Part shown: one piece after another, positions 1-64,000 of the stretch
Position numbering within the stretch: the stretch's first letter is position 1
Layout of the letters: every line of letters starts with the position of its first letter
Source of the DNA: Leptolyngbya sp. PLA1
Lineage (GTDB): Bacteria; Planctomycetota; Phycisphaerae; Phycisphaerales; UBA1924
Assembly (NCBI GenBank): GCA_021405315.1
Contig: QWIH01000002.1
Location: 62,001 to 126,000 of the forward strand
Direction: 5' to 3'
Length of the DNA: 64,000 nt
Position numbers and translations under genes: made by a program
Notes under the pieces: generated by a model
Seen by the model: only the letters and a program-made list of their open reading frames with translations
The model's database searches: none
Told to the model about the DNA's origin: nothing

Positions 1-2
1 AT

Positions 3-131
3 CAGCGCAGCAGCCACGCGGACCTCTTCGGCTGGCTCAGCGGCTCCTACCACACCTCCCGTGAACCGGACCCGGACGACGAGACCGACCGACCGCCCCC
101 GGGGGACACACCCCCTGCACGGTCCCGGTGA
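3..131 (+). CDS. C-terminal end of an unrecognised protein (partial)
   Basis: An open frame enters from the left edge and stops with TGA at 129-131, giving about 42 residues. The tail is rich in Asp, Pro and Arg and resembles a disordered C-terminus. No family can be named. It ends 32 nt before the ExbB-type gene on the same strand. It could belong to the same transcript, although the ExbB-type gene appears to have its own promoter. The frame is open with plausible composition, but it is too short to prove it is coding. Confidence 0.45.
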   Translation, partial: QRSSHADLFGWLSGSYHTSREPDPDDETDRPPPGDTPPARSR

Positions 132-151
132 TTGCTCGCCCCCCGGCCTCA

Positions 152-163
152 TACAGTCGGCGC
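152..163 (+). promoter_or_regulatory. -10-like hexamer directly before the ExbB-type start
   Basis: TACAGT at 152-157 lies 6 nt before the ATG at 164, and no Shine-Dalgarno sequence fits between them. If it is a -10 element, transcription would begin at or next to the A of the ATG, giving a leaderless mRNA. The same arrangement recurs at many genes here. Confidence 0.4.
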
Positions 164-823
164 ATGACCCACCACGCATGGATGCTCGCCGAGGGCACCG
201 GACTTTGGCCGCTCTTCCTGCAGTCCTTCGACGTGTTCACCGTCGTGCTCCTCGCCGGCTCGCTCGCGGGTGTCACCACGATCTTCCTGTGCCTCTTCGA
301 GATCAGGGCCTCCGCGATCGTTCCGCCGCCGGTGGTGGGCCGGCTGAAGGACCTCGCGGCGAGCGCCCGCTGGGAAGACCTGGCCATCCTGGTCCGCGAG
401 GATGACTCGATGGTCTCCCGCGTGATCCGGGCCGCATCGGCCTCGGGCGGCGACCGCGCCGCCATCCGCGAAGCCGCGGAACTCGCCGCGAGCGAGGAGT
501 CCGCCCGCTGGTTCAGGAAGATCGACATCCTCAGCGTCATCGGGAATCTCGGGCCGCTGGTCGGCCTCGCCGGCACCGTGTGGGGCATGATTCTCGCGTT
601 CACCAGCCTCGGGGACACGCAGGGGCAGGCCGGGCCGGCGGACCTGTCGCTGGGCATCTCCAAGGCCCTGTTCCACACACTGCTGGGCCTGTGCCTGGCC
701 ATTCCCTGCCTGCTCGCGTACGGCGTGTTCCGGGGCCGCGTGGATCGGCTGTGCACCCGCGCGAACGTCCTCGCGAGCGAGATCATCGAGCGACTCCCCG
801 CGGCGCCCGGAGCCCCGCGTTGA
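164..823 (+). CDS. MotA/TolQ/ExbB proton channel family protein
   Basis: Inner-membrane proton channel subunit of a TolQ/ExbB type motor, which couples the proton motive force to an ExbD/TolR partner. The 219-residue protein has three hydrophobic segments (about residues 18-42, 125-150 and 168-195). The second and third hold the Gly-rich pattern of the family, including GNLGPLVGLAGTVWGMI and the segment around ISKALFHTLLGLCLAIP. ATG 164 is preferred over an upstream in-frame ATG-like start because it opens just before the first membrane helix. Two ExbD genes follow with 2 nt and -4 nt spacing, so the three form one transcription unit. No TonB-like gene is visible beside them, so the energised partner is unknown. 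Confidence 0.9.
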   Translation: MTHHAWMLAEGTGLWPLFLQSFDVFTVVLLAGSLAGVTTIFLCLFEIRASAIVPPPVVGRLKDLAASARWEDLAILVREDDSMVSRVIRAASASGGDRAAIREAAELAASEESARWFRKIDILSVIGNLGPLVGLAGTVWGMILAFTSLGDTQGQAGPADLSLGISKALFHTLLGLCLAIPCLLAYGVFRGRVDRLCTRANVLASEIIERLPAAPGAPR

Positions 824-825
824 GG

Positions 826-1245
826 ATGCGGACCTCCCATCACGCCCCTCCCCTGGGAAAGATCAACGTCACCCCGCTGATCGACGTGGTGATGGTGCTC
901 ATCGTCTTCTATCTCATCGTCGGGCGGCTCGCGGAATCTGAGCGGGCCCGCGTGCAGCTTCCCGGCGCGAGCGCCGGCGCGGCGGAGACCGGCGCGTCGG
1001 TGACGATCACGGTGTCCCTGGTCGGAGGCCGCCCGTCCTACTCGCTCGAGGGAGTCACGGTGCCGGCGGCGGACCTCGCCCGGGCGATCCGTGCGGCGGT
1101 TCCGTCGCCCGAAGGCACCGCCGTCCACATCCGCGCCGACCGCGCACTGGCCTACGACGCGGTCGAGCCGGCGATCCTCGCGTGCCGGGAGGCCGGGCTG
1201 GCGTCCGTGAAGCTCGTCGCCCAGCGCGAGGGGGGCTCGCCGTGA
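826..1245 (+). CDS. ExbD/TolR family biopolymer transport protein (first copy)
   Basis: Small bitopic membrane protein of 139 residues that partners the ExbB-type channel. It has a short cytoplasmic N-terminus, then NVTPLIDVVMVLIVFYLIV at about residues 13-31. This is the ExbD/TolR membrane helix, with the conserved Asp that takes part in proton transfer. A periplasmic domain of about 100 residues follows and ends with the IRADRALAYDAVEPAILACREAG pattern typical of ExbD C-terminal domains. ATG 826 lies 2 nt after the ExbB-type stop. The next ExbD gene overlaps this stop as GTGA. Confidence 0.9.
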   Translation: MRTSHHAPPLGKINVTPLIDVVMVLIVFYLIVGRLAESERARVQLPGASAGAAETGASVTITVSLVGGRPSYSLEGVTVPAADLARAIRAAVPSPEGTAVHIRADRALAYDAVEPAILACREAGLASVKLVAQREGGSP

Positions 1246-1703
1246 GCCACCAGTTCCGTGACCGCAGCGCGCGGGCCATGTTCGACCTGCACTACGGGCC
1301 GAACATGACGCCGATGGTCGACGTGGTCATGGTGATCCTGATCTTCTTCATGGCATCCGCCGCCCTGCTGGGGCCCGAGTTCCTGCTGCGATCCAGCCTC
1401 CCGCGGCAGGGCGCTGGCACGGACGCGGGCGAGATGGTGACGCTCCGCGTGCGTCTGGTCGGGCTGTCGGCGGGGGTCACGATCGACCAGGGGACCGAGC
1501 TGCTCATGCCCCTCGAAGCGGCGGAGGGCGTCATCGCCTCGCGGCTCTCGCTGCTGGGGCCGGACCGCCTGACGGTGCTGATCGACCCTGAGCCGGACGC
1601 GCCGTACGACCGCGTGGTGAGGCTTCACGAGACGTGCGCCCGCCTGGGCGTGCCCCGCGTCGGCCTGGTCGAGCGCTCCTCTGCTACGCCGCGCACGCCG
1701 TGA
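1242..1703 (+). CDS. ExbD/TolR family biopolymer transport protein (second copy)
   Basis: Second ExbD-like subunit, 153 residues, starting at GTG 1242 and overlapping the stop of the first copy by 4 nt. The membrane helix NMTPMVDVVMVILIFFMAS carries the conserved Asp (about residue 27). The periplasmic part diverges from the first copy. Tandem ExbD genes behind one ExbB are common in planctomycetes and may form mixed ExbD dimers; that is inference. The gene is convergent with the phosphatase gene and their 3' ends overlap by 20 nt, so no separate terminator is visible. Confidence 0.88.
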   Translation: MSHQFRDRSARAMFDLHYGPNMTPMVDVVMVILIFFMASAALLGPEFLLRSSLPRQGAGTDAGEMVTLRVRLVGLSAGVTIDQGTELLMPLEAAEGVIASRLSLLGPDRLTVLIDPEPDAPYDRVVRLHETCARLGVPRVGLVERSSATPRTP

Positions 1704-2928
1704 TGCAGAGCGCGGTCACGTCGTCCCCGCCGTGCATCGAGCCCGCCTGCACGTCCAGCCTGTGCTGGAGCTCTGAGAGGAGGCCGGAGGTGGCGCCGCG
1801 GCGTGCGCCGGCGGCCCCGCGCGCCAGGTCGGCGATCCACCGGTCCCGCTTCAGGACCGCGCGCTGCGCCCCGGACGCTTCGAGCGGGAACGCCGCGTCA
1901 AGCCCGTCGGTGTAGAGCATCAGCATGTCATCGTCGGCGAGGGCGATCTCCCGCTGATCGAACTCCGCGTCGTTGAAGACGCCCAGCAGAGGCCCGGCGG
2001 TCTCGATCTCCGACGACTCCCCCCCCGAGAGCAGGATGGGCAGCGGGTGTCCCGCGCCCGCGACCGTGACCTTCCGAGTCTCCGCGTCGATCACGCCGTA
2101 CACGGCAGTCGCGAAGCGCCCGGTGCCCAGGCAGCTTGCGCACAGGCGTTCGTTCAGCCTCGCGAGCACATGCGCCGGGGAGTGGGGCTCCGAGGCGGCT
2201 GACGAGGCCGCGGCGGCCATCAGGCTGCTGGTGAGGACCATGGTGAGGAGCGCCGCGGGGACGCCGTGGCCCACGGCGTCCGCCACGAAGAAGGCGACCC
2301 TGGAGGGCCCTACCTCGCGCACGCTGTAGACGTCGCCGCTCACGAAGTTCACGGGGCGGAAGAGCACGTTGATGTCCAGCCCCGGGACCCTGGGCAGCGG
2401 GCTGGACGTGAAGTCTCGCTGGAGCGCCGCCGCCAGGTGCAACTCCTCGTGCAGGCGGTCCATCTCGTTTCGGATGCCGCCCTGGCAGCGGAGCGCCAGA
2501 TCAATCTCGTGGGCCAGCAGCCTCACCGCGGGCTGGCGCTCCATCAGCGCGTAGAGCATGGAGGCGATCATCTCGGCGCCGGCGTCGTGTGCCAGGAAGA
2601 TCACGCCGTGCCGTTGGAAGAGCGCCCAGTCCTCCGGCTTCTCCACCAGGATCACCGCCGGCGCGCACCGGGTGGAAAGCGCCTCCAGCAGCCGGTCCAC
2701 CACGCTGGGCCTCACACCCGGGCCGACCACCGCCAGCACCGCCCCGGGAATCGCGTCGTGTCCTGCACCTCTCCCGGCGGGGTCGAGGAACTCAACAAGC
2801 TCGTCGGCGAGCATCGCGCGCCATTCCGGGGCCATCGACGGCCAGGCCCCCAGCACGGGCCTCAGCCATCGCTGCGCGGGCGCCGTCAGCCCTCCAGTCG
2901 CCGCGAAGTAGAGTGTCGGAGTGTTCAC
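1684..2928 (-). CDS. SpoIIE/RsbU-type PP2C serine phosphatase with N-terminal sensor-like region
   Basis: Predicted Mn-dependent serine/threonine phosphatase of the SpoIIE/RsbU class, which usually acts on anti-sigma-factor antagonists or similar switch proteins. The C-terminal half shows the family pattern: FRPVNFVSGDVYSV, VADAVGHGVPAALLTMVL and LMLYTDGLDAA, with the metal-binding Asp residues in place. The N-terminal ~170 residues look like a degenerate receiver domain followed by a helical linker (NEMDRLHEELHLAAALQRDF) of the kind that joins sensor and phosphatase domains. GTG 2928 is chosen because GAGGGGG sits 9 nt upstream. An ATG at 2979 would add 17 basic residues. No antagonist or anti-sigma gene is adjacent. 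Confidence 0.88.
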   Translation of the reverse strand: MNTPTLYFAATGGLTAPAQRWLRPVLGAWPSMAPEWRAMLADELVEFLDPAGRGAGHDAIPGAVLAVVGPGVRPSVVDRLLEALSTRCAPAVILVEKPEDWALFQRHGVIFLAHDAGAEMIASMLYALMERQPAVRLLAHEIDLALRCQGGIRNEMDRLHEELHLAAALQRDFTSSPLPRVPGLDINVLFRPVNFVSGDVYSVREVGPSRVAFFVADAVGHGVPAALLTMVLTSSLMAAAASSAASEPHSPAHVLARLNERLCASCLGTGRFATAVYGVIDAETRKVTVAGAGHPLPILLSGGESSEIETAGPLLGVFNDAEFDQREIALADDDMLMLYTDGLDAAFPLEASGAQRAVLKRDRWIADLARGAAGARRGATSGLLSELQHRLDVQAGSMHGGDDVTALCITACAA

Positions 2929-2991
2929 GAGTGGCCGCCCCCTCACGCCCGCGCGGCCATCGCGGCTCCGGGCGTGCATGGGGAAATCGAC

Positions 2992-3621
2992 CTATTTCGC
3001 GAGCTTCTTCAGGGCCGCCACGTCCAGATCAAGCTTCTGCCCCGCCTTGAGGTTCAGGCTATCGGTCGTGCCGCCCTTGAACTCGAGCGCGAACTGCGCC
3101 GAGAACTTGCTCGAGTACTTCTTCAGCCGCTTTTCGTAGGCGTCATTCGTCGCCGCCCATGCCGGGTACCCCGGCGGGGCCGTCTTCACCTTTTCCTCTT
3201 CGGTGCGGGGCGGCTCGGGCTCCATCTTGTGCCATGCCACCACGCGACCCGCGCCGTCGAGGTACACCACGTCGATGGGCACCGGGCAGTCGCGCATGAC
3301 GAACTCCAGCTTCGTCATGACCCTGGGAAACACGAAGATCAGGCCCCATCCCTCGGGGATCTCAGCCTTGTCCGAGAGCCCCTTGAAGCGGGTCTCGTCA
3401 TCGAGGGCCAGGTCCATCTTGAACTTCTTGGCGTTGATCGTGAGGTCCACGCTCTTGGGAGCCGCGGGCTTGTCCTTGTCCTTCTGCTCGGGCTCCTTGG
3501 AGGGCCCGGCGCCCCCGCCCCCCCCGGACTGCCCCAGGGCCATCCACACCCCGGCGCCCGCCAGCGCCGCCACTGCCACCGCCGCGAAGACCTTGTTCAT
3601 CATGTTCTTCTGCTCAGCCAT
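2992..3621 (-). CDS. DUF192 family exported protein
   Basis: A 209-residue protein with an N-terminal membrane anchor or signal (residues 8-28, VFAAVAVAALAGAGVWMAL), then a Gly/Pro/Lys linker, then a DUF192 domain (about residues 58-205). The domain shows the family patterns TRFKGLSD, GLIFVFP and FVMRDCPVPIDVVYLD. DUF192 proteins are small extracytoplasmic beta-barrels of unsettled function. Compared with the usual ~130-residue domain this one has a charged insertion (about residues 140-175, with EPPRTEEEKVKTAPPGYP). The start lies inside the 3' end of the GluQ-like gene (22-nt overlap), so the two are probably co-transcribed, followed by the phosphatase gene. Confidence 0.85.
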   Translation of the reverse strand: MAEQKNMMNKVFAAVAVAALAGAGVWMALGQSGGGGGAGPSKEPEQKDKDKPAAPKSVDLTINAKKFKMDLALDDETRFKGLSDKAEIPEGWGLIFVFPRVMTKLEFVMRDCPVPIDVVYLDGAGRVVAWHKMEPEPPRTEEEKVKTAPPGYPAWAATNDAYEKRLKKYSSKFSAQFALEFKGGTTDSLNLKAGQKLDLDVAALKKLAK

Positions 3622-4580
3622 GTCAGCGACTCCGCTGTGAGCACGATGGGCTCACGCGACATCTTACGAAGGTCGAACCCCGCGAGGAACTCCGAAGCGG
3701 AGATCTCCGCGGGCTTGTCCAGCATCCCGCACCAATGTGCCACAAGTCCGATGACCCGCTCGGCCCGCGTTCCCCCCGCTCGAAATGTGTCCAGCCTCGT
3801 GTCCCCGTGCCGCTTCGCCAGCCGCCTCCCGTCCGGCCCGAGCACCAGAGGCAGGTGCGTGTACCGAGGCTCCCGGGTGATCGCCAGCCCCCGCCTCACG
3901 AGCATCTGCCTCGCGGCAGAGTCCAGCAGATCGTCCCCCCTCACCACCTCGGTCACCCCCTGGCGATCATCGTCCACGACGACGGCCAACTGATACGCGG
4001 GCTGTCCGGGCCGATCCGGGGTCCGCCTCGTCCATACCACGAAATCCCCGATGACACGAGAGACATCGAACACCCGCGTCCCGGCGAACGCGTCCTCGAC
4101 CCGCACCTCCCCCGGGGGCACGATCAGCCGCCAGCAGGCATGGGTGTCGTCGAACTCCCGGGGTACAACGGGGGGACGCAGGGAGGCCGGGAACACCACC
4201 TCGTGCGAGCCCTCCTGCGGAGCGCTGGCTGCCGCCTCGATCTGCGTCCGCGTCAGATCGCTCGGATAGACGATCCCCGCCCGGGCGAGCGCCCGCATTG
4301 CTGCCCAATGAGGCTCCGGTGTCTCGCTCTGGACCAGCGGACCGACGTCCCAGTCGATGCCTAGCCAACGCAACAGGTCCACGGTCAGAGCCATCACCCC
4401 CGGCTTGATGCGGGGCGTATCCAAGTCCTCAATCCGCAGCACGATGCGCCAGCCGTGCTGCCTCGCGAGGGCCCAGTTCGCAAGAAAGGTCCGCGCGTTC
4501 CCGAGGTGGAGCGCGCCCGTCGGCGACGGAGCAAGCCTGGTGATCGGTATGTGTTCGGCATTCAAAGGGACGGCCACCAC
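3600..4580 (-). CDS. gluQ: glutamyl-Q tRNA(Asp) synthetase-like protein
   Basis: Truncated paralogue of glutamyl-tRNA synthetase, 326 residues. GluQ enzymes attach glutamate to queuosine at position 34 of tRNA-Asp. The class I signature appears as APSPTGALHLGNART (HIGH-type) near the N-terminus, with RIEDLDTPR just after. The second signature, LAKRHGD, replaces the usual KMSKS form near residue 260. The protein stops after the catalytic core and lacks the anticodon-binding domain of GltX, which is why GluQ is preferred. GTG 4580 or GTG 4577 is the start; a TATCGT hexamer lies 4 nt before the first, suggesting a leaderless transcript. Confidence 0.85.
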   Translation of the reverse strand: MVAVPLNAEHIPITRLAPSPTGALHLGNARTFLANWALARQHGWRIVLRIEDLDTPRIKPGVMALTVDLLRWLGIDWDVGPLVQSETPEPHWAAMRALARAGIVYPSDLTRTQIEAAASAPQEGSHEVVFPASLRPPVVPREFDDTHACWRLIVPPGEVRVEDAFAGTRVFDVSRVIGDFVVWTRRTPDRPGQPAYQLAVVVDDDRQGVTEVVRGDDLLDSAARQMLVRRGLAITREPRYTHLPLVLGPDGRRLAKRHGDTRLDTFRAGGTRAERVIGLVAHWCGMLDKPAEISASEFLAGFDLRKMSREPIVLTAESLTWLSRRT

Positions 4581-4590
4581 GAAGACGATA
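4581..4590 (-). promoter_or_regulatory. -10-like hexamer before gluQ
   Basis: On the minus strand TATCGT (4590-4585) is followed by 4 nt and then two consecutive GTG codons. With a start at the second GTG (4577) the spacing is 7 nt. No Shine-Dalgarno sequence is present. It fits the window's leaderless pattern but is weaker than the other examples. Confidence 0.25.
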
Positions 4591-4655
4591 CACTGGGCGC
4601 TGGGCGGCGTACAGGTCGGGGTACCCCGGCCGCTACCCGTCCTGGAAAGGCCCCT

Positions 4656-5009
4656 GTGTCCCAAGCTGTCGTTCCCAAGCTCTCGCCCGATCAGGTGGAT
4701 CAGGCCCTCAAGGCCCTCCCGGAGTGGGCCGCCGTCGGCGAGGCCATCCAACGCACGTATCAGTTCAGCGATTTTGTGACGAGCATGAAGTTTGTCTCGC
4801 AGGTCGCGGTGCACGCGGAGCAGGTGCAGCACCACCCGGATCTGCTGATCCGCTACAGCCGCGTCACGGTGACGCTGGCGACCCATGACGCCGGCGGGAT
4901 CTCGGCGAAGGACATGGAATCGGCGCGCGCGTACGACGCGATGGCACTGGGGCTTCCGGGGCAGGTACCGGTGGTTACGCCCCCGGCCAAGGCGAGAAAA
5001 AAGAAGTAG
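4656..5009 (+). CDS. phhA: pterin-4a-carbinolamine dehydratase
   Basis: Dehydrates 4a-hydroxytetrahydropterin, which regenerates the cofactor of aromatic amino acid hydroxylases; some members act in other pterin chemistry. The 117-residue protein matches the family length and shows the active-site region EQVQHHPDLLIRYSRVTVTL followed by THDAGGIS, with the two adjacent His and the later His in place. GTG 4656 is chosen because GGAAAGG ends about 6 nt upstream and the translation then opens with VSQAVVPKLSPDQV. It is divergent from gluQ, with about 75 bp between. A Lys-rich tail (KARKKK) follows the domain. No phenylalanine hydroxylase gene is in the window. Confidence 0.9.
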   Translation: MSQAVVPKLSPDQVDQALKALPEWAAVGEAIQRTYQFSDFVTSMKFVSQVAVHAEQVQHHPDLLIRYSRVTVTLATHDAGGISAKDMESARAYDAMALGLPGQVPVVTPPAKARKKK

Positions 5010-5028
5010 CCCGGGCCGCTCGTCCGGC

Positions 5029-6951
5029 TCATTCGTCGCTCGCGGCGCGATCTCGATCGGCCCGCTCGGCCTTGCGGCGGTCGGCCTCGCTGAGGAGCTT
5101 CTTCCGCAGCCGGATGCTCTCGGGCGTCACCTCGACGAGCTCGTCGTCCTCGATGTACTCGAGCGCCACTTCGAGGCTGAGGCGGCGGGGGGCCTTGAGC
5201 ACCACCGTCTTGTCCTTGCTCGCCGCACGCATGTTGTCCAGGTGCTTCATGCGAGTGATGTTGACGGTCAGGTCGTTGTCGCGGCAGTGCTCGCCCACGA
5301 TCTGCCCGGCATAGACCTTGTCGCCCGGCTCCACGAACAGCACGCCGCGGTCCGCGAGGAGTTCGCAGGCGTAGGTGGTCACCGGGTTGGTCTCGATGCT
5401 GATCAGCACGCCCGCCTTTCGGTGCGGGATCTCCCCGCTCACCGGGTCGAACCGGAGGAAGGAGTGGTGCATGATCGCCTGGCCCTGCGTCGCCGTGAGC
5501 ACGCGGCTGCGCATGCCGATCAGGCTTCGGCTGGGGATCTCGAACTTCAGGTGCGTCATGGTGTCGCCGCGGGGCTCCAGCTTCTTCACCTCGCCCTTGC
5601 GGCCGCCGACCAGCTCCATCACCGACCCCACGGTGTCGTTGGGCGTGTCGATCACCAGCTCTTCCACCGGCTCGCACTTCACGCCGTTGATCTCGCGGAT
5701 GATGACCTCGGGCTTGCCCACGGAGAGCTCAAAGCCCTCGCGGCGCATCGTCTCGATCAGGATGCCCAGCGACATGACGCCCCGGCCCGACACCATGAAC
5801 TCATCCGCCGTGCGGCCGGACTCCACCCGCATCGCGACGTTGCGCTGCAACTCCTTGTCGAGCCGCTCGCGGATCTGGCGGCTCGTGACGTAGTCACCCT
5901 CCTGCCCCGCGAATGGCGAGTCGTTGATGCGGAAGAGCATCGTCATCGTCGGCTCGTCGACCTTGACGGGCGGGAGCGCCATCGGCTGTTCGGGATCCGC
6001 GATGGTGTCGCCGATGTCCACGGAATCCAGCCCGACGATCGCCACCAGGTCGCCCGCCTCGACGACATCAACCTCGGTCCGGCTCAGGCCCTCGAACCGC
6101 AGGAGCTGGCCGGCCTTGCTGTTCACGCGAGCGCCGTCGCGCTTGAGCACGGCGACGGTCTGACCGCTGCGGATGCGCCCGTTGAAGACGCGTCCGATGC
6201 CGATGCGTCCGACGTAATCGCTGTAGTCGATGTTGGTGATGAGCACCTGGAGAGGCTTCTCGACGTCGGCGGGGGGGGCGGGCACCTCGCGCACGATGGT
6301 CTCGAAGATGTCCCGCAGGTCGGTGGGCTTGGGATCCGGCAGGGGCCAGTGCCGGGTCGCCCAGCCGTCGCGCCCCACGGCGTACACGGTCGGGAAGTCC
6401 AGCGCGTAGTCCTCGGCCCCGAGCTCCACGAGCAGGTCGAAGACCTCGTGCACGACGTCCTGCACGCGCTGGTCCTGGCGATCGATCTTGTTGATGACGA
6501 CGATGGGCCGGAGGCCGGCCTCCAGCGCCTTGCCCAGCACGAACTTGGTCTGGGGCATCACGCCCTCGGAGGAGTCCACGAGCAGGCAGCAGCCGTCGGC
6601 CATGCGCAGCACGCGTTCGACCTCGCCGCCGAAGTCCGCGTGGCCCGGGGTGTCGATGATGTTGATGCGGTAGTCGTGGCCGTCGAGCCCGTGGTAGTTG
6701 ATGGCGCAGTTCTTCGAGAGGATCGTGATCCCCCGCTCTCGCTCCAGCGGGTTGCTGTCCATGATCAGGCCGTGCTGCCCGCCCTCGAGCTTCTCGAGCT
6801 CGCCGGCCCGAAAGTTCCCGGACTGCTTGAGCAGGTTGTCCACCAGCGTGGTCTTCCCATGGTCGACGTGGGCGATGATCGCCACGTTGCGGATGCCGGT
6901 GTTGCGGTGGGACTTGGTCATTGGATTGGTCGTGGCGGTGAGGGTGGTCAT
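5029..6951 (-). CDS. typA: TypA/BipA translational GTPase
   Basis: Ribosome-associated GTPase of the elongation factor family, needed for ribosome assembly and growth under stress or cold. The 640-residue protein has G1 AHVDHGKTT near residue 30, [14 protein letters not shown] (G3) near 90, NKIDRQ (G4) near 150, then EF-G-like beta-barrel and alpha-beta domains. The TypA-specific C-terminal part includes [18 protein letters not shown] and the [21 protein letters not shown] segment. Length and order are standard, apart from an N-terminal extension of about 20 residues and a charged tail. GAAGG lies about 11 nt before ATG 6951. It ends 20 nt from phhA on the opposite strand. Confidence 0.97.
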
Positions 6952-7324
6952 GGCGCGTACGGCCTTCGGGCGGGTCGGCGACGATCGCGCCGGCTCGGGT
7001 CAGTTTGGCACCGGGCTGGACGGCTAAGACGCCCTGGCGTGGTGATCCGGCCCCGTGCCACGCTGGCACGGCTCCGGACACAACTATAGGTCGCCAAACG
7101 GGCTTGCGGCGAGTTCACCCGGCGCCGTCTGCGACGACTGCGCCGCCGACGGGCGCACCGTTCTGGCCCCCAACCAGCACATTCGCTGGCACGGGCCCCC
7201 CAGTGTGGCATAGTTGCCCCGGCCTCGAAATGGGGCGCCCTCGCGTGGACAGCAAAGAGCACGGCCAGGCCCGCCGCCCCCCGCGGCGCCGCCCGGGTAA
7301 CCGCTGCGATCAGAAAGGCCGGCC
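6952..7324 (+). other. intergenic region between divergent typA and the Gly-rich protein gene
   Basis: A 373-bp stretch with no supported gene. It should hold the promoters of both flanking genes. Visible elements are a perfect 8-bp inverted repeat, CCGTGCCA-cgc-TGGCACGG, at 7053-7071, and a TATAGT hexamer on the minus strand at about 7083-7088. The latter could be a -10 for typA with a leader of about 125 nt. The inverted repeat would lie within that leader. AAAGG just before 7325 is the ribosome binding site of the downstream gene. Confidence 0.5.
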
Positions 7325-8086
7325 ATGAAGCTCGGAATCCTCTCGCTCGCACTGCTTGCAGCCGCAGCACCGGCCGCCTCCGCTCAGACCCTGCTCTATC
7401 AGCAGTCCTTCGAGAGCGGCAGCCTCGGCCCAGAGTGGAGCTCCAACTCCCGCATCTCCAACGGGTATCCGATCTTCACGTTCTTCAACGGCCGCTACTC
7501 AGGCGGTTCGACCACCCTCACCATCCCCCAGCCCCCCGGCTCGTCGCCAAACGGAATCAACACCAACCCCGGCGACACAGGTGGAGGCGGTGGAGGTGGA
7601 GGTGGAGGTGGAGGTGGAGGCGGTGGAGGCGGTGGAGGCGGAAACCCCCCGCCTCCCGGCGGCTACTTCCGCCAGTACACCTTGTCCTTCGACTTCTACT
7701 GCATTGACTCGTGGGATGGTGACAGTCTTCTCTACGGCGCCGACCGGCTCCGAGTCCTCATCAACGACGCGATTCGATTCGACGAAACCTTCTCGAACCA
7801 GCCCGGGAACGCACAGTCCTTCCGTGCAGCGACCATCGGTCCCGCGCACCTCGACTACAACCCGGGCGCGATGGACTCGGTCTACAGGCAGATCTCCGTC
7901 GACTTCACCATCCCGACGATCGACCCGACCATCCGCATCACCTGGGCCGATGGCGGGCTTCAGGGCATGAATGACGAGTCCTGGGGCATCGACAACATCC
8001 GCATCTCGTACCAGACGGTCCCCGCGCCCGGCGCCGGGCTCTCGCTCCTTGCGGCGTGCGGGCTTCTCGCCCGGCGTCGACGCTGA
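7325..8086 (+). CDS. exported Gly-rich protein with PEP-CTERM-like sorting tail
   Basis: A 253-residue secreted protein of unknown function. A signal peptide (residues 1-20, ending ASA|Q) is followed by a beta-rich domain split by an uninterrupted run of 21 glycines at about residues 86-106. After the run, the segment from YTLSFDFYCIDSWDG to IDNIRISYQ looks like a lectin/jelly-roll type fold. The C-terminus reads VPAPGAGLSLLAACGLLARRRR. This is the Pro-rich motif, hydrophobic stretch and Arg cluster of PEP-CTERM-type tails, here with PAPGA instead of PEP. Such tails are removed by an exosortase during export. AAAGG precedes the ATG. Confidence 0.8.
   Translation: MKLGILSLALLAAAAPAASAQTLLYQQSFESGSLGPEWSSNSRISNGYPIFTFFNGRYSGGSTTLTIPQPPGSSPNGINTNPGDTGGGGGGGGGGGGGGGGGGGGGNPPPPGGYFRQYTLSFDFYCIDSWDGDSLLYGADRLRVLINDAIRFDETFSNQPGNAQSFRAATIGPAHLDYNPGAMDSVYRQISVDFTIPTIDPTIRITWADGGLQGMNDESWGIDNIRISYQTVPAPGAGLSLLAACGLLARRRR
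7580..7642 (+). repeat. in-frame polyglycine microsatellite
   Basis: Twenty-one consecutive glycine codons made only of GGT, GGA and GGC, arranged as GGTGGA and GGTGGAGGC units. Units are multiples of 3 nt, so slippage would change the length of the linker without breaking the frame. Confidence 0.9.
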
Positions 8087-8092
8087 TCGACG

Positions 8093-9676
8093 CTACGGCG
8101 CGTCGCGGAAGCGCACCGCCACCGTTCCCTCGAGCATGCCGGCGTCCGCGGTCTGCAGCCTGGTCTCCACGCGCTCGATCCATCGGAACGCCCGCATCGC
8201 GGACTCCCCGGAGCTCGGGGAGTTCGCGCGGATGATCTCCGCGAGGTCGGCCGGCCTCACGATGAGCCGGTAGACCGTGCGATCGGATTCTGGGGGCGGC
8301 TCGGAGAGCCGGCGTGCGAGTTCCGCTGCGGCGGCCCCTCCGCGCGCCTCGTCCCCCGCCGCGGTGCGGATGTTCAGCACCCACCAGCCGCCGGGGGCGT
8401 CCGCTCCCTGGGCGTAGGTCCAGGCCAGGCTTCCGCCGGGCTGCACGAAGCCGGGGAGCATCGAGTTGCGTGCATCGCCCAGCACCATGACCGGCACTGT
8501 CCCGGGCGCAGAAGGGGGCAGCTTCATGCCCGGGGCTCCCACGACGCGTGCGATCCAGGCCTCGGTGATGGGCTTCACGGCTTCGAGGTCACTCACGGGA
8601 ATCGCGCACGTGATCGAGAGCGCCGGCACCGCCGCCCCGGCAGGGGTGCGGTGCACCGCGAGCAGCGCCACGCCGTCCATCGCGTCCGTGACTTCGGCTG
8701 GCAGCTTGAGGTTGTCCAGCAGGGACACCATGAGCGGCCTCTGGGCGCGACCGGACGCATCCTCGCCCAGGTCCAGCGGCTGCCTGCGGGGGGAGCCCGC
8801 GAGGAGGAGCGATGCGTCGGTCTCCAGCAGCTTCACCGCCTCCGCGGGCCAGGCGCTGAAGGTCCCGCCCTTGCTGAGGAGCATGGTGTCTGTCGCGCGG
8901 AACTCCGCCGCGAGCGTGTCGTCGGCCACGCCCGCGGTGAGCGCAAGGTACTGCTCCTCGCCGACGCCCGCCCCTTCTGACATGCTGCGGTAGAGCAGCG
9001 CGATGCGGCTGGGGGGCAGCGACCGCAGTGCCGAAAACGCCCGGGTATCGCCCAGCCTGGAGCTTCCGGCGGGCCTTGGCGTGCTGACGACGGGCAGCAG
9101 CCGGTCGAAGAGGTCGCCGCTCCCGTTCGGGGCGATCAGCACGCGGGAGAGAGCCCTGGCGCCGACGAGGGGCCCGGGCGCGGTTGAGAGTTGGAACGCG
9201 CCGCTCTCGAGCGCCAGCACGGGCGCATCGTGGGAGATCTTTCGGGGTGCGGGCTTCAACTGCGAGCGGAGCAGCGCCTCGGTCTCGGAGCTCACGGTCG
9301 CGATGACCGCGTGCTGGGGCCTCCGCCCGGCCGTGGGCCCGCTGATCCCGGTGATGCAGAAGGCCACGTCATCCCCGGCGAAGGCCTGCAGGGCCATGTC
9401 GGGCGTCATGTCGAGCGATGCGGCTGCGTCGCGCCACGCCGCCACGCTGCGGTCCCACGGGCTCATTTCCGCGACAAAGCTCAGGAGCCTCTGCCCGGCG
9501 CGAGACTCGAGGCACCAGGCCAGGTCGTCCGCGGCGATCAGGAACTCGGTGCGTGCCGGGAGCGAGGCGAGGAAATCCAGGTCGGGTCGGCCGTCGCTCG
9601 GCTGCGCGAGGCAAACGCCGCAGGCGAGGCTTGTCGCCAGGCACGCGCCCGCGCGGACCTTCCATGAGTGATTCAC
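8093..9676 (-). CDS. exported protein of unknown function, last gene of the sigma-factor operon
   Basis: A 527-residue protein with a clear signal peptide (residues 1-25, ending CLAQ). No family is recognised with confidence. The layout, opening FLASLPARTEFLIAADDLAWCLESRAGQRLLSFVAE, recalls large periplasmic proteins annotated as DUF3352-like, with alternating helical and beta segments and no catalytic motif. Its start overlaps the stop of the membrane regulator by 4 nt, and that gene overlaps the ECF sigma gene by 4 nt. Translation coupling of all three suggests it works with or is monitored by the sigma system. That link is inference from context. Confidence 0.7.
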   Translation of the reverse strand: MNHSWKVRAGACLATSLACGVCLAQPSDGRPDLDFLASLPARTEFLIAADDLAWCLESRAGQRLLSFVAEMSPWDRSVAAWRDAAASLDMTPDMALQAFAGDDVAFCITGISGPTAGRRPQHAVIATVSSETEALLRSQLKPAPRKISHDAPVLALESGAFQLSTAPGPLVGARALSRVLIAPNGSGDLFDRLLPVVSTPRPAGSSRLGDTRAFSALRSLPPSRIALLYRSMSEGAGVGEEQYLALTAGVADDTLAAEFRATDTMLLSKGGTFSAWPAEAVKLLETDASLLLAGSPRRQPLDLGEDASGRAQRPLMVSLLDNLKLPAEVTDAMDGVALLAVHRTPAGAAVPALSITCAIPVSDLEAVKPITEAWIARVVGAPGMKLPPSAPGTVPVMVLGDARNSMLPGFVQPGGSLAWTYAQGADAPGGWWVLNIRTAAGDEARGGAAAAELARRLSEPPPESDRTVYRLIVRPADLAEIIRANSPSSGESAMRAFRWIERVETRLQTADAGMLEGTVAVRFRDAP

Positions 9677-10515
9677 CGCCTGCCCTCACCCGCCGGTGTC
9701 GTGGACCAGCCGGACCCATCCCAAAGCAGCCAGACTTCGCCCGGGTTCCCGGGGAACGTCGCGGGCGCCGCGGTTCGCTTCGAGAGCACCATCGGCGCGG
9801 GGACGAGAAGGCTGGGGGCTGCTTCCGCGAGCCGGCGCCCCGGCGCGGAGGCGATGGGGGGGAGTGCTCGATCGGGTGCCTCGGGCACGCTGATCATGGC
9901 CAGGCGCGTGGGTGGCCTGGTGCCGGCCTGCCGGCTCCGAACCTCGTACGCGTCGGTGTTGCCCAACTCAAGCCCGAGCGAAGGGTGAGGCGTAGAGCTG
10001 GAGGCGACCAGCGTGCCGACCGGCTCAAAGAGCGACTCACGCAGAGTCAGCATGGCGCCGCCGAGCGACTCGACGGACGCCGCAAAGTCGGCCTCGGCAG
10101 TTGTGACAAGCTCGCTCACCGGCGCACCCTGCGGGAGGGGGGGCGGTGAGACCCGCTGCATGATCATGGCGACGGCGAAGGCGCCGAGCGCGCCCGCCGC
10201 AAGCGCGACCCGCCCAACCGAAACTCGGCGTTTGCGGGCGCGAGTCCGGATCGCCCCCCTGCCCTCGAGCTCGAGGAGCACAGACGGGCCAAAGTCGGGC
10301 GACTCAGGGAGCACCGCCATGGAGGAGGCGGCCTCCCGGGCCGACTGGAGCGCCTGCGAGAACCCGGGCAGCATCGAGCCGGTCGCGCGCAGTTGCTTCG
10401 CGCGCCTCACATCGCCCTCGGATTCCGCGTCCAGCACCGCGTTCACGAGCCGGTCGATCCGCGTCGAGCCCTGCAGGCGCCGCCCGCCAGGAGATGGATC
10501 CCCACCGGTGGTCAT
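9673..10515 (-). CDS. single-pass membrane protein, probable anti-sigma factor
   Basis: A 280-residue protein encoded directly after the ECF sigma gene with a 4-nt overlap. It has a cytoplasmic N-terminal part of about 100 residues (RIDRLVNAVLDAESEGDVRRAKQL), one membrane helix (about residues 101-120, VALAAGALGAFAVAMIM) and a periplasmic domain rich in Pro, Ala and Ser. This is the classic anti-sigma layout, but the zinc-binding HxxxCxxC motif is absent, so the call depends on position and topology. It may hold the sigma factor at the membrane until a signal arrives. Confidence 0.65.
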   Translation of the reverse strand: MTTGGDPSPGGRRLQGSTRIDRLVNAVLDAESEGDVRRAKQLRATGSMLPGFSQALQSAREAASSMAVLPESPDFGPSVLLELEGRGAIRTRARKRRVSVGRVALAAGALGAFAVAMIMQRVSPPPLPQGAPVSELVTTAEADFAASVESLGGAMLTLRESLFEPVGTLVASSSTPHPSLGLELGNTDAYEVRSRQAGTRPPTRLAMISVPEAPDRALPPIASAPGRRLAEAAPSLLVPAPMVLSKRTAAPATFPGNPGEVWLLWDGSGWSTTPAGEGRR

Positions 10516-11123
10516 CGTGTGCGGCTCTCCTCGTCGGTCGTCTCGGTGAACTGATTCCGCGCGGGGTGCTGCTCAAGCAGCGCCCGCAGCCTGGTTCGAC
10601 CCCGGTGGAGGTGGCTCTTCACGGTGCCCTCGGGCATCTCCAGGTGCTCACCGATCAGCCAGATGGGCCAGTCATGCTGGTGGAACAGCACCATGACCTC
10701 ACGCTGCTCGATGGAGAGGCTCATCAGCGCCTTCTGCACCGCGTCGCGGCAGACGCTCCGGTGCTCCTTCACTTCCGCGTTGAGGCTCACCTGGCAGGAG
10801 CGGCCGCCCGCCTCCTGCGCTCGGTCGCTGTCGGAGACCGGCCGGCGCTTTTCCATCACGTTCATCATCACGCGCCGGGCGATGGTGAAGACCCACGTGG
10901 AGAACCGGAAGCGGGTGTCGAACCGGTCGAGATTCGTCAGTACACGCACGAAGGCTTCCTGCACCACGTCCTCGGCGAGTTCGGGACGGCCGCAGAGCCG
11001 AAGGATGTACGCGTACACGCCCTGCTGATGTGTGCGGATGAGGATCCCGCAGGCCTCGCGGTCACCCGCCGCCGCGCTCGCGACCAGCCGCTGTTCCTGG
11101 GATCGTGACAAGCCATACGCCAT
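10512..11123 (-). CDS. ECF-family RNA polymerase sigma factor
   Basis: A 203-residue group 4 sigma factor. Region 2 covers about residues 20-90, with YILRLCGRPELAEDVVQEAFVRV and the -10-reading segment FRFSTWVFTIARRVMMN. Region 4 covers about residues 130-190 and ends in the helix-turn-helix LIGEHLEMPEGTVKSHLHRGRTRL. GAGGGG lies upstream of ATG 11123. The gene heads a three-gene operon with a membrane regulator and an exported protein. The promoter it recognises cannot be read from this window; no obvious GAAC-type site was found upstream. Confidence 0.93.
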   Translation of the reverse strand: MAYGLSRSQEQRLVASAAAGDREACGILIRTHQQGVYAYILRLCGRPELAEDVVQEAFVRVLTNLDRFDTRFRFSTWVFTIARRVMMNVMEKRRPVSDSDRAQEAGGRSCQVSLNAEVKEHRSVCRDAVQKALMSLSIEQREVMVLFHQHDWPIWLIGEHLEMPEGTVKSHLHRGRTRLRALLEQHPARNQFTETTDEESRTR

Positions 11124-11210
11124 GGAGGCCCCTCTTCACGTCGGCGTCCCGCGAGACTCCCGCCAACCAGTGTACCGGGCCCGCCCGCCTTTGGGTTGCG
11201 TCTTCGAGCC

Positions 11211-11244
11211 CAAAAACACAAAGAGCCCGGGTCGGCCCGGGCCC
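11211..11244 (-). terminator. intrinsic terminator after the B12-domain-like gene
   Basis: Read on the minus strand: a 9-bp stem, GGGCCCGGG (11244-11236) pairing with CCCGGGCTC (11231-11223) with one G-T pair, a 4-nt loop, then TTTGTGTTTTT (11222-11212). It sits 25 nt after the stop of the B12-domain-like gene and separates it from the sigma operon. Confidence 0.85.
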
Positions 11245-11269
11245 TGAAAGCGTGTGCCGGGTCGCCCGG

Positions 11270-11998
11270 TCAGGCGGCCTTTCTGGTCCGGCGGGCCGGG
11301 GCCTTGCCCACCGTCCGAACGGGCTCCGCCGCACGCCGCGCCGGAGCTTCGTCCGTCTCGGGAGGCAGGGTGAGCAGGTCGACGAGGTCAGCGGGGCTGT
11401 AGACCCATTGCGAGGCGCCGATCTCTTCGGCGAGCCCGTGGGCGCGGTTGAAGACACCTCCTCCGACGACCACTCTGGTGGCGTTGGCGGAGCCGTTGAC
11501 CTTGAGAGCGTCGATGATCTCGCGGATGCCGGGCAGGTCGCTGGGGGCCGAAGCAAACAGGACCAGAATATCCGGTCGGCGTTCCTGGACATTCGCGAGG
11601 ATCTCGTCGGCCGCGACGCCGCCGCCGATGAACGTCACCCCGAAGCCGGCGGCTTCGAGGAGATCGCAGGCCATCTGTCCGGCGAGTTCCTCGCCCTGGC
11701 TGGGCCCGCACGCCGCGAACACGGTCTCGCCGCGGGGCTCGGCCTTCCGGAGCATTCCGGCGGTCTGATCGACGAGCATGCGGAGCAGTCGCGTGGACAG
11801 GTGGTAGCTGAGGTTGGTCAGTTGGTCAGCGCGGAAGAGCTTCTCGATCATCTCGTGGGTGGGCCAGAACAGGTCGGTGAGCACGGTCTCCGCGGTGGCG
11901 CCCTGGTCGAAGGTTTCGTTGATGATGTTGCGTGCGGTGGGGCGGTCGCCGCTGACGAGACTCTCGAACAAACGTTGCACCAACAGGTCCTGGCTCAT
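11270..11998 (-). CDS. B12-binding-domain-like protein lacking the cobalt-ligand His, with basic tail
   Basis: A 242-residue protein with the two-part layout of cobalamin sensors. A helical cap domain (residues ~1-95, DLFWPTHEMIEKLF and YHLSTRLLRMLVDQ) is followed by a Rossmann-like domain (residues ~96-215) with GFGVTFIGGGVAADEI and TRVVVGGGVFN. The DxHxxG loop that supplies the lower cobalt ligand reads CGPSQGEE, so the His is absent. The CarH-type Wx9EH signature is also absent. After the domain comes a 30-residue Arg/Lys/Ala tail (APARRTRKAA), which could bind nucleic acid. GAGGAA lies 6-8 nt before ATG 11998. An upstream in-frame ATG at 12142 is less likely. Confidence 0.75.
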   Translation of the reverse strand: MSQDLLVQRLFESLVSGDRPTARNIINETFDQGATAETVLTDLFWPTHEMIEKLFRADQLTNLSYHLSTRLLRMLVDQTAGMLRKAEPRGETVFAACGPSQGEELAGQMACDLLEAAGFGVTFIGGGVAADEILANVQERRPDILVLFASAPSDLPGIREIIDALKVNGSANATRVVVGGGVFNRAHGLAEEIGASQWVYSPADLVDLLTLPPETDEAPARRAAEPVRTVGKAPARRTRKAA

Positions 11999-12059
11999 GG
12001 GTGGTTCCTCGGGCAGTTCGCCGGGGCCGGTGTCCACCGGGCCGGAGCAAGATGTGGTT

Positions 12060-12081
12060 CTCGATGGTGTCCCCCATCGAG
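12060..12081 (-). repeat. perfect inverted repeat upstream of the B12-domain-like gene
   Basis: CTCGATGG (12060-12067) and CCATCGAG (12074-12081) form 8-bp arms around a 6-nt loop, 62-83 nt before ATG 11998. There is no T-tract. Position and symmetry would suit an operator or a leader hairpin for that gene; this is inference. Confidence 0.4.
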
Positions 12082-12233
12082 GCGGGGAAGTCAAGTGACT
12101 TCCGCTGACCCCTCGCATATCGGGAGCCACATCCGAACCCATGGAAAGTGGGAGGGGTCAATCTCGAAGCCGCGTCCGAGAGCCACTGGCGTCCGATAAG
12201 CCGCAAGGCCCGATAATTCCGGACTGCGTCCGA

Positions 12234-13178
12234 TTACACTCGCACGGCGCGGTAGCAGACACAGATCCCCAAGGAGAGCGGCGAGGCCTTTGCGTGGGAG
12301 AAGCCCTCTTCTCTCAAGGCGCCGAGCAGCGTCTCACGCGCCAGGAATGTCGAGACCGAAGCTGGCAAGTACCGGTAGGCACCAGACTTGTCTCCGCTGA
12401 TCCACGTCGCCGTTCGGGGCATGATGCCCCGACAGTAGAGCGAGTTGAACCACCGCACCAAGGGGTTTCTGGGCTGATCAAACTCAAGAATCACCAAACG
12501 CCCACCCGGTCTGAGCACACGCGCAAACTCACGCAGGGCACGCCGCGGGTCTTCAACGTTCCGGATCCCGAAGGCGATTGACACGACATCAAAGGAACGG
12601 TCTTCGAAGGGCAGGCGCTGGGCGTCGCCCTCGACGTATCGCAGCCGTCCCGCCACGCCCGCCGGCAGCGCGAGTTGCTTCTTGCGTGCCAGTTCAAGCA
12701 TCTCGCGGGTGAAGTCCAGCCCCACGATCTCCGCGGCGTCGGTCGCGGCGAAGGCCTGGGTCAGATCGCCCGTGCCGCAGGCCACGTCGAGTATGCGGTC
12801 GCCGGCCCGGACTTCGGCCTGGGTGACGGCGAATCGTCTCCAGTGCTGATCCAGTCCGAGGGAGTGGAGTCGGTTGTTGAGGTCGTAGGAGTCCGCGATC
12901 GCGGCGAACATCCGCCGCACCTTTCCCGCCTTTTCCGCGTGGGTGTGCGGGTCGCTCAACTCCTGGCTGGTCCACGCGGGCGGAGCAGAGGGTGCGTCGG
13001 CATGGGTGGCGTGGCTGGAACCCGCTCGCGGCGCCTCCGGTGCGAGACCGGCCTCCCGGTCCGGCGGGGCGGCGTCTGGTGCTTGGGTTGTCGCGGGTTC
13101 CGCGGGCACTGGTCGGTATCGTAGGATGTCGATGCTCTGACCGGGGCTCCGCGCATCTTTCAACGGGAATCCGCCCAT
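12234..13178 (-). CDS. ubiE: UbiE/MenG-type quinone methyltransferase with long N-terminal extension
   Basis: SAM-dependent methyltransferase that C-methylates the demethylmenaquinone (or ubiquinone precursor) ring. From about residue 90 the sequence is standard: KVRRMFAAIADSYDLNNRL, then motif I ILDVACGTGDLTQAF, VEGDAQRLPFEDRSFDVVSIAFGIRN and RVLRPGGRLVILEFDQP. The first ~80 residues are an Ala/Pro-rich stretch not found in typical 250-residue members. ATG 13178 overlaps the divergent M48 protease start by 2 nt. TTG 13163 or another internal start is possible, so the true N-terminus is uncertain. Menaquinone is the more likely product in a planctomycete. Confidence 0.9.
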   Translation of the reverse strand: MGGFPLKDARSPGQSIDILRYRPVPAEPATTQAPDAAPPDREAGLAPEAPRAGSSHATHADAPSAPPAWTSQELSDPHTHAEKAGKVRRMFAAIADSYDLNNRLHSLGLDQHWRRFAVTQAEVRAGDRILDVACGTGDLTQAFAATDAAEIVGLDFTREMLELARKKQLALPAGVAGRLRYVEGDAQRLPFEDRSFDVVSIAFGIRNVEDPRRALREFARVLRPGGRLVILEFDQPRNPLVRWFNSLYCRGIMPRTATWISGDKSGAYRYLPASVSTFLARETLLGALREEGFSHAKASPLSLGICVCYRAVRV

Positions 13179-14160
13179 GCACACCGCCATCCGCCGCTGT
13201 CTCTCGCTCGCCTGGTTCCTTCTCGCGGGCGTGATGCTCCCCGCCTGCACCACAAACCCGACGACCGGCCGCTCGCAGTTCAACTACTTCACACGCGAGG
13301 ATGAGATCGCCCTGGGGATGCAGGCGAAGCCCGAGCTCATGAAGGAGTTTGGCGGCGAGGTCGCCCGGGCCGACCTTCGAAACTATGTCACCGAAGTCGG
13401 CATGAGGCTCGCACGCCACACCGAGGGCGACGCTCCCTCGCTTCCCTGGGAGTTCACGCTCCTGGACAGCGATGTCATCAACGCGTTCGCGCTCCCGGGC
13501 GGAAAGGTGTTCATGTCCCGCGGGTTGGCGGCGAAGATGACCAGCGAGGCGCAGCTCGCCGGCGTGCTGGGTCACGAGATCGGGCACGTCACCGCGCGGC
13601 ACACCAACGACCGGATGACACAGTCGCTGCTGGTCACGGTGGGCGCCGTCACCGCCGCCGTGCTGCTGGAGAACTCCGACGCGAGTGATGCGACCAAGAC
13701 AGTGGCGCCGCTGGTGTTGCAGTTTGGCGGGCAGTCCATCATCCTCCAGTACAGCCGCGACCAGGAGTCGGAGGCGGATTCGCTGGGCCTTCGCTACATG
13801 ACGCGCGAGGGGTATGACCCGCGTGCGCAGGTGCAGGTGATGGAGATCCTGAAGGCGTCCGTGACCGGCGAGCGGGGCCTGGAGTTCTTCTCCACGCATC
13901 CGTACCCGGAGACGCGGATCAAGCGGCTGAACCGCCTGCTGCAGACCGACTACGCCTCGATGGTGAACAACCCGAACTACAGGACCGGCGAGCAGGAGTT
14001 CCGCACTCGCTTCCTGAGCAAGCTCTCGGCGGCGTACCCGAAGGCCGGCGAGCCCCGCTTTGCGTCGTCCGAAGCGGAACTGGATGCCATGGGGGGACGG
14101 GGTGAGCTGGGGATGATCGGGCTCGCGGCGGAGACCGATTGTGCCTCGCACGCCCGTTGA
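13177..14160 (+). CDS. M48 family zinc metalloprotease, lipoprotein
   Basis: A 327-residue envelope protease of the BepA/Oma1-like M48 group, which degrades misfolded outer-membrane proteins in other bacteria. The N-terminus is a lipoprotein signal (SLAWFLLAGVMLPAC). The zinc site HEIGH is at residues 133-137 within VLGHEIGHVTARHT, and the third ligand Glu lies in RDQESEADSLGLRYM about 65 residues later. STHPYPETRIKRLN follows, which is typical of the family. The protein ends in about 50 residues without recognisable features, and no TPR domain follows. It is divergent from ubiE with no space between the start codons. Confidence 0.92.
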   Translation: MHTAIRRCLSLAWFLLAGVMLPACTTNPTTGRSQFNYFTREDEIALGMQAKPELMKEFGGEVARADLRNYVTEVGMRLARHTEGDAPSLPWEFTLLDSDVINAFALPGGKVFMSRGLAAKMTSEAQLAGVLGHEIGHVTARHTNDRMTQSLLVTVGAVTAAVLLENSDASDATKTVAPLVLQFGGQSIILQYSRDQESEADSLGLRYMTREGYDPRAQVQVMEILKASVTGERGLEFFSTHPYPETRIKRLNRLLQTDYASMVNNPNYRTGEQEFRTRFLSKLSAAYPKAGEPRFASSEAELDAMGGRGELGMIGLAAETDCASHAR

Positions 14161-14322
14161 GGGCTGGGAAGAATGGCGTTTGGTGGGGCGGCCACTTGCC
14201 GAGGGTTCCCGCACCGAATCTGGGCAGAGCCGCGACAGCCGGCGCATGCGACTGACGCATGTCTTCTCGTCACTCCCGTGCCGGTGGGCCGCACGCCAGC
14301 CCGGGGGTGAGGAGGGCTCACC

Positions 14323-17300
14323 ATGTCGAACGCACGCTCCGTCGTCCCCGCGCTCCTGCTCGCCGCGCTCGCTTCTGGCGGCCTTAGCCACGCGGCGTTC
14401 GCGCAGGCCAACTTTTCCGAGACGTTTGACGCCGCGGGCACGGTGCAGGGTGGGCAGGCCGGCCCGAGTGCACTGATCAGCCGGGGCTGGGTGTTCAGGA
14501 AGCAGGCGAGCCCCGCCGGCGATGGCGTGTGGTACCCGATGAGCGTGTATCCGTACGAGGGCGCGGCGTGCCTGTACGTCGACTCCAGCGTGACGCAGGT
14601 CGGGGGCTCGGGGGCCCTCTGGGCGATACTCCCGGTCATTCCAGGCCAGCGTGCGGGCGACCCCGTCTCCTTCTGGTCCACCCAGGGGTACTCCACGGCG
14701 GGCTCGCCGACCGGGCGCCTGCAGGTTCGCTACTCCCCCGGCGGGGGAACCTCGACCGGGTCCGGGTCTGCGGGCACGGGCGATTTCTCGCAGGTGCTGC
14801 TGGATGTTCCCGCGAGTTCCAACGGCGTGCCGTGGACTCGGTATACCGCGACGGTCCCGGGAACCGGCCGGTTGGCCCTCCGCTTCTACCAGCCCGCGAG
14901 CGGTTCCAGTTTCGACTATGCGTCGAACTTCCGGGTCGATTCTCTGCGCGTGGGGGCGCCCGATCTGGGCATCCCGTTCCCCGCGGCGGGGCAGACGGTG
15001 CGCTGGACCAGCGCCATCAGCCCCGTGAACCTGCCCTCGCAGCATCTGACCATTCCACAGGGCGGCACGGTAATCGTCGACCCGGGCGTCGTGGTGAATG
15101 TGGCGCCGACCTATCGGCTTGAGGTGCGAGGTTCCCTCGAGATGCAGGCGGGTTCCACGATCACCATCCCGGCGAGCGTTTTTCCGCCCAGTGAGGTCAA
15201 CGTCTACGGCACCGCGAATCTCAGTGGCACGCCGGCGAACCCGGTCCGCGTGCTCGGCGGGGCGCGGGACTGGGCGGCAACCACCGAACGGTTCGGCGCC
15301 ATGCCGGGCGGGCGGATCACCGCCTCCTACGTCGACCTCCAATCGACGTTCTCCGCGCTCAACTCGGGAATCGTCGTCGCGGATCACGTCACTGCGGTGG
15401 GGGACTACACCGGGTTCTTCACGTCCGGCCAGGTCTACACCACCGGGGGCACCATCGCGGTCCGCGACTCGGTGCTCTCCAACGGCGCCTGGATCAACAT
15501 CAACGGCGGGTACCTGCTGATCGACCGCACCACGTTCGACAACGCCCAGCTTTACACCGGCCGCTACCGGGGCGGGCAGACCATGTATCTCAACAACCTC
15601 ACCGCCCGCAACCACCCGGACTCCTGCTTCAGGCTCACCGGTTATGACCATTTCTTCGGGCCGGGCAACGTGATCACGAACAACGGCTTCCCGGTGCACC
15701 TGTACGGCGCGGGCATCGCCCCGGGGAGCACCCTTCCCGCCGGCGGGAACACCAACAACATGGTGCACGGCGGGATCGGCACCGCCGTGGGCGCCACCAC
15801 GTTCGCCAACGTCGGCATCCCCTACCGCATCGACCGTGATGACAGCATGCCCGACAACATGGGCGGCTCGCTGTTCGTCGAACCGGGCATCACGGTCAAG
15901 ATGGGCCCCGGGGCCTATATCCCGGCGAGCTTCGGCTCGGTGCTGAACCTCGAGGGCCTCCCGGAATCGCCCATCACCTTCGAACGTCTCGACTCCGCAC
16001 AGGCCTGGGTGGATCTCTGGTTCGCGGTCAGCCATGTGCGTCCCAAGGTCGAGCACTGCATCATCCGTGGGGCTGACCGCGGCGTCGACGCCGACGAGTC
16101 GATCGTCCGCGTCGAGTCATGCCTCTTCGAGAACAACAACATCGGCGTGAATGTGCGGAACTTCGGCGTGATGATCCCCCGAAAGTCCAGGTTCTTCGGC
16201 AACGCGGTCGGCGCCCAGTCGTCCTACGGATCGCCGGCGAGCGGCTTCGGTCACGGGTTCATCGACGCGGAGATCACCGACGGCAAGCCCAACTGGTTTC
16301 AGGGGAACGGCGCGGGCCTCTCGACCCTGAATCCGCTCGGTGACGCCGACGACGCGCGCGGCAACTACTGGGGCTCTCCATCCGGCCCCACGGACCCCAG
16401 CAACCCCGGCGGTGCCGGTGACCCCACGCCCGGCGCGAATCTGGTCGTTCCGTTCGAGGCCGCCGAGCCGGAGTTCACGGATCACCCTCCCGTGGTTCGC
16501 CTGCTGCCGCACTCGTCCCTCATCGAGGAGGGCGACCGTCTGATTCTGCACTGGTCGGCCCGCGACGAGGGGCCGATCTCCAAGTTCCAGGTGTGGTTCT
16601 CCTCCCACGGTGACAACCCCGGGCTGTCGCTTCTGGTCGATGACATCCCGGGTACGGCGCGGTCTTGGGAGATTACCGTTCCCACAGCGGTGCCCGCCAG
16701 CAACTACCCGGACCCCTCCGCGATTCGGGTGGTGGCCTTCGACGAGCGGGGACAGCAGGGCTTTGACGACATCATGTTCCGCGATCCGTGGCTCCACGAT
16801 GTCTCAGAGCGCATCCATGCCGGCACCATGCCGGCGCTCGTCCGCCCGGGTGAGCCCATGACCGTGTGTCTTGCCCCGGGCGAGAACTACTTCGACGCCA
16901 TTCTGACCCTCGACGGCGATCATCAGGCGTACTCGCTCGGCGGCACGACCACCGGCTGCCTCTCGGGCACCTCGTCCGCCCCGCCCGTGAGCACCGACCT
17001 TGCGCGCGTGATCGTGTGGCGGGGCGGCGCCGGCGGGCGTGATCTCTTTGATTTCTCCAACTACTTCTCCATCCGTCCGGACCCGGCGATCGGGGACGCG
17101 CCTCCCACGGTTCAGATGGCCTCGCCCGCAGCGGGAGAATCGTTCCCGGGCGGCACGAGCGTCCCGATCACGTGGTCCGCGTCGGACGATGAGGCCCTCC
17201 GCGACTTCGAGATCCACGCCAGCTACAACGCGGGCCGCACCTGGCACACGATCGCTCAGGGCCTTCCCCCGACCGCCCGCGCGTACACCTGGCCCCTGCC

Positions 17301-17604
17301 ACCGAGCGAGGGCGTCCCGCAGCTCCGCCTGCGCGTCGTCGCCCGCGACCTGCGATTCCAGAACTCGTCCTCGGGAGGCGAGCGAGCCCTGAGCATCCTC
17401 CCCGGTGTCGGGCCCGCGAGCTGCGATCCTGACTTCAACCAGGACGGCAACTCCGACCAGGACGATCTTGCCTATCTCATCAATGTCATCGCGGGAGGCG
17501 AGAACCCGACAGGACGCGATGCCGACTTCAACGGCGATGGAAACACCGACCAGGGCGACCTCATGGCGCTCGTCGGCGTCCTTGCCGGCGGTGCGTGCCC
17601 CTGA
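14323..17604 (+). CDS. large exported beta-helix protein with dockerin-like C-terminal tail
   Basis: A 1093-residue secreted protein. A signal peptide (1-27, ending AFAQ|A) is followed by a jelly-roll-like domain (to ~residue 215). A long region then carries Asn/Gly-rich turns (VVVNVAPTYRLEVRGSLEMQ, CIIRGADRGVDADESIVRVE) typical of right-handed parallel beta-helices (~220-700). Two immunoglobulin-like modules follow (~725-810 and ~920-1020). The tail holds two calcium-binding repeats, DFNQDGNSDQDDLAYLIN and DFNGDGNTDQGDLMALVG, opening with Cys and closing with GACP. GAGGAGGG precedes the ATG. The ligand is unknown; the layout suits a surface or matrix polysaccharide-associated protein. Confidence 0.82.
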   Translation: MSNARSVVPALLLAALASGGLSHAAFAQANFSETFDAAGTVQGGQAGPSALISRGWVFRKQASPAGDGVWYPMSVYPYEGAACLYVDSSVTQVGGSGALWAILPVIPGQRAGDPVSFWSTQGYSTAGSPTGRLQVRYSPGGGTSTGSGSAGTGDFSQVLLDVPASSNGVPWTRYTATVPGTGRLALRFYQPASGSSFDYASNFRVDSLRVGAPDLGIPFPAAGQTVRWTSAISPVNLPSQHLTIPQGGTVIVDPGVVVNVAPTYRLEVRGSLEMQAGSTITIPASVFPPSEVNVYGTANLSGTPANPVRVLGGARDWAATTERFGAMPGGRITASYVDLQSTFSALNSGIVVADHVTAVGDYTGFFTSGQVYTTGGTIAVRDSVLSNGAWININGGYLLIDRTTFDNAQLYTGRYRGGQTMYLNNLTARNHPDSCFRLTGYDHFFGPGNVITNNGFPVHLYGAGIAPGSTLPAGGNTNNMVHGGIGTAVGATTFANVGIPYRIDRDDSMPDNMGGSLFVEPGITVKMGPGAYIPASFGSVLNLEGLPESPITFERLDSAQAWVDLWFAVSHVRPKVEHCIIRGADRGVDADESIVRVESCLFENNNIGVNVRNFGVMIPRKSRFFGNAVGAQSSYGSPASGFGHGFIDAEITDGKPNWFQGNGAGLSTLNPLGDADDARGNYWGSPSGPTDPSNPGGAGDPTPGANLVVPFEAAEPEFTDHPPVVRLLPHSSLIEEGDRLILHWSARDEGPISKFQVWFSSHGDNPGLSLLVDDIPGTARSWEITVPTAVPASNYPDPSAIRVVAFDERGQQGFDDIMFRDPWLHDVSERIHAGTMPALVRPGEPMTVCLAPGENYFDAILTLDGDHQAYSLGGTTTGCLSGTSSAPPVSTDLARVIVWRGGAGGRDLFDFSNYFSIRPDPAIGDAPPTVQMASPAAGESFPGGTSVPITWSASDDEALRDFEIHASYNAGRTWHTIAQGLPPTARAYTWPLPPSEGVPQLRLRVVARDLRFQNSSSGGERALSILPGVGPASCDPDFNQDGNSDQDDLAYLINVIAGGENPTGRDADFNGDGNTDQGDLMALVGVLAGGACP

Positions 17605-17634
17605 CGCGAGCGCAGGCACGTTCGCGAGAGCGGT

Positions 17635-18438
17635 TCAGCCTCGCCACGGCTCGAACCGTTTGGCGAGGATGTGGTCCGCGAGCGAGGGCCAGGCGGTGCC
17701 GAGTGCGGCGAGGAGGCGGGCGGGTGTGCTGGTCCAGACTTCTCCCCGGGGCCGTCGCAGGCATGCGAGGATTCGGCCGGCGACGAACTCAGGGGTCTGG
17801 CGGAAGCCCTCGGGCGAGCGAGCCTTCCGCGGCCCCCTGCTGTGCTCGGTGACGACCTGCGAGAACTCCGTGTCGGTGCCGATGGGGTGGACCGTGGAGA
17901 CATGCACGCGGCCCCGGAGTTCGAGGCGCATGGCGCGGCCGATGTGGTCCTGCGCGGACTTCGAGACGGAGTACGCGGAGAGGTAGGGGATGCCCATCTT
18001 GCTCACGACGGACGAGCAGATGAGGACGTGACCCCGGCCCTGCGCGAAGAAATGGGGGAGCGCGGGGCGGATGGTGTGCAGCGTGCCCCAGAAGTTCGTG
18101 TCCATGAGGGCGCGGAAGTCCTCGTCGGGCACTGAGTGGACGGGTCCCTCGATGCCATATCCGGCGTTGGCGAAGACGCTGTAGATGGAGCCGAACTCGG
18201 CGACGGTGCGGTCGACGAGGGCCCGGCAATCCGCGGGGTTGGTGACGTCGCAGCGGACGGCGATGGCCCGCCCGCCGAGGGCCGTGATGCGATGGACGGC
18301 ATCTTCAAGCCGGTCGAGGCGGCGAGCGGCGAGGGCAACGGGCATCCCGGCGCCGGCGCAGGCGATGGCGGTGGCCAGGCCGATGCCGGAACTGGCGCCT
18401 GTGATGGCCACGGGGAGGCCGGTGAGGTCGGTCGGCAC
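17635..18438 (-). CDS. short-chain dehydrogenase/reductase
   Basis: NAD(P)-dependent oxidoreductase of the classical SDR family, 267 residues. The cofactor motif TGASSGIG is at residues 14-21, FANAGYG near 90, the catalytic Ser in CSSVVSKMG and the Tyr/Lys pair in YSVSK near 155. Arg residues after the second strand (AARRLDRL) suggest NADP preference. The substrate is not predictable. The start is GTG 18438, directly after the TAA of the small lipoprotein gene, so it belongs to the ppdK-lipoprotein-SDR transcription unit. The C-terminal ~40 residues are hydrophobic and may associate with the membrane. Confidence 0.9.
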   Translation of the reverse strand: MPTDLTGLPVAITGASSGIGLATAIACAGAGMPVALAARRLDRLEDAVHRITALGGRAIAVRCDVTNPADCRALVDRTVAEFGSIYSVFANAGYGIEGPVHSVPDEDFRALMDTNFWGTLHTIRPALPHFFAQGRGHVLICSSVVSKMGIPYLSAYSVSKSAQDHIGRAMRLELRGRVHVSTVHPIGTDTEFSQVVTEHSRGPRKARSPEGFRQTPEFVAGRILACLRRPRGEVWTSTPARLLAALGTAWPSLADHILAKRFEPWRG

Positions 18439-18588
18439 TTAGTCCGTGGCCTTGTCGATGGCCTTGGACGTGGCTTCTGCACCCTTCTGGAGGTCGGTGC
18501 CGACACCCTTGACGGTGTTGCAGGCGGCGAGCATGGCGGAGAGGAGGGCGATCGTCGACAGCGCAGCGAGCGTGCGAGCGTACTTCAC
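18439..18588 (-). CDS. entericidin-like small lipoprotein
   Basis: A 49-residue lipoprotein starting at GTG 18588 with a perfect AAGGAGG ribosome binding site 6 nt upstream. The signal ends in a lipobox (AMLAAC), and the mature part CNTVKGVGTDLQKGAEATSK closely matches the EcnA/EcnB entericidin pattern CNTxxGxGxDxxxxG. In enterobacteria these are envelope toxin/antidote peptides. Outside that group members are mostly uncharacterised single genes, as here. It lies 10 nt after ppdK. Confidence 0.85.
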   Translation of the reverse strand: MKYARTLAALSTIALLSAMLAACNTVKGVGTDLQKGAEATSKAIDKATD

Positions 18589-18598
18589 GGGAGCCTCC

Positions 18599-21343
<2,745 letters not shown>

Positions 21344-21546
21344 CTCGGGCCTTTCGTAACAGTCAGTGGCGAGTCCGGCGTTGGTCGGGCGCGTCACGGA
21401 CGGCAGATGCGTGCGTGGCCGGGCGGATGTTCGGATCGTGGTTGGTAGCCCGATCGCTCATCTCGCGCGGACGGCGGAAGTCTAGGAATGCTCCGCGAAG
21501 GGGGCCAGTTTTGCCGCGTGCGAACGGGGACAGGGTCGGAGAGGGG

Positions 21547-21558
21547 TAGCATCCGTGC
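21547..21558 (+). promoter_or_regulatory. -10-like hexamer before pabB
   Basis: TAGCAT (21547-21552) precedes GTG 21559 by exactly 6 nt. It is a candidate leaderless promoter and would fix the unusual GTG start. Confidence 0.4.
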
Positions 21559-22836
21559 GTGCTCGCGCGTGAAGCCACTCTCGAGGGAGGATTGGCGGGT
21601 CTGACGCCCGCGGGGGCCGTCGCGCGCTGGCCCGAGGACGTTGGCCTGGCCGCGTGGTGGAGCGGGGAGCCGAGCGCCGACAGGCGGTACACGGTGCTGG
21701 CAGTGCCGGAGGAGCCGGTTCGGGCCACGCTTCCGCCAACCCACGGGTCGGAGGCGCCTGGCGCGCCGCGCGGCGGGTGGATCGGGGTATTGGGGTATGA
21801 GCTGGGTGGCGAGTTCGAGCCACGGGCCTCGGGAATCCGGGGAGATTGGCCGGCCGCGCTCTGGGTTAGATGGAATCATGCGTGGGTGTACGACCACCTC
21901 GGGCGGGGCTGGACACGGGTGGGGAGCCCGCCTGCGCTCGGCGAGCCCGGGCGCGGGGGGTTCGGCGCGACGAATCGCCGGGGCGTGGACGCGGGCGAGT
22001 ACATGGGCAAGGTCGCCCGCACGGTGGAGTACATCCGGGCCGGGGACGTGTACCAGGCGAACATCGCGCACCGACTTGAGTGGGACTTCGAGGGGAGCAC
22101 GCGGGGGCTGTTCGCGGCGCTGGCGGGGACGGCACGCCCCCGGCACGGGGCCTACCTGGAGTGGGATGATGGCGCAGAGCGGCGGGTGATCGCCTCCGCG
22201 AGCCCCGAGCTGTTCTTTTCATTTGACGCGGCAAGCCGGCGACTCGTCGCACGGCCCATGAAGGGGACGCGCCGAGCCGGACCCGGAGCCGCGGACTCCC
22301 TGCGGGCGAGCGCCAAGGACCGCGCGGAACTGGCGATGATCGTGGACCTGATGCGCAACGACCTCGGACGGGTGTGCGAGACAGGCAGCGTGCGCGTGGA
22401 GCAGGAGCGGACACTGGAGCTGCATGCGTCCGGCGAACTGCTGCAGACGACGGCGACCGTGGCCGGGAGGCTCGCCGCGGGGCGGGGGCTGGAGGACGCG
22501 GTGCGAGCGATGTTCCCCTGCGGGTCCGTGACGGGCGCGCCCAAGATCCGCGCCATGCAGATCATCGGGGAACTGGAGCGGCGTCCGCGTGGGCCATACT
22601 GCGGCTCGCTGGGGATGATTACGGACGGGGGTGACGCCGTGCTCAGCGTCGCGATCCGCACGGCGCTCGTGCGGGGCGAGGCGGGGCGTGCGCGGGGCGA
22701 GGTGACTCGCGGGACGCTGGAGTACAGCGTGGGCGCGGGCATCGTCGCGGACAGCGACCCGCGGAGCGAGTGGCTGGAGACCCTGGACAAGGCGGGCGTG
22801 ATCGAGGGGGCGATCCGGGCGGGCTCCGGCTGGTAG
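21559..22836 (+). CDS. pabB: aminodeoxychorismate synthase component I
   Basis: Converts chorismate and ammonia to 4-amino-4-deoxychorismate, the first step to p-aminobenzoate and folate. The 425-residue protein has the chorismate-binding domain: GDVYQANIAHRLEW, SASPELFFSF, VARPMKGTRRAG, MIVDLMRNDLGRVCETGSV, FPCGSVTGAPKIRAMQII and YCGSLGMI. The Lys in PMKGT is the nucleophile that separates PabB from TrpE, which has Ala there. The start is GTG 21559. The glutaminase subunit PabA is not nearby. A Nudix gene follows after 32 nt, probably in the same folate unit. The C-terminus ends with the domain, with no PabC fusion. Confidence 0.92.
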   Translation: MLAREATLEGGLAGLTPAGAVARWPEDVGLAAWWSGEPSADRRYTVLAVPEEPVRATLPPTHGSEAPGAPRGGWIGVLGYELGGEFEPRASGIRGDWPAALWVRWNHAWVYDHLGRGWTRVGSPPALGEPGRGGFGATNRRGVDAGEYMGKVARTVEYIRAGDVYQANIAHRLEWDFEGSTRGLFAALAGTARPRHGAYLEWDDGAERRVIASASPELFFSFDAASRRLVARPMKGTRRAGPGAADSLRASAKDRAELAMIVDLMRNDLGRVCETGSVRVEQERTLELHASGELLQTTATVAGRLAAGRGLEDAVRAMFPCGSVTGAPKIRAMQIIGELERRPRGPYCGSLGMITDGGDAVLSVAIRTALVRGEAGRARGEVTRGTLEYSVGAGIVADSDPRSEWLETLDKAGVIEGAIRAGSGW

Positions 22837-22868
22837 GATGGGCGAGCCCCGCGCGAAGGGAGGCCCGA

Positions 22869-23369
22869 ATGCCAGGACCAGCGATCCGAACAGACGTCGT
22901 GGACGTGTATGTCTTCAGGAGGCGGGCACAGGGGCCGGGCGTGGCGGGCGGCGTGGAGTTCCTGCAGCTTCGGCGAGTCGAGGAGCCCGCCGCGGGGACG
23001 TGGCAGCCCGTGATGGGACACATAGAGGCTGACGAAGCGCCGACCCGGGCGGCGGTGAGGGAGCTGGGCGAGGAGATCGGGCTGCGTCCGGGGATGCCCG
23101 GCTGGCTCGGGCTCTGGGCGCTGCAGGAAGTGAGGCCCTATTACCTCGCCTCGGCCAATGCGCTGATGATGTCCGTGTGCTTCGCGCTTGAAGTCGACGA
23201 AGAGTTCGAGCCCCACGCGGGCCCGGAGCACAACGACCACCGCTGGGTGTGGTCGAGCGAGGCGGAGCGCGCGTTTCTGTGGCTGAGCCAGCGGGCGGCG
23301 TGCGAGGAGATTCTGCGTGAGATCGTGCCCCCGGACTCCGCGGTGCGCGACCTGCTGCGGGTCGGGTGA
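22869..23369 (+). CDS. Nudix hydrolase, possible dihydroneopterin triphosphate diphosphatase
   Basis: A 166-residue pyrophosphohydrolase. The Nudix box G-x5-E-x7-REUxEExGU is complete at about residues 57-79 (GHIEADEAPTRAAVRELGEE, then IGL). Outside the box, TWQPVMGHIE just before it and the PEHNDHRWVW segment near the C-terminus resemble NudB, which removes pyrophosphate from dihydroneopterin triphosphate in folate synthesis. The gene follows pabB by 32 nt on the same strand, which supports a folate role. GGGAGG upstream of ATG 22869 is the ribosome binding site. Substrate assignment is inference; the Nudix fold itself is certain. Confidence 0.88.
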   Translation: MPGPAIRTDVVDVYVFRRRAQGPGVAGGVEFLQLRRVEEPAAGTWQPVMGHIEADEAPTRAAVRELGEEIGLRPGMPGWLGLWALQEVRPYYLASANALMMSVCFALEVDEEFEPHAGPEHNDHRWVWSSEAERAFLWLSQRAACEEILREIVPPDSAVRDLLRVG

Positions 23370-23375
23370 CGCCGC

Positions 23376-25532
23376 TCAGGGCGCCGCATGCACGATGCCC
23401 TCGACGCCCTGCATCCAGACCGACGACCGCACGACGAGCGCGGACGGAAATCCCGTGCCTGAGGTGAAGTAGGGCATGCGGTCGAGCGTGCGCTGCCCCT
23501 CCGCCCCGGTGCCCGCGATGATGCCGACCAGCCCGCCGCCGGTCTGGGGCACCACGACGAGTGCACCGAGGTCTGGGCCGGTCCAGGATTGATCGGCGAT
23601 GGTGACGGCGGTGGAGGTGACGGACACCTTGGAGGCGGGGTCGACGAAGGACCAGGCGGCGTTGGTGTCCTGATTGCCGTAGATGATCCGGTTTCGGGGT
23701 TGGGTGTCTCGCACGGCGACGCTGTCCGGGACCAGAGCGGCCCCGCCGTTGGCGCGATAGGCCCACTGCTCGGCGTCGAATCGGGCCTTGTTGAACGACG
23801 CGCGGTTCTGCTCTGGCGTGCCCTTGGTGCCGTAGATGAAGATGAACCGGTTGGCGAACGCCCGCTTGAAGGAGCCCTTCGGGAGCGAGTTTTCGTCGAG
23901 GAGGTCGGTGGCAAGGTCCTTGGGCGGGGCGGCGTTGAGCGTGCTGGCCGAGAAGAGCTGGAAAATGGCGGGCCAGTCGACGCAGGCGGCGCCGGGCTTG
24001 TCGTCGTCCCACCAGTGGCCGGCGCCGGGCTGTTCGTGCCAGGCGTGCTCGATCTTGAGGGCGGTGAGGTGCTCGCGGGCGGTGCGGGCCTGCTCGACGG
24101 GAACATTGTCGTCGGCGTCGCCGTGGAGGATGTAGATGCCCTTGCCCTTCAGCCTCGGGAGGAGGGCGACGGTGTCGCTGGAGGCTGCAGCGCGATCGAG
24201 GACGGCGGCGAGCGGGTGCTCGGGTTGCGAAGGGACCTGAGACTTCGACCCGCCGTAGGTCTCGAAGGAGAGCCATCCGGCGCTGGGCGCGATGGCGGCG
24301 AATCGCTGGGGGTATTGGCAGGCGAGCTGCCACGTGCCGTGGCCGCCCATGCTGTGCCCCGTGAGATAGGTGCGGAGCGGGTCGGCTCGCCAGGCGCGCG
24401 AGGCGTGCGCGAGAACCTCCATGGCATCTGCTCGGCCCCAGTCCTCCCAGTCGAAGCCGAAGGGGCGGCGGTTCGTCGGGCACACGATGACGAGGTCGGG
24501 CTTGGCGGCGTACGAGGCGGCCTGATTGGAGGCCTCTACGGAGGCTCCGTGCAGGGAGAGAACCACGCCCGGTGACTTGGGCTTGTTCGCCGGCGGGACG
24601 ACGGCGTAGTACTGCACGCTGGCGTCGATGCCGCTGGTGAACGTCACGCGGCGGACCTCGCCCTCGCCCGCGGTGCGCAGGGTGAAGGTCCTGCGGTCCG
24701 CGTCGGATCGGCCTTCTTCCGAGACGCGTTCGAGCGTGAGATCGACGGGGATTTCGGTGGTGTCGTCCTGCGGCGCGAGGTTGAGCGGAAGGGCGACGGT
24801 GCGGACCGAAAGGGGCTCCACGGCGAACCGGGAGCCGATGGTCCCCATGCCCGGGGCGCTGTCGGTGTAGCGGATGGAGCAGACCTGGCGCGTGGTGCTC
24901 GCGTTCATCACGCGGGCGCTCATGAGGTACTCGTCCGGCTCGCCGCGCACGGGCGTCGGGAGCGTGACGTCGACCTCGAGCATGCAGAGCGGCGCCTTGG
25001 GTGCGGAGAGCGACGCCCGCACGGGCCCGCGGCCCGCGGAGGCGAACAGGAAGCGATTCTCGCCCTTGCGAAGAAGCACGGGGACTTGGACCTGCCCGGT
25101 GGCGTAGGGATCGCCCATGCGTGGTGCGCCGTTCTCGTAGAGCATGGCGTGGCCGCTCGCGCTCAGCACCATGACGCGTTCCGCGGCGGACTCCACCGTG
25201 ACGAGGAGGTACGAGCCACGGGGCAGGTCGAAGGCCCCTTCGGCATCGGCGGCGGCGGGGGCCCAGCCTTTCGGAGGGTTGCGGACCCCGGGCGGGGGCG
25301 CGAGCGTGTCGCCTGCCTTGGGCAACGGCGAGCCGGGGTCGGCGAGGCGTCCCGCGATCACCTCCGCCGTCACGGCGTCGAGGTTGATGGCCCGGCGGGC
25401 GGAGAGCGAGACCGAGTCGATGAACAGCCCCTGCGAGAGCGTGAGCGAGGGCGCTCCCGTGTCCAGCGTGTGCTGGGCAAACGCGGCGGAGGCGAGGAGG
25501 GCGAGGGGGGCGAGCGAGGCGAAAGCGCGCAT
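23376..25532 (-). CDS. exported alpha/beta hydrolase (prolyl oligopeptidase/esterase type)
   Basis: A 718-residue secreted protein. A signal peptide (1-20, LLASAAFAQ) is followed by a beta-rich N-terminal half (~25-300). The hydrolase domain begins at YYAVVPPANKPKSPGVVLSL. The nucleophile elbow is TGHSMGGHGTW. The acid region is ILHGDADDNVPVEQAR, and the His lies in GAGHWWDDD, so the triad is complete. The last ~200 residues are beta-rich and unassigned. Similar planctomycete proteins are annotated as peptidase or acetylxylan-esterase type; the substrate is open. It is convergent with the Nudix gene (6 nt apart). The upstream in-frame start at 25685 lacks a signal and is rejected. Confidence 0.85.
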   Translation of the reverse strand: MRAFASLAPLALLASAAFAQHTLDTGAPSLTLSQGLFIDSVSLSARRAINLDAVTAEVIAGRLADPGSPLPKAGDTLAPPPGVRNPPKGWAPAAADAEGAFDLPRGSYLLVTVESAAERVMVLSASGHAMLYENGAPRMGDPYATGQVQVPVLLRKGENRFLFASAGRGPVRASLSAPKAPLCMLEVDVTLPTPVRGEPDEYLMSARVMNASTTRQVCSIRYTDSAPGMGTIGSRFAVEPLSVRTVALPLNLAPQDDTTEIPVDLTLERVSEEGRSDADRRTFTLRTAGEGEVRRVTFTSGIDASVQYYAVVPPANKPKSPGVVLSLHGASVEASNQAASYAAKPDLVIVCPTNRRPFGFDWEDWGRADAMEVLAHASRAWRADPLRTYLTGHSMGGHGTWQLACQYPQRFAAIAPSAGWLSFETYGGSKSQVPSQPEHPLAAVLDRAAASSDTVALLPRLKGKGIYILHGDADDNVPVEQARTAREHLTALKIEHAWHEQPGAGHWWDDDKPGAACVDWPAIFQLFSASTLNAAPPKDLATDLLDENSLPKGSFKRAFANRFIFIYGTKGTPEQNRASFNKARFDAEQWAYRANGGAALVPDSVAVRDTQPRNRIIYGNQDTNAAWSFVDPASKVSVTSTAVTIADQSWTGPDLGALVVVPQTGGGLVGIIAGTGAEGQRTLDRMPYFTSGTGFPSALVVRSSVWMQGVEGIVHAAP

Positions 25533-25560
25533 GGGGCGTGCTCCGATTGGGGTGGCGATC

Positions 25561-26628
25561 TCAGGCGAGTGTTCGACGGCCAAAGTCCAGCGACATGGCC
25601 TTCTTTGCGAGGTGCAGGGTCTCTTCCGCGGTGGCGTTCGCCCGCTTGACGCCGTCCTTGATGATGGCCAGCGCGCGGTCGTCACCGGCGGGGCCCTCGA
25701 GGGCGGCGCGGCGTTCGCGCATCGGGGCGAGGAGTGCCTGGACCGCGGCGGCGACTTCCTGCTTGACGTGGCCGTCCATGATCACGCCCCGCTGGTAGCG
25801 GTCGCGCAGATCGGCGTTGTGGGCGGGGTCGGTGATGAAGGCGTCGACAAAGGTGAAGAGCGCGCCGGTGGCGAGGTCAGGGACGCCCTGCTCGTTGCGA
25901 GTGGGGTTCTGCACGCGGTTGAGCTTCTTCTGGACGTCCTTCTCGGAATCGGAGAGGAAGATGGCGTTCCCCAGGCTCTTGGACATCTTCTGCTTGCCGT
26001 CGATCCCCGGGAGTCGACCGACGCGGCCGATGAGGGCCTTGGGGATGGGGAAGACGCCCCCCCTTGCGGGGTAGTCGTCGTCCTCGGTGCGGTTGGGGAC
26101 GTTGCAGTAGAGCTGGTTGAACTTGCGTGCGGCCTTGCGGCACATCTCGATGTGGGGGGCCTGGTCTTCGCCGACCGGCACGAACGTGGGGCGGAATGCG
26201 AGGATGTCGGCGCACTGGCCGACGGTGTACATGGGGAAGCCGAAGGAATAGGTGTCCTTGAGGCCCTTGGTTTCGAGCTCGTGGACGAGGGTGGGGTTGC
26301 CCATCACGTCGTTGAAGGAGAGGAGCATCGCGAAGAACCAGGTGAGCTCGGCGATGGCGGGAACCTCCGTCTGGAGGACGATGGTGGACCGGTCGGGGTC
26401 GATGCCCGCGGCGAGCCAGTCCTTGACGATCTCGATCGTGTCCGCTCGGATGTCCTGAGGCTTATCGAATCGCGTGGTGAAGGCGTGCATGTTGGCGAGA
26501 AGGAAGTAGCAGTCGTACTGATCCTGCAGGGCGACTCGGCGTTCGAGAGAGCCGACCCAGTGGCCCAGGTGAAGGCGGCCCGTTGGAGTGTCCCCCGTGA
26601 GGATGCGCGCGCGAGAGTCGGTAGTCAT
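25561..26628 (-). CDS. trpS: tryptophanyl-tRNA synthetase
   Basis: Charges tRNA-Trp. The 355-residue class I synthetase has TGDTPTGRLHLGHWVGSL (HIGH motif) near residue 15 and GKQKMSKSLGNAI (KMSKS) near 205, with GEDQAPHIEMCRKAARKFN between. The length is close to bacterial TrpS. ATG 26628 has no Shine-Dalgarno sequence, but TACCCT lies 7 nt upstream. The exported hydrolase gene starts 28 nt after trpS ends on the same strand. Confidence 0.97.
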   Translation of the reverse strand: MTTDSRARILTGDTPTGRLHLGHWVGSLERRVALQDQYDCYFLLANMHAFTTRFDKPQDIRADTIEIVKDWLAAGIDPDRSTIVLQTEVPAIAELTWFFAMLLSFNDVMGNPTLVHELETKGLKDTYSFGFPMYTVGQCADILAFRPTFVPVGEDQAPHIEMCRKAARKFNQLYCNVPNRTEDDDYPARGGVFPIPKALIGRVGRLPGIDGKQKMSKSLGNAIFLSDSEKDVQKKLNRVQNPTRNEQGVPDLATGALFTFVDAFITDPAHNADLRDRYQRGVIMDGHVKQEVAAAVQALLAPMRERRAALEGPAGDDRALAIIKDGVKRANATAEETLHLAKKAMSLDFGRRTLA

Positions 26629-26641
26629 GACGGGGAGGGTA
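26629..26641 (-). promoter_or_regulatory. -10-like hexamer before trpS
   Basis: On the minus strand TACCCT (26641-26636) is followed by 7 nt and the trpS ATG. It fits the leaderless pattern. Confidence 0.35.
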
Positions 26642-26657
26642 CGCGGGGCGGCCCTTG

Positions 26658-27653
26658 CTATGCGCCGGCAAGGGCGAGCGCGACGTTGGCCGCGTTGAAC
26701 ACCACGTGCATGCCGATGGGCACGGCGAGCGAGCGGGTGCGTTCGAACGCGAGGCCCAGGCCCAGCGACAGTACGAAGATGGGGACCAGGCCGTACCAGG
26801 GGCCGACGCCAACGTGCGCGAGGGTGAAGACGGCGGCGGAGAAGACGATGGAGGCGCGGGGTCGGCCGGTCAGGCGGAGGAAGGCCGACTGCAGGCATCC
26901 CCGGTAGAGCGTTTCTTCGACGATCGGGGCGATGACCACCGCGACCAGGCCAAGGGCCCACGTCCAGGGGTCGGTGCGATGGTCAAGGATGGTCTGGAGG
27001 GACTCGTGGGCGATGTGGTTGTACGTGCCGCCCGAAAGACGGTGGAGCGCGACCGCCGCGAATGAGGCGCACTGAGTGAGCGGGAAGACGCAGAGACCCA
27101 GGACGATGGCGAGGGGAAGATCGCGGGGCTTGAAGGAGAGGCCCGCCGACGGCGCCGAGGCAGCGAGGAGGCGACCCAGGACCGCCGACGCCGCGAGCCC
27201 CGAGAGCCCCCCCGCGGCGCCGAGGATGGCCAGGGAGCGGAGGTCATCGGGGCTCGTGGAGACGCCCGATGCGATGGTCATGGCGATGCTGATCTGCTGC
27301 ACGAGGAAGATGAGCCCCGCGCACGCGAACCAGATGAAGGTCGGGTGATCGGCGACGCGGCGAGCCGGCGGAGGGCCCAGGAGTCCCTTGCCCAGCAGCA
27401 CGATCAGGATGAAGGAGGCGGCGAGGAGGTTCCCCCAGAACCACGGGTCGGAGGACACGGTGTGCTGCGCCTCTCGGATGGCCTCGGCCCCCGCCGCCTG
27501 CGCGGTGTCGAGGGCGGACTCGGCGGCCTGGGAGGCGCGGTCGGCGGCGGCGCCCTGTGCGCGGCAGGGTGCGGCAAGGCCAACAATCGCGGCGATGGAA
27601 CCGACGCCCCACCAGCCGACACCCGCGGTGCTCGCGGAGATCGTGGCGCACAA
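26658..27653 (-). CDS. CPBP family intramembrane metalloprotease
   Basis: Polytopic membrane protease of the CAAX/ABI (CPBP) family. The catalytic motifs are present: IVEETLYRGCLQSAFLR (EExxxR), FTLAHVGVG and HVVFNAANVALAL near the C-terminus. About eight hydrophobic segments span the 331 residues. The start is uncertain. No ATG lies between the middle of trpC and the second half of the gene. TTG 27653 gives a signal-like segment (GVGSIAAIVGLAAPCRAQ) but overlaps divergent trpC by 59 nt. GTG 27458 would avoid the overlap and begin VSSDPWFWGN. In other bacteria such proteins process peptides or lipoproteins or confer bacteriocin self-immunity. Confidence 0.82.
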   Translation of the reverse strand: MCATISASTAGVGWWGVGSIAAIVGLAAPCRAQGAAADRASQAAESALDTAQAAGAEAIREAQHTVSSDPWFWGNLLAASFILIVLLGKGLLGPPPARRVADHPTFIWFACAGLIFLVQQISIAMTIASGVSTSPDDLRSLAILGAAGGLSGLAASAVLGRLLAASAPSAGLSFKPRDLPLAIVLGLCVFPLTQCASFAAVALHRLSGGTYNHIAHESLQTILDHRTDPWTWALGLVAVVIAPIVEETLYRGCLQSAFLRLTGRPRASIVFSAAVFTLAHVGVGPWYGLVPIFVLSLGLGLAFERTRSLAVPIGMHVVFNAANVALALAGA

Positions 27654-28467
27654 ACGCGAGGAGATCGCCCGGGGGCGCGAGGCCACGCCGCTGGAGGAAC
27701 TCCGAGCGAGGGTCGCGGGCATGCCTCGGCCCCGCAACTTCTTCACCGCGGTGACGAGACAGCCCAGGCTGGGCACGCGGATCATCGCAGAGGTCAAGCG
27801 AAAAAGCCCCTCGGCGGGGTGGATGAGGCCCGAGTACGCGGGCGAGGGCTTCAGACCGGAGGACATCGCCTCACGGTATCACAGGGCGGGGGCGGCGGCG
27901 ATCTCCTGCCTCACGGACGAGCGGTATTTCGGCGGGCACCTGTCGTACATCGAGAGGATCCGAGCGGCGGTGCCGCTGCCCGTGCTGCGGAAGGACTTCA
28001 TCGTCGATCCGTGGCAGGTGTGGGAAAGCCGTGCCGCGGGCGCGGACGCCGTGCTCTTGATCGCCGAATGCCTCACGCTGTCGGAGCTGAGCGACCTGCT
28101 GATCCTGTCGCACGAGCTGGGCCTGACGACGCTGCTGGAGGCCCACGGGAAGGAGCAGGTGCGGCGGGTGCTGGACAGGGTGGGGTTCCCGCTGCCCTCC
28201 TACGCACTGCTGGGAATCAACAACAGGGATCTGACGACCATGCGGGTGGACCTGGACCAGACGCTGCGTCTTGCGGAACTCGTGGAGGACACCACGATCC
28301 TGGTCAGCGAGTCCGGGATCAGGACGCCGGCGGACCTCACGCGGCTGCGCGGGGCGGGGGTGCGCATCGCGCTGGTCGGAGAGCACCTGATGAAGGCAGA
28401 GGACCCCGGGCGTGCGCTCGCGGAGTTGCTGGCCAGAGATCCGGCCAAGAATGACCACGGTTCGTAG
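27595..28467 (+). CDS. trpC: indole-3-glycerol phosphate synthase
   Basis: Closes the indole ring in tryptophan synthesis (CdRP to indole-3-glycerol phosphate). The 290-residue TIM barrel opens with VLAEIVAHKREEI, as in other TrpC proteins. It shows IIAEVKRKSPSAGW (catalytic Lys), CLTDERYFGG, VLRKDFIVDPWQV, EAHGKEQV, GINNRDLTTMRVDL and SESGIRTPADL. It is not fused to TrpF. ATG 27595 is supported by the conserved N-terminus. The remaining trp genes are not in the window. A short tail after the barrel (ARDPAKNDHGS) is nonconserved. Confidence 0.97.
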   Translation: MEPTPHQPTPAVLAEIVAHKREEIARGREATPLEELRARVAGMPRPRNFFTAVTRQPRLGTRIIAEVKRKSPSAGWMRPEYAGEGFRPEDIASRYHRAGAAAISCLTDERYFGGHLSYIERIRAAVPLPVLRKDFIVDPWQVWESRAAGADAVLLIAECLTLSELSDLLILSHELGLTTLLEAHGKEQVRRVLDRVGFPLPSYALLGINNRDLTTMRVDLDQTLRLAELVEDTTILVSESGIRTPADLTRLRGAGVRIALVGEHLMKAEDPGRALAELLARDPAKNDHGS

Positions 28468-28502
28468 AGGCCGGAGGAATCCCCGGCGGGAGTGCCACTG
28501 TG

Positions 28503-29855
28503 ATGCGGACGCGAATGGTGGGCGTGTGCGTGCTGATGCTGGCCGCGGGCGTGCACGCGCAGGACACCAGCACGATCGAAGAGCAGGGGCAGGAGGGTGG
28601 CCAGCCCGGGGCAACTTCGCCGGAGGTTCCCAAGGTCCAGAAGCAGCCACCATCAGCACCGGCGGCGCTCCCGGGGCGGGAGTTCTTCGAGCGGGCAGCG
28701 GCGGCGGTGCAGGCCGCGACGTCCATCTCCTACCGCGGGCGCTCGTTCGCGACCGGGGGCCTGATGGGCTCGATGACTCCGACCATCGAGTCGGAAGTCC
28801 AGCAGATCCGCGCCGCGGGAGGTGCGATGCCGGGCTGGCGGCTGCGCGTCACGGGTCGGAGCACGCCGACCAAGGGGGACCCGACAGAGTTCGACGTTGC
28901 CTGGCTGGTGGGGACGGTCGAGGCCGTCGATCACGCGGGCAAGGTGGTCGCGGAGCGGGGTGTCAGCGAGGCCCGAAGGCTGAAGGGCTATTCGATCGGG
29001 AACATGGGGCGCATGGATGACATGAGCGCCATGCGGCCCTTCGCCCGCGAGCTCGGCGCGGCGTCGTACGAGATCGGGACCGCGGAAGAAGTGGGCGGAG
29101 TCTCCTGCGACGTGGTGACCGCAGTTACGGGGACCAACGCGCGGACCACCTGGTGGTTCGGCGTCGAGGATCACCTCCCCCGGCGCTCGAAGCGGCTGAT
29201 CCCGGGGGGCAAGGGCGAGGACTCGTTCATGGTCTTTGAGGTGTCAGACCTGAGGCTCAATCAGGCCAGCACCGGGGCCGCGAAGAACCTCCGGGTGACG
29301 GTGCCCGAGGGATACACGGAAGACAGGCCGGTGAGGCCCGTGGCGGCGCCGCCCGAAGCTGCTGCAAAGCCGGCGGAGACTGCGGCGGCGACGCCCGCGG
29401 CGCCCGCAGCACCCGCCGGCCCGACTCGGGCGCCCGAGTTCGAGCTGGAGGACGAGACGGGGGCGAAGGTGAGCCTGGCCTCGCTCCAGGGCAGCGTGGT
29501 GGTGCTGGAGTTCGCGGGGAGTTGGGCCGTGGCCTGCCGCGAGTCAAAGCCGGAGCTGGCAACGCTCGCCGCGGCGAAGGAGCCCCTCGGGGTGAAGTTC
29601 TACTCCATCGCGGTCCGGGAGAGGACGAAGGAGAGGGCGATCGCGGAGCATCGGAAGGTGGGCGGCTCGGTGAAGCTGCTGCTGAACGGGGACAGAGTCG
29701 CGCGAGACTATGGAGTGAGGGCGTACCCGTCGTACGCGGTGGTGGACAAGCAGGGTCTGCTGGTGCTGGGCCCCAAGGTGTGGGAGGGTGCGGCAACGAA
29801 AGATGAACTCGGGCGAGCGGTGGACGCAGCGCTGGTGCAAGACCCCAAGCCCTAG
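28503..29855 (+). CDS. exported two-domain protein with a thioredoxin-like domain missing one catalytic Cys
   Basis: A 450-residue secreted protein. After the signal peptide (1-21, AAGVHAQ) and a Pro/Gln-rich linker comes a LolA-like or DUF2092-like beta domain (~55-270). An Ala/Pro linker follows, then a redoxin domain (~305-450: APEFELEDETGAKVSLASL, VLEFAGSWAVACRESKPEL). The WCxxC active site reads W341-A-V-A-C345, so only the resolving-side Cys remains. Disulfide exchange by the normal two-Cys route is therefore not possible. The cis-Pro region (GVRAYPSYAVV) is intact. GTG 28500 directly precedes ATG 28503. It follows trpC on the same strand after 35 nt. Confidence 0.8.
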   Translation: MRTRMVGVCVLMLAAGVHAQDTSTIEEQGQEGGQPGATSPEVPKVQKQPPSAPAALPGREFFERAAAAVQAATSISYRGRSFATGGLMGSMTPTIESEVQQIRAAGGAMPGWRLRVTGRSTPTKGDPTEFDVAWLVGTVEAVDHAGKVVAERGVSEARRLKGYSIGNMGRMDDMSAMRPFARELGAASYEIGTAEEVGGVSCDVVTAVTGTNARTTWWFGVEDHLPRRSKRLIPGGKGEDSFMVFEVSDLRLNQASTGAAKNLRVTVPEGYTEDRPVRPVAAPPEAAAKPAETAAATPAAPAAPAGPTRAPEFELEDETGAKVSLASLQGSVVVLEFAGSWAVACRESKPELATLAAAKEPLGVKFYSIAVRERTKERAIAEHRKVGGSVKLLLNGDRVARDYGVRAYPSYAVVDKQGLLVLGPKVWEGAATKDELGRAVDAALVQDPKP

Positions 29856-29874
29856 CCACGGGCGGGGCGACCGC

Positions 29875-29880
29875 TATACT
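29875..29880 (+). promoter_or_regulatory. probable -10 element of tRNA-Ile
   Basis: TATACT lies 38 nt before the tRNA-Ile gene. The -35 region is GC-rich and not recognisable. Confidence 0.4.
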
Positions 29881-29917
29881 TCCGACCCGTCCGGGAAACC
29901 GGGAGGGGGAACAGATC

Positions 29918-29991
<74 letters not shown>

Positions 29992-30107
29992 TTGCGAGGA
30001 GCGGTGAGTTCCTCGGTGTCGGCGGGGGGATCCGGACGCAACTATGATGAAGTTTGGTGGCCGGTCCGGTAGAAGCGCGGACGGGTCATGGCTTGGAAGG
30101 AGCGATC

Positions 30108-30410
30108 ATGCGGGTCGAAGTGATCGGGAAGAACTTTGAGATCTCGGAGCCGATCCGGGACTACGCGGTGAACAAGGCGAACAAGCTGACGAAGTATTTC
30201 GACGGGCTGCAGCTTGTGACCGTGCGGATCATGAAGGTCAACCACAAGGCGAACGCCGAGTACGAGGCCGAGATCATCCTGGACGTGGAGAAGCACGACG
30301 ACTTCGTGTCGCACGCCACCGGGCAGGACGCCTACGCGGCGATCGACCTGGTGATGGAAAAGGGCGAGCGGCAACTGCGCGACTTCAAGGAGCAGTTGAA
30401 GAAGCAGTAG
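30108..30410 (+). CDS. hpf: ribosome hibernation-promoting factor, short form
   Basis: Binds the 30S decoding centre and promotes inactive 70S or 100S ribosomes in stationary phase. The 100-residue protein matches the HPF/YfiA fold from MRVEVIGKNFEISEPIRDYA to the basic RQLRDFKEQLKKQ end. It is the short form, without the dimerising C-terminal domain of long HPF. GGAAGGAG lies about 6 nt before ATG 30108. It heads an hpf-EIIA-HPr cluster with 18-nt and 50-nt gaps, echoing the proteobacterial rpoN-hpf-ptsN-npr order, but rpoN is absent. Confidence 0.95.
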   Translation: MRVEVIGKNFEISEPIRDYAVNKANKLTKYFDGLQLVTVRIMKVNHKANAEYEAEIILDVEKHDDFVSHATGQDAYAAIDLVMEKGERQLRDFKEQLKKQ

Positions 30411-30428
30411 CGCCCTCTGGAGCCCCCG

Positions 30429-30908
30429 GTGGTCAAGCTTCTGGACATGATCGGGCCCGGCGCCATCGTGGCCCCGCTCACGGCGGGGGATCGCGATGGG
30501 GCGGTCCGCGAACTCGTGGAGTCTCTGACCGCGGCGGGGGCTTCGCCCGCGTCGCTGAAGGACGAGCTCATCGCCAAGCTGCTGGCCAGGGAGAAGGTGC
30601 ACTCGACCGGCTTCGGCCGCGGAGTGGCCGTGCCCCACGCCAAGCACGCGGGGCTGAACCGGCTCATCGCGGCGGTGGGCCTCTCTCCCCGCGGGATCGA
30701 CTTCGCCTCGCTGGACAAGCAGCCCGTGTACTCGGTCTTCCTGCTGCTGAGCCCGGAAAGCAGGCCCGAGGAGCACCTCCAGGCCATGGAGGTGCTGTTC
30801 AAGAACCTGACGAAGGACTCGTTCCGTCGGGGTCTTCGTCAGGCGCGGGGCGAGGAGGAGGTGCGGGCGATCCTTCGGGAGGCGGATTCGCACCAGTTGG
30901 CCGGATAA
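30429..30908 (+). CDS. ptsN: PTS EIIA domain protein (PtsN/fructose type)
   Basis: Single-domain phosphotransferase EIIA, 159 residues, of the nitrogen/fructose family. The phosphorylated His is His70 in GRGVAVPHAKHAGL. FLLLSPESRPEEHLQAMEVL and LTKDSFRRGL follow in the normal places. The start is GTG 30429. No EIIB or EIIC sugar-transport domain is nearby, so a regulatory role as in PTS-Ntr is likely. Its phosphoryl donor should be the HPr encoded 50 nt downstream. Enzyme I is not in the window. Confidence 0.92.
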   Translation: MVKLLDMIGPGAIVAPLTAGDRDGAVRELVESLTAAGASPASLKDELIAKLLAREKVHSTGFGRGVAVPHAKHAGLNRLIAAVGLSPRGIDFASLDKQPVYSVFLLLSPESRPEEHLQAMEVLFKNLTKDSFRRGLRQARGEEEVRAILREADSHQLAG

Positions 30909-30958
30909 GCAAGGGGCGGGCACGGTCGAAGGTCGCCGGGCCCGGAAAGGGAGCGTCG

Positions 30959-31234
30959 GTGGCGGACACGGTGTCGATCAAGGTGAAGGTCGTGAATCGT
31001 CTGGGGCTGCATGCGCGCCCGGCGATGGCCTTCGTCGACCTTGCCGCGACCTTTGCCGCCACGATCTGGGTGGTGAAGGGTGACACAAAGGTCGACGGGA
31101 AGTCGATCATGCAGATGATGATGCTCGCGGCGAGCCAGGGGAGCGAGCTTGAGGTGATCGCCGAGGGAGCGGACGCCGCGAAGGCGTGCGAAGCGCTCTC
31201 GAAGCTGGTCGCCAACGGCTTTGACGAGGAATAG
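30959..31234 (+). CDS. ptsH: HPr phosphocarrier protein
   Basis: A 91-residue HPr. His18 in RLGLHARPA is the Enzyme I phosphorylation site, and Ser49 in VDGKSIMQMMML matches the regulatory Ser46 site used by HPr kinase. Having both sites suggests that an HprK is encoded elsewhere. The start is GTG 30959, preceded by AAAGGGAG. It follows the EIIA gene and precedes aroC, which appears to have its own promoter. Confidence 0.94.
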   Translation: MADTVSIKVKVVNRLGLHARPAMAFVDLAATFAATIWVVKGDTKVDGKSIMQMMMLAASQGSELEVIAEGADAAKACEALSKLVANGFDEE

Positions 31235-31237
31235 CGC

Positions 31238-31248
31238 TACCCTCGCGC
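31238..31248 (+). promoter_or_regulatory. -10-like hexamer before aroC
   Basis: TACCCT (31238-31243) is 5 nt before ATG 31249, inside the 14-nt gap after ptsH. There is no Shine-Dalgarno sequence. Confidence 0.35.
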
Positions 31249-32445
31249 ATGCCACGTCTGGACTATCTGACCGCCGGCGAGTCACACGGGCCGGGGATGC
31301 TCTGCATCGTGTCGGGGATTCCCTCCGGGGTGCGGATCGACACCGCAAGGATCGATGCCTGCCTCGCGCGGCGGCAGGGCGGGTACGGGCGCGGGGGGCG
31401 CCAGAGAATCGAGCGGGACTCCGTGGAGGTCCTGAGCGGGGTGCGTGCGGGCGTCTCGATGGGATCTCCGATCACCCTGCGGGTCGCGAACCGTGACGCC
31501 AGGCTGGACGACGCAGCCAAGACGCCGCCCGTCTTCAGGCCGCGCCCCGGTCACGCCGACCTGGCGGGGTCGATCAAGCACCTCACCACGGACTGCCGAG
31601 GGGTGCTGGAGCGGGCGAGCGCGCGGGAAACGACGGCCCGCGTGGCGGCGGGAGCGCTCGCGGGCGAGATGCTCCGGGAGTTCGGCATCGAGGCGATGGC
31701 ATTCACCAGGAGCATCCTGGGTGAGTCGTGCGGGGTGGAGGTGCGCGAACAGAACTGGCGAGACGTGCGCGCCGCCCGCGACGCCAGCGAAACGTACTGC
31801 CCCGACTCCGAGGCGACGGCAAGACAGGTGCGGGCGATCCACGCGGCGAAGCTGGACAAGGACACCGCGGGGGGCGTGGTGGAGGCGCATGTGTTCGGCG
31901 TGCCGCCGGGTCTGGGGAGCTGTGCGGACTGGCGCGACCGCCTGGACGCGAGGCTGGCGGGGGCCGTGATGGGCGTGCAGGCGATCAAGGGCGTCGAGAT
32001 CGGGCTGGGGATGGCCTGCGCCTCGCGGCCCGGAAGCCGCGTGCACGACCCCATCGGATACGACGCCTCGCTCAGAGAGGGGCACCACTCCCTCGGGTTC
32101 GTCAGGCCCTCGAACAACGCGGGCGGGATCGAGGGCGGCATGAGCAACGGCCAGCCGATCGTGGTCCGGGCGGCGATGAAGCCGATCTCGACGCTGGTGC
32201 GGGGCCTCCCGAGCGTGGACCTGAACTCCAAGGAGGCTGAGGCAAGCCAGTACGAGCGGAGCGACATCTGCGCGGTGCCCGCGGCCGGTGTTGTGGTGGA
32301 GGCCGTGGTGCTCTTCGAGGTCGCGCGGGCCTTCTGCGACAAGTTCGCGGGCGACTCGCTCACGGAGGTTCGGGGCCAGTGGGAGTCGTACCTGAAGCTT
32401 GCGCGGAATCTTCCCCTGGATCCGCCGGCGATGACGCTCGCCTGA
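31249..32445 (+). CDS. aroC: chorismate synthase
   Basis: Last shikimate-pathway step, converting EPSP to chorismate with reduced FMN. The 398-residue protein shows the three family signatures: GESHGPGMLCIVSGIPSGV at the N-terminus, RASARETTARVAAGA near residue 127 and the NNAGGIEGGMSNGQPI segment near 290. The length is slightly above the usual 360-390. ATG 31249 has no Shine-Dalgarno sequence but has a -10-like hexamer 5 nt upstream. It is convergent with the permease gene with only 4 nt between the stops. Confidence 0.98.
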   Translation: MPRLDYLTAGESHGPGMLCIVSGIPSGVRIDTARIDACLARRQGGYGRGGRQRIERDSVEVLSGVRAGVSMGSPITLRVANRDARLDDAAKTPPVFRPRPGHADLAGSIKHLTTDCRGVLERASARETTARVAAGALAGEMLREFGIEAMAFTRSILGESCGVEVREQNWRDVRAARDASETYCPDSEATARQVRAIHAAKLDKDTAGGVVEAHVFGVPPGLGSCADWRDRLDARLAGAVMGVQAIKGVEIGLGMACASRPGSRVHDPIGYDASLREGHHSLGFVRPSNNAGGIEGGMSNGQPIVVRAAMKPISTLVRGLPSVDLNSKEAEASQYERSDICAVPAAGVVVEAVVLFEVARAFCDKFAGDSLTEVRGQWESYLKLARNLPLDPPAMTLA

Positions 32446-32449
32446 GCCG

Positions 32450-33769
32450 TCACGCGGACGCGGGGCGGCGGAACACGTCCCAGACGAAGTACGCGGGCAC
32501 TCCGGCGGACATGATGCTCAGCCAGAGGAGCGTGCCTTTCCAGTCTTCGGCGATGGTGATGACGGTCATGCCCCCCGCGGCGAGCACGAACACCCCCGGC
32601 ACCACGGGGTAACCCCAGCAGCGGTACGGGCGAGGACGATCGGCCTGGGTGCGCCTGAGCACGAAGATGGCGGCGGCGGCGAGCGCGTACCACACCCACA
32701 TGGTGAAGACGAACCCGCCCGCGAGCTTCTCGAAGGTCTTGACGAAGATCGTGGCCATGCAGGAGAGCGCGAGCTGGACGGTGAGCGCGACCCAGGGCGT
32801 CTTCCAGCGCGGATGGACGCCGGACAGGAACGCGAAGAGCAGGCCGTCGCGGGACTGCTGGTAGGTGACGCGGGCGCCGGTCATGATCGAGCCGTGCGTG
32901 CTGCCCGAGGTTGAGACAATCACAAGGGCCGCCGCCGCGAGGCCCGCCGCCGGCCCGAGGAGCGCCGCGAAGACCGCCGGTGCGACGGTGTCTGCACCCC
33001 GCATCTTCTCCAGCGGGACCAGGACGAAGAACGCGATGTTGACCAGCACGTAGAGGAGCGTCGTGGCGAGCGTCCCCAGCACGAAGACGCGGGGGAGGTT
33101 CTTCTGCGGGTCCTTGATCTCGCCCGCGATGGCGCCGACATCGCTCCAGCCGTCGTACGTCCACATGATGCCGGCAAAGACCGGGACGAGTGCGCGGGTG
33201 AACGAGCCGGGCTCGAGGGTGCCGGACAGGTTGGCGGGCTCGGCCTTCCCGGTGATCCAGGGCAGAAGGACGATCGCGGAGAGCGCGGCGAACTTGAGCC
33301 CGGTGAGGAAGGTGGCGACACCCGCCGAGAGGACCACGCCCCGGATGTTGATGGCGGTCAAGAGCATGAGCATCGCGATCGTGGGCCATCGCACGTCCCA
33401 CGAAGTACCGAGCAGGGTGTTGAGGTGTTCCGCAAAGACGACCGCGATGCCGGCGGCGGCGAGGGGCTTGGAGACGAGCATGTACGACCAGCCGAACACG
33501 AACGCGACGCACCGGCCGTAGGCCTCGCGGAGGAAGACGTACACGCCTCCGGACTGCGGGTGCAGGGTGGCGAGCTCGGCGTAGGTGAGCGCACCGAGCA
33601 GCGCGAGCACCCCGCCCGCGAGCCAGAGGGCGAGGATGACCACGGGGCTTGCGAGGTGCCCCGCGATCTGGGGCGGGGTGCGGAAGATGCCGGAGCCGAT
33701 GATGATGCCGACCTGCACCGCCGCCGCCCCCCAGACGGTGATGCGGCGAGGGAGGTCTGTGCTGGTCAT
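32450..33769 (-). CDS. APC superfamily amino acid permease
   Basis: Inner-membrane amino acid transporter with about 12 hydrophobic segments in 439 residues. The opening matches the family: ITVWGAAAVQVGIIIGSGIF contains the unwound helix-1 motif GSGIF that binds the substrate backbone. ALTYAELATLHPQSGGVYVFLREAYG follows, as in LAT and APC members. The substrate is unknown; the sequence looks closest to the LAT-like APC group. ATG 33769 has TACTCT 6 nt upstream, suggesting a leaderless mRNA. Confidence 0.92.
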   Translation of the reverse strand: MTSTDLPRRITVWGAAAVQVGIIIGSGIFRTPPQIAGHLASPVVILALWLAGGVLALLGALTYAELATLHPQSGGVYVFLREAYGRCVAFVFGWSYMLVSKPLAAAGIAVVFAEHLNTLLGTSWDVRWPTIAMLMLLTAINIRGVVLSAGVATFLTGLKFAALSAIVLLPWITGKAEPANLSGTLEPGSFTRALVPVFAGIMWTYDGWSDVGAIAGEIKDPQKNLPRVFVLGTLATTLLYVLVNIAFFVLVPLEKMRGADTVAPAVFAALLGPAAGLAAAALVIVSTSGSTHGSIMTGARVTYQQSRDGLLFAFLSGVHPRWKTPWVALTVQLALSCMATIFVKTFEKLAGGFVFTMWVWYALAAAAIFVLRRTQADRPRPYRCWGYPVVPGVFVLAAGGMTVITIAEDWKGTLLWLSIMSAGVPAYFVWDVFRRPASA

Positions 33770-33781
33770 GCGCGCAGAGTA
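33770..33781 (-). promoter_or_regulatory. -10-like hexamer before the amino acid permease gene
   Basis: On the minus strand TACTCT (33781-33776) is followed by GCGCGC and then the ATG. No ribosome binding site fits in this space. Confidence 0.4.
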
Positions 33782-33827
33782 CCCGAAACTCCGGGCGATT
33801 GGAGATGGGCGGTCGGGCGTGCGGAGC

Positions 33828-34946
33828 TCACGCCACGGTCGCGAAGTACGCGGCGAGCACGTCGCGGGCGGCCTTCAGGTCCGAGAGGTCGATCATCTCC
33901 GTGACGGTGTGGATGTAGCGGGTACCGACCGTGATGCCGACGGCGCGTGCGCCCGCGGCGGCCTGCTGGGCGGCGGCGCCGTCCTGCCCGCCGGCGGCGA
34001 GGATGGACCGCTGATAACTGATCTTGTGCTTCTTCGCCACCGCCTCCACCTCCGCGACCAGGCGGTGGTCGGAGATGAAAGACGCGTCCTTGATGTGCAG
34101 CGCGAAGCCCTTGCCGTGGGTGGACACGGCCTCTTCGCCGGGCACCCCCGGGGTATCGCACGCGAGCGTGACGTCGATGCCGAAGCCGATGTCGGGGAGG
34201 ACGGCGTGGCTGGCGGTCCTGGCTCCGCGGAGGCCGACCTCCTCCTGGGTGGTGAAGGCCACCACGATCTCGCAGGCGTGCGCGGCGCCGCTCTCCACCA
34301 GCGAGCGGACGGACTCGATGCCGAGCCAGCACGCGACACGGTTGTCCAGCGCCTTGGACACGAACTTGTTGCCCAGGTGCAGCGCGGGCTCGTTCATCAC
34401 GATGTAATCACCGACGCGGACCTTCTTCTTGACCTCGTCGGCGGGGAGGCCGAGGTCCACGAAGAACTCCTTGACTTCCGGCACCTTCTCGCGGTCCTTC
34501 GGGCTGGAGATGTGCACGGGGCGGCCGCCCGGGTTCATCACGCCCGGGAAGTCGCCATCGTCGGTGCAGACCAGCACGCGACGGGAGAACAGATTGCGGG
34601 TGTCGAAGCCGCCGGCGGCGTTGGGCCAGATCCAGCCCTTGTCGTCGACGAAGGTGACGTAGAACCCGATCTCGTCCATGTGGCAGAGGAGCATGACGCG
34701 GGTCGGGCGGCCCTCCGCAGCGGCGCGGGGCTCGGGGCTGGGCTTGGCCTTGCCCTTCACCCGCGGGTTGCGCCGGCAGATGAGGTTCCCCATCACGTCG
34801 GTTTCAACGTGGTCGAACAGGCCGGCGATCTCGGCCTCGATGACGGCGCGAACGCGCTCCTCTCGCCCCGGCACGCCGGGCGTCTCGCAGAGTCGCTTGA
34901 GCAGGTCGACGTTCACGGTGTCCTTGCGCGCTTCCTTCTTCGCCAT
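33828..34946 (-). CDS. M42 family glutamyl/leucyl aminopeptidase
   Basis: Co-catalytic metallo-aminopeptidase of the M42 family, 372 residues, probably forming large tetrahedral (TET) cytosolic particles. Metal ligands and catalytic residues are visible: LLCHMDEIGFYV, SKALDNRVACWLG, FTTQEEVGLRGARTA, the DVT/D segment and the C-terminal His in RYIHTVTEMIDLSDL. An insertion of about 20 residues (NPRVKGKAKPSPEPRAAAEG) precedes the first ligand. AAAGG lies upstream of ATG 34946. It is divergent from ygfZ. Confidence 0.94.
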   Translation of the reverse strand: MAKKEARKDTVNVDLLKRLCETPGVPGREERVRAVIEAEIAGLFDHVETDVMGNLICRRNPRVKGKAKPSPEPRAAAEGRPTRVMLLCHMDEIGFYVTFVDDKGWIWPNAAGGFDTRNLFSRRVLVCTDDGDFPGVMNPGGRPVHISSPKDREKVPEVKEFFVDLGLPADEVKKKVRVGDYIVMNEPALHLGNKFVSKALDNRVACWLGIESVRSLVESGAAHACEIVVAFTTQEEVGLRGARTASHAVLPDIGFGIDVTLACDTPGVPGEEAVSTHGKGFALHIKDASFISDHRLVAEVEAVAKKHKISYQRSILAAGGQDGAAAQQAAAGARAVGITVGTRYIHTVTEMIDLSDLKAARDVLAAYFATVA

Positions 34947-35058
34947 GGGGGAATGCCTTTCGGTGGTTAAGCCGGATGATAGGTGCCGCGTGTGTGACGG
35001 GTGCCCCTGGAGTCGAACGCCCGATCTCACGCCGCGGTCCTCAAGATGCCGCGGCTCG

Positions 35059-35069
35059 TAGGATCCGTC
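35059..35069 (+). promoter_or_regulatory. -10-like hexamer before ygfZ
   Basis: TAGGAT (35059-35064) is 5 nt before ATG 35070. Part of it (AGGA) could instead act as a weak Shine-Dalgarno sequence, so this example is ambiguous. Confidence 0.3.
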
Positions 35070-36278
35070 ATGACGAACCCCAGTCCCCTCCTGGACCTTC
35101 ACGCCGATGCGGGTGCGGTGGTCTCGCCCTACGGCGAGGGGGAGGCGGCACCGCTCGTGGTGCAGACCTTCGGCGACCTTGGGCGGGAGTACGCGGCGCT
35201 CCGCACCGGCTGCGCGCTCCTGGACCTGCCCCAGCGGGCGGTGCTGGAGGTGACGGGACCGGACCGGCTGGACTTTCTCGGACGCATTCTCACGCAGGAA
35301 CTCAAGGGACTCTCGCCCTTTCGCGTGAGGCGGAGCTTCTGGCTCAGTCGGAAGGGGCGGATCGACGCCGATCTGCGGGTGATCGATCTGCCGAGCCGAA
35401 CCCTGTTGGAGGTCGACCTTCTGGCGGCGGAGCGCACGCTCTCCGGCCTCTCCGCGTACATCATCACCGAAGACTGCGCGATCCGCGGGCTCCAGGGCCT
35501 CACGCACCGGCTGGCGCTCCACGGGCCGACGGGCATGGACCTGCTTTCGGCGGTGGCGCAACCGGCAGGGGGCGCCGAGGCGAGCGGCCCCGGGCTGGAG
35601 CGACTGGACGAAGGAGCCGCGTGCGTCGCGAACGTCGCGGGGCACGACGTGGTCGTCTATCGAGAGGATACCGCCGGGACCACGGGGCTGGAGATGATCG
35701 TGCCCGCCACGGGCGTGGGAGCCGTGTATCGGCTGCTGCTGGAGGCGGGGCGCGTGAAGGACACGCCGGAAGGTGCGGCGACGGCGCCCAGCCGCTGGCG
35801 GGTGGTGGCGTCCCGCGTCCGGCTCTGCGCCGCGGGTTGGCACGCGTACAACGTCGCACGGATCGAGGCGGGGACTCCCATCTACAACCTGGACTTCGGC
35901 GCCGAATCGCTGCCCGCGGAGACGGGGGTGCTGCACGACCGGGTGAGCTTCACGAAGGGGTGCTATCTGGGTCAGGAGATCGTGGCGCGGATGCACGCAC
36001 GCGGGCAGAGCAAGCAGTCGCTCGTGCGGGTGCACTTCGAGAAACGAGAGGGGCGAGTGCTGCTCCCGGAGACCGGCGCGACCCTGGAGGATGAATCGGG
36101 AACAGGCGCGGTGGGGCTGGTCACGAGTTCCACGGTCGCGCCGTCACTTGGCTCTGTCGCGGTGGCGCTGGCGCAGGTGAAGTCGGCCTTCGCCTTGGCC
36201 GGAACGGTGCTGGTCGCGCAGACACCCGATGGGCCGGTGCGCGGGCGCGTGGAGGCATCGCTGAAGCCCGGGGCCTGA
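35070..36278 (+). CDS. ygfZ: folate-binding protein YgfZ
   Basis: Tetrahydrofolate-dependent factor related to the glycine cleavage T-protein, which supports assembly or repair of certain iron-sulfur enzymes. The 402-residue protein carries the diagnostic motif KGCYLGQEIVARMHARGQ near residue 296, with the reactive Cys. It also has GCALLDLPQRAVLEVTGPD and FLGRILTQELKGL in the N-terminal part. It is longer than E. coli YgfZ (326). A later start would lose the first domain strand. It is convergent with ribD, 9 nt apart. Confidence 0.92.
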   Translation: MTNPSPLLDLHADAGAVVSPYGEGEAAPLVVQTFGDLGREYAALRTGCALLDLPQRAVLEVTGPDRLDFLGRILTQELKGLSPFRVRRSFWLSRKGRIDADLRVIDLPSRTLLEVDLLAAERTLSGLSAYIITEDCAIRGLQGLTHRLALHGPTGMDLLSAVAQPAGGAEASGPGLERLDEGAACVANVAGHDVVVYREDTAGTTGLEMIVPATGVGAVYRLLLEAGRVKDTPEGAATAPSRWRVVASRVRLCAAGWHAYNVARIEAGTPIYNLDFGAESLPAETGVLHDRVSFTKGCYLGQEIVARMHARGQSKQSLVRVHFEKREGRVLLPETGATLEDESGTGAVGLVTSSTVAPSLGSVAVALAQVKSAFALAGTVLVAQTPDGPVRGRVEASLKPGA

Positions 36279-36287
36279 CGCGGGGGA

Positions 36288-37433
36288 TCAGGTTTCCCGG
36301 CGCCGGTAGGTGAGTTCGACGTCGCCGCCAAGGGGCCGCACGCGCCAGAGATCAAAGATGCGTCCGTTGGAGAGCGACGGCGCCACGCGGCCCGCGGCGG
36401 CGGCCTTGGCCATGTCGTCGCCCAGCACCATCGGCGCGATGTAGACCACGGCCTCGTCGATGAGGTCCTGCTCCAGCATCGCACCCAGGATGCCCGGCCC
36501 GGCCTCGACCATCACGGTACAGACGCCGTGGGCGGACACGAGCGTTCGCAGGAGCTCCCGCAGGTCGATGCCCCTCGCCCCGCCGGCGCTGGGAAGGCCC
36601 AGCACGCGCACACCCGCGTCCTGCAGGGCCCGCCGACGCGGCTCGAACACCTCGGCGGTCGCGACGGCGGAGTCGCACGCCGCCACGGTCGTGATATCGC
36701 GTGCCGTTCGAACGAGCTGCGATGCAACGGGCAGGTCCAGGTCGGTATCAGCCACGACGCGCATGGCGAGTCGCCTCGCGCGGGTGCCTCGGGCCGTCAG
36801 CAGCGGGTCGTCGGCGAGGACCGTGCCGATGCCGGTGATGATGGCATCGACGCGGCCCCGGAGGCGGTGCACGCGCGCGCGGGCCAGCTCGCCGCTGATC
36901 CACCTGGATTCACCCGTGCGGGTCGCCACTCGCCCGTCGATGGTCTGGGCCCACTTGGCGATCGTCCACGGGAGGCCGGTGGTGAGTCGCTTCGCGAAGG
37001 GAGCTCCCACGCCCCGGGCGAGCGGGCTCGCATCGGACTGCTCGCACGGGATGCCCGAGGCTCTGAGCACCGCGGCCCCGCCCCCCTTCCGCGGGTGCGG
37101 GTCCGGACGGGCAAAGACCACGCGCGCCACTCCGGCAGAGACCAGGGCCGCGGCGCACGAGGGCTGACGCCCGTCCACGGCGCACGGCTCCAGCGTGACA
37201 TACGCGGTCGCCCCCGCGGCTGAAAGTCCGCGCCGGCTTGCGTCGAGGAGCGCCTCGGCTTCGGCGTGAGGGCCGCCGTCCCGGCGATGGTGGCCCAGGC
37301 CGATGATCTGGCCATCACGCACCAGCACGCATCCCACGAGCGGGTTGGGCTCGGCGCGGCCCACGCCCCGGAGCGCGAGGCGTCCGGCGAGGTCGAGCAT
37401 GCGGCGGGGTTCGGCCGGGTCCGGGGTGGGCAT
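36288..37433 (-). CDS. ribD: bifunctional riboflavin biosynthesis deaminase/reductase
   Basis: Performs deamination and then side-chain reduction of the pyrimidine intermediate in riboflavin synthesis. The 381-residue protein has the zinc deaminase domain first: GRAEPNPLVGCVLV, GPHAEAEAL, and TLEPCAVDGRQPSC, which has AVDG where SHHG or THHG is usual. The reductase follows from about residue 150: PWTIAKWAQTIDGRVAT, SRWISGELARARVHRLRG and VEAGPGILGAMLEQDLIDE. ATG 37433 has no Shine-Dalgarno sequence; TAGACT lies 11 nt upstream. The RNase HII-like gene ends 14 nt before it on the same strand. Confidence 0.95.
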   Translation of the reverse strand: MPTPDPAEPRRMLDLAGRLALRGVGRAEPNPLVGCVLVRDGQIIGLGHHRRDGGPHAEAEALLDASRRGLSAAGATAYVTLEPCAVDGRQPSCAAALVSAGVARVVFARPDPHPRKGGGAAVLRASGIPCEQSDASPLARGVGAPFAKRLTTGLPWTIAKWAQTIDGRVATRTGESRWISGELARARVHRLRGRVDAIITGIGTVLADDPLLTARGTRARRLAMRVVADTDLDLPVASQLVRTARDITTVAACDSAVATAEVFEPRRRALQDAGVRVLGLPSAGGARGIDLRELLRTLVSAHGVCTVMVEAGPGILGAMLEQDLIDEAVVYIAPMVLGDDMAKAAAAGRVAPSLSNGRIFDLWRVRPLGGDVELTYRRRET

Positions 37434-37447
37434 GACGCGCGGGCAGT

Positions 37448-38455
37448 CTACGCGATGCGGACCAGCATGCTCCGGTCGGCGTCGGACATCGTGCGGCCCA
37501 CCTCATCCAGCCAGCGCCGGGCGTCGAGCGCATAGCCGGCGGTCGGCTTCAGGGGCTTGCCTTCGAGTTGGAGATGGCAGGCGGACCAGAACTCATTGAA
37601 GCGGGCCATGAGGAGCTCTCGCGTGTACTTGGCGATCATCGAGGCCAGCGCGATGGGCATGTGCGCGTCCTCGCCCTCGGTGAGGAACGCGATGCCCCCC
37701 CGCCTGCCGTCGGCTCCGGCGAGGACGTACCTGCTCCGCGTCGCGGACTCCTCGAGCGTTGAAACCTCCACGCCGGGCAAGGCCTCTCGGAGCAGATCCG
37801 AGTAGTCCGCGCGTCCGCCCAGCCGGTCGCACGCGATGCCCACCCGGTCTTCCGGGGTGGCCAGCGCCCAGACCCGGCGGAGGTGCCTGCCCATCGCGCG
37901 CGCGACGGTCTGAGCCTTCGAGCCCGACTCTCGCACGCACGCGTTGAAGAGCGGCTCGGGCGTGACGTCGCAGGCCAGGCCCGCGACCGTGACCTCGGCG
38001 CGGAGCAGCGCGCGAGCAAGGAGATTGGCCGCGATGGCAACTTCGCCCGCGGTGCCGGTGACCGGGAGCGGACGCGGGGCACCCTGATAGCACGGGTGCC
38101 ACGCGGACGCGACTCCCAGCGCGTCAAAGAGTTCGCCGTCGTGGGCCGGAATGAAGCTCGCGTGCACGCGGAGGAACGACATCACCCCGCGCTCGAGGTG
38201 CACGAGCGGGTGCGTGGTCCGCACCGCATTCGAGAGCTTGAGCTTCTTGGAATCGCCGATGGCGATCCGGCCTTTCGGGTCGTGCGAACCGCCCCGGCCC
38301 GGCTCGCGGCAGACGCCGGCGGAGAGCAGGTCCCACAGGTTCGGGGTGGACGTCCCGGCCCGGTCCGGAAGGCGGAACGCGGCGAAGCCGACGCAGAGTG
38401 GCCCCAGCGTGGGCCCGTACCCGGCCTCGTCGATCCCTGCCAGCACAAGAGCCAT
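37448..38455 (-). CDS. RNase HII-like protein with altered substrate-recognition motif
   Basis: A 335-residue homologue of ribonuclease HII, which cuts at ribonucleotides in DNA. The catalytic Asp-Glu pair is D9-E10 in GIDEAGYGPTLGPL. Later carboxylate candidates include IGDSKK (residues 66-71) and ACDRLGG (D210), and MIAKYTRELL matches the MIAKVxRD helix. Two things are odd. The GR(K)G motif that reads the RNA-DNA junction is GYG (12-14), and the protein is over 100 residues longer than bacterial RNase HII because of inserts at about 30-60 and 85-135. It may have another nucleic acid target. TATTCT lies 5 nt before ATG 38455. Confidence 0.8.
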   Translation of the reverse strand: MALVLAGIDEAGYGPTLGPLCVGFAAFRLPDRAGTSTPNLWDLLSAGVCREPGRGGSHDPKGRIAIGDSKKLKLSNAVRTTHPLVHLERGVMSFLRVHASFIPAHDGELFDALGVASAWHPCYQGAPRPLPVTGTAGEVAIAANLLARALLRAEVTVAGLACDVTPEPLFNACVRESGSKAQTVARAMGRHLRRVWALATPEDRVGIACDRLGGRADYSDLLREALPGVEVSTLEESATRSRYVLAGADGRRGGIAFLTEGEDAHMPIALASMIAKYTRELLMARFNEFWSACHLQLEGKPLKPTAGYALDARRWLDEVGRTMSDADRSMLVRIA

Positions 38456-38466
38456 GGTGCAGAATA
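38456..38466 (-). promoter_or_regulatory. -10-like hexamer before the RNase HII-like gene
   Basis: On the minus strand TATTCT (38466-38461) is 5 nt before ATG 38455. A possible -35, TTGGCC, lies 16 nt further upstream. It predicts a leaderless mRNA. Confidence 0.45.
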
Positions 38467-38487
38467 CGGGAGGCCGGGTGCGGCCAA

Positions 38488-38535
38488 TTGTCATGGTGGC
38501 GGGTGGACGGTACATTGAACGGGCTCGGAAGGGGG
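38488..38535 (+). promoter_or_regulatory. sigma-70-type promoter and ribosome binding site of the SLOG-like gene
   Basis: TTGTCA (38488-38493), a 17-bp spacer and TACATT (38511-38516) form the best consensus-like promoter in the window. Transcription would start near 38523. GGAAGGGGG (about 38527-38535) then serves GTG 38541. The predicted start site rules out the upstream ATG 38493, which lies in the -35 element. Confidence 0.6.
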
Positions 38536-38540
38536 TGCCC

Positions 38541-40391
38541 GTGACGCCGACCAAAGCGGATGGTGAACATGACGTTCCGCTCCTGATCGGGGTGGTGGGT
38601 CACCGCGATCTCGCGAACGCACCGGAACTCGAGGACCAGGTGACCGCCTTCCTCGGGCTCGTGAGGAAGCAGGTGCCCCACACGCGGGTGATTCTCCTTT
38701 CCTCGATGGCGGCGGGCGCGGACCTGCTGACGGTGCGCGTCGCGACGGCGCTTCAGATGGCGGTGGTGCCCGTGCTGGCGGTGCCCAAGGACCTGTTCGA
38801 ACGGACGTTCTCGCCGGGGTTCGAGGAGGAGGTGGCGGAGTTTCGGCGCTTGCTCGCGCTGTGCGAGGATCCGATCGTGCTCCCGGCCCCGGAGGGGACG
38901 ACCTACGACGCCGTGATGTCCGACAAGGGCCTGCTCGACCGGCAGTACGCGGCTGCCGGGGCGTATGTGGTCAGGCTCAGCCACACGGTCATCGCGCTCT
39001 GGGATGGAGTTGAAACGACAGACATCGCCGGGACGGCGGCGGCGATCCGCTACGCGGAGTGCGGCGTCCCGTCGGACCTGTGGGACGAGCGTGATCCCCT
39101 CGACCTCGCCGACGGCGCCGCGGTGCGCTGGCTCATGGCCGAGCGGAAGGCGCCGAAGAAGGGGCCGGCGCGCCCGTACTGCGACTGGATCTACCCCCTG
39201 AGCTATCCACGCGGCGGCGGGCCCGCTTCCCCCGACCGACCGGACGCCGCGGCGGGCGTCCGCCGACTGGCATCGCTGCTCCGGGACGGAGCCCTGGACC
39301 GGCTTGACGAGTTCAACCGCGAGGCGAGGGATCTGACTGTGGCGGCGCGTTCCTCCGAGCGCGTGCACGGGGAGCTCGCCGCGCACGTCCGCAGCCTGCT
39401 TCCCGAGGGATCGACATTCGCGGCCAGCGCGGCGCAGCGGCGCGTTGCGGAGATTCGCGCGAGGGCGGACTACCTGGCAGGCGGCGCGAAACAACAGGGA
39501 GAGTGGTATCTGCGCTGTGCGCTCGGCCTGGTGGTGGCGGCGGTCCTCGCGCTCGAGCTGTTCGCGCATGTCTGGCACGACCGGCTGTGGGTGCTGGGGC
39601 TGTACGCGGTTGCCCTGCTGGCGGCGGTGCACTTCCTCGACAAGCGGGGGCGGTGCTTCACGAGGTTCGTGGACTATCGCGCGCTCGCGGAGGCGCTGCG
39701 AGTGCAGTTCTTCTGGAGTGCCGCCGGCCTGACAGACTCGGTCTCGCGGCACTTCATGCGGACGCACCGCACGGAGGTGGAGTGGATCCGCCAGGCGGCG
39801 GCGGCGGTGGAGGTGGAGAACGCGCTGTCGTTCGCCACTCCCGCGCAGGACGGCGCGGGCATGAACCACGCGCGACGTGTGTGGATCCAGGGGCAGTTGG
39901 ATTTCTTCCGGGGAAGGTCAGAGCCGCTGGCGGCGAAAGGTCGAACTCTCGCGACCATGTCGACCACGCTCGCGAGGATCGGCGCGTGGCTGGTGTTCGG
40001 TACGCTGTTCGTGGGCTGGCTCATCGGCTGGGGACCGGGCGAATCCGAGCACGGGTCGGTGCACACGGGCGTCCATCCCGCGGCGTACATCACCGTCACG
40101 CTCGCGCTCCTGCTGGTGGGGGCGGAAGTCGTGCGCGTGTACGCCGAGTCCGGGGAATACACCACCAACGCCAGACGCTACCTCTGGATGACATCCGTCT
40201 ACGAGCAGGCGGAAAGAGTCCTTGCGGAGTGTGGCCCCGGGGGCTCCTCGCCCGATGCGGCCCGAGCGGCAGCGACCGTCCGCTCCCTGGGAAAGGCCGC
40301 GCTCGCCGAGAACTCCGAGTGGATTGTGCTCCACAGGCACCGCCCGGTGGAACTGCCCCATTCCATCGTGAACTCCCCCCATCATTCCTGA
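38541..40391 (+). CDS. SLOG-like N-terminal domain fused to a four-helix membrane region (SLATT-like)
   Basis: A 616-residue protein. The N-terminus LLIGVVGHRDLANAPELEDQ, with ILLSSMAAGADLLTVRVA about 40 residues on, matches the Rossmann-like SLOG/TIR-like nucleotide-sensing fold (GHRD-type opening and a GAD loop). Residues ~200-310 are mainly helical. Two pairs of membrane helices follow, at about 320-342 with 350-366 and 477-497 with 514-532, separated by ~110 helical residues. This resembles SLATT/DUF4231 effector regions paired with nucleotide sensors in bacterial conflict systems. Both assignments rest on motif reading only. The predicted promoter and ribosome binding site fix the GTG 38541 start. 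No nucleotidyltransferase gene is adjacent. Confidence 0.65.
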   Translation: MTPTKADGEHDVPLLIGVVGHRDLANAPELEDQVTAFLGLVRKQVPHTRVILLSSMAAGADLLTVRVATALQMAVVPVLAVPKDLFERTFSPGFEEEVAEFRRLLALCEDPIVLPAPEGTTYDAVMSDKGLLDRQYAAAGAYVVRLSHTVIALWDGVETTDIAGTAAAIRYAECGVPSDLWDERDPLDLADGAAVRWLMAERKAPKKGPARPYCDWIYPLSYPRGGGPASPDRPDAAAGVRRLASLLRDGALDRLDEFNREARDLTVAARSSERVHGELAAHVRSLLPEGSTFAASAAQRRVAEIRARADYLAGGAKQQGEWYLRCALGLVVAAVLALELFAHVWHDRLWVLGLYAVALLAAVHFLDKRGRCFTRFVDYRALAEALRVQFFWSAAGLTDSVSRHFMRTHRTEVEWIRQAAAAVEVENALSFATPAQDGAGMNHARRVWIQGQLDFFRGRSEPLAAKGRTLATMSTTLARIGAWLVFGTLFVGWLIGWGPGESEHGSVHTGVHPAAYITVTLALLLVGAEVVRVYAESGEYTTNARRYLWMTSVYEQAERVLAECGPGGSSPDAARAAATVRSLGKAALAENSEWIVLHRHRPVELPHSIVNSPHHS

Positions 40392-40479
40392 AGGCCCGAG
40401 ATCCGGGGCGGCGAACGGTCTTGTGTTTCGGCCTTCTATCGGTACGCTGGAGCGGGGCCAAGAGTCCCGGAGGTGTGAA

Positions 40480-43203
40480 ATGCCACCAGTCCGCCGCGCC
40501 GCGTTTGGTACCGTCCTTCTGCTGGCCGGGCTCGCCGGCGAGGCAGCGGGTCAGGGCATCACGCCCGCGTTCACCTATCAGGGCCAGATCCGTTCCAACG
40601 GTGCACCCGCGACGGGAACCTATGACCTGAGGTTCCGCCTGTTTGACGCGGCGTCGGATGGAGCGCAGATCGGCTCGACACTGTGCGCCGACAACGTGGC
40701 GGTGACAGACGGGCTCTTTACCGTGGAACTGGACTTCAGCCTCGTGTTCCAGGGCCAGCGCCGTTACCTGGAGATCGAGGCCCGGGCAGACGCGGGGGCG
40801 GGGTGCGCCGACCAGACCGGCTATGCGATCCTGTCGCCCAGGCAAGAGCTCAAGGCGACGCCCTACGCCACCTTCGCCGTGTACTCGGCCTCCGCGACCA
40901 GCAGCGGGACTTCGTTCAACGCCTTCAACGCGCTTCAGCTCGGCGGCCAGCAGGCGTCGTTCTATCAGAGCGCGTCCAACCTTACCGCGGGCTCGTTGCC
41001 CGGCGAGAGGCTGGCCGGGACGTACTCCCAGCCGCTGCAGTTCAGCAACAGTTCAAACGTCTTCGTGGGCTCCGGCGGGGGCCTGACCGGGCTCAACGCG
41101 TCCAACCTCTCGACGGGAACGCTCGACGCTGCGCGCCTTCCGATCCCGCTGAGTCTCTCCGGGTCGACCGACTCGTCCGTGGTGTGGGTGGCGAACTCGA
41201 GCCCGGTCGGCCGGGCGGTCTACGGGGCTTCGATCGCCCCCACGGGCGCCGCCCGCGGCGCGGAGTTCTACGTCGCCAGCACGTCCGGGATTGGTGTCTC
41301 GGGGTACGCGGGCGCGGGGTCGGGCACGACGTACGGCGTATGGGGCGGGACGGCCAGCACCAGCGGGCGGGCGCTGTACGGAGAGGCCACCGCGGCGACC
41401 GGGGCGACGGCGGGTGTCGAAGCACGCGCGAGCAGTTCGTCCGGCGCTGGTGTCCTCTCGTTCGCCACCGCGGCCACGGGGACGACCTACGGCGTGTACA
41501 CGACCAACCAGAGTTCTCAGGGGCGTGCGGTCCTCGGGGCCGCGCTGAGCGGGACCGGCTCGACGTACGGCGGGGAGTTCTACACGGCGAGCACGTCCGG
41601 GATTGGTGTCTCGGGGTATGCCGCTGCGGGGTCGGGCACGACCTACGGCGTCTGGGGCGAGGGCAACAGCCCCGGGGGCTACGGGGGCTTCTTCACGTCC
41701 CCGGGTGTGGGCGTCAGGGGTGCCAGTACCGGAAACGACGGCGTGGTAGCAACCACTTCAGCCCCGGGCCGATCCGGCATCTGGGCGACGAACACCGCGA
41801 CCTCGGGTACCTCGTACGGTGTCGCCGCAAGCAGCGCGAGCCCGTCGGGCCGCGGGGTCGGCGGATCCGCTCTCGCGACCTCAGGCCCGACATTCGGAGG
41901 GTACTTCGACTCGGTGAGCCCCGCGGGCACCGGGGTGGCCGGGTTCTCAAACGCCGCGAGCGGGAGTTCCTACGGCGTTTTCGGGCAGGCGATGAGCCCG
42001 GACGGTGCCGGGGTATTCGGCAGCGCCGAGGCTGCGTCGGGCTTCCCCAGCGGTGTGTACGGGCGGGCCTCCAGTGCCACCGGGCGGGGTGTCTACGGAT
42101 TGGCCGCTGCCTTCAGCGGCGCGAACCACGGCGGCTATTTCGAATCCCGGAGCACCTCAGGCACCGGCGTGACGGCGATCGCCTCCGCGGGGAGCGGCAC
42201 GACGGTTGGGCTGAGCGCGAGCTCCGCGAGTCCCTCAGGGGCTGCCGTGACCGCGCACGTGACCAGCACCACGGGCCAGACCTACGGCGTCTACGCGCGA
42301 ACGGTCAGCGCCGACGGCATCGGCGTCTTCGGCTACGGCGCGAACGGCACGGGCCGGTCGTACGGCGTCTACGGGCGCAACGACAGCACCTCTGGCCGGG
42401 CGGTCTACGGCGGGTCGGGCGCCACGACGGGGTTCACGTATGGCGGGGAGTTCTACGCAGCGAGCAACCGGGGCATCGGCGTGTCCGGGTACGTGGATCC
42501 CTCGGGGATCGGGCAGACGTACGGCGTGTGGGGTGAGAGCACGAGCGACTCGACCGGGTACGGCGTCTACGGCAAGGCGAGCTCGCCCGTGGATTTCAAC
42601 TACGGCGTCGTGGGTGACGTCTCGGCGCCGAACGGTTGGGCCGTGTACGCGAACGGCCGGTTCACGGCGAGCGGCACCAAGAGTTTCCGCATCGACCACC
42701 CGGAAGATCCCGAGCACAAGTACCTCCTGCACTACTGCGCCGAGGGGCCGGAGCCCCAGAACGTCTACAACGGCGTCGTCGTGCTCGACGAGCGGGGTGA
42801 GGCGGAGGTGACGCTCCCGCGGTACTTCGCGATGATCAACGCGTCTCCCCGATACTCGCTGACGGCGCTCGGAGCGCCCATGCCGATGCTCCACGTCGCG
42901 GAGGAGATCCGCGAGGCGGCGATCGCCGCGGGCGAGGCCGCGGAACCGGGCGTCGAGCCGCCCGTGTGCACGTTCCGCATCGGGGGCGGGGCGGCAGGTG
43001 CGCGGGTGAGCTGGGAGGTGAAGGCGGTGCGGAACGACCGCTTCGTGCGGGACCGCGGCGCGCCGGTTGAGATGTCCAAGCCCCCGGCAGAAGTGGGGAC
43101 CTTCCAGCATCCGGAGTTGTACAAGAAGGGTCCGGAGCGCGGGATGTTCACGGCGCCGGAGCGGACGATTCCTGCTTCTGTGGGGCCCGCTGCGACGCGC
43201 TGA
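40480..43203 (+). CDS. exported Gly/Ser/Thr repeat protein with conserved C-terminal head
   Basis: A 907-residue secreted protein (signal 1-25, LLLAGLAGEAAGQ). The opening TYQGQIRSNGAPATGTYDLRF and the following ~120 residues form a domain common in planctomycete surface proteins. Residues ~240-720 are near-uniform repeats of about 22-26 residues built on GRAVYG, TYGGEFY, SGIGVSGYA and GTTYGVWGE. The stretch looks like a beta-solenoid or fibre. The C-terminus, from SFRIDHPEDPEHKYLLHY to VSWEVKAVRNDRFV, is a separate domain seen at the ends of many long repeat proteins. GGAGG precedes ATG 40480. The role is probably surface display or adhesion; partners are unknown. Confidence 0.82.
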   Translation: MPPVRRAAFGTVLLLAGLAGEAAGQGITPAFTYQGQIRSNGAPATGTYDLRFRLFDAASDGAQIGSTLCADNVAVTDGLFTVELDFSLVFQGQRRYLEIEARADAGAGCADQTGYAILSPRQELKATPYATFAVYSASATSSGTSFNAFNALQLGGQQASFYQSASNLTAGSLPGERLAGTYSQPLQFSNSSNVFVGSGGGLTGLNASNLSTGTLDAARLPIPLSLSGSTDSSVVWVANSSPVGRAVYGASIAPTGAARGAEFYVASTSGIGVSGYAGAGSGTTYGVWGGTASTSGRALYGEATAATGATAGVEARASSSSGAGVLSFATAATGTTYGVYTTNQSSQGRAVLGAALSGTGSTYGGEFYTASTSGIGVSGYAAAGSGTTYGVWGEGNSPGGYGGFFTSPGVGVRGASTGNDGVVATTSAPGRSGIWATNTATSGTSYGVAASSASPSGRGVGGSALATSGPTFGGYFDSVSPAGTGVAGFSNAASGSSYGVFGQAMSPDGAGVFGSAEAASGFPSGVYGRASSATGRGVYGLAAAFSGANHGGYFESRSTSGTGVTAIASAGSGTTVGLSASSASPSGAAVTAHVTSTTGQTYGVYARTVSADGIGVFGYGANGTGRSYGVYGRNDSTSGRAVYGGSGATTGFTYGGEFYAASNRGIGVSGYVDPSGIGQTYGVWGESTSDSTGYGVYGKASSPVDFNYGVVGDVSAPNGWAVYANGRFTASGTKSFRIDHPEDPEHKYLLHYCAEGPEPQNVYNGVVVLDERGEAEVTLPRYFAMINASPRYSLTALGAPMPMLHVAEEIREAAIAAGEAAEPGVEPPVCTFRIGGGAAGARVSWEVKAVRNDRFVRDRGAPVEMSKPPAEVGTFQHPELYKKGPERGMFTAPERTIPASVGPAATR
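41262..41658 (+). repeat. recent internal duplication in the repeat protein gene
   Basis: An 85-nt segment at 41262-41346 recurs with few changes at 41574-41658, an offset of exactly 312 nt (104 codons). It includes a stretch of nearly 30 identical bases. It is more alike than the other protein-level repeats, indicating a recent in-frame duplication. Confidence 0.85.
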
Positions 43204-43242
43204 GGACCGCCCGGCCGTGAGCGGGAAGCGACGTGCGTCGGG

Positions 43243-43254
43243 TACACTGGCGCC
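43243..43254 (+). promoter_or_regulatory. -10-like hexamer before the sialate esterase gene
   Basis: TACACT (43243-43248) is 6 nt before ATG 43255. There is no Shine-Dalgarno sequence. Identical in hexamer and spacing to the element at 58071. Confidence 0.45.
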
Positions 43255-46200
43255 ATGCGCACTTCCCTGCTTGCCCTGATCGTGGCGGCGACGCCCGCCC
43301 TTGCCGACGTTCGACTCCCTGCGGTGATCTCCTCGGGGATGGTGCTCCAGCAGTCCTCGAAGGTCCCACTCTGGGGCTGGGCGACCCCGGGCGAGGAGGT
43401 GCGTGTGACGGCGCCATGGCTCGCCGCTCCCGCCAGCACGGCGGCGGGGCCGGACGGCCGATGGACGGTCACCCTCGAGACCCCCGCCGCGAAGGACTCG
43501 CCCGCCGCGTTCACCATCACCATCGAGGGACGAAACACGCTGGCGCTCAACGACGTGCTGCTGGGCGAGGTGTGGCTGGCCTCGGGGCAGAGCAACATGG
43601 AGTGGCCGCTCTCCGCGACGGACGGCGCCCCCGACGCGATCGCCGGCGCGAAGCACCCTCAGGTTCGCTTGTTCAACGTGCGGAATGAGGTGGCGGCGAG
43701 GCCCAAGCGAGATTGCACGAGCGAGGCCGGCTGGACGCCCTGCACGCCGCAGTCGGTCGCCGGCTTTTCCGCGGTGTCCTACTACTTTGCGCGGGAACTC
43801 CACGCGGCGTTGGGCGTGCCCATCGGCGTGATCGAGTCGGACTGGGGGGGCACGCCCGTCCAGGCATGGACGAGTGCCCCGGGGCTCGCGAAGTTCCCGG
43901 AGTTCGCGGACGCGCTTGCGTACATGGACGCGCTGGACCCGGACCCGAACGTGCGAGCCGTGAAGGCGGCCGCGTTCGCAGGGAGGTGGTGGGACAACCT
44001 TGACACGCACCGCGACGGCGCGGGCAAGGGCTGGATGGGAGCGGGCTTCGATGATGCCTCGTGGAAGGAGATGTCGCTCCCGGCCACGCTGGGGCCCGAC
44101 GGGCTGGACCGGTTTGACGGCGTGGTGTACTTCCGCCGCACGGTGATGCTGTCCGGCACCCCCGGCGCGGGGACGATCGAGCTTGGGCCGATCGACGATC
44201 GCGACGACGTCTGGGTGAACGGCACGCACGTCGGGGGCCTGCGTGACGATGGGCAGTGGAGCAAGCCCCGCGCGTATGAAGTGCCCGCCGGTGTGCTCAA
44301 GGAGGGCGCGAACACCATCGCCGTGCGGATCGTTGACACCGCCGGGCCGGGCGGCATCAACGGCAAGCCGGAGCAGATGGTGCTCCGCAGCGGCGCGCAG
44401 TCGGTCTCGCTCGCCGGCGAATGGAAGCACCGCCGGGGCGCGGCCATGTCGACCCTGCCGGCGATCGGCCAGGCCATGAACGTCGGGCCCGGCAGCCCCT
44501 CCGCGCTCTTCAACGCGATGATTCACCCGGTGATGCCCTTCGGCATCCGCGGCGTGATCTGGTACCAGGGCGAGTCCAATCGCGGGCAGAACTACGCCGA
44601 CTACTTCCCCGCGATGATCCGCCAGTGGCGCGAGGATTGGGGCAGGGGCGACTTCCCCTTCATCTTCGTGCAGATCGCGCCGTTCAACTACGGCAACGAT
44701 CGCGGCGAGACCGCGCTCTTGAGGGAGGCACAAGCCCACGCATGGCAGACCGTCCCCAACACGGGCATGGTGGTCACGATGGACATCGGCGATCCGAAGG
44801 ACATTCACCCGCGCAACAAGAAGGACGTGGGAGAGAGGCTCGCGCGCTTCGCGAAGGCCGGGACCTACGGCATGAAGGAGGTGGTCGCCTCCGGACCGGT
44901 GTACGCGGGGATGCGAACGCGCGACTCGGACCTCTTCGTCACCTTCGACCTGCGCGGGGCCAACGCGCTGAAGGCCGGGGGGGAGCAACTCTCGGGCTGG
45001 GCCGTCGCGGGGACGGACATGGTCTTCTACGAGGCGGTCGCCACGATCACCGGCCCCGATACGGTGCGAGTGACCTGCCCGCGGGTCGCCGCTCCCGTTG
45101 CGGTGCGCTACGGCTGGTGCAACGCGTGCGAGCCGAATCTGTCCAGTGACGCGGGATTGCCCGCGGTGCCCTTCCGCTCCGACGCCTGGGACAGGCCCGC
45201 CGGCGGCTGGCCCACGCCCGAGGATGGCGGCAAGACCGGTCACCTCACGGCAGAATCCGGCTTTGTGCCGCTGTTCGATGGGAAGAGCCTTGACGGGTGG
45301 GTGAACGTGAACACCGCGCCGTCCACGTTCCGGGCTGAATCCGGCATGATCCGGTGCTCGGGCGAGCCGACCGGGGTCATCCGCACCGCGCGGCAGTACC
45401 AGAACTTCGTCCTTGAACTGGAGTGGAGGCACCTCTCCGCGCAGGGCAACGCGGGCCTCTTCGTATGGTCGGACGCGCTCTGCGCCAAGGGTGTGCCCTT
45501 CACGCGCAGCGTGGAGGTGCAGGTCATGGTGGGCTCAGAAGCCGACTGGTACACCTCCGACGGTGATGTCTTCCCGATCCACGGTGCCACCATGACGCCG
45601 CTGAACCCGAGGCCCAAGGGCGGGCAGAGGTCCTATCCGACCGAGAAGCGAATGAGACCAAGCCCCGAGTGGAATCACTATCGCGTCACCTGCGTGGACG
45701 GCGAGATCTCGCTCGCCGTCAATGGCAAGGTGGTCACGCAGGGCAAGGACATCTTCCCCCGCAAGGGATACATCTGCCTCGAGTCCGAGGGCACCCCGAT
45801 CGACTTCCGCAACATCATGATCAAGGAACTGCCCGGTACGGAACCGCCTCCCGAGCAGGTGGCCGGCGCGGACGAGGGCTTCGTGCCGATCTTCACCGGC
45901 GTGGACTTCACGGGATGGAAGTTTGAGAAGGCCCACGAGGGACACTTTGTGGCGAGTGGCAATGTCATCCGGCTCGACGGCCAGGGCCCCGAGCTCTGGA
46001 CCGAGCGGGCCTACAAGGACTTCGTGCTCGTCGCCGACTGGCGCTGGACGCGAAAGCCCACGCCCAGCCAGAGGCCGGTCATCCTCCCCAGCGGCGAGGA
46101 GAAGAAGGGCCCGGACGGCAAGACCGTGACGGAGGAGATCCAGGACGCCGGCGACTCGGGCATCTACCTGCGCGGGTCTTCCAAGTCGCAGGTGAACGCG

Positions 46201-46491
46201 TGGTGCTGGGGGATCGGGTCGGGCGAGGTCTACGGCTACCGCACGGACGCGTCCATGCCGCCCGAGGTGCGTGCGGGCGTGACGCCCACGATGGTCGCGG
46301 ATGCTCCCATCGGACAGTGGAACCGCTTCATCATCACCATGCGGGGCGACCGGTTGACCGTTGTGCTCAACGGCAAGACCGTGATCGACAACGCCCGGCT
46401 CCCCGGGGTCGCGGCGGAAGGGCCGATCGCCCTCCAGCAGCACGGTGACCCGATCGAGTTCATGAACCTCTTCATCAAGGAACTGAAGTAG
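43255..46491 (+). CDS. sialate O-acetylesterase fused to two DUF1080 (LamG-like) domains
   Basis: A 1078-residue exported enzyme (signal 1-17). Residues ~20-650 form an SGNH-type sialic acid 9-O-acetylesterase. The nucleophile is in ASGQSNMEWPL (about Ser113), GVIWYQGESNRGQNY is near 435, and a D-x2-H type pair is in KDIHPRN near 517. A galactose-binding-like jelly roll is inserted at ~255-380 (WKEMSLPATLGPDGLDRF, VYFRRTVML). Two DUF1080 domains follow at ~668-865 (GFVPLFDGKSLDGW) and ~874-1078 (GFVPIFTGVDFTGW). DUF1080 domains have concanavalin-like folds, and some hydrolyse 3-keto-glycosides. The triple fusion points to stepwise processing of an acetylated glycan. Confidence 0.9.
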   Translation: MRTSLLALIVAATPALADVRLPAVISSGMVLQQSSKVPLWGWATPGEEVRVTAPWLAAPASTAAGPDGRWTVTLETPAAKDSPAAFTITIEGRNTLALNDVLLGEVWLASGQSNMEWPLSATDGAPDAIAGAKHPQVRLFNVRNEVAARPKRDCTSEAGWTPCTPQSVAGFSAVSYYFARELHAALGVPIGVIESDWGGTPVQAWTSAPGLAKFPEFADALAYMDALDPDPNVRAVKAAAFAGRWWDNLDTHRDGAGKGWMGAGFDDASWKEMSLPATLGPDGLDRFDGVVYFRRTVMLSGTPGAGTIELGPIDDRDDVWVNGTHVGGLRDDGQWSKPRAYEVPAGVLKEGANTIAVRIVDTAGPGGINGKPEQMVLRSGAQSVSLAGEWKHRRGAAMSTLPAIGQAMNVGPGSPSALFNAMIHPVMPFGIRGVIWYQGESNRGQNYADYFPAMIRQWREDWGRGDFPFIFVQIAPFNYGNDRGETALLREAQAHAWQTVPNTGMVVTMDIGDPKDIHPRNKKDVGERLARFAKAGTYGMKEVVASGPVYAGMRTRDSDLFVTFDLRGANALKAGGEQLSGWAVAGTDMVFYEAVATITGPDTVRVTCPRVAAPVAVRYGWCNACEPNLSSDAGLPAVPFRSDAWDRPAGGWPTPEDGGKTGHLTAESGFVPLFDGKSLDGWVNVNTAPSTFRAESGMIRCSGEPTGVIRTARQYQNFVLELEWRHLSAQGNAGLFVWSDALCAKGVPFTRSVEVQVMVGSEADWYTSDGDVFPIHGATMTPLNPRPKGGQRSYPTEKRMRPSPEWNHYRVTCVDGEISLAVNGKVVTQGKDIFPRKGYICLESEGTPIDFRNIMIKELPGTEPPPEQVAGADEGFVPIFTGVDFTGWKFEKAHEGHFVASGNVIRLDGQGPELWTERAYKDFVLVADWRWTRKPTPSQRPVILPSGEEKKGPDGKTVTEEIQDAGDSGIYLRGSSKSQVNAWCWGIGSGEVYGYRTDASMPPEVRAGVTPTMVADAPIGQWNRFIITMRGDRLTVVLNGKTVIDNARLPGVAAEGPIALQQHGDPIEFMNLFIKELK

Positions 46492-46497
46492 CGGGGG

Positions 46498-47235
46498 CTA
46501 CTTCTTTCCCGGAGTCTCCGGAGCGTCCTTGGATGGCGTCTCCTTCGCGGGGGCGGCGTCCTTCGCGGCGTTCCTGGCCTTCAGAATCTCCGCCGCGACG
46601 ACCTTGTCGAGCTCCTTCCGCTCGTCGGCGCCACCGACCGTGTTGATCCAGGCCACCTTGCCCTCGCCGCTGACGACGAACGCCGTGGGGATGTACTGCT
46701 GCTTGGCGGGCTCCATCCAGGTCTTGCTCATGGAGCGGGAGGGGTCGAACGCCACGCGGTAGTCCATCTTGGCGCCCTGCTTCTTCACGAAGTCGCGGAG
46801 GTTGTCGAGCCGCTTGTCCGGCTGGCCCTGCGCGGCGGCCCGCTCGCTCGACGCCATGCCGATGATCACCAGGTCGTTCTTGTGCTTCCGCTGGAGCTGC
46901 GTGAGGTGCGGGATGCTCTCGCGACACGGGGGACACCAGGTCGCCCAGAACTCCACGATGTAGACCTTGCCCGGCTCGAAGCCCGTGACCGCGTCGCCCT
47001 TCACCCACGTCTCGGCCGAGATCGCCGGGGCGGCGTCGCCGACCTTCAGTTCGCCCGACTTCGCCGCGGGCTTGTCGGCCTTCGGGGCGGCTTTGGGTGT
47101 CGTGTTCGGTGCCTTGGCAGGCTTGTCCTTCGGAGGCTCGGGCTGCGTGACCTTGAGCTGCGCGAAACCGGCTGAGGCCGAGAGGCCCAAGACGCACAGG
47201 GCGGGGAAGACGACGCGGGACATCCGGTGGCTCAT
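46498..47235 (-). CDS. TlpA-type exported thioredoxin-like protein
   Basis: A 245-residue periplasmic disulfide oxidoreductase. A signal peptide (ending SAGFAQ) and a Lys/Pro/Ala linker are followed by the redoxin domain (~75-220) with an intact WATWCPPC active site, HLTQLQRKHKNDLVIIGMA and the cis-Pro region QQYIPTAFVV. A 30-residue Ala/Lys/Pro tail follows. GGAG lies 6 nt before ATG 47235; the in-frame ATG at 47268 is less likely. It is divergent from aroB. The partner is unknown; cytochrome maturation is the usual role of TlpA/ResA proteins. Confidence 0.92.
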   Translation of the reverse strand: MSHRMSRVVFPALCVLGLSASAGFAQLKVTQPEPPKDKPAKAPNTTPKAAPKADKPAAKSGELKVGDAAPAISAETWVKGDAVTGFEPGKVYIVEFWATWCPPCRESIPHLTQLQRKHKNDLVIIGMASSERAAAQGQPDKRLDNLRDFVKKQGAKMDYRVAFDPSRSMSKTWMEPAKQQYIPTAFVVSGEGKVAWINTVGGADERKELDKVVAAEILKARNAAKDAAPAKETPSKDAPETPGKK

Positions 47236-47324
47236 CGTGGCTCCATCGATTGAGGGGACTTCAGTCAAGCGACCTCCAGTCTACGGGGTTCGACGCGCCC
47301 GGGGTCGCGCGGTTCCGGGGGCGA

Positions 47325-47338
47325 TATGCTGCACGGCG
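47325..47338 (+). promoter_or_regulatory. -10-like hexamer before aroB
   Basis: TATGCT (47325-47330) is 8 nt before ATG 47339. There is no Shine-Dalgarno sequence. The predicted mRNA would have a leader of 0-2 nt. Confidence 0.4.
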
Positions 47339-48499
47339 ATGCCCGACCAGCCCCTCAGCATTGATGTTCGGTTCCCGCTCGGACCGGCTCGTTCGTACGA
47401 GGTGGTGGTGGGTGATGGGGTGCTGGCCGAACTCGGGTCGCGGCTCTCGGCGCTCGCTGGCGCGGCCCGGTGCCTCCTGGTCGCGGACTCCGGCGTGCCT
47501 CAGGGAGAGGTCGAGCGCGCGGCGGCGTCCCTCCGCGCCGCGGGGTGCGAGCCCGTGACGCGGGTCATCCACGGGGGCGAGGCGCACAAGACCTGGGACG
47601 CGGCCGGTTCGCTGCTGAGTGATATGGCAGCCCTCGGCCTGGAACGCCGGCACCCGGTGGTCGCGCTCGGCGGCGGGGTGGTGGGGGATATCTCGGGGTT
47701 TGTGGCTTCGGCGTACCGGCGGGGGGTCCCGTTCGTCCAGTGTCCGACGACCCTGCTCGCGATGGTTGATGCGAGCGTCGGGGGCAAGTCCGGCGTGAAC
47801 CTGCCCGGGCCGCCCGGCGCCGGCACGCTCAAGAACATGGCGGGAGCGTTCTACCAGCCGGTGCTCGTGCTCGTGGATACCTCGGTGCTGGGGTCGCTCC
47901 CACTGAGGCATCTCCGTGCCGGCCTGACGGAGTGCATCAAGCACGCGATGCTCTGCGACTCGGTGCCGCGGAGGGACCCGGGCCTGCTGGAGTCAACCCG
48001 GTCGGCGTTGCGAGCGTGGAAGGGCGTCCGTCCCGCGGGTGCGCCGCTCGCGGAGCTTGTCGCGAGAAACGTGGCGCTCAAGGCCAGCGTTGTGGCCCAA
48101 GACGAGCGAGAGGAACTCTCCGGGGGCGGGAGGGCGCTCCTGAACCTGGGCCACACCTTCGGGCACGCCCTGGAAACCGCGCCGGGGTCAACGCTGCTCC
48201 ATGGCGAGGCGGTCGGCCTGGGCCTCATCGCCGCGGCGACGACAGCCTCCGCGCTCGGATTGGTCGGTGCCGAGTGCGAGAGGCTCACCCGCGAGTTGGT
48301 CGAGCACGCCGGGCTGCCCTTGGAGGTGCACGGGCTCGCGCCGGCGGACGTCCGGGCGCGGATGGCCCATGACAAGAAGGTCGAGTCAGGACGGCTGAGG
48401 CTGGTGCTGCCAACAGGGCCGGGCCGGGCAACCGTCGTTGAAGGCCCGAGCGAAGACGCCGTCATCACGGGCCTGCTCGCGGTTCTCCGGCGGCCCTGA
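47339..48499 (+). CDS. aroB: 3-dehydroquinate synthase
   Basis: Second shikimate-pathway enzyme (DAHP to 3-dehydroquinate), NAD- and zinc-dependent. The 386-residue protein shows VALGGGVVGDISGFVASAYRRGV, CPTTLLAMVDASVGGKSGVN, the zinc-ligand Glu in LTECIKHAM, and His ligands in LNLGHTFGHALE and LLHGEAVGLGL. The length is slightly above average, owing to extra residues around 210-235. The 155-bp region after the gene contains inverted repeats. Confidence 0.97.
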   Translation: MPDQPLSIDVRFPLGPARSYEVVVGDGVLAELGSRLSALAGAARCLLVADSGVPQGEVERAAASLRAAGCEPVTRVIHGGEAHKTWDAAGSLLSDMAALGLERRHPVVALGGGVVGDISGFVASAYRRGVPFVQCPTTLLAMVDASVGGKSGVNLPGPPGAGTLKNMAGAFYQPVLVLVDTSVLGSLPLRHLRAGLTECIKHAMLCDSVPRRDPGLLESTRSALRAWKGVRPAGAPLAELVARNVALKASVVAQDEREELSGGGRALLNLGHTFGHALETAPGSTLLHGEAVGLGLIAAATTASALGLVGAECERLTRELVEHAGLPLEVHGLAPADVRARMAHDKKVESGRLRLVLPTGPGRATVVEGPSEDAVITGLLAVLRRP

Positions 48500-48504
48500 C
48501 CGAC

Positions 48505-48557
48505 CAGGGGAAACCCCCTGACAAGGGGATTGTCAAGCCCTGAGAGCAGAGTATTCA
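48505..48557 (+). promoter_or_regulatory. inverted repeats and promoter-like sequence upstream of the ParA-type gene
   Basis: CAGGGG-AAA-CCCCCTG (48505-48520) is followed by TGACAA-GGGGA-TTGTCA (48519-48535), both perfect in their arms. TTGTCA (48530-48535), 16 bp and TATTCA (48552-48557) form a possible promoter whose -35 is the right arm of the second repeat. A repressor bound there would block transcription. The first repeat could also serve as an aroB terminator stem, but it lacks a T-tract. Confidence 0.45.
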
Positions 48558-48654
48558 ACGCAAGAACGGCGCGGGTCCGATATCGGATGGTCGGCGGGGA
48601 ACTGCAACGCCCGTGACCTGCGTTTTCGGTCCAGGCTCTCGAGTGAGGCACGCC

Positions 48655-50082
48655 ATGCGGACCATCGCCATCATCAATCAGAAGGGTGGATGTGGGAAGA
48701 CCACGACCGCCATCAACCTCGCCTCGCAGTTGGCGGCGCAGGGGAGGCGGACGCTCCTGGTCGACATGGACCCGCAAAGCCATTGCGCCGCGGGTCTTGG
48801 TGTGCCCGAGTCGCGGATCGAGATGGACATCGGCGACGCGATGCTGGCGGTGGGGCCATCCGGCGTCGATGCGCCCCGGCTGCTGTGGCGAGTCGCGCGG
48901 AACCTGGACCTGGCGCCAAGCCGTACGAAGCTGGCCGGGCTCGAAGCGAGCAGGGGCGGGCTGGCGGACCTGCTGGATCGGGAGAAGCGTCTCGCGGCGG
49001 TGGTGTCGCAGTTCAAGCATGAGTACGACGTGGTGTGCGTGGACTGCCCGCCCACGATCGGACTGCTGACGTACAACGCGCTGGCCTGCGCGGACCTGGT
49101 GCTGATCCCGGTTGAGACCAGCTACTTTTCGCTGCAGGGCGCGACCAAGCAGGTGAGCACGGTGCGGACGCTCTCCCGGCGCCTCGGCGTGCAGTTGCCC
49201 GTCTGGCTCCTGCCCACGATCCACGAGGCGGCGAGCACCGTGGCCGAGGACCTGCTGGGCGAGCTCCACCGGCGCTTCAAGGACCGCGTGGTGCCGGTGG
49301 TGATCCGACGCGACCTGCGGCTGCGCGAGGCCGCGAGCTTCGGCCAGCCCGTGAGGGAGTATGCCCCTGATTCGACCGGCGCCGCGGACTACGCCACGCT
49401 CGCGAAGTGGATCGGGGAACTGCTCGTGGGCCCGCTCGATGCGGGTGCTGAAACAGGCGACGCCGATGTGACGGTACCCCCCATTACCGCGAGGTTTCTG
49501 GCAGAGAAGGGCGCGGATCGGGCCGCGGAGAAGCAGAACGCCGAGTGCGTGGAGGCCAAGGCCGGTCCGAACCGCGCGGAGGACGTTGCGAGGCGCGCAC
49601 AGGAGTTCCTGCGTCGTGTGGCGCTGGGCAAGGCGGGGCCGGGCGTGCAGCCCTTCGCGCCCATGACGCCGGTGGCGTCGCTGCCCGAGGCGCCCGTGCC
49701 GACGGTGCTGCCGACCGGCACGCTGAAGCTGGTTGAGACGGAGGCCAAGCCCGTCACCGCCCCGGGGACCGCGAGGCTGCTGGGTGTGCGGGAGACGAAC
49801 CAGGGCATGCTCTTCGTGCAGCCCCTGGCCAGCGGGCAGACCATCGCCATCGCGGGATCGTTCAACAACTGGTCGCCCTCCTCGCACGTGATGAAGCGAA
49901 ACACGGCGCTCGGCGTGCACGAGCTCTGCCTCCGGCTGCCGGCGGGGAGGTTCGTGTACCGCCTTGTGATCGACGGCCAGTGGACGGCGGACCCGTACAA
50001 CAACGATTGTGAGCCAAATCCCTTCGGCGGGACCAACAGTGTCTGTCGCGTGGGAGAGGGATCGGTCGTGCAGTCCGCCTGA
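48655..50082 (+). CDS. ParA-family ATPase fused to a C-terminal glycogen-binding-type E-set domain
   Basis: A 475-residue fusion. Residues 1-260 are a complete ParA/Soj ATPase: deviant Walker A KGGCGKTT (Lys10 and Lys15), LLVDMDPQSHCAAGLG, the Walker B region DVVCVDCPPTIGLLTYNAL, and PVVIRRDLRLREAASFGQPV. A disordered linker (~265-385) leads to an E-set/CBM48-AMPK-type domain (~388-465) with IAIAGSFNNWSPSSHVM, HELCLRLPAGRFVYRLVIDG and DPYNNDCEPNPFGGTNSV. This is the pattern of AMPK-beta and glycogen-branching-enzyme glycogen binders. GAGG precedes ATG 48655. ParB and oriC are not near, so chromosome partition is unlikely. The gene that follows 11 nt later is probably its partner. Confidence 0.9.
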   Translation: MRTIAIINQKGGCGKTTTAINLASQLAAQGRRTLLVDMDPQSHCAAGLGVPESRIEMDIGDAMLAVGPSGVDAPRLLWRVARNLDLAPSRTKLAGLEASRGGLADLLDREKRLAAVVSQFKHEYDVVCVDCPPTIGLLTYNALACADLVLIPVETSYFSLQGATKQVSTVRTLSRRLGVQLPVWLLPTIHEAASTVAEDLLGELHRRFKDRVVPVVIRRDLRLREAASFGQPVREYAPDSTGAADYATLAKWIGELLVGPLDAGAETGDADVTVPPITARFLAEKGADRAAEKQNAECVEAKAGPNRAEDVARRAQEFLRRVALGKAGPGVQPFAPMTPVASLPEAPVPTVLPTGTLKLVETEAKPVTAPGTARLLGVRETNQGMLFVQPLASGQTIAIAGSFNNWSPSSHVMKRNTALGVHELCLRLPAGRFVYRLVIDGQWTADPYNNDCEPNPFGGTNSVCRVGEGSVVQSA

Positions 50083-50093
50083 GGAGAGTGCGC

Positions 50094-51374
50094 ATGTACA
50101 CAAGGCCCAACGGGCCATTGGGCCTTCATGATTGCGGCGCCCTGCCGGACGCGGGGCTCGACGAGCACGACGCGCTCGCGGACCTGTTTCTTTCCGAGAC
50201 TGCCCCGGTGCTCAAGCTTGCGGGCGAGGCGCCCCCTGTCGTCCGTCCGACGATCCCCAGGATCGAGGGCCTCGTGCTGGGGCACCTGCCGGTCCTTGCG
50301 GCGGCGTGGGTCGTGCAGTACGCAAAGCACGCGGCGGACGAGTCGAACCAGACCATCGGTCTTGTGAGGGTGCAGGGCGGGCAGGTGTGGGTAGACCTCG
50401 TGCTGCCCCGGGGCGCCACGCCCCGGAACTCCAGCCGGATCGGGGTCGCGGAGAGCGCAACGGACCTGCGCGGCGCGATCGCGGTCGCCGCGAGAGAAGC
50501 GGGCCGATGGCTGGTCCGTGTCGACGAGATCGACGAGCCGGAACTGCTGACGACCCCCGGTGTGGGGGCCGTGACGCTCCTCACCGGCGCGGACATGCCC
50601 GCGATTGTCGCGTCCTACCGCACGATCAAGAACCTCTGCGGCGAGGAGCCGGTCGCGATGGACGCCGTCTCCCGCGTCAGGCTCGCCATCATGGGCGCGG
50701 ATGACCAGGCCGCGGCGGAGGCCGAGGCTCGGATCGCCAAGGCGTCGCGCACCTTCCTTGGCGGCTCCATCGCCTGCGCCGCCCGCGTCGGGAAGATCGC
50801 GGCATCCAGCACGCGCGTGATCTACCGCGGGCCCGGCGCCCCGACCCTCGCCGAGCTCGTGTCGCTGATCGACGGAGCGGGCGAACCCGCCCAGCCCGAG
50901 AAGCACGCCGCCCCGACGGCAGAGCCCCCGGTGGTGCGCGCGGAAGGGCCTTCACCGCGAAGCGGGGTCGAGACGGCTCCGGCCGCGGCGCCGTCCGTCG
51001 GCGCCCAGGGAGCTGAGATTGCCGAACTGATCGGACTGAAGCCCCTCGGAGCGGGATGCCCGGTCGCGCCGGGCGTCGTGCTGGCACGCGGGCACGCGGG
51101 CGAGTTGCACCTGGTCGCGCACGCCCCGGAGAGGGAGGCGGACCGCGCCGTGGGGGGGCTCCTCGCCGCCGCGGCATGGGCGGAACAGAACCGTCCTCTG
51201 ATCGACGCCGCCTTCCCGGGCGGAACGACGGGCGACGCCGGGCCGGCATTGCACGTGGTGGTGGACGACGCACGGGGCGCCCGGGGGCTGCTGGACACCG
51301 GGGTACGCGTGCACCTGGCGATCGAGGCCGCGCTGGACGGACGCGTCGTGCGGGTGGCCAGAGAACTCAACTAG
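50094..51374 (+). CDS. probable P-loop-less MinD/FlhG-like protein, partner of the ParA fusion
   Basis: A 426-residue protein not assignable by motif alone. Residues ~58-245 follow the strand-helix order of MinD/FlhG ATPases: [20 protein letters not shown] sits where the P-loop and helix 1 should be, but without GKGGx[22 protein letters not shown] and [18 protein letters not shown] with ASRTFLGG match the FlhG C-terminal half. It would thus be a nucleotide-binding-dead relative. After a Pro/Ala linker (~265-310) comes a second domain (~315-426) of unknown type. GAGGAG lies 7 nt before ATG 50094, and the gap to the ParA fusion is 11 nt, so the two are co-translated. Confidence 0.6.
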
Positions 51375-51388
51375 CGCGCGCCGGGGCC

Positions 51389-51400
51389 TACGCTCCGGGC
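51389..51400 (+). promoter_or_regulatory. -10-like hexamer before the sugar isomerase-like gene
   Basis: TACGCT (51389-51394) is 6 nt before ATG 51401. There is no Shine-Dalgarno sequence. It separates this gene from the ParA pair just upstream. Confidence 0.4.
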
Positions 51401-52375
51401 ATGAACAGCATCGCGTCCCGGCGTCAGATTCTGAAGTCCGCGGCGGTGACGGCTGGTGTGATGGTCGCCGGGCCGCTTGCCCGGGGCATGACGCAGCCCG
51501 ACTCCGCGAAACCGACACCCGGCGCCGGAGAAACGCCCTTGTTCAAGATCTCGCTGGCGCAGTGGTCGCTCCACCGGGCACTGCAGAGCAAGGCGCTCGA
51601 CCCGATGGACTTCCCGGCGGTGTCGGCGCGGGAGTACGGCGTCTTCGCGGTCGAGTATGTCAACTCGTTCTACCGGGACAAGCTGGCGGACTCCAAGGCC
51701 GTCGCGACGCTCGCCCCTGCGCTCAAGAAACGCTGCGACGATGCGGGCGTGGCCTCGGTGCTCATCATGTGCGACGGCGAGGGCGACCTGGGCGACCCCG
51801 ACGAGGCGAAGAGGCTTCGGGCGGTTGATCGGCACAAGAAGTGGGCGGAACTGGCCCGGGCGCTCGGGTGCCACAGCATCCGCGTGAATGCCGCGAGCAA
51901 GGGCGAGCGGGAGGAGCAGGCGAAACTCGCCGCCGACGGACTGCGCCGGCTCACCGAGTTCTGCGCGGGGCTCGGGCTCTGCTGCATCGTGGAGAACCAC
52001 GGCGGGCTGTCGTCCCACGGTGACTGGCTGGCGGACGTCATGAAGCGCGTGGGGCACCCGAGCGTCGGGACGCTCCCGGACTTCGGGAACTTCTACGAGT
52101 ACGACCGCTACAAGGGCGTCGAGGAGATGATGCCCTTTGCCAAGGGAGTGTCGGCCAAGTCGCACGAGTTCGACGACAAGGGCAACGAGACGAGGACCGA
52201 CTACGCCCGCATGCTGCGCGTCGTGCTCAAGGCGGGCTACCGCGGCCACATTGGCATCGAGTTCGAGGGTGACAAGGCCCCGGAGCCCGAGGGCATCCGC
52301 GCGACGAAGAGGCTGCTGGAACGGCTGCGCGCGGAACTGGCGCCGGAGTTTGCCGCGAAGACCGGGAAGCCCTGA
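51401..52375 (+). CDS. Tat-exported sugar phosphate isomerase/epimerase-like TIM barrel
   Basis: A 324-residue protein of the xylose isomerase-like/AP endonuclease 2 TIM barrel family. The N-terminus is a twin-arginine signal ([16 protein letters not shown], then a hydrophobic stretch), so it folds in the cytoplasm and is exported. Metal-binding positions include Glu in CCIVENHGG, Asp in GTLPDFGNF, His in AKSHEFDD and Glu in GHIGIEFEG. Related planctomycete proteins act on free sugars outside the cytoplasm; the substrate is unknown. It is convergent with the fucosidase gene (9 nt between the stops). Together they suggest glycan catabolism. Confidence 0.88.
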
Positions 52376-52384
52376 GCGATCGCG

Positions 52385-53677
52385 CTACCGCGCAGACCCC
52401 GCCGCCTGCGCCGCCAGCCGCCGGATGACCGGCTCGCCGACGCTCTGGGTCACGACAAGCCGAACGCCTTCGCAGCGGGTGGGGGGGATCGGGTGAATGC
52501 GCTTGTGGCCGATGGCGGTGCCGGAGGCGCACGGCGTCCACGTGCCGTCACTCAGCGTTTCAAGGCGGTACGTCCGCACGCGCTCGCCGAGGGTGATGTC
52601 TTCCATGATCGTGATGTCGCCGACGGTGCGGGGAGAGGAGAACATGGCCTCGATCACGGTCCCCCTGCCGCTGGTGTCGGTGATGGCGGTGCCGAAGCGG
52701 GAGGCGATGGCCCGGCCAAACTCGCGGGCGCGGTCGTGATCCGCCTTTGGGATGCGTCCCGTGGTGTCGGGCGTGTGGTTGAGCAGGAGGACGGCGCCGC
52801 GCCCGACGCTCTGCTCGTACATGCGCACGAGGTCCGGCACCGACTTCAGCGTCTTCTCGTTGTGGGTGTTCCAGAACCAGTTGGCGCGGATGCGCGCGTC
52901 GCACTCGGAAGGGAGCCAGCGGTCGCCCCCGGGGATGGCGTCGTCGGCGGTGAGCGTGCCCCAGGTTTTCGGGTCGAACCTCGCGCCGTTCCAGCATGGG
53001 TCCGGCGCGACGCCGTCCTCATTGCCCACCCAGCGGATGTTGGCCTGAGGCCCCTGAAAGACGATGGCGTTCGGCGCGTGAGCGCTGAGGATGTCGCCCA
53101 CGTCGAAGACGAGGCTGCCGTCGAACCACACCTCGAACATGGACCCGTAGTTGGAGAGAACCTCCGTCAACTGTGCGCGGAACATAGCCGTGTAGGCGGC
53201 CTGCGCCTCGGGGGTGGCGCACTTGCCGCCGACGGCGGCGCCGTGCTTGATGTCCTGGGGCGAGAGGTAGACGCCGAGCTTGAGGCCCTTGGCGGCGCAG
53301 GAACGCGCGAGGTCGGCCATGACGTCGCCCTTGCCGTTCTTCCACGGGGTGTGGGCGACGCTGTAGTCGGTGGTCTGGGTCTGCCACCAGCAGAAGCCGC
53401 CCGCATGCTTGGCGACGAAGACGATGTACGTGGCGCCCATGTCGTGGGCCACCTGCGCCCACTGGTCGGTGTCAAGATGGCTCGGGTTGATGTGGTCCAG
53501 GGGCGTGGAGAGGTTGTCGTACTCGCGGTCCTGCCAGGTGTTGGGGGCGAAGTGAATGAACATGCCCACCTCGGCGTCGTGCCACGCGAGCTGCGCGGGA
53601 GTGGGGCGGGGGAGGGCGTCCTCCGGAACTGCGGGCTGGCAGGCGAGAAGAGTCGCGCCGAGGACGAGAGCGATCAT
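52385..53677 (-). CDS. GH29 alpha-L-fucosidase, lipoprotein
   Basis: Exo-acting fucosidase of glycoside hydrolase family 29, 430 residues. The N-terminus is a short lipoprotein-type signal (ALVLGATLLAC). The barrel shows EVGMFIHFAPNTWQDREY, YIVFVAKHAGGFCWWQT (family K-H-x-D/G-G-F), GVYLSPQDI and the nucleophile region MFEVWFDGSL. The C-terminal ~90 residues form a beta domain. It removes terminal fucose from glycans or algal fucans. ATG 53677 has TATCCT 6 nt upstream and no Shine-Dalgarno sequence. Confidence 0.93.
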   Translation of the reverse strand: MIALVLGATLLACQPAVPEDALPRPTPAQLAWHDAEVGMFIHFAPNTWQDREYDNLSTPLDHINPSHLDTDQWAQVAHDMGATYIVFVAKHAGGFCWWQTQTTDYSVAHTPWKNGKGDVMADLARSCAAKGLKLGVYLSPQDIKHGAAVGGKCATPEAQAAYTAMFRAQLTEVLSNYGSMFEVWFDGSLVFDVGDILSAHAPNAIVFQGPQANIRWVGNEDGVAPDPCWNGARFDPKTWGTLTADDAIPGGDRWLPSECDARIRANWFWNTHNEKTLKSVPDLVRMYEQSVGRGAVLLLNHTPDTTGRIPKADHDRAREFGRAIASRFGTAITDTSGRGTVIEAMFSSPRTVGDITIMEDITLGERVRTYRLETLSDGTWTPCASGTAIGHKRIHPIPPTRCEGVRLVVTQSVGEPVIRRLAAQAAGSAR

Positions 53678-53689
53678 GCGCGGAGGATA
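53678..53689 (-). promoter_or_regulatory. -10-like hexamer before the fucosidase gene
   Basis: On the minus strand TATCCT (53689-53684) is followed by 6 nt and the ATG. It is a leaderless candidate lying between tRNA-Leu and the fucosidase. Confidence 0.4.
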
Positions 53690-53721
53690 TCGCCCGCAGG
53701 GGAGAGGAGAGGCGGGCTGAA

Positions 53722-53805
53722 TGCCGGAGGAGGGACTTGAACCCACACACCTTTAGGGGGTACCGGATTTTGAATCCGGCGCGTCTGCCATTCCGCCACT
53801 CCGGC
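53722..53805 (-). tRNA. tRNA-Leu (anticodon CAA)
   Basis: Class II tRNA read on the minus strand. The acceptor GCCGGAG pairs fully with CTCCGGC. The anticodon arm is CCGGATTCAAAATCCGG, with loop TTCAAAA. There is a long variable arm, and the T-arm contains GGGTTCAAGTCCC. The discriminator is A, and CCA is not encoded. Confidence 0.96.
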
Positions 53806-53825
53806 GAGCGGGGCAGCGTAGGCGG

Positions 53826-54227
53826 TCAGGGGCATCCCCCGCCGCCGATGGCGTTGATGAGTGCGAGCACGTCGTCCTGATCGGCATTGCCGTCGAGATT
53901 GAAGTCGGGGTCGATGCCGGTGGGGTTGTCGCCGCCGCCGATGACGTTGATGAGATAGAGCACGTCGTCCTGGTCGACGTTGCCGTCCTGGTTGAGGTCG
54001 GGGTCACAGGGGGGCGCGGGGGTTGCGGCACCGACCCAGAAGCCGCCGGAGAGGGTGTAGGTTCCGCCGGTCATGACGCCGGCATCGGGCTGTCCGATGG
54101 TGCCGCTGAGGGAATAGGTTCCGCCGGTGGAGGTCCCGCCGCCGCCGTCGATGGTGTACCAGTCAATGGTGGGCTGGGCGAGCGCCGGCGAAGCGGCGGC
54201 GAAGGTAAGCAGGACGGCGAACTTCAT
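53826..54227 (-). CDS. small exported protein with dockerin-like tail
   Basis: A 133-residue secreted protein: a signal peptide (1-18, ASPALAQ), a short beta module with two similar Gly/Thr-rich units (TGGTYSLSGTIGQPDAG and TGGTYTLSGGFWVGA), and a tail of two calcium-binding repeats (DLNQDGNVDQDDVLYLIN and DFNLDGNADQDDVLALIN). The tail opens with PCDPD and ends GGGGCP. The tail is nearly identical to those at 14323-17604 and 54369-55760. GGAGG lies 8 nt before ATG 54227. The layout, almost only signal, strand pairs and tail, suggests a minimal carrier of the anchoring module. It ends 20 nt from tRNA-Leu. Confidence 0.85.
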   Translation of the reverse strand: MKFAVLLTFAAASPALAQPTIDWYTIDGGGGTSTGGTYSLSGTIGQPDAGVMTGGTYTLSGGFWVGAATPAPPCDPDLNQDGNVDQDDVLYLINVIGGGDNPTGIDPDFNLDGNADQDDVLALINAIGGGGCP

Positions 54228-54309
54228 CACTTGGGCCTCCGAAGACAAGAGGCTACCGGAAGCAGGGCGGGTTGAGAAGGGGAGGTGCGTGAAAAAGGGC
54301 GTAGAAAGG

Positions 54310-54346
54310 AAAAAAACAGGGCGAGAACCGGGTGGTCCTCGCCCTG
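54310..54346 (-). terminator. intrinsic terminator after the 463-residue dockerin-tailed gene
   Basis: On the minus strand CAGGGCGAG (54346-54338) pairs perfectly with CTCGCCCTG (54325-54317), followed by seven T (54316-54310). It lies 22 nt after the stop of the upstream gene. Confidence 0.9.
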
Positions 54347-54368
54347 CGGGATTGCTGAAAGTCGTGCG

Positions 54369-55760
54369 TTACTGGCAGTCGGCGCCGGCGACGCGGTTGA
54401 GCAGGAAGAGAACGTCATCCTGATCGCGGTTGCCGTCGTTGTTGTAGTCGGGGTTCATGCCGTTGCGGCTGGTGCCGGCGGCGATGTCGGAGCGGAGGGC
54501 CTCGACGTCGTCCTGGTCGACGTTGCCGTCGCCGTTGTAGTCCGGGTCCTGGCAGTCACAGCCGGAGGGCACATCGATGGCGACATCGATGGTGCCGTCC
54601 GTCTTGAAGAGGTTGAGGGTGCCGGTGCCGGCGACGGGCGGGCGGCTGGAGTCAAACCGGAAGGAGTAGGTCGTGCCCCAGCGGAGCGCGTTGGCGTTGG
54701 GGTTCTCGGAGAAGGACTCGGTGCAGAGCCACTGCTGCCCGGTGCTGGTCTTGGCCGCGGCCCAGTCGATGCTGTTGAAGAGTTCGCCGCTGTGGTACGG
54801 AACGTCGTTGAAGCCGACGTTGACCATGTTGATGCAGGAGGAGAAGGAGTCTGCGGGGAAGTTGACGATGAAGCCCGCGACGGCCCGGTCGGAGTTGATG
54901 TTGTGGATGGCGTATTCGTAGTGGAACATGCCGTTCGCGATGGGGGTGACCTTGTACGCGAGCTCGAGCTTGCCCTCGCCGGGGACGTCGATGACGCGGT
55001 AGGTGACGCCGGTCTCGATGGTGCCCCAGCCGCGGATCGCGCCCTGCGTGCGCTGCGTGGTCGACCCCGTCGCGTTGGTGAAGGTGTAGTTCGGGTTCGA
55101 GCCTCCGAGCGTCAGGCGGCGGTACGACATGTTGTTGTCGTGCTTGCCGGCCTCGGCATCGTCGCCGGCGACGTAGTGGCCCTCGCAGAAGTACACGGCG
55201 CTGGGGTTCAGGGCGGGGTCCAGGTCGGTCACGCGCACCTGAATTCGGCGGGCGATGGAGCCGCTGTAGGAGCGGCTGGTGAAGGGATAGGGGAAGAAGC
55301 CCGTCCAGGCATTGACCTCGTCACGCGGGCCAAGGCCGGACTGCTGCCCGTTGAGGCTCGAGCCGTAGGGGTCGGAGCAGTGGACTCCGAGCGCGGAGCC
55401 GTTGGGGTTGGCGACGCAGTCGCTGTAGCAGACGGTGCCCTGGAGGGCGGTGAAGCCGTGCTTGAGGTGGCCGCCGCCGATCTGATCGAACTGGCGGGCG
55501 CCGTTGATGGTGCGGAGGCGGAAGATGCTCTGCCCGATGACGGGGTGGCGGTTGGTGCTGGCGATCCACTGGAGTGGGGTGGACCCGGCGTTGCAGGACG
55601 TGGTGCCGACGGAGAAGGCGCGGTACGTCACGCCGTTGACGGTCTGGGCCGTGTAGGCCGACACGCCGGTGAGATCGCCGACGATGACGTCGGGTTGGGC
55701 GATCGCGCTGCCGCAGGCGAGAAGAAGACCGCACATCGAGATGAGCTTCGAGTGTTTCAC
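54369..55760 (-). CDS. exported protein with dockerin-like tail (463 residues)
   Basis: A secreted protein starting at GTG 55760, with GAAGGG 6 nt upstream. A signal peptide (ending GSAIAQ) is followed by a ~350-residue beta-rich domain with paired Cys (SDCVANPNG, CSDPYG) and no catalytic motif recognised. The C-terminus has two calcium-binding repeats, DYNGDGNVDQDDVEALRS and DYNNDGNRDQDDVLFLLN, opening CDCQDPD and ending GADCQ. Similar domains occur in planctomycete exported proteins of unknown role. It has its own terminator, and the next gene on the strand is the small dockerin-tailed gene. Confidence 0.85.
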   Translation of the reverse strand: MKHSKLISMCGLLLACGSAIAQPDVIVGDLTGVSAYTAQTVNGVTYRAFSVGTTSCNAGSTPLQWIASTNRHPVIGQSIFRLRTINGARQFDQIGGGHLKHGFTALQGTVCYSDCVANPNGSALGVHCSDPYGSSLNGQQSGLGPRDEVNAWTGFFPYPFTSRSYSGSIARRIQVRVTDLDPALNPSAVYFCEGHYVAGDDAEAGKHDNNMSYRRLTLGGSNPNYTFTNATGSTTQRTQGAIRGWGTIETGVTYRVIDVPGEGKLELAYKVTPIANGMFHYEYAIHNINSDRAVAGFIVNFPADSFSSCINMVNVGFNDVPYHSGELFNSIDWAAAKTSTGQQWLCTESFSENPNANALRWGTTYSFRFDSSRPPVAGTGTLNLFKTDGTIDVAIDVPSGCDCQDPDYNGDGNVDQDDVEALRSDIAAGTSRNGMNPDYNNDGNRDQDDVLFLLNRVAGADCQ

Positions 55761-55932
55761 GCTGAACCCTTCACTGTGAACCGAGAGTGCGAACGCCAAA
55801 CCGCCAGACCGTCCGGCGGGAACATGTTACCAAACGCATTCCGTCGCCAAAAGAGAATCCGTTCAAGTTCTACGCGCCGGATTGCGCCGGGAGTTACCGG
55901 GGTTGCCCAAATGTGCTCAGGATCCACGACAT

Positions 55933-58029
55933 TCACAGACCACCGGGCGGTTTGGATGGCGTTTGGGCTTCCAGAGCCTCCGCTTCGCGGCGGGCACGCT
56001 CCGCGAGTTCCATCTGCTGAGCCGCCACCGCCAGTTCTTCGAGGGCCCGCCAATAGTGGATTGACCGGGGCTCGATTTCCGTCGCGCGCTCGAGCGATGA
56101 GAGGGCTTCGGGGAGTTTCCCCGAGAAGTAGTAGAGGCGTCCGAGGGACGCGTGGACCAGCGCCTCCCGCGGGTGGAGCGACCGGAGTGACTCCAGGCCG
56201 GCCCTGGCTTCGTCCGGCTTGCCGCAGGCCATCAGCACCTCAGCCGCGGCGACTCGAGCAAACACCGTGGTGGTGCGGTCCGGCGAGGCGAGCACCTCGG
56301 CGGCGGTCGCTGCGGCGGCGTTCGCGTCACCCCTCGCCATGGCGATCTGGGCCAGGGCGACCTTCGGTTCGGCGTAGTCGGGGTAGAGGGCGAGCACCTC
56401 GCGCTGGGCCGCCTCGATGAGGTCGAGGGTGGGCTGCGGATCGACCGGGCGTTCCGGCGTGGCGCCGCGGAGCAGTCTCGCATGCCGGAGGCCGACCAGG
56501 TCGGCGACGACGGACATGGCGGGCTGTTCCGTCTTGATGGCGCGGACCATGAACTCCTCGGCGGCGCCGAGGTCGCCGGCCACCGCGGAAAGCCACGCGC
56601 GACGGATTGAGGAACCGGCGCCCTGCTCCCAGCCGAACCCGCCGTGGGCCGGCGCGTCGGCGAAGGCGTAGTAGCGGAGCGCGCGGCCGGCCTGCTCGCG
56701 ATCGAACGGAGAGGGCTGGTACTCGGGCGAGAACACCACGCTTTGGGGTGTCTCCAGCGACGAATCGATGAGCCCCGCCCGCCAGAACTGGAACCGCACG
56801 GCACCGGACCAGGTCGCGGCACCGACGAGCGCGATGGTGAGAGCCGCAAAGACGAACCCGGAGGGCTTCCATGTGCCCTTCAGCCGGAGTTGCGCGTTCT
56901 GAATGCGCACGTTCGGATCGCGGACCATCCGCCACAGAGACCAGACGAGGAACGTGGTGATGACCGCGAGCCCCGCGGCCATGAGCAGCGGGACCATGTT
57001 CAGCATCTGCCTGAACCCCAGGAACAAGGCGATCCCGGCGACGAACAGCACGACCTCCTCCCACAGAAGCAGGTCGTACTTGGGGCGCGGCGCAGCGGGC
57101 GCCTTGCGGCCTGAGAACGCCGCGGGAGCAGCGAACCGGAACGAGAGTGCATCGTTCGGGCACACGCTCACGCAGTCGAGGCACTTCATGCACCCCGGGT
57201 CGACGATCTTTCCGAACTCCTTGATCTCCTGGTGCACACGGACATTGCTGGAGCACGCGGCGGTGCAATGCCCGCATCCGTGGCAGGCGTCGCTGACCAC
57301 GATGCGGCCGACGGAGATGCGGTCCAGCGGTGCGAAGAACCCGCCGTAGGGGCAGGCATAGGTGCAGAACGCCTTGCTCCCGAGGAAGTACACCGTGGCA
57401 AACCCGCAGACGGCGAGGAATGCGATGGCGACGGGCCAGGGCGCGAATGTGGCCCAGAAGTCCGTCACGACGAAGTGGCTGGACAGCCCCGGGAACTCGG
57501 CGACGTCCTTGAGCCAGGCCGGACGCTCGACCCCGGCCGAGGTCATGAGCGGGAAGAGCAGGTGCCGCTTGAACGCGGGCCAGAGGAACATGTAGAAGCC
57601 GATGAGGGCAGTCCACCACGGGAGCAGCCTTGTTCGCCAGGGCTTGGGGCGCACGCCGAGCTTGGACATGAGGTGGGCGCAGAGGTCCTGGAGCGCCACC
57701 ACGTGACACGCCCAGCCGCAGAAGAAGCGTCCGAACAGCACCGTGGAGAGCAGCGCGATCACGAAGGTGACGAAGCCCGCGTTGAGCTTGCCGAGCTCGA
57801 TGGTGTACATCGCCTCGCTCGGTTCGATGGGGGAGATGGTGGAGCCGGTCCAGAGCCACTGGATGATGTGGGCGGCGATGGCGACGTGGATGGCGATGAG
57901 AACGGCTGCACGCCAGCGGCTCATTCGGGAGGCGCGAGCGACATTGGGTTTGGGAACAACCGGGAGGGAGATGTCCGCGGCACGCGAGCGGGGGGTGCAG
58001 GAACTGTCTGACGTGCTCGGAGTAGACAT
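55933..58029 (-). CDS. NapH/CcoG-like 4Fe-4S membrane protein with C-terminal TPR region
   Basis: A 698-residue integral membrane iron-sulfur protein. Helices are at about 40-60, 85-105, 135-155, 195-220, 325-345, 355-375 and 405-425. Cys clusters are FFCGWACH and FCTYACPYGG (NapH/NosR/CcoG type). They are followed by two ferredoxin motifs, CHGCGHCTAAC and CMKCLDCVSVCP. The relatives move electrons between quinols and periplasmic or metal-handling partners. Residues ~545-690 form helical TPR-like repeats, an unusual addition. TACGCT lies 9 nt before ATG 58029. It is divergent from the gene at 58083. Confidence 0.88.
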   Translation of the reverse strand: MSTPSTSDSSCTPRSRAADISLPVVPKPNVARASRMSRWRAAVLIAIHVAIAAHIIQWLWTGSTISPIEPSEAMYTIELGKLNAGFVTFVIALLSTVLFGRFFCGWACHVVALQDLCAHLMSKLGVRPKPWRTRLLPWWTALIGFYMFLWPAFKRHLLFPLMTSAGVERPAWLKDVAEFPGLSSHFVVTDFWATFAPWPVAIAFLAVCGFATVYFLGSKAFCTYACPYGGFFAPLDRISVGRIVVSDACHGCGHCTAACSSNVRVHQEIKEFGKIVDPGCMKCLDCVSVCPNDALSFRFAAPAAFSGRKAPAAPRPKYDLLLWEEVVLFVAGIALFLGFRQMLNMVPLLMAAGLAVITTFLVWSLWRMVRDPNVRIQNAQLRLKGTWKPSGFVFAALTIALVGAATWSGAVRFQFWRAGLIDSSLETPQSVVFSPEYQPSPFDREQAGRALRYYAFADAPAHGGFGWEQGAGSSIRRAWLSAVAGDLGAAEEFMVRAIKTEQPAMSVVADLVGLRHARLLRGATPERPVDPQPTLDLIEAAQREVLALYPDYAEPKVALAQIAMARGDANAAAATAAEVLASPDRTTTVFARVAAAEVLMACGKPDEARAGLESLRSLHPREALVHASLGRLYYFSGKLPEALSSLERATEIEPRSIHYWRALEELAVAAQQMELAERARREAEALEAQTPSKPPGGL

Positions 58030-58044
58030 CCGGGCGAAAGCGTA
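58030..58044 (-). promoter_or_regulatory. -10-like hexamer before the iron-sulfur protein gene
   Basis: On the minus strand TACGCT (58044-58039) is 9 nt before ATG 58029. It is one half of a divergent pair with the element at 58071. Confidence 0.3.
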
Positions 58045-58070
58045 GGGAGGGCCCCCGGAGGGGCGGGGCG

Positions 58071-58082
58071 TACACTGGACCC
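58071..58082 (+). promoter_or_regulatory. -10-like hexamer before the 173-residue protein gene
   Basis: TACACT (58071-58076) is 6 nt before ATG 58083, matching the element at 43243 in both hexamer and spacing. There is no Shine-Dalgarno sequence. Confidence 0.45.
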
Positions 58083-58604
58083 ATGGCGATCGCGCAGCCT
58101 TCGTATCCGGTGCATCGTTCCACGGGCGTGTGCGCCGCCTCCGGGCGGGTGCTCGCGCCCGGTGAAGCGTGTGTCGCGGTGCTGGTGGAGCGAGACGGCG
58201 CCAAGGGGCTGCAGCGGATCGACTACTCCCTGGAATGCTGGGAGTCCGGGGCCCGGCCCGATTCGGCCTCGCGGGTCTTTGGCTTCTGGCGTGCCCGCGT
58301 CGGGGCCGAGGCCGAGCCCAAGGCCACCATGATGTCCGACCCGGAGCTCCTCGATCTCTTCGAAGAGCTCGCGGGGGCCACCGAGCACAAGCAGGTCGTC
58401 TTCAGATACGTGCTGGCGCTCCTGCTCGTCCGGCGGCGGTCGCTGCGGCTGATGGGTTCGAGGCCCGGGATGCTCCTGGTGCTCCCGAAAGGGGCCGAGG
58501 GGCCGCCCCTGGAAGTGACGGACCCGGGAATGGATGAGGCCGCCGCGGGAGAGGCCATCGAGCAACTCACACAGGTTGTCGCCCCGGAGTCGGGAGGCGC
58601 ATGA
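58083..58604 (+). CDS. conserved protein of unknown function (173 residues)
   Basis: A cytoplasmic protein with no signal or membrane segment. The N-terminus carries STGVCAASGRVLAPGEACVAVL, a C-x2-SG-x-L-x2-G-x2-C spacing that could be half of a zinc site, followed by a C-rich stop (LECWESG). A helical C-terminal half contains ELLDLFEELAGATEHKQVVFRYVLALLL and LRLMGSRPGMLLVL. Such proteins occur next to envelope genes in planctomycetes; no function is known. The gene overlaps the next one by 4 nt, starting a run of coupled genes (58083-61194). Confidence 0.75.
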   Translation: MAIAQPSYPVHRSTGVCAASGRVLAPGEACVAVLVERDGAKGLQRIDYSLECWESGARPDSASRVFGFWRARVGAEAEPKATMMSDPELLDLFEELAGATEHKQVVFRYVLALLLVRRRSLRLMGSRPGMLLVLPKGAEGPPLEVTDPGMDEAAAGEAIEQLTQVVAPESGGA

Positions 58605-59527
58605 GCGTCGTTCGCCGAGTCGCATGGACCGCGGTCGTTGGGGCGCTGGGCCTGGGCTGGCTGTCAGGGTGTGAGTCCCCTCCCATGGGCCCCGGTGAAA
58701 TCCCCCAGCCTGCCAGACCAGTCGAGGGCTGGAACAGGCCACTTCCCCCGTGGGCCGAGATCGCGAAGACCTACAACGCGAGGCTCGTGGGCTTGGATCG
58801 TCTCCGGGCGCCGGTTACGGTGGTCGTCGAGGCGCCGGATGGGCACGGCGGAAGGCGCAAGGACCAACTGGAGGGCAACCTCCAAGTCATCCTCCCCGAC
58901 CGCGTCGCGCTCCGCCTCGACAAGGTTGGCCAGACGGTCTTCCAGGTGGGGTGCGATCCGACCAAATACTGGTCGCTGGACTTCACGGGTGAGCCCGTCG
59001 CGCTTGTTGGGCTGCACTCGAAGCTGGGGCCAAGGTCGGCGGCGAGGCTCGGCGTCCCCGTCCACCCGTTCGATCTGATCGACCTGCTGGCGATCACGCC
59101 CCTGCCCGCGAGCGGCGGCAAGGGCACACGCGTCGAGTGGTCTCGCGGGCGTGACCTCATGATCGTGACGCTCCCGGCTCGGGCCGGGTCGGGGGCGTCC
59201 AGGCGCCTCACGCTGGATGCGAAGTCGATGTACCCGACAAGGGTCGAACTGCTGGACGCGAAGGGGGGCATCCTTGCCACGGGTGACCTCAGCCGCTACG
59301 TCACGGTGGAGCTGCCCGGCGTCGCGATCAGCCGCACGCGGATCGCGGAGCGGTACGAGGTCGTGCTGCCGGGCGAGGATGCGCGGGTGACGCTGAGCGT
59401 GTACGACCCGAAGAACCCGGGCGGCTCGATGCGGGCGCAGGCCTTTGACTTCGAGGCGCTGTGCACCGCGTACGGCGTCGCGAAGGTGTACGACCTCGAC
59501 AGGCCGGCGCCCGGGGGCACACCGTGA
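58601..59527 (+). CDS. lipoprotein of unknown function, LolA-like fold suspected
   Basis: A 308-residue lipoprotein: signal ALGLGWLSGC with a lipobox at residue ~24, then a Pro-rich stretch. A beta-rich domain follows (YNARLVGLDRLRAPVTVVVEA, LEGNLQVILPDRVALRLDKVG, YWSLDFTGEP), resembling LolA/LppX-type lipid-binding half-barrels. No motif proves this. It overlaps the preceding gene by 4 nt and the following RDD gene by 4 nt (GTGA), so three proteins are translationally coupled and probably act together in the envelope. Confidence 0.75.
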   Translation: MSVVRRVAWTAVVGALGLGWLSGCESPPMGPGEIPQPARPVEGWNRPLPPWAEIAKTYNARLVGLDRLRAPVTVVVEAPDGHGGRRKDQLEGNLQVILPDRVALRLDKVGQTVFQVGCDPTKYWSLDFTGEPVALVGLHSKLGPRSAARLGVPVHPFDLIDLLAITPLPASGGKGTRVEWSRGRDLMIVTLPARAGSGASRRLTLDAKSMYPTRVELLDAKGGILATGDLSRYVTVELPGVAISRTRIAERYEVVLPGEDARVTLSVYDPKNPGGSMRAQAFDFEALCTAYGVAKVYDLDRPAPGGTP

Positions 59528-61194
59528 CGCGGGCATGGGTGGCGATGCTGATGGCGGCGGTGTGGCTCGTGGCGGGTCCGGCCCGGGCGCAGCCGCTGGT
59601 GGCGGCGTCGGGCGTGACCAGCGGGGCGGAGGAGGACGTGGGTGGGTGGGTTGTCGTGCCGGAGAACCCGGCACCCCAGTCGACCCTGATGTTCATCCCT
59701 CCCCGAGGAGCGGGGGTGCCGGAAGGCCAGGTGATCCCCGTTCGCGCTCTGGTGAGCACCCCGCTCTTCGCGGCGGCGCAGCGCGGCCGCGTGTTCCTGG
59801 TCTTCGAGGCGGCGCAGGCGAAGGCGTTCCGGGGGGAGGGGCAACCCAAGCCGCGAGGGGTTTTCTCGATCTCGTCGGAACGCGCCGCGCAGGGCAACTG
59901 GGAGTTCCTGCCACCGGACCGGCTGGATGTGCATCCGTCGCTCGGGGGCGAGGGCACGGTCACGGGTCTGGGGGCGACCGCGGATGAGTTGTTCGCCCTC
60001 CGCCGCATGCCCGACGGCGTGCCCATGCTCGACGTTCTCACCCACGAAGGCTGGAGCCCGGTGCTGCTCCCTTCGCCCTGGACCAAGCGAGCCCCGGAAT
60101 CGGTCATGCTCGTGGGTTCAGGACCGGGCATTGGCCTGGCCACGGTGGGTGCGGCGTCAATCGAGTGGTGGGTAGGAACAAGGCCCGAATCCTCGACCGA
60201 AGCGCTGCCGACGCTCACAGACGAGGGCGTACCCGAATCCGCGGCAGGGGGAGCGGTCGCACTGGCCCCGATGGTCTGGAAGCGGTCTGTGCTGACGCTG
60301 CCCTCGGAACTGCGAGACGTGTCTGACCTCCGGGTGACCACGGCGGGGCGATGGCTTGTGGTCGGGGGTGCGGCGGGTGGAACCTGGAAGGGGTGGGCGT
60401 GGAGTCTCTCCGGAGCCGGGGAAGCGGGTTCGCCGCCGATCCGGCTTGCGGATGTGGCGGTGCCGGACGCGCCGGCGGGCGTTGTCGGGCTCTCGGGAGG
60501 CACCGCGGGGGACCGCGTGGTGCTGATCATGCCCCCCGGGATTGAGAACCGCGACCCCCGCAGGCGCATCGAGGTCGCGGAGCTCTCCGCAGGAACCGGG
60601 CGAGAGCTCTACCGCGGGCCCGTCGCGATGAAGAGTACTGTCGGCCCGAAGGACTACGCGGTGGTAGGGGTGGCCCTGGTCATGGCGATTGCCATGGTGC
60701 TCGGGATTGTGATCAACCCGAGCCGCGCGGCGGTCTCTCTGCCGGACCAGTGCAGCATCGCCGAGCCGCTGAGGAGGGTCGTGGCCTCGCTCATCGACCT
60801 CACGGTCGGGGTATTCATCGTGGCGAGAGTGATGCGGGTGGACCTGGGCGGCGTCGGAGACCTCTCCTGGTGGATGTCGCTCGACGGTCAGTGGGCCCTG
60901 GTGTCGTTGTTGGGTGTGATGATCCTGCAGGGGGCGGTGCTCGAGGGGATGCTCGGGCGAACTTTGGGCAAGTCGCTCACCGGGTGCCTGGTTGTGGACG
61001 TGCAGCCGGGGGCTCAGGACGAGCCAAGACCGGCGGGTGTGCTCCGGGCCCTGGTTCGGAACGCCGTGAAGTGGGGGGTGCCCCCCCTGGGCCTGACCGG
61101 GTTGCTCGATGCGGGGGGAAGAGGCCGCCCGGACCAGTTCGCGGGCTCCGCGGTGGTCACCGTCGATGCGGCAGATGATGAGGGGGATGAATAA
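59524..61194 (+). CDS. exported protein with C-terminal RDD-type membrane domain
   Basis: A 556-residue protein beginning at GTG 59524. A signal-like N-terminus (AVWLVAGPARAQ) leads to a large extracytoplasmic part (~25-370) that reads like a beta-propeller. A membrane helix follows at ~379-399 (VVGVALVMAIAMVLGIVIN), then an RDD domain (~415-550) with RRVVASLIDLTVGVFIVARV, GRTLGKSLTGCLVVD and VLRALVRNAVKW. RDD domains are three-helix membrane modules, some linked to Na+/H+ exchange. The fusion of a periplasmic sensor-like part to RDD is uncommon. The function is unknown. Confidence 0.78.
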   Translation: MTRAWVAMLMAAVWLVAGPARAQPLVAASGVTSGAEEDVGGWVVVPENPAPQSTLMFIPPRGAGVPEGQVIPVRALVSTPLFAAAQRGRVFLVFEAAQAKAFRGEGQPKPRGVFSISSERAAQGNWEFLPPDRLDVHPSLGGEGTVTGLGATADELFALRRMPDGVPMLDVLTHEGWSPVLLPSPWTKRAPESVMLVGSGPGIGLATVGAASIEWWVGTRPESSTEALPTLTDEGVPESAAGGAVALAPMVWKRSVLTLPSELRDVSDLRVTTAGRWLVVGGAAGGTWKGWAWSLSGAGEAGSPPIRLADVAVPDAPAGVVGLSGGTAGDRVVLIMPPGIENRDPRRRIEVAELSAGTGRELYRGPVAMKSTVGPKDYAVVGVALVMAIAMVLGIVINPSRAAVSLPDQCSIAEPLRRVVASLIDLTVGVFIVARVMRVDLGGVGDLSWWMSLDGQWALVSLLGVMILQGAVLEGMLGRTLGKSLTGCLVVDVQPGAQDEPRPAGVLRALVRNAVKWGVPPLGLTGLLDAGGRGRPDQFAGSAVVTVDAADDEGDE

Positions 61195-61284
61195 AGAGGA
61201 TTGCGGCGGGTGGGGTGAGGTGCTCAACCGGCCCCCCCTCTCGTGCCGATAACACGGCGGGCCCCGGAGCGCGGGTCCTGCGCG

Positions 61285-63810
61285 ATGGCTGCAGAAACGG
61301 ACAACACGCTTGCAGGATCAGCCGCCCCGGGCCGGCCGAAGTCACTGCGCGAGCTGTGGCAGGTGCCGGCGCTCGTAGCGGGAGTGCTCGTCCTGGGCAG
61401 CGCCGTGGTGACGGCCGTCATGACCGCGCCCGCGCCGGACCTCACCAGCGATCTCGAGCGGGCGGCCAAGGCCGTGGAGCGAGCAGACTACGCGGGCGCC
61501 CTGGCGACCCTCAACAAGTCGGTGCTGCCGCACGTGGCGCAGGGGCATCTTGGGCGAGAGCAACTCGGCGAGTTCCACCTGCTGAGAGCCCGGAGCCTCT
61601 TTCTGGGTCAGCAGGAGGCGGGCCTGGACCGGCGGGTGAACCACGAGAACATCCTGAAGGAGTACGCGAGCGCAGAGCGGATGAACGCCGCGCTCGGCGC
61701 GGACGATCACTACTACCTTGCACGAACTCGACTCTCGCTGGGCGAGCTTCGGGAGGCGGTGCTGGAGGTCGAGAAGTTCCCGGCCGAGGCGGGGGTCAGG
61801 CGCGTGGAGGTCCTGCGGGGTGTGACGGAGGCGGCGCTGGCGAGCAGGCCCCCGAACCACGCGATGGCAATGGACCTGATCAACCGGATCAACGCGGAGT
61901 CGGGGGTGAGCGTTGATGATCGGGTGTGGGCGCTCTCGAAGCAGGCGGACGTCCTGATCGCGGGCGGCTACTCGGCGGATGCGGTCAGCCGCATCGTGCG
62001 GACGATCCCCAGGCTCGAGGGCGCCGGGCGAGAGCTCATGGGCGAGCTGCTGGTCATGCTCGGGCGGGCATACCTCGCGGAGGCGTCGGCGACGCACGAT
62101 CCCGCGGTGGCCGCGGACTGCCTCTACGAAGCCGGGCGTCAGCTCACGCGGGCGTCGGAGCTGATCGGCGCCGACCATGCGCAGTCCTGGCTCGTGACGC
62201 TGCTTCGGGCGGAGATCTCGCACCACCAGGGAGAGCTGGAGCCGGCGCGGCGCGGGTACCGGGCGGTGCTGGACGACTATGGCTTCTCCGACGGGCGAGC
62301 GGCGGCGCTGCTCGGGCTGGCGGAGGTTGAGGCGCAGCGGAACCTCGAGGGCGGAGATGTTCCCCCGGAGGAGGCGCTCGGCCTGTACGAGCAGTTGGTC
62401 GACGCGGTGGCGGCGCGGGGGCCATCCGCGCAGCGTCTTGACCAGGCCGAGACGGAGTTTGCGATCTCCTCGGGCGAAGTGACGCCCGCACGTGCGGGGA
62501 CGAGCCTGCTCTCCAGGTTCAAGGAGCAGTTCGAGCTCGGCAACCACGGGCTGGCGCAGCGGTACGCGGCGCTCGCGGAGCGGGTCTGGGGTGAGGAGCA
62601 ATCGCCCGCGGAGCTCATGCTTGGCCTGGCCGAGGTGCACAAGCGGCTCGCGGAGGAGTTGCTGGCCAGCGCCGGCGCGGGCGGGCTCATGGGCCTGGCC
62701 GAGGCCGACGCGGGCACGCAGCGCGAGGCGAGGGCGCACCTCATGGAAGCAGGGGAGTACTACAAACGCCACGCCGAGAAGGTGGTGCTGACCGACGCGG
62801 AGGGGTACTCCCGGAGCATCTGGGACAGCGCGGACGCCTTCGACCGCGCCGGCGACCTTCAGGCGTCCACCGCGGCATTCCAGCAGTTCGTCAGCGACTT
62901 CCCCGGCGACCCCCGCCATGCGGAGGCGGTGTTCAGGCTTGCGCAGGCTTCGATGGCGGCGGGGGACGTCGACCGCGCCGCGGGGCTCTTCCAGGAGTTG
63001 ATCGATTCGCGGGGCTCGGCCACCGGCGCGGGTGAGTTCGCCGACCAGAGCTTTGTTCCGCTGGCGAGAGCCCTTCTGCTCGACGCCGACCCGGCCAACG
63101 ACGCGCGGGCGGAGTCATTTCTGGTGCGGGTGGTGGATGGCGAGGTGGCCGGCCCGTCGAGCCCGGTCTTCCGCGAGGGGCTTCGGGAGCTGGCGGACCA
63201 CCTTCACCGAACCGGGCGCTTCGCCGGAGCAATCCAGCGGTACACGCAGTATCTGGAGCTTCTGGGGGATCGGGACACCGTGGTGGAGTACAAGCTCGCG
63301 GAGTCCTGCCGCGGACTGGCGGCGGAGATCGAGCGGGCGCTCCGGACCGGGATGCCGGAAGGGACCAAGCGCGACCTCAGCGTGCAGCGGGACGGGCACC
63401 TCGAACGCGCCCAGTCCCTCTACGCCGGGGCGCGGGCCGCGCTGGCCTCCAAGAAGTCGCGGAGCACGCTGGAGAATCTGTACCTCCGGAACGCGACGTT
63501 CTACGAGGCGGACTGCGCGTTTGATCTCGGCGATTTCGCGGGTGCCGCGAGGCTGTACGACGGGGCGCGGGAGCGGTACAGCAAGGAGCCGGCGGCGCTG
63601 GTCGCGATGACGCAGATCGTCTCGTGCCTGTTGGCGCAGGGCGAAACCGCCAAGGCCCAGATCGCGCAGCAGCGGGCCAAGCGGTTCTACGAGTCGCTGC
63701 CGGAATCCGTGTGGGATGACCCCACGCTCCCCATGGGGCGCGAGGGCTGGCAGCGATGGCTGGACGCGCAGGCGGCGCTCACCAGCGCGGGAGGCGGCGG
63801 GCGCGAGTAG
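61285..63810 (+). CDS. membrane-anchored TPR protein
   Basis: An 841-residue protein with a short cytoplasmic N-terminus (~30 residues), one membrane helix at ~31-52 (VPALVAGVLVLGSAVVTAVM) and an almost entirely helical extracytoplasmic region with many degenerate tetratricopeptide repeats, for example ERADYAGALATLNKSVLPHV and GDLQASTAAFQQFVSDFPGDPRHAEAVFRLAQASM. The latter is typical of YbgF/BamD-like repeats. Such proteins scaffold envelope complexes. ATG 61285 is used; GTG 61243 would add 14 residues, and neither has a good ribosome binding site. It follows the RDD gene by 90 nt. Confidence 0.82.
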   Translation: MAAETDNTLAGSAAPGRPKSLRELWQVPALVAGVLVLGSAVVTAVMTAPAPDLTSDLERAAKAVERADYAGALATLNKSVLPHVAQGHLGREQLGEFHLLRARSLFLGQQEAGLDRRVNHENILKEYASAERMNAALGADDHYYLARTRLSLGELREAVLEVEKFPAEAGVRRVEVLRGVTEAALASRPPNHAMAMDLINRINAESGVSVDDRVWALSKQADVLIAGGYSADAVSRIVRTIPRLEGAGRELMGELLVMLGRAYLAEASATHDPAVAADCLYEAGRQLTRASELIGADHAQSWLVTLLRAEISHHQGELEPARRGYRAVLDDYGFSDGRAAALLGLAEVEAQRNLEGGDVPPEEALGLYEQLVDAVAARGPSAQRLDQAETEFAISSGEVTPARAGTSLLSRFKEQFELGNHGLAQRYAALAERVWGEEQSPAELMLGLAEVHKRLAEELLASAGAGGLMGLAEADAGTQREARAHLMEAGEYYKRHAEKVVLTDAEGYSRSIWDSADAFDRAGDLQASTAAFQQFVSDFPGDPRHAEAVFRLAQASMAAGDVDRAAGLFQELIDSRGSATGAGEFADQSFVPLARALLLDADPANDARAESFLVRVVDGEVAGPSSPVFREGLRELADHLHRTGRFAGAIQRYTQYLELLGDRDTVVEYKLAESCRGLAAEIERALRTGMPEGTKRDLSVQRDGHLERAQSLYAGARAALASKKSRSTLENLYLRNATFYEADCAFDLGDFAGAARLYDGARERYSKEPAALVAMTQIVSCLLAQGETAKAQIAQQRAKRFYESLPESVWDDPTLPMGREGWQRWLDAQAALTSAGGGGRE

Positions 63811-63856
63811 GCCGGGGATTGCGTGGGCGGCCCGGAGGGCCGCGGCGGAGGTCAGG

Positions 63857-64000
63857 ATGACGCGAGCGGACGAAGGGGTGACAGACGGCGCGTGGCGGCG
63901 CGAGGTTGAAGCCTTGCTCGGGGCCCTTCCCGGGCTGCTCGCCCGGCTCGACGCGCTGAGCCGCCACCAGAGGGAACTCATCGAATCCGACGACGCGGAG
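63857..64000 (+). CDS. start of a small helical protein, FlgN-like (partial)
   Basis: A clear GGAGG about 6 nt before ATG 63857 opens a frame that runs off the right edge after 48 codons. The visible part is Asp/Glu/Leu-rich and helical (WRREVEALLGALPGLLARLD and LSRHQRELIESDDAE). The LSxxQRELI pattern resembles the start of FlgN-type flagellar export chaperones, but the fragment is too short to be sure. Confidence 0.6.
   Translation, partial: MTRADEGVTDGAWRREVEALLGALPGLLARLDALSRHQRELIESDDAE

Follow-up and report, generated by a model that had tools for sequence, protein, structure and literature searches.

Does a single gene really join a ParA-type ATPase to a glycogen-binding-type domain and, if so, what could such a protein do in the cell? 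This question is raised by the reading frame at positions 48655–50082 (+ strand) of the window, i.e. the whole stretch of 64,000 nucleotides analyzed here, in which the preliminary description saw a possible positioning or segregation system for glycogen granules or another alpha-glucan body. Reading of the window gives one open frame of 475 amino acids (gene 1, protein P0001) encoding, in this order, a Soj-type ParA ATPase, a linker and an AMPK-beta/CBM48-type E-set. An in-frame GTG is present upstream, at 48613; the family alignment begins at the ATG at 48655. The coordinates first assigned to the gene are correct and the sequence motifs then cited were all found as written; the system itself is larger, with a conserved partner gene at 50088–51374. 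The two domains lie in one frame in most relatives that were compared, including some with no more than about 33–40% identity; the fusion is therefore neither a chance match nor the frameshift artefact that had been considered as an alternative. The host genome is a 3.4 Mb assembly in 93 contigs, with near relatives annotated as Phycisphaerales, Tepidisphaera sp. and Planctomycetaceae MAGs. An AlphaFold model of gene 1 built from five sequences (pLDDT 38) was too poor and was set aside. Note that in genome G408, ParA and the E-set lie inside an open frame of 1163 residues (L116:6872–10363), which is either a longer fusion or a frame lengthened by GC-rich sequence.

The ATPase domain (residues 1–254; 48655..49416, + strand) matches Pfam AAA_31 over residues 1–180 (4.4e-43), and its best PDB matches are ParA 8ray (3.1e-45, residues 2–251) and Thermus Soj 1wcv (1.6e-36). 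Residues 9–17 (48679..48705, + strand) form a deviant Walker A motif, QKGGCGKTT, whose K10, G11, G12, G14, K15, T16 and T17 are invariant in 36 relatives; K10 and K15, which include the signature lysine of this motif, and the catalytic aspartates D37 and D130 are likewise found in 36/36. At the C-terminal basic positions, through which ParA/Soj ATPases bind DNA non-specifically, the alignment shows R218 in 28/36 and R/K224 in 35/36. Because the catalytic residues are invariant and R/K224 is retained in 35 of the 36 sequences, gene 1 likely encodes an active nucleoid-type ParA, and the earlier reading of a complete, true ParA domain is borne out. With the ParA/Soj chromosome-partition ATPases (TtSoj 1wcv, HpSoj 6iub), gene 1 shares the entire ATPase domain, the deviant Walker A, the switch and Walker B aspartates and, by sequence, a Soj-like C-terminal basic segment; it differs from them by the addition of the C-terminal linker and E-set and by having a pseudo-FlhG protein as its neighbor. 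The host also has a second ParA (C8; L152:7131–8030), which adjoins a response-regulator-like gene and beside which no clear ParB-like gene was noticed, both by eye.

The linker (residues 255–375; 49417..49779, + strand) is variable: it consists mostly of gaps in the family alignment and is disordered in a low-confidence model. It nevertheless contains a conserved motif, NRAEDVARRAQEF (residues 306–318; 49570..49608, + strand). A motif search found the pattern RAxELAxRARxL in 35 of the 59 orthologues, including two without an E-set (L071 and L083); this motif may be a point of contact with the partner protein.

The E-set occupies residues 376–469 (49780..50061, + strand). Pfam AMPK1_CBM (PF16561) matches residues 393–467 (1.6e-9) with 38.3 bits, above its cut-off of 26.8, and class-level family members reach 48–49 bits; in the same scan, CBM_48 (PF02922) falls slightly below its cut-off. 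A profile of 35 E-sets of the family, compared with the PDB, retrieves the carbohydrate-binding domains of AMPK beta-1 and beta-2 (2.7e-14 to 8e-14). The fusion of a ParA with an AMPK-beta-type E-set is thus confirmed by Pfam matches on both sides.

Is the glycan site of this domain preserved? In the alignment with AMPK beta-1, W100, K126, W133, L146 and N150 (the last of which we take to be a glycan contact) correspond to W406, R436, W443, F457 and N461 of gene 1. Among the 53 ParA-borne E-sets, a count that leaves out the stand-alone protein L085, the W406 position is a tryptophan in 50 and the W443 position in 47, so that the aromatic glycan-binding residues, whose absence had been named as a possible objection, are kept. 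The position equivalent to K126 is an arginine in 52/53, the leucine equivalent to L146 is replaced by F or Y in 42/53, and N461 is an asparagine in 38/53. In AMPK beta, W100, K126, W133, L146 and T148 contact beta-cyclodextrin, and mutation of the contact residues tested markedly lowers glycogen binding (PMC2642990). Altogether, the sequence comparison suggests that the E-set of gene 1 retains an AMPK-beta-type alpha-glucan site and would bind glycan; the contact residues are maintained across Phycisphaerae and also in a second class, which is compatible with selection for a ligand. The two domains belong to the same family (PF16561; 1z0n, 2f15), with W100, K126(R), W133, L146(F/Y) and N150 at matching positions, but the E-set of gene 1 is attached to a ParA ATPase rather than to a kinase subunit and its glycan binding is predicted.

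E-sets of this type also occur outside the fusion. Several planctomycete genomes encode proteins of about 100–165 residues that consist almost wholly of an AMPK-type E-set (L157:5831–6175, L158:5755–6105, L159:5210–5554, L161:5290–5583, L162:5515–5811, L163:5993–6487 and L164:5140–5562), and some of these genomes carry the ParA fusion as well. In G029, the E-set on ParA is decayed (L072:5561–7231) and a separate protein of 191 residues has an intact one resembling the fused E-set (L085:7073–7648); in this genome, the domain may have been relocated to a gene separate from that of ParA.

How old is the fusion, and how stable? In a sample of relatives, a ParA match was found in 41/41 genomes; for the gene 1 orthologue, 39 loci were examined closely. 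A sample of 392 genomes from the phylum yielded a match at 1e-75 in 39 genomes: 31 belong to the order, 7 to other parts of the class and 1 to a different class. The tree was built from 59 orthologues (the 39 loci of the first set plus 20 further ones), taken from Phycisphaerae and from a single genome of a different planctomycete class; it was rooted at the midpoint for drawing, and the placement of G098, G021 and G029 on long branches is unsure. Listing the genomes with the same fusion, as had been proposed, gave an intact E-set in 47 of these 59 orthologues, a decayed one in 6 and none in 6. Since the carriers fall in all main groups of the tree, a single old fusion followed by several later losses is the simplest account. 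The repeated loss or decay of the E-set left ParA and its partner in place, which indicates that the E-set is not essential to the core. A vertically inherited, chromosomal two-gene ParA system best explains the gene pair.

The second gene of the pair (50088..51374, + strand; GTG start, with an ATG at 50094) encodes P0002, a protein of 428 residues in which no Pfam or NCBIfam match was found. In 37 of the 39 first-set loci, ParA is directly followed by a homologue in the same orientation; the distance is mostly no more than about 100 bases and never exceeds 268. In the second set, the partner was recognized by profile in 11/12 loci of the order and in L100 (class level), and in the outlying class (L104), the ParA neighbor, of 328 residues, looks MinD-like by eye; beside ParA in the six f9 loci, no partner was found. 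The best PDB match of the P0002 profile is FlhG, at a weak E of 0.044. A structure predicted from five sequences (pLDDT 69) comes closest to FlhG and FleN (Foldseek, FlhG: 6.6e-5, prob 1.00; VIA, FlhG 4rz3: Z 10.2, rmsd 3.9 Å over 155 residues). In this model, residues 56–260 would adopt a MinD-like fold in common with FlhG and FleN (4rz3, 7ejw; Z 9–10). FlhG and FleN are functional Walker A ATPases, but the Walker A is missing from all 37 homologues of P0002: a degenerate P-loop of 13 residues (50280..50318, + strand) takes its place, reading G-[HN]-L-P...W..Q in 33/37. P0002 also differs by an extra C-terminal domain and by the location of its gene, next to the ParA gene and not next to recognized flagellar genes. 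Because the predicted fold is FlhG-like and the Walker A is absent from the 37 homologues, we consider P0002 to be a MinD/FlhG-type scaffold at most and do not class it as FlhG. The C-terminal domain (residues 304–428; 50997..51371, + strand), delimited by conservation and by predicted alpha/beta secondary structure (pLDDT about 66–86), matches no Pfam family; C324, H341, W364, H389 and H409 are conserved in it. Homology between P0002 and gene 1 was also considered and rejected (hhalign probability 0.1%), the FlhG-like fold having come from structure prediction. P0002 is probably an adaptor or regulator of gene 1, with which it would interact. ParA/Soj systems have a ParB partner and parS sites; beside gene 1, the conserved neighbor is this protein with no Pfam match and a predicted MinD-like fold. 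The idea of a cargo adaptor built into the ATPase thus holds in part: an E-set with conserved glycan-contact residues is indeed present in cis, but a separate, conserved partner gene had been overlooked.

The gene upstream of the pair is usually aroB or one that resembles a membrane glycosyltransferase gene. Several families of the order have a multi-pass, ArnT/PMT-like glycosyltransferase gene (identified by eye; L062:1824–3512, L065:8733–10451 and L082:5600–7330) upstream of ParA instead of aroB. Considered as functional partners, these upstream genes were discarded: they differ between families and seem to reflect synteny. In the loci examined, neither an alpha-glucan gene adjoining the ParA/partner pair nor a cargo gene linked to it was found.

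If the E-set served glycogen, its distribution might be expected to follow that of glycogen metabolism. The host genome encodes a eukaryote-type GT3 glycogen synthase (PF05693, 9.7e-181; L147:6159–8129), a GT35 phosphorylase and a GH57 enzyme; GT3 glycogen synthases are known in PVC bacteria (PMC11046441). No GH13 enzyme with a CBM48 was found in the host genome or in its genus, so that the host glucan might lack branches or owe them to the GH57 enzyme. In the first survey, 40 of 41 genomes had no GT5 GlgA scoring above cut-off, but 28 of the 41 had a GT3 synthase, which led us to drop the notion that these bacteria are without glycogen. In all, 63 genomes were scored, one of the queries being joined GT3, GT5 and GT35 sequences from these genomes; a GT3 or GT5 synthase was detected in 35, absences of synthase and GT35 being dependent on assembly completeness and query, and the alpha-glucan routes covered being those through GT3, GT5 and GT35. 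Among the 51 genomes with an intact E-set, 31 have a synthase and 20 none detected; among those with a lost or decayed E-set, the figures are 4 and 8. A co-occurrence of E-set and synthase is thus unsupported overall (Fisher p 0.11 on 63 genomes). Within the order, the E-set is intact in 30/34 synthase-bearing versus 13/21 synthase-less genomes (Fisher p 0.04, kinship ignored). Moreover, G013, G022, G303 and G397, the last a single-contig genome that is 99% complete, have an intact E-set with GT3, GT5 and GT35 all undetected, while a synthase is present in G036 and G021, where the E-set is absent, and in G012 and G029, where it is decayed. These losses in the latter four genomes, together with the intact sites in the former four, argue against an obligatory glycogen-granule role of the fusion.

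What, then, does the fused domain do? We tentatively favor, at a probability just short of even, a nucleoid-type ParA that binds alpha-glucan in cis, for tethering or for sensing, with the pseudo-FlhG protein as adaptor; this estimate covers both versions and therefore overlaps with those given below. ATP-bound ParA dimers would be located on the nucleoid; the E-set, held by its flexible linker, would bind an alpha-1,4-glucan chain or oligosaccharide. Either an alpha-glucan body would thereby be tethered to the ParA gradient, or the behavior of ParA would be made alpha-glucan-dependent, much as that of AMPK is by the AMPK-beta domain; P0002, as a pseudo-ATPase, would couple glucan binding to the cargo. 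The original proposal is narrower, namely a role of ParA in spacing or segregating granules of glycogen or alpha-glucan, in which the E-set would be the in-cis cargo binder. The conserved contact residues stand in its favor, as do the host GT3, GT35 and GH57 enzymes, the synthases of 35/63 genomes and the association within the order (p 0.04, kinship ignored), but p reaches 0.11 over all 63 genomes, no synthase was detected in 20 of the 51 genomes whose E-set is intact, and the synthase-bearing G012, G021, G029 and G036 have lost the domain or let it decay; we therefore consider it quite unlikely in this form. Rather improbable, too, is a carbohydrate-cargo partition machine in which a ParA with its own polysaccharide-binding domain would partition or anchor an alpha-glucan store on the nucleoid, with the dead FlhG-like protein as adaptor.

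E-sets are generic immunoglobulin-like folds, and protein contact alone is a possible role of those of the AMPK type. The domain could then be a protein–protein or dimerization module only, devoid of a sugar ligand, which would agree with its presence in genomes without recognized glycogen enzymes; the selective conservation of both tryptophans and of the basic residue, along with an aromatic at the L146 position, is nevertheless unexpected for an idle site, and we hold this explanation to be about as unlikely as granule positioning. That the fusion is a functionless accident or an assembly artefact has nothing in its favor except the missing literature and is virtually untenable, being refuted by the same fusion in 47/59 orthologues, at class level and beyond. 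An alpha-glucan or maltodextrin sensor is a more serious candidate, if still an unlikely one when taken by itself: sugar status would alter the ATPase cycle, so that some other positioned object (division machinery, chromosome or appendage) responds to carbon supply. Such a role suits an accessory E-set, without which the core pair persists, as well as its retention in synthase-less genomes, where imported or phosphorylase-made maltodextrins are still possible, and it has a precedent by analogy in the domain of AMPK beta that lets AMPK sense glycogen (PMC2642990); it is weakened by the lack of a cargo gene linked to the pair in the loci examined.

The favored reading, cis binding of alpha-glucan by a nucleoid-type ParA, would bring together two known elements. 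ParA/MinD ATPases normally reach their cargo via separate partner proteins. With McdA and other cargo-positioning members of the family, gene 1 likely has the nucleoid-gradient principle in common; to our knowledge, none of these has an in-cis carbohydrate-binding domain. A survey of the family describes partner proteins that are extremely diverse and does not mention glycogen (PMC10241942). Consistent with the earlier statement that no characterized ParA with this fusion was known to its author, we found no account of a ParA with a CBM48 or glycogen-binding domain in the open-access papers searched. Thus, ParA cargo systems and AMPK-type E-sets are each known, and their fusion is apparently undescribed, our comparison having been made mainly within Planctomycetota.

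Few members of the planctomycete class in which the fusion is found have been cultured, and the cell biology of this class is unusual. The idea is directly testable, as it points to a pair of tryptophans, a single basic residue and one defined partner gene. Should the ligand not be glycogen, the conserved site would still hint at an unrecognized intracellular glucan or oligosaccharide signal in genomes without a known glycogen synthase. If the favored reading is true, the carbohydrate state and the spatial organization of the cell would be linked, directly and physically, through a sugar-binding domain that belongs to ParA itself.
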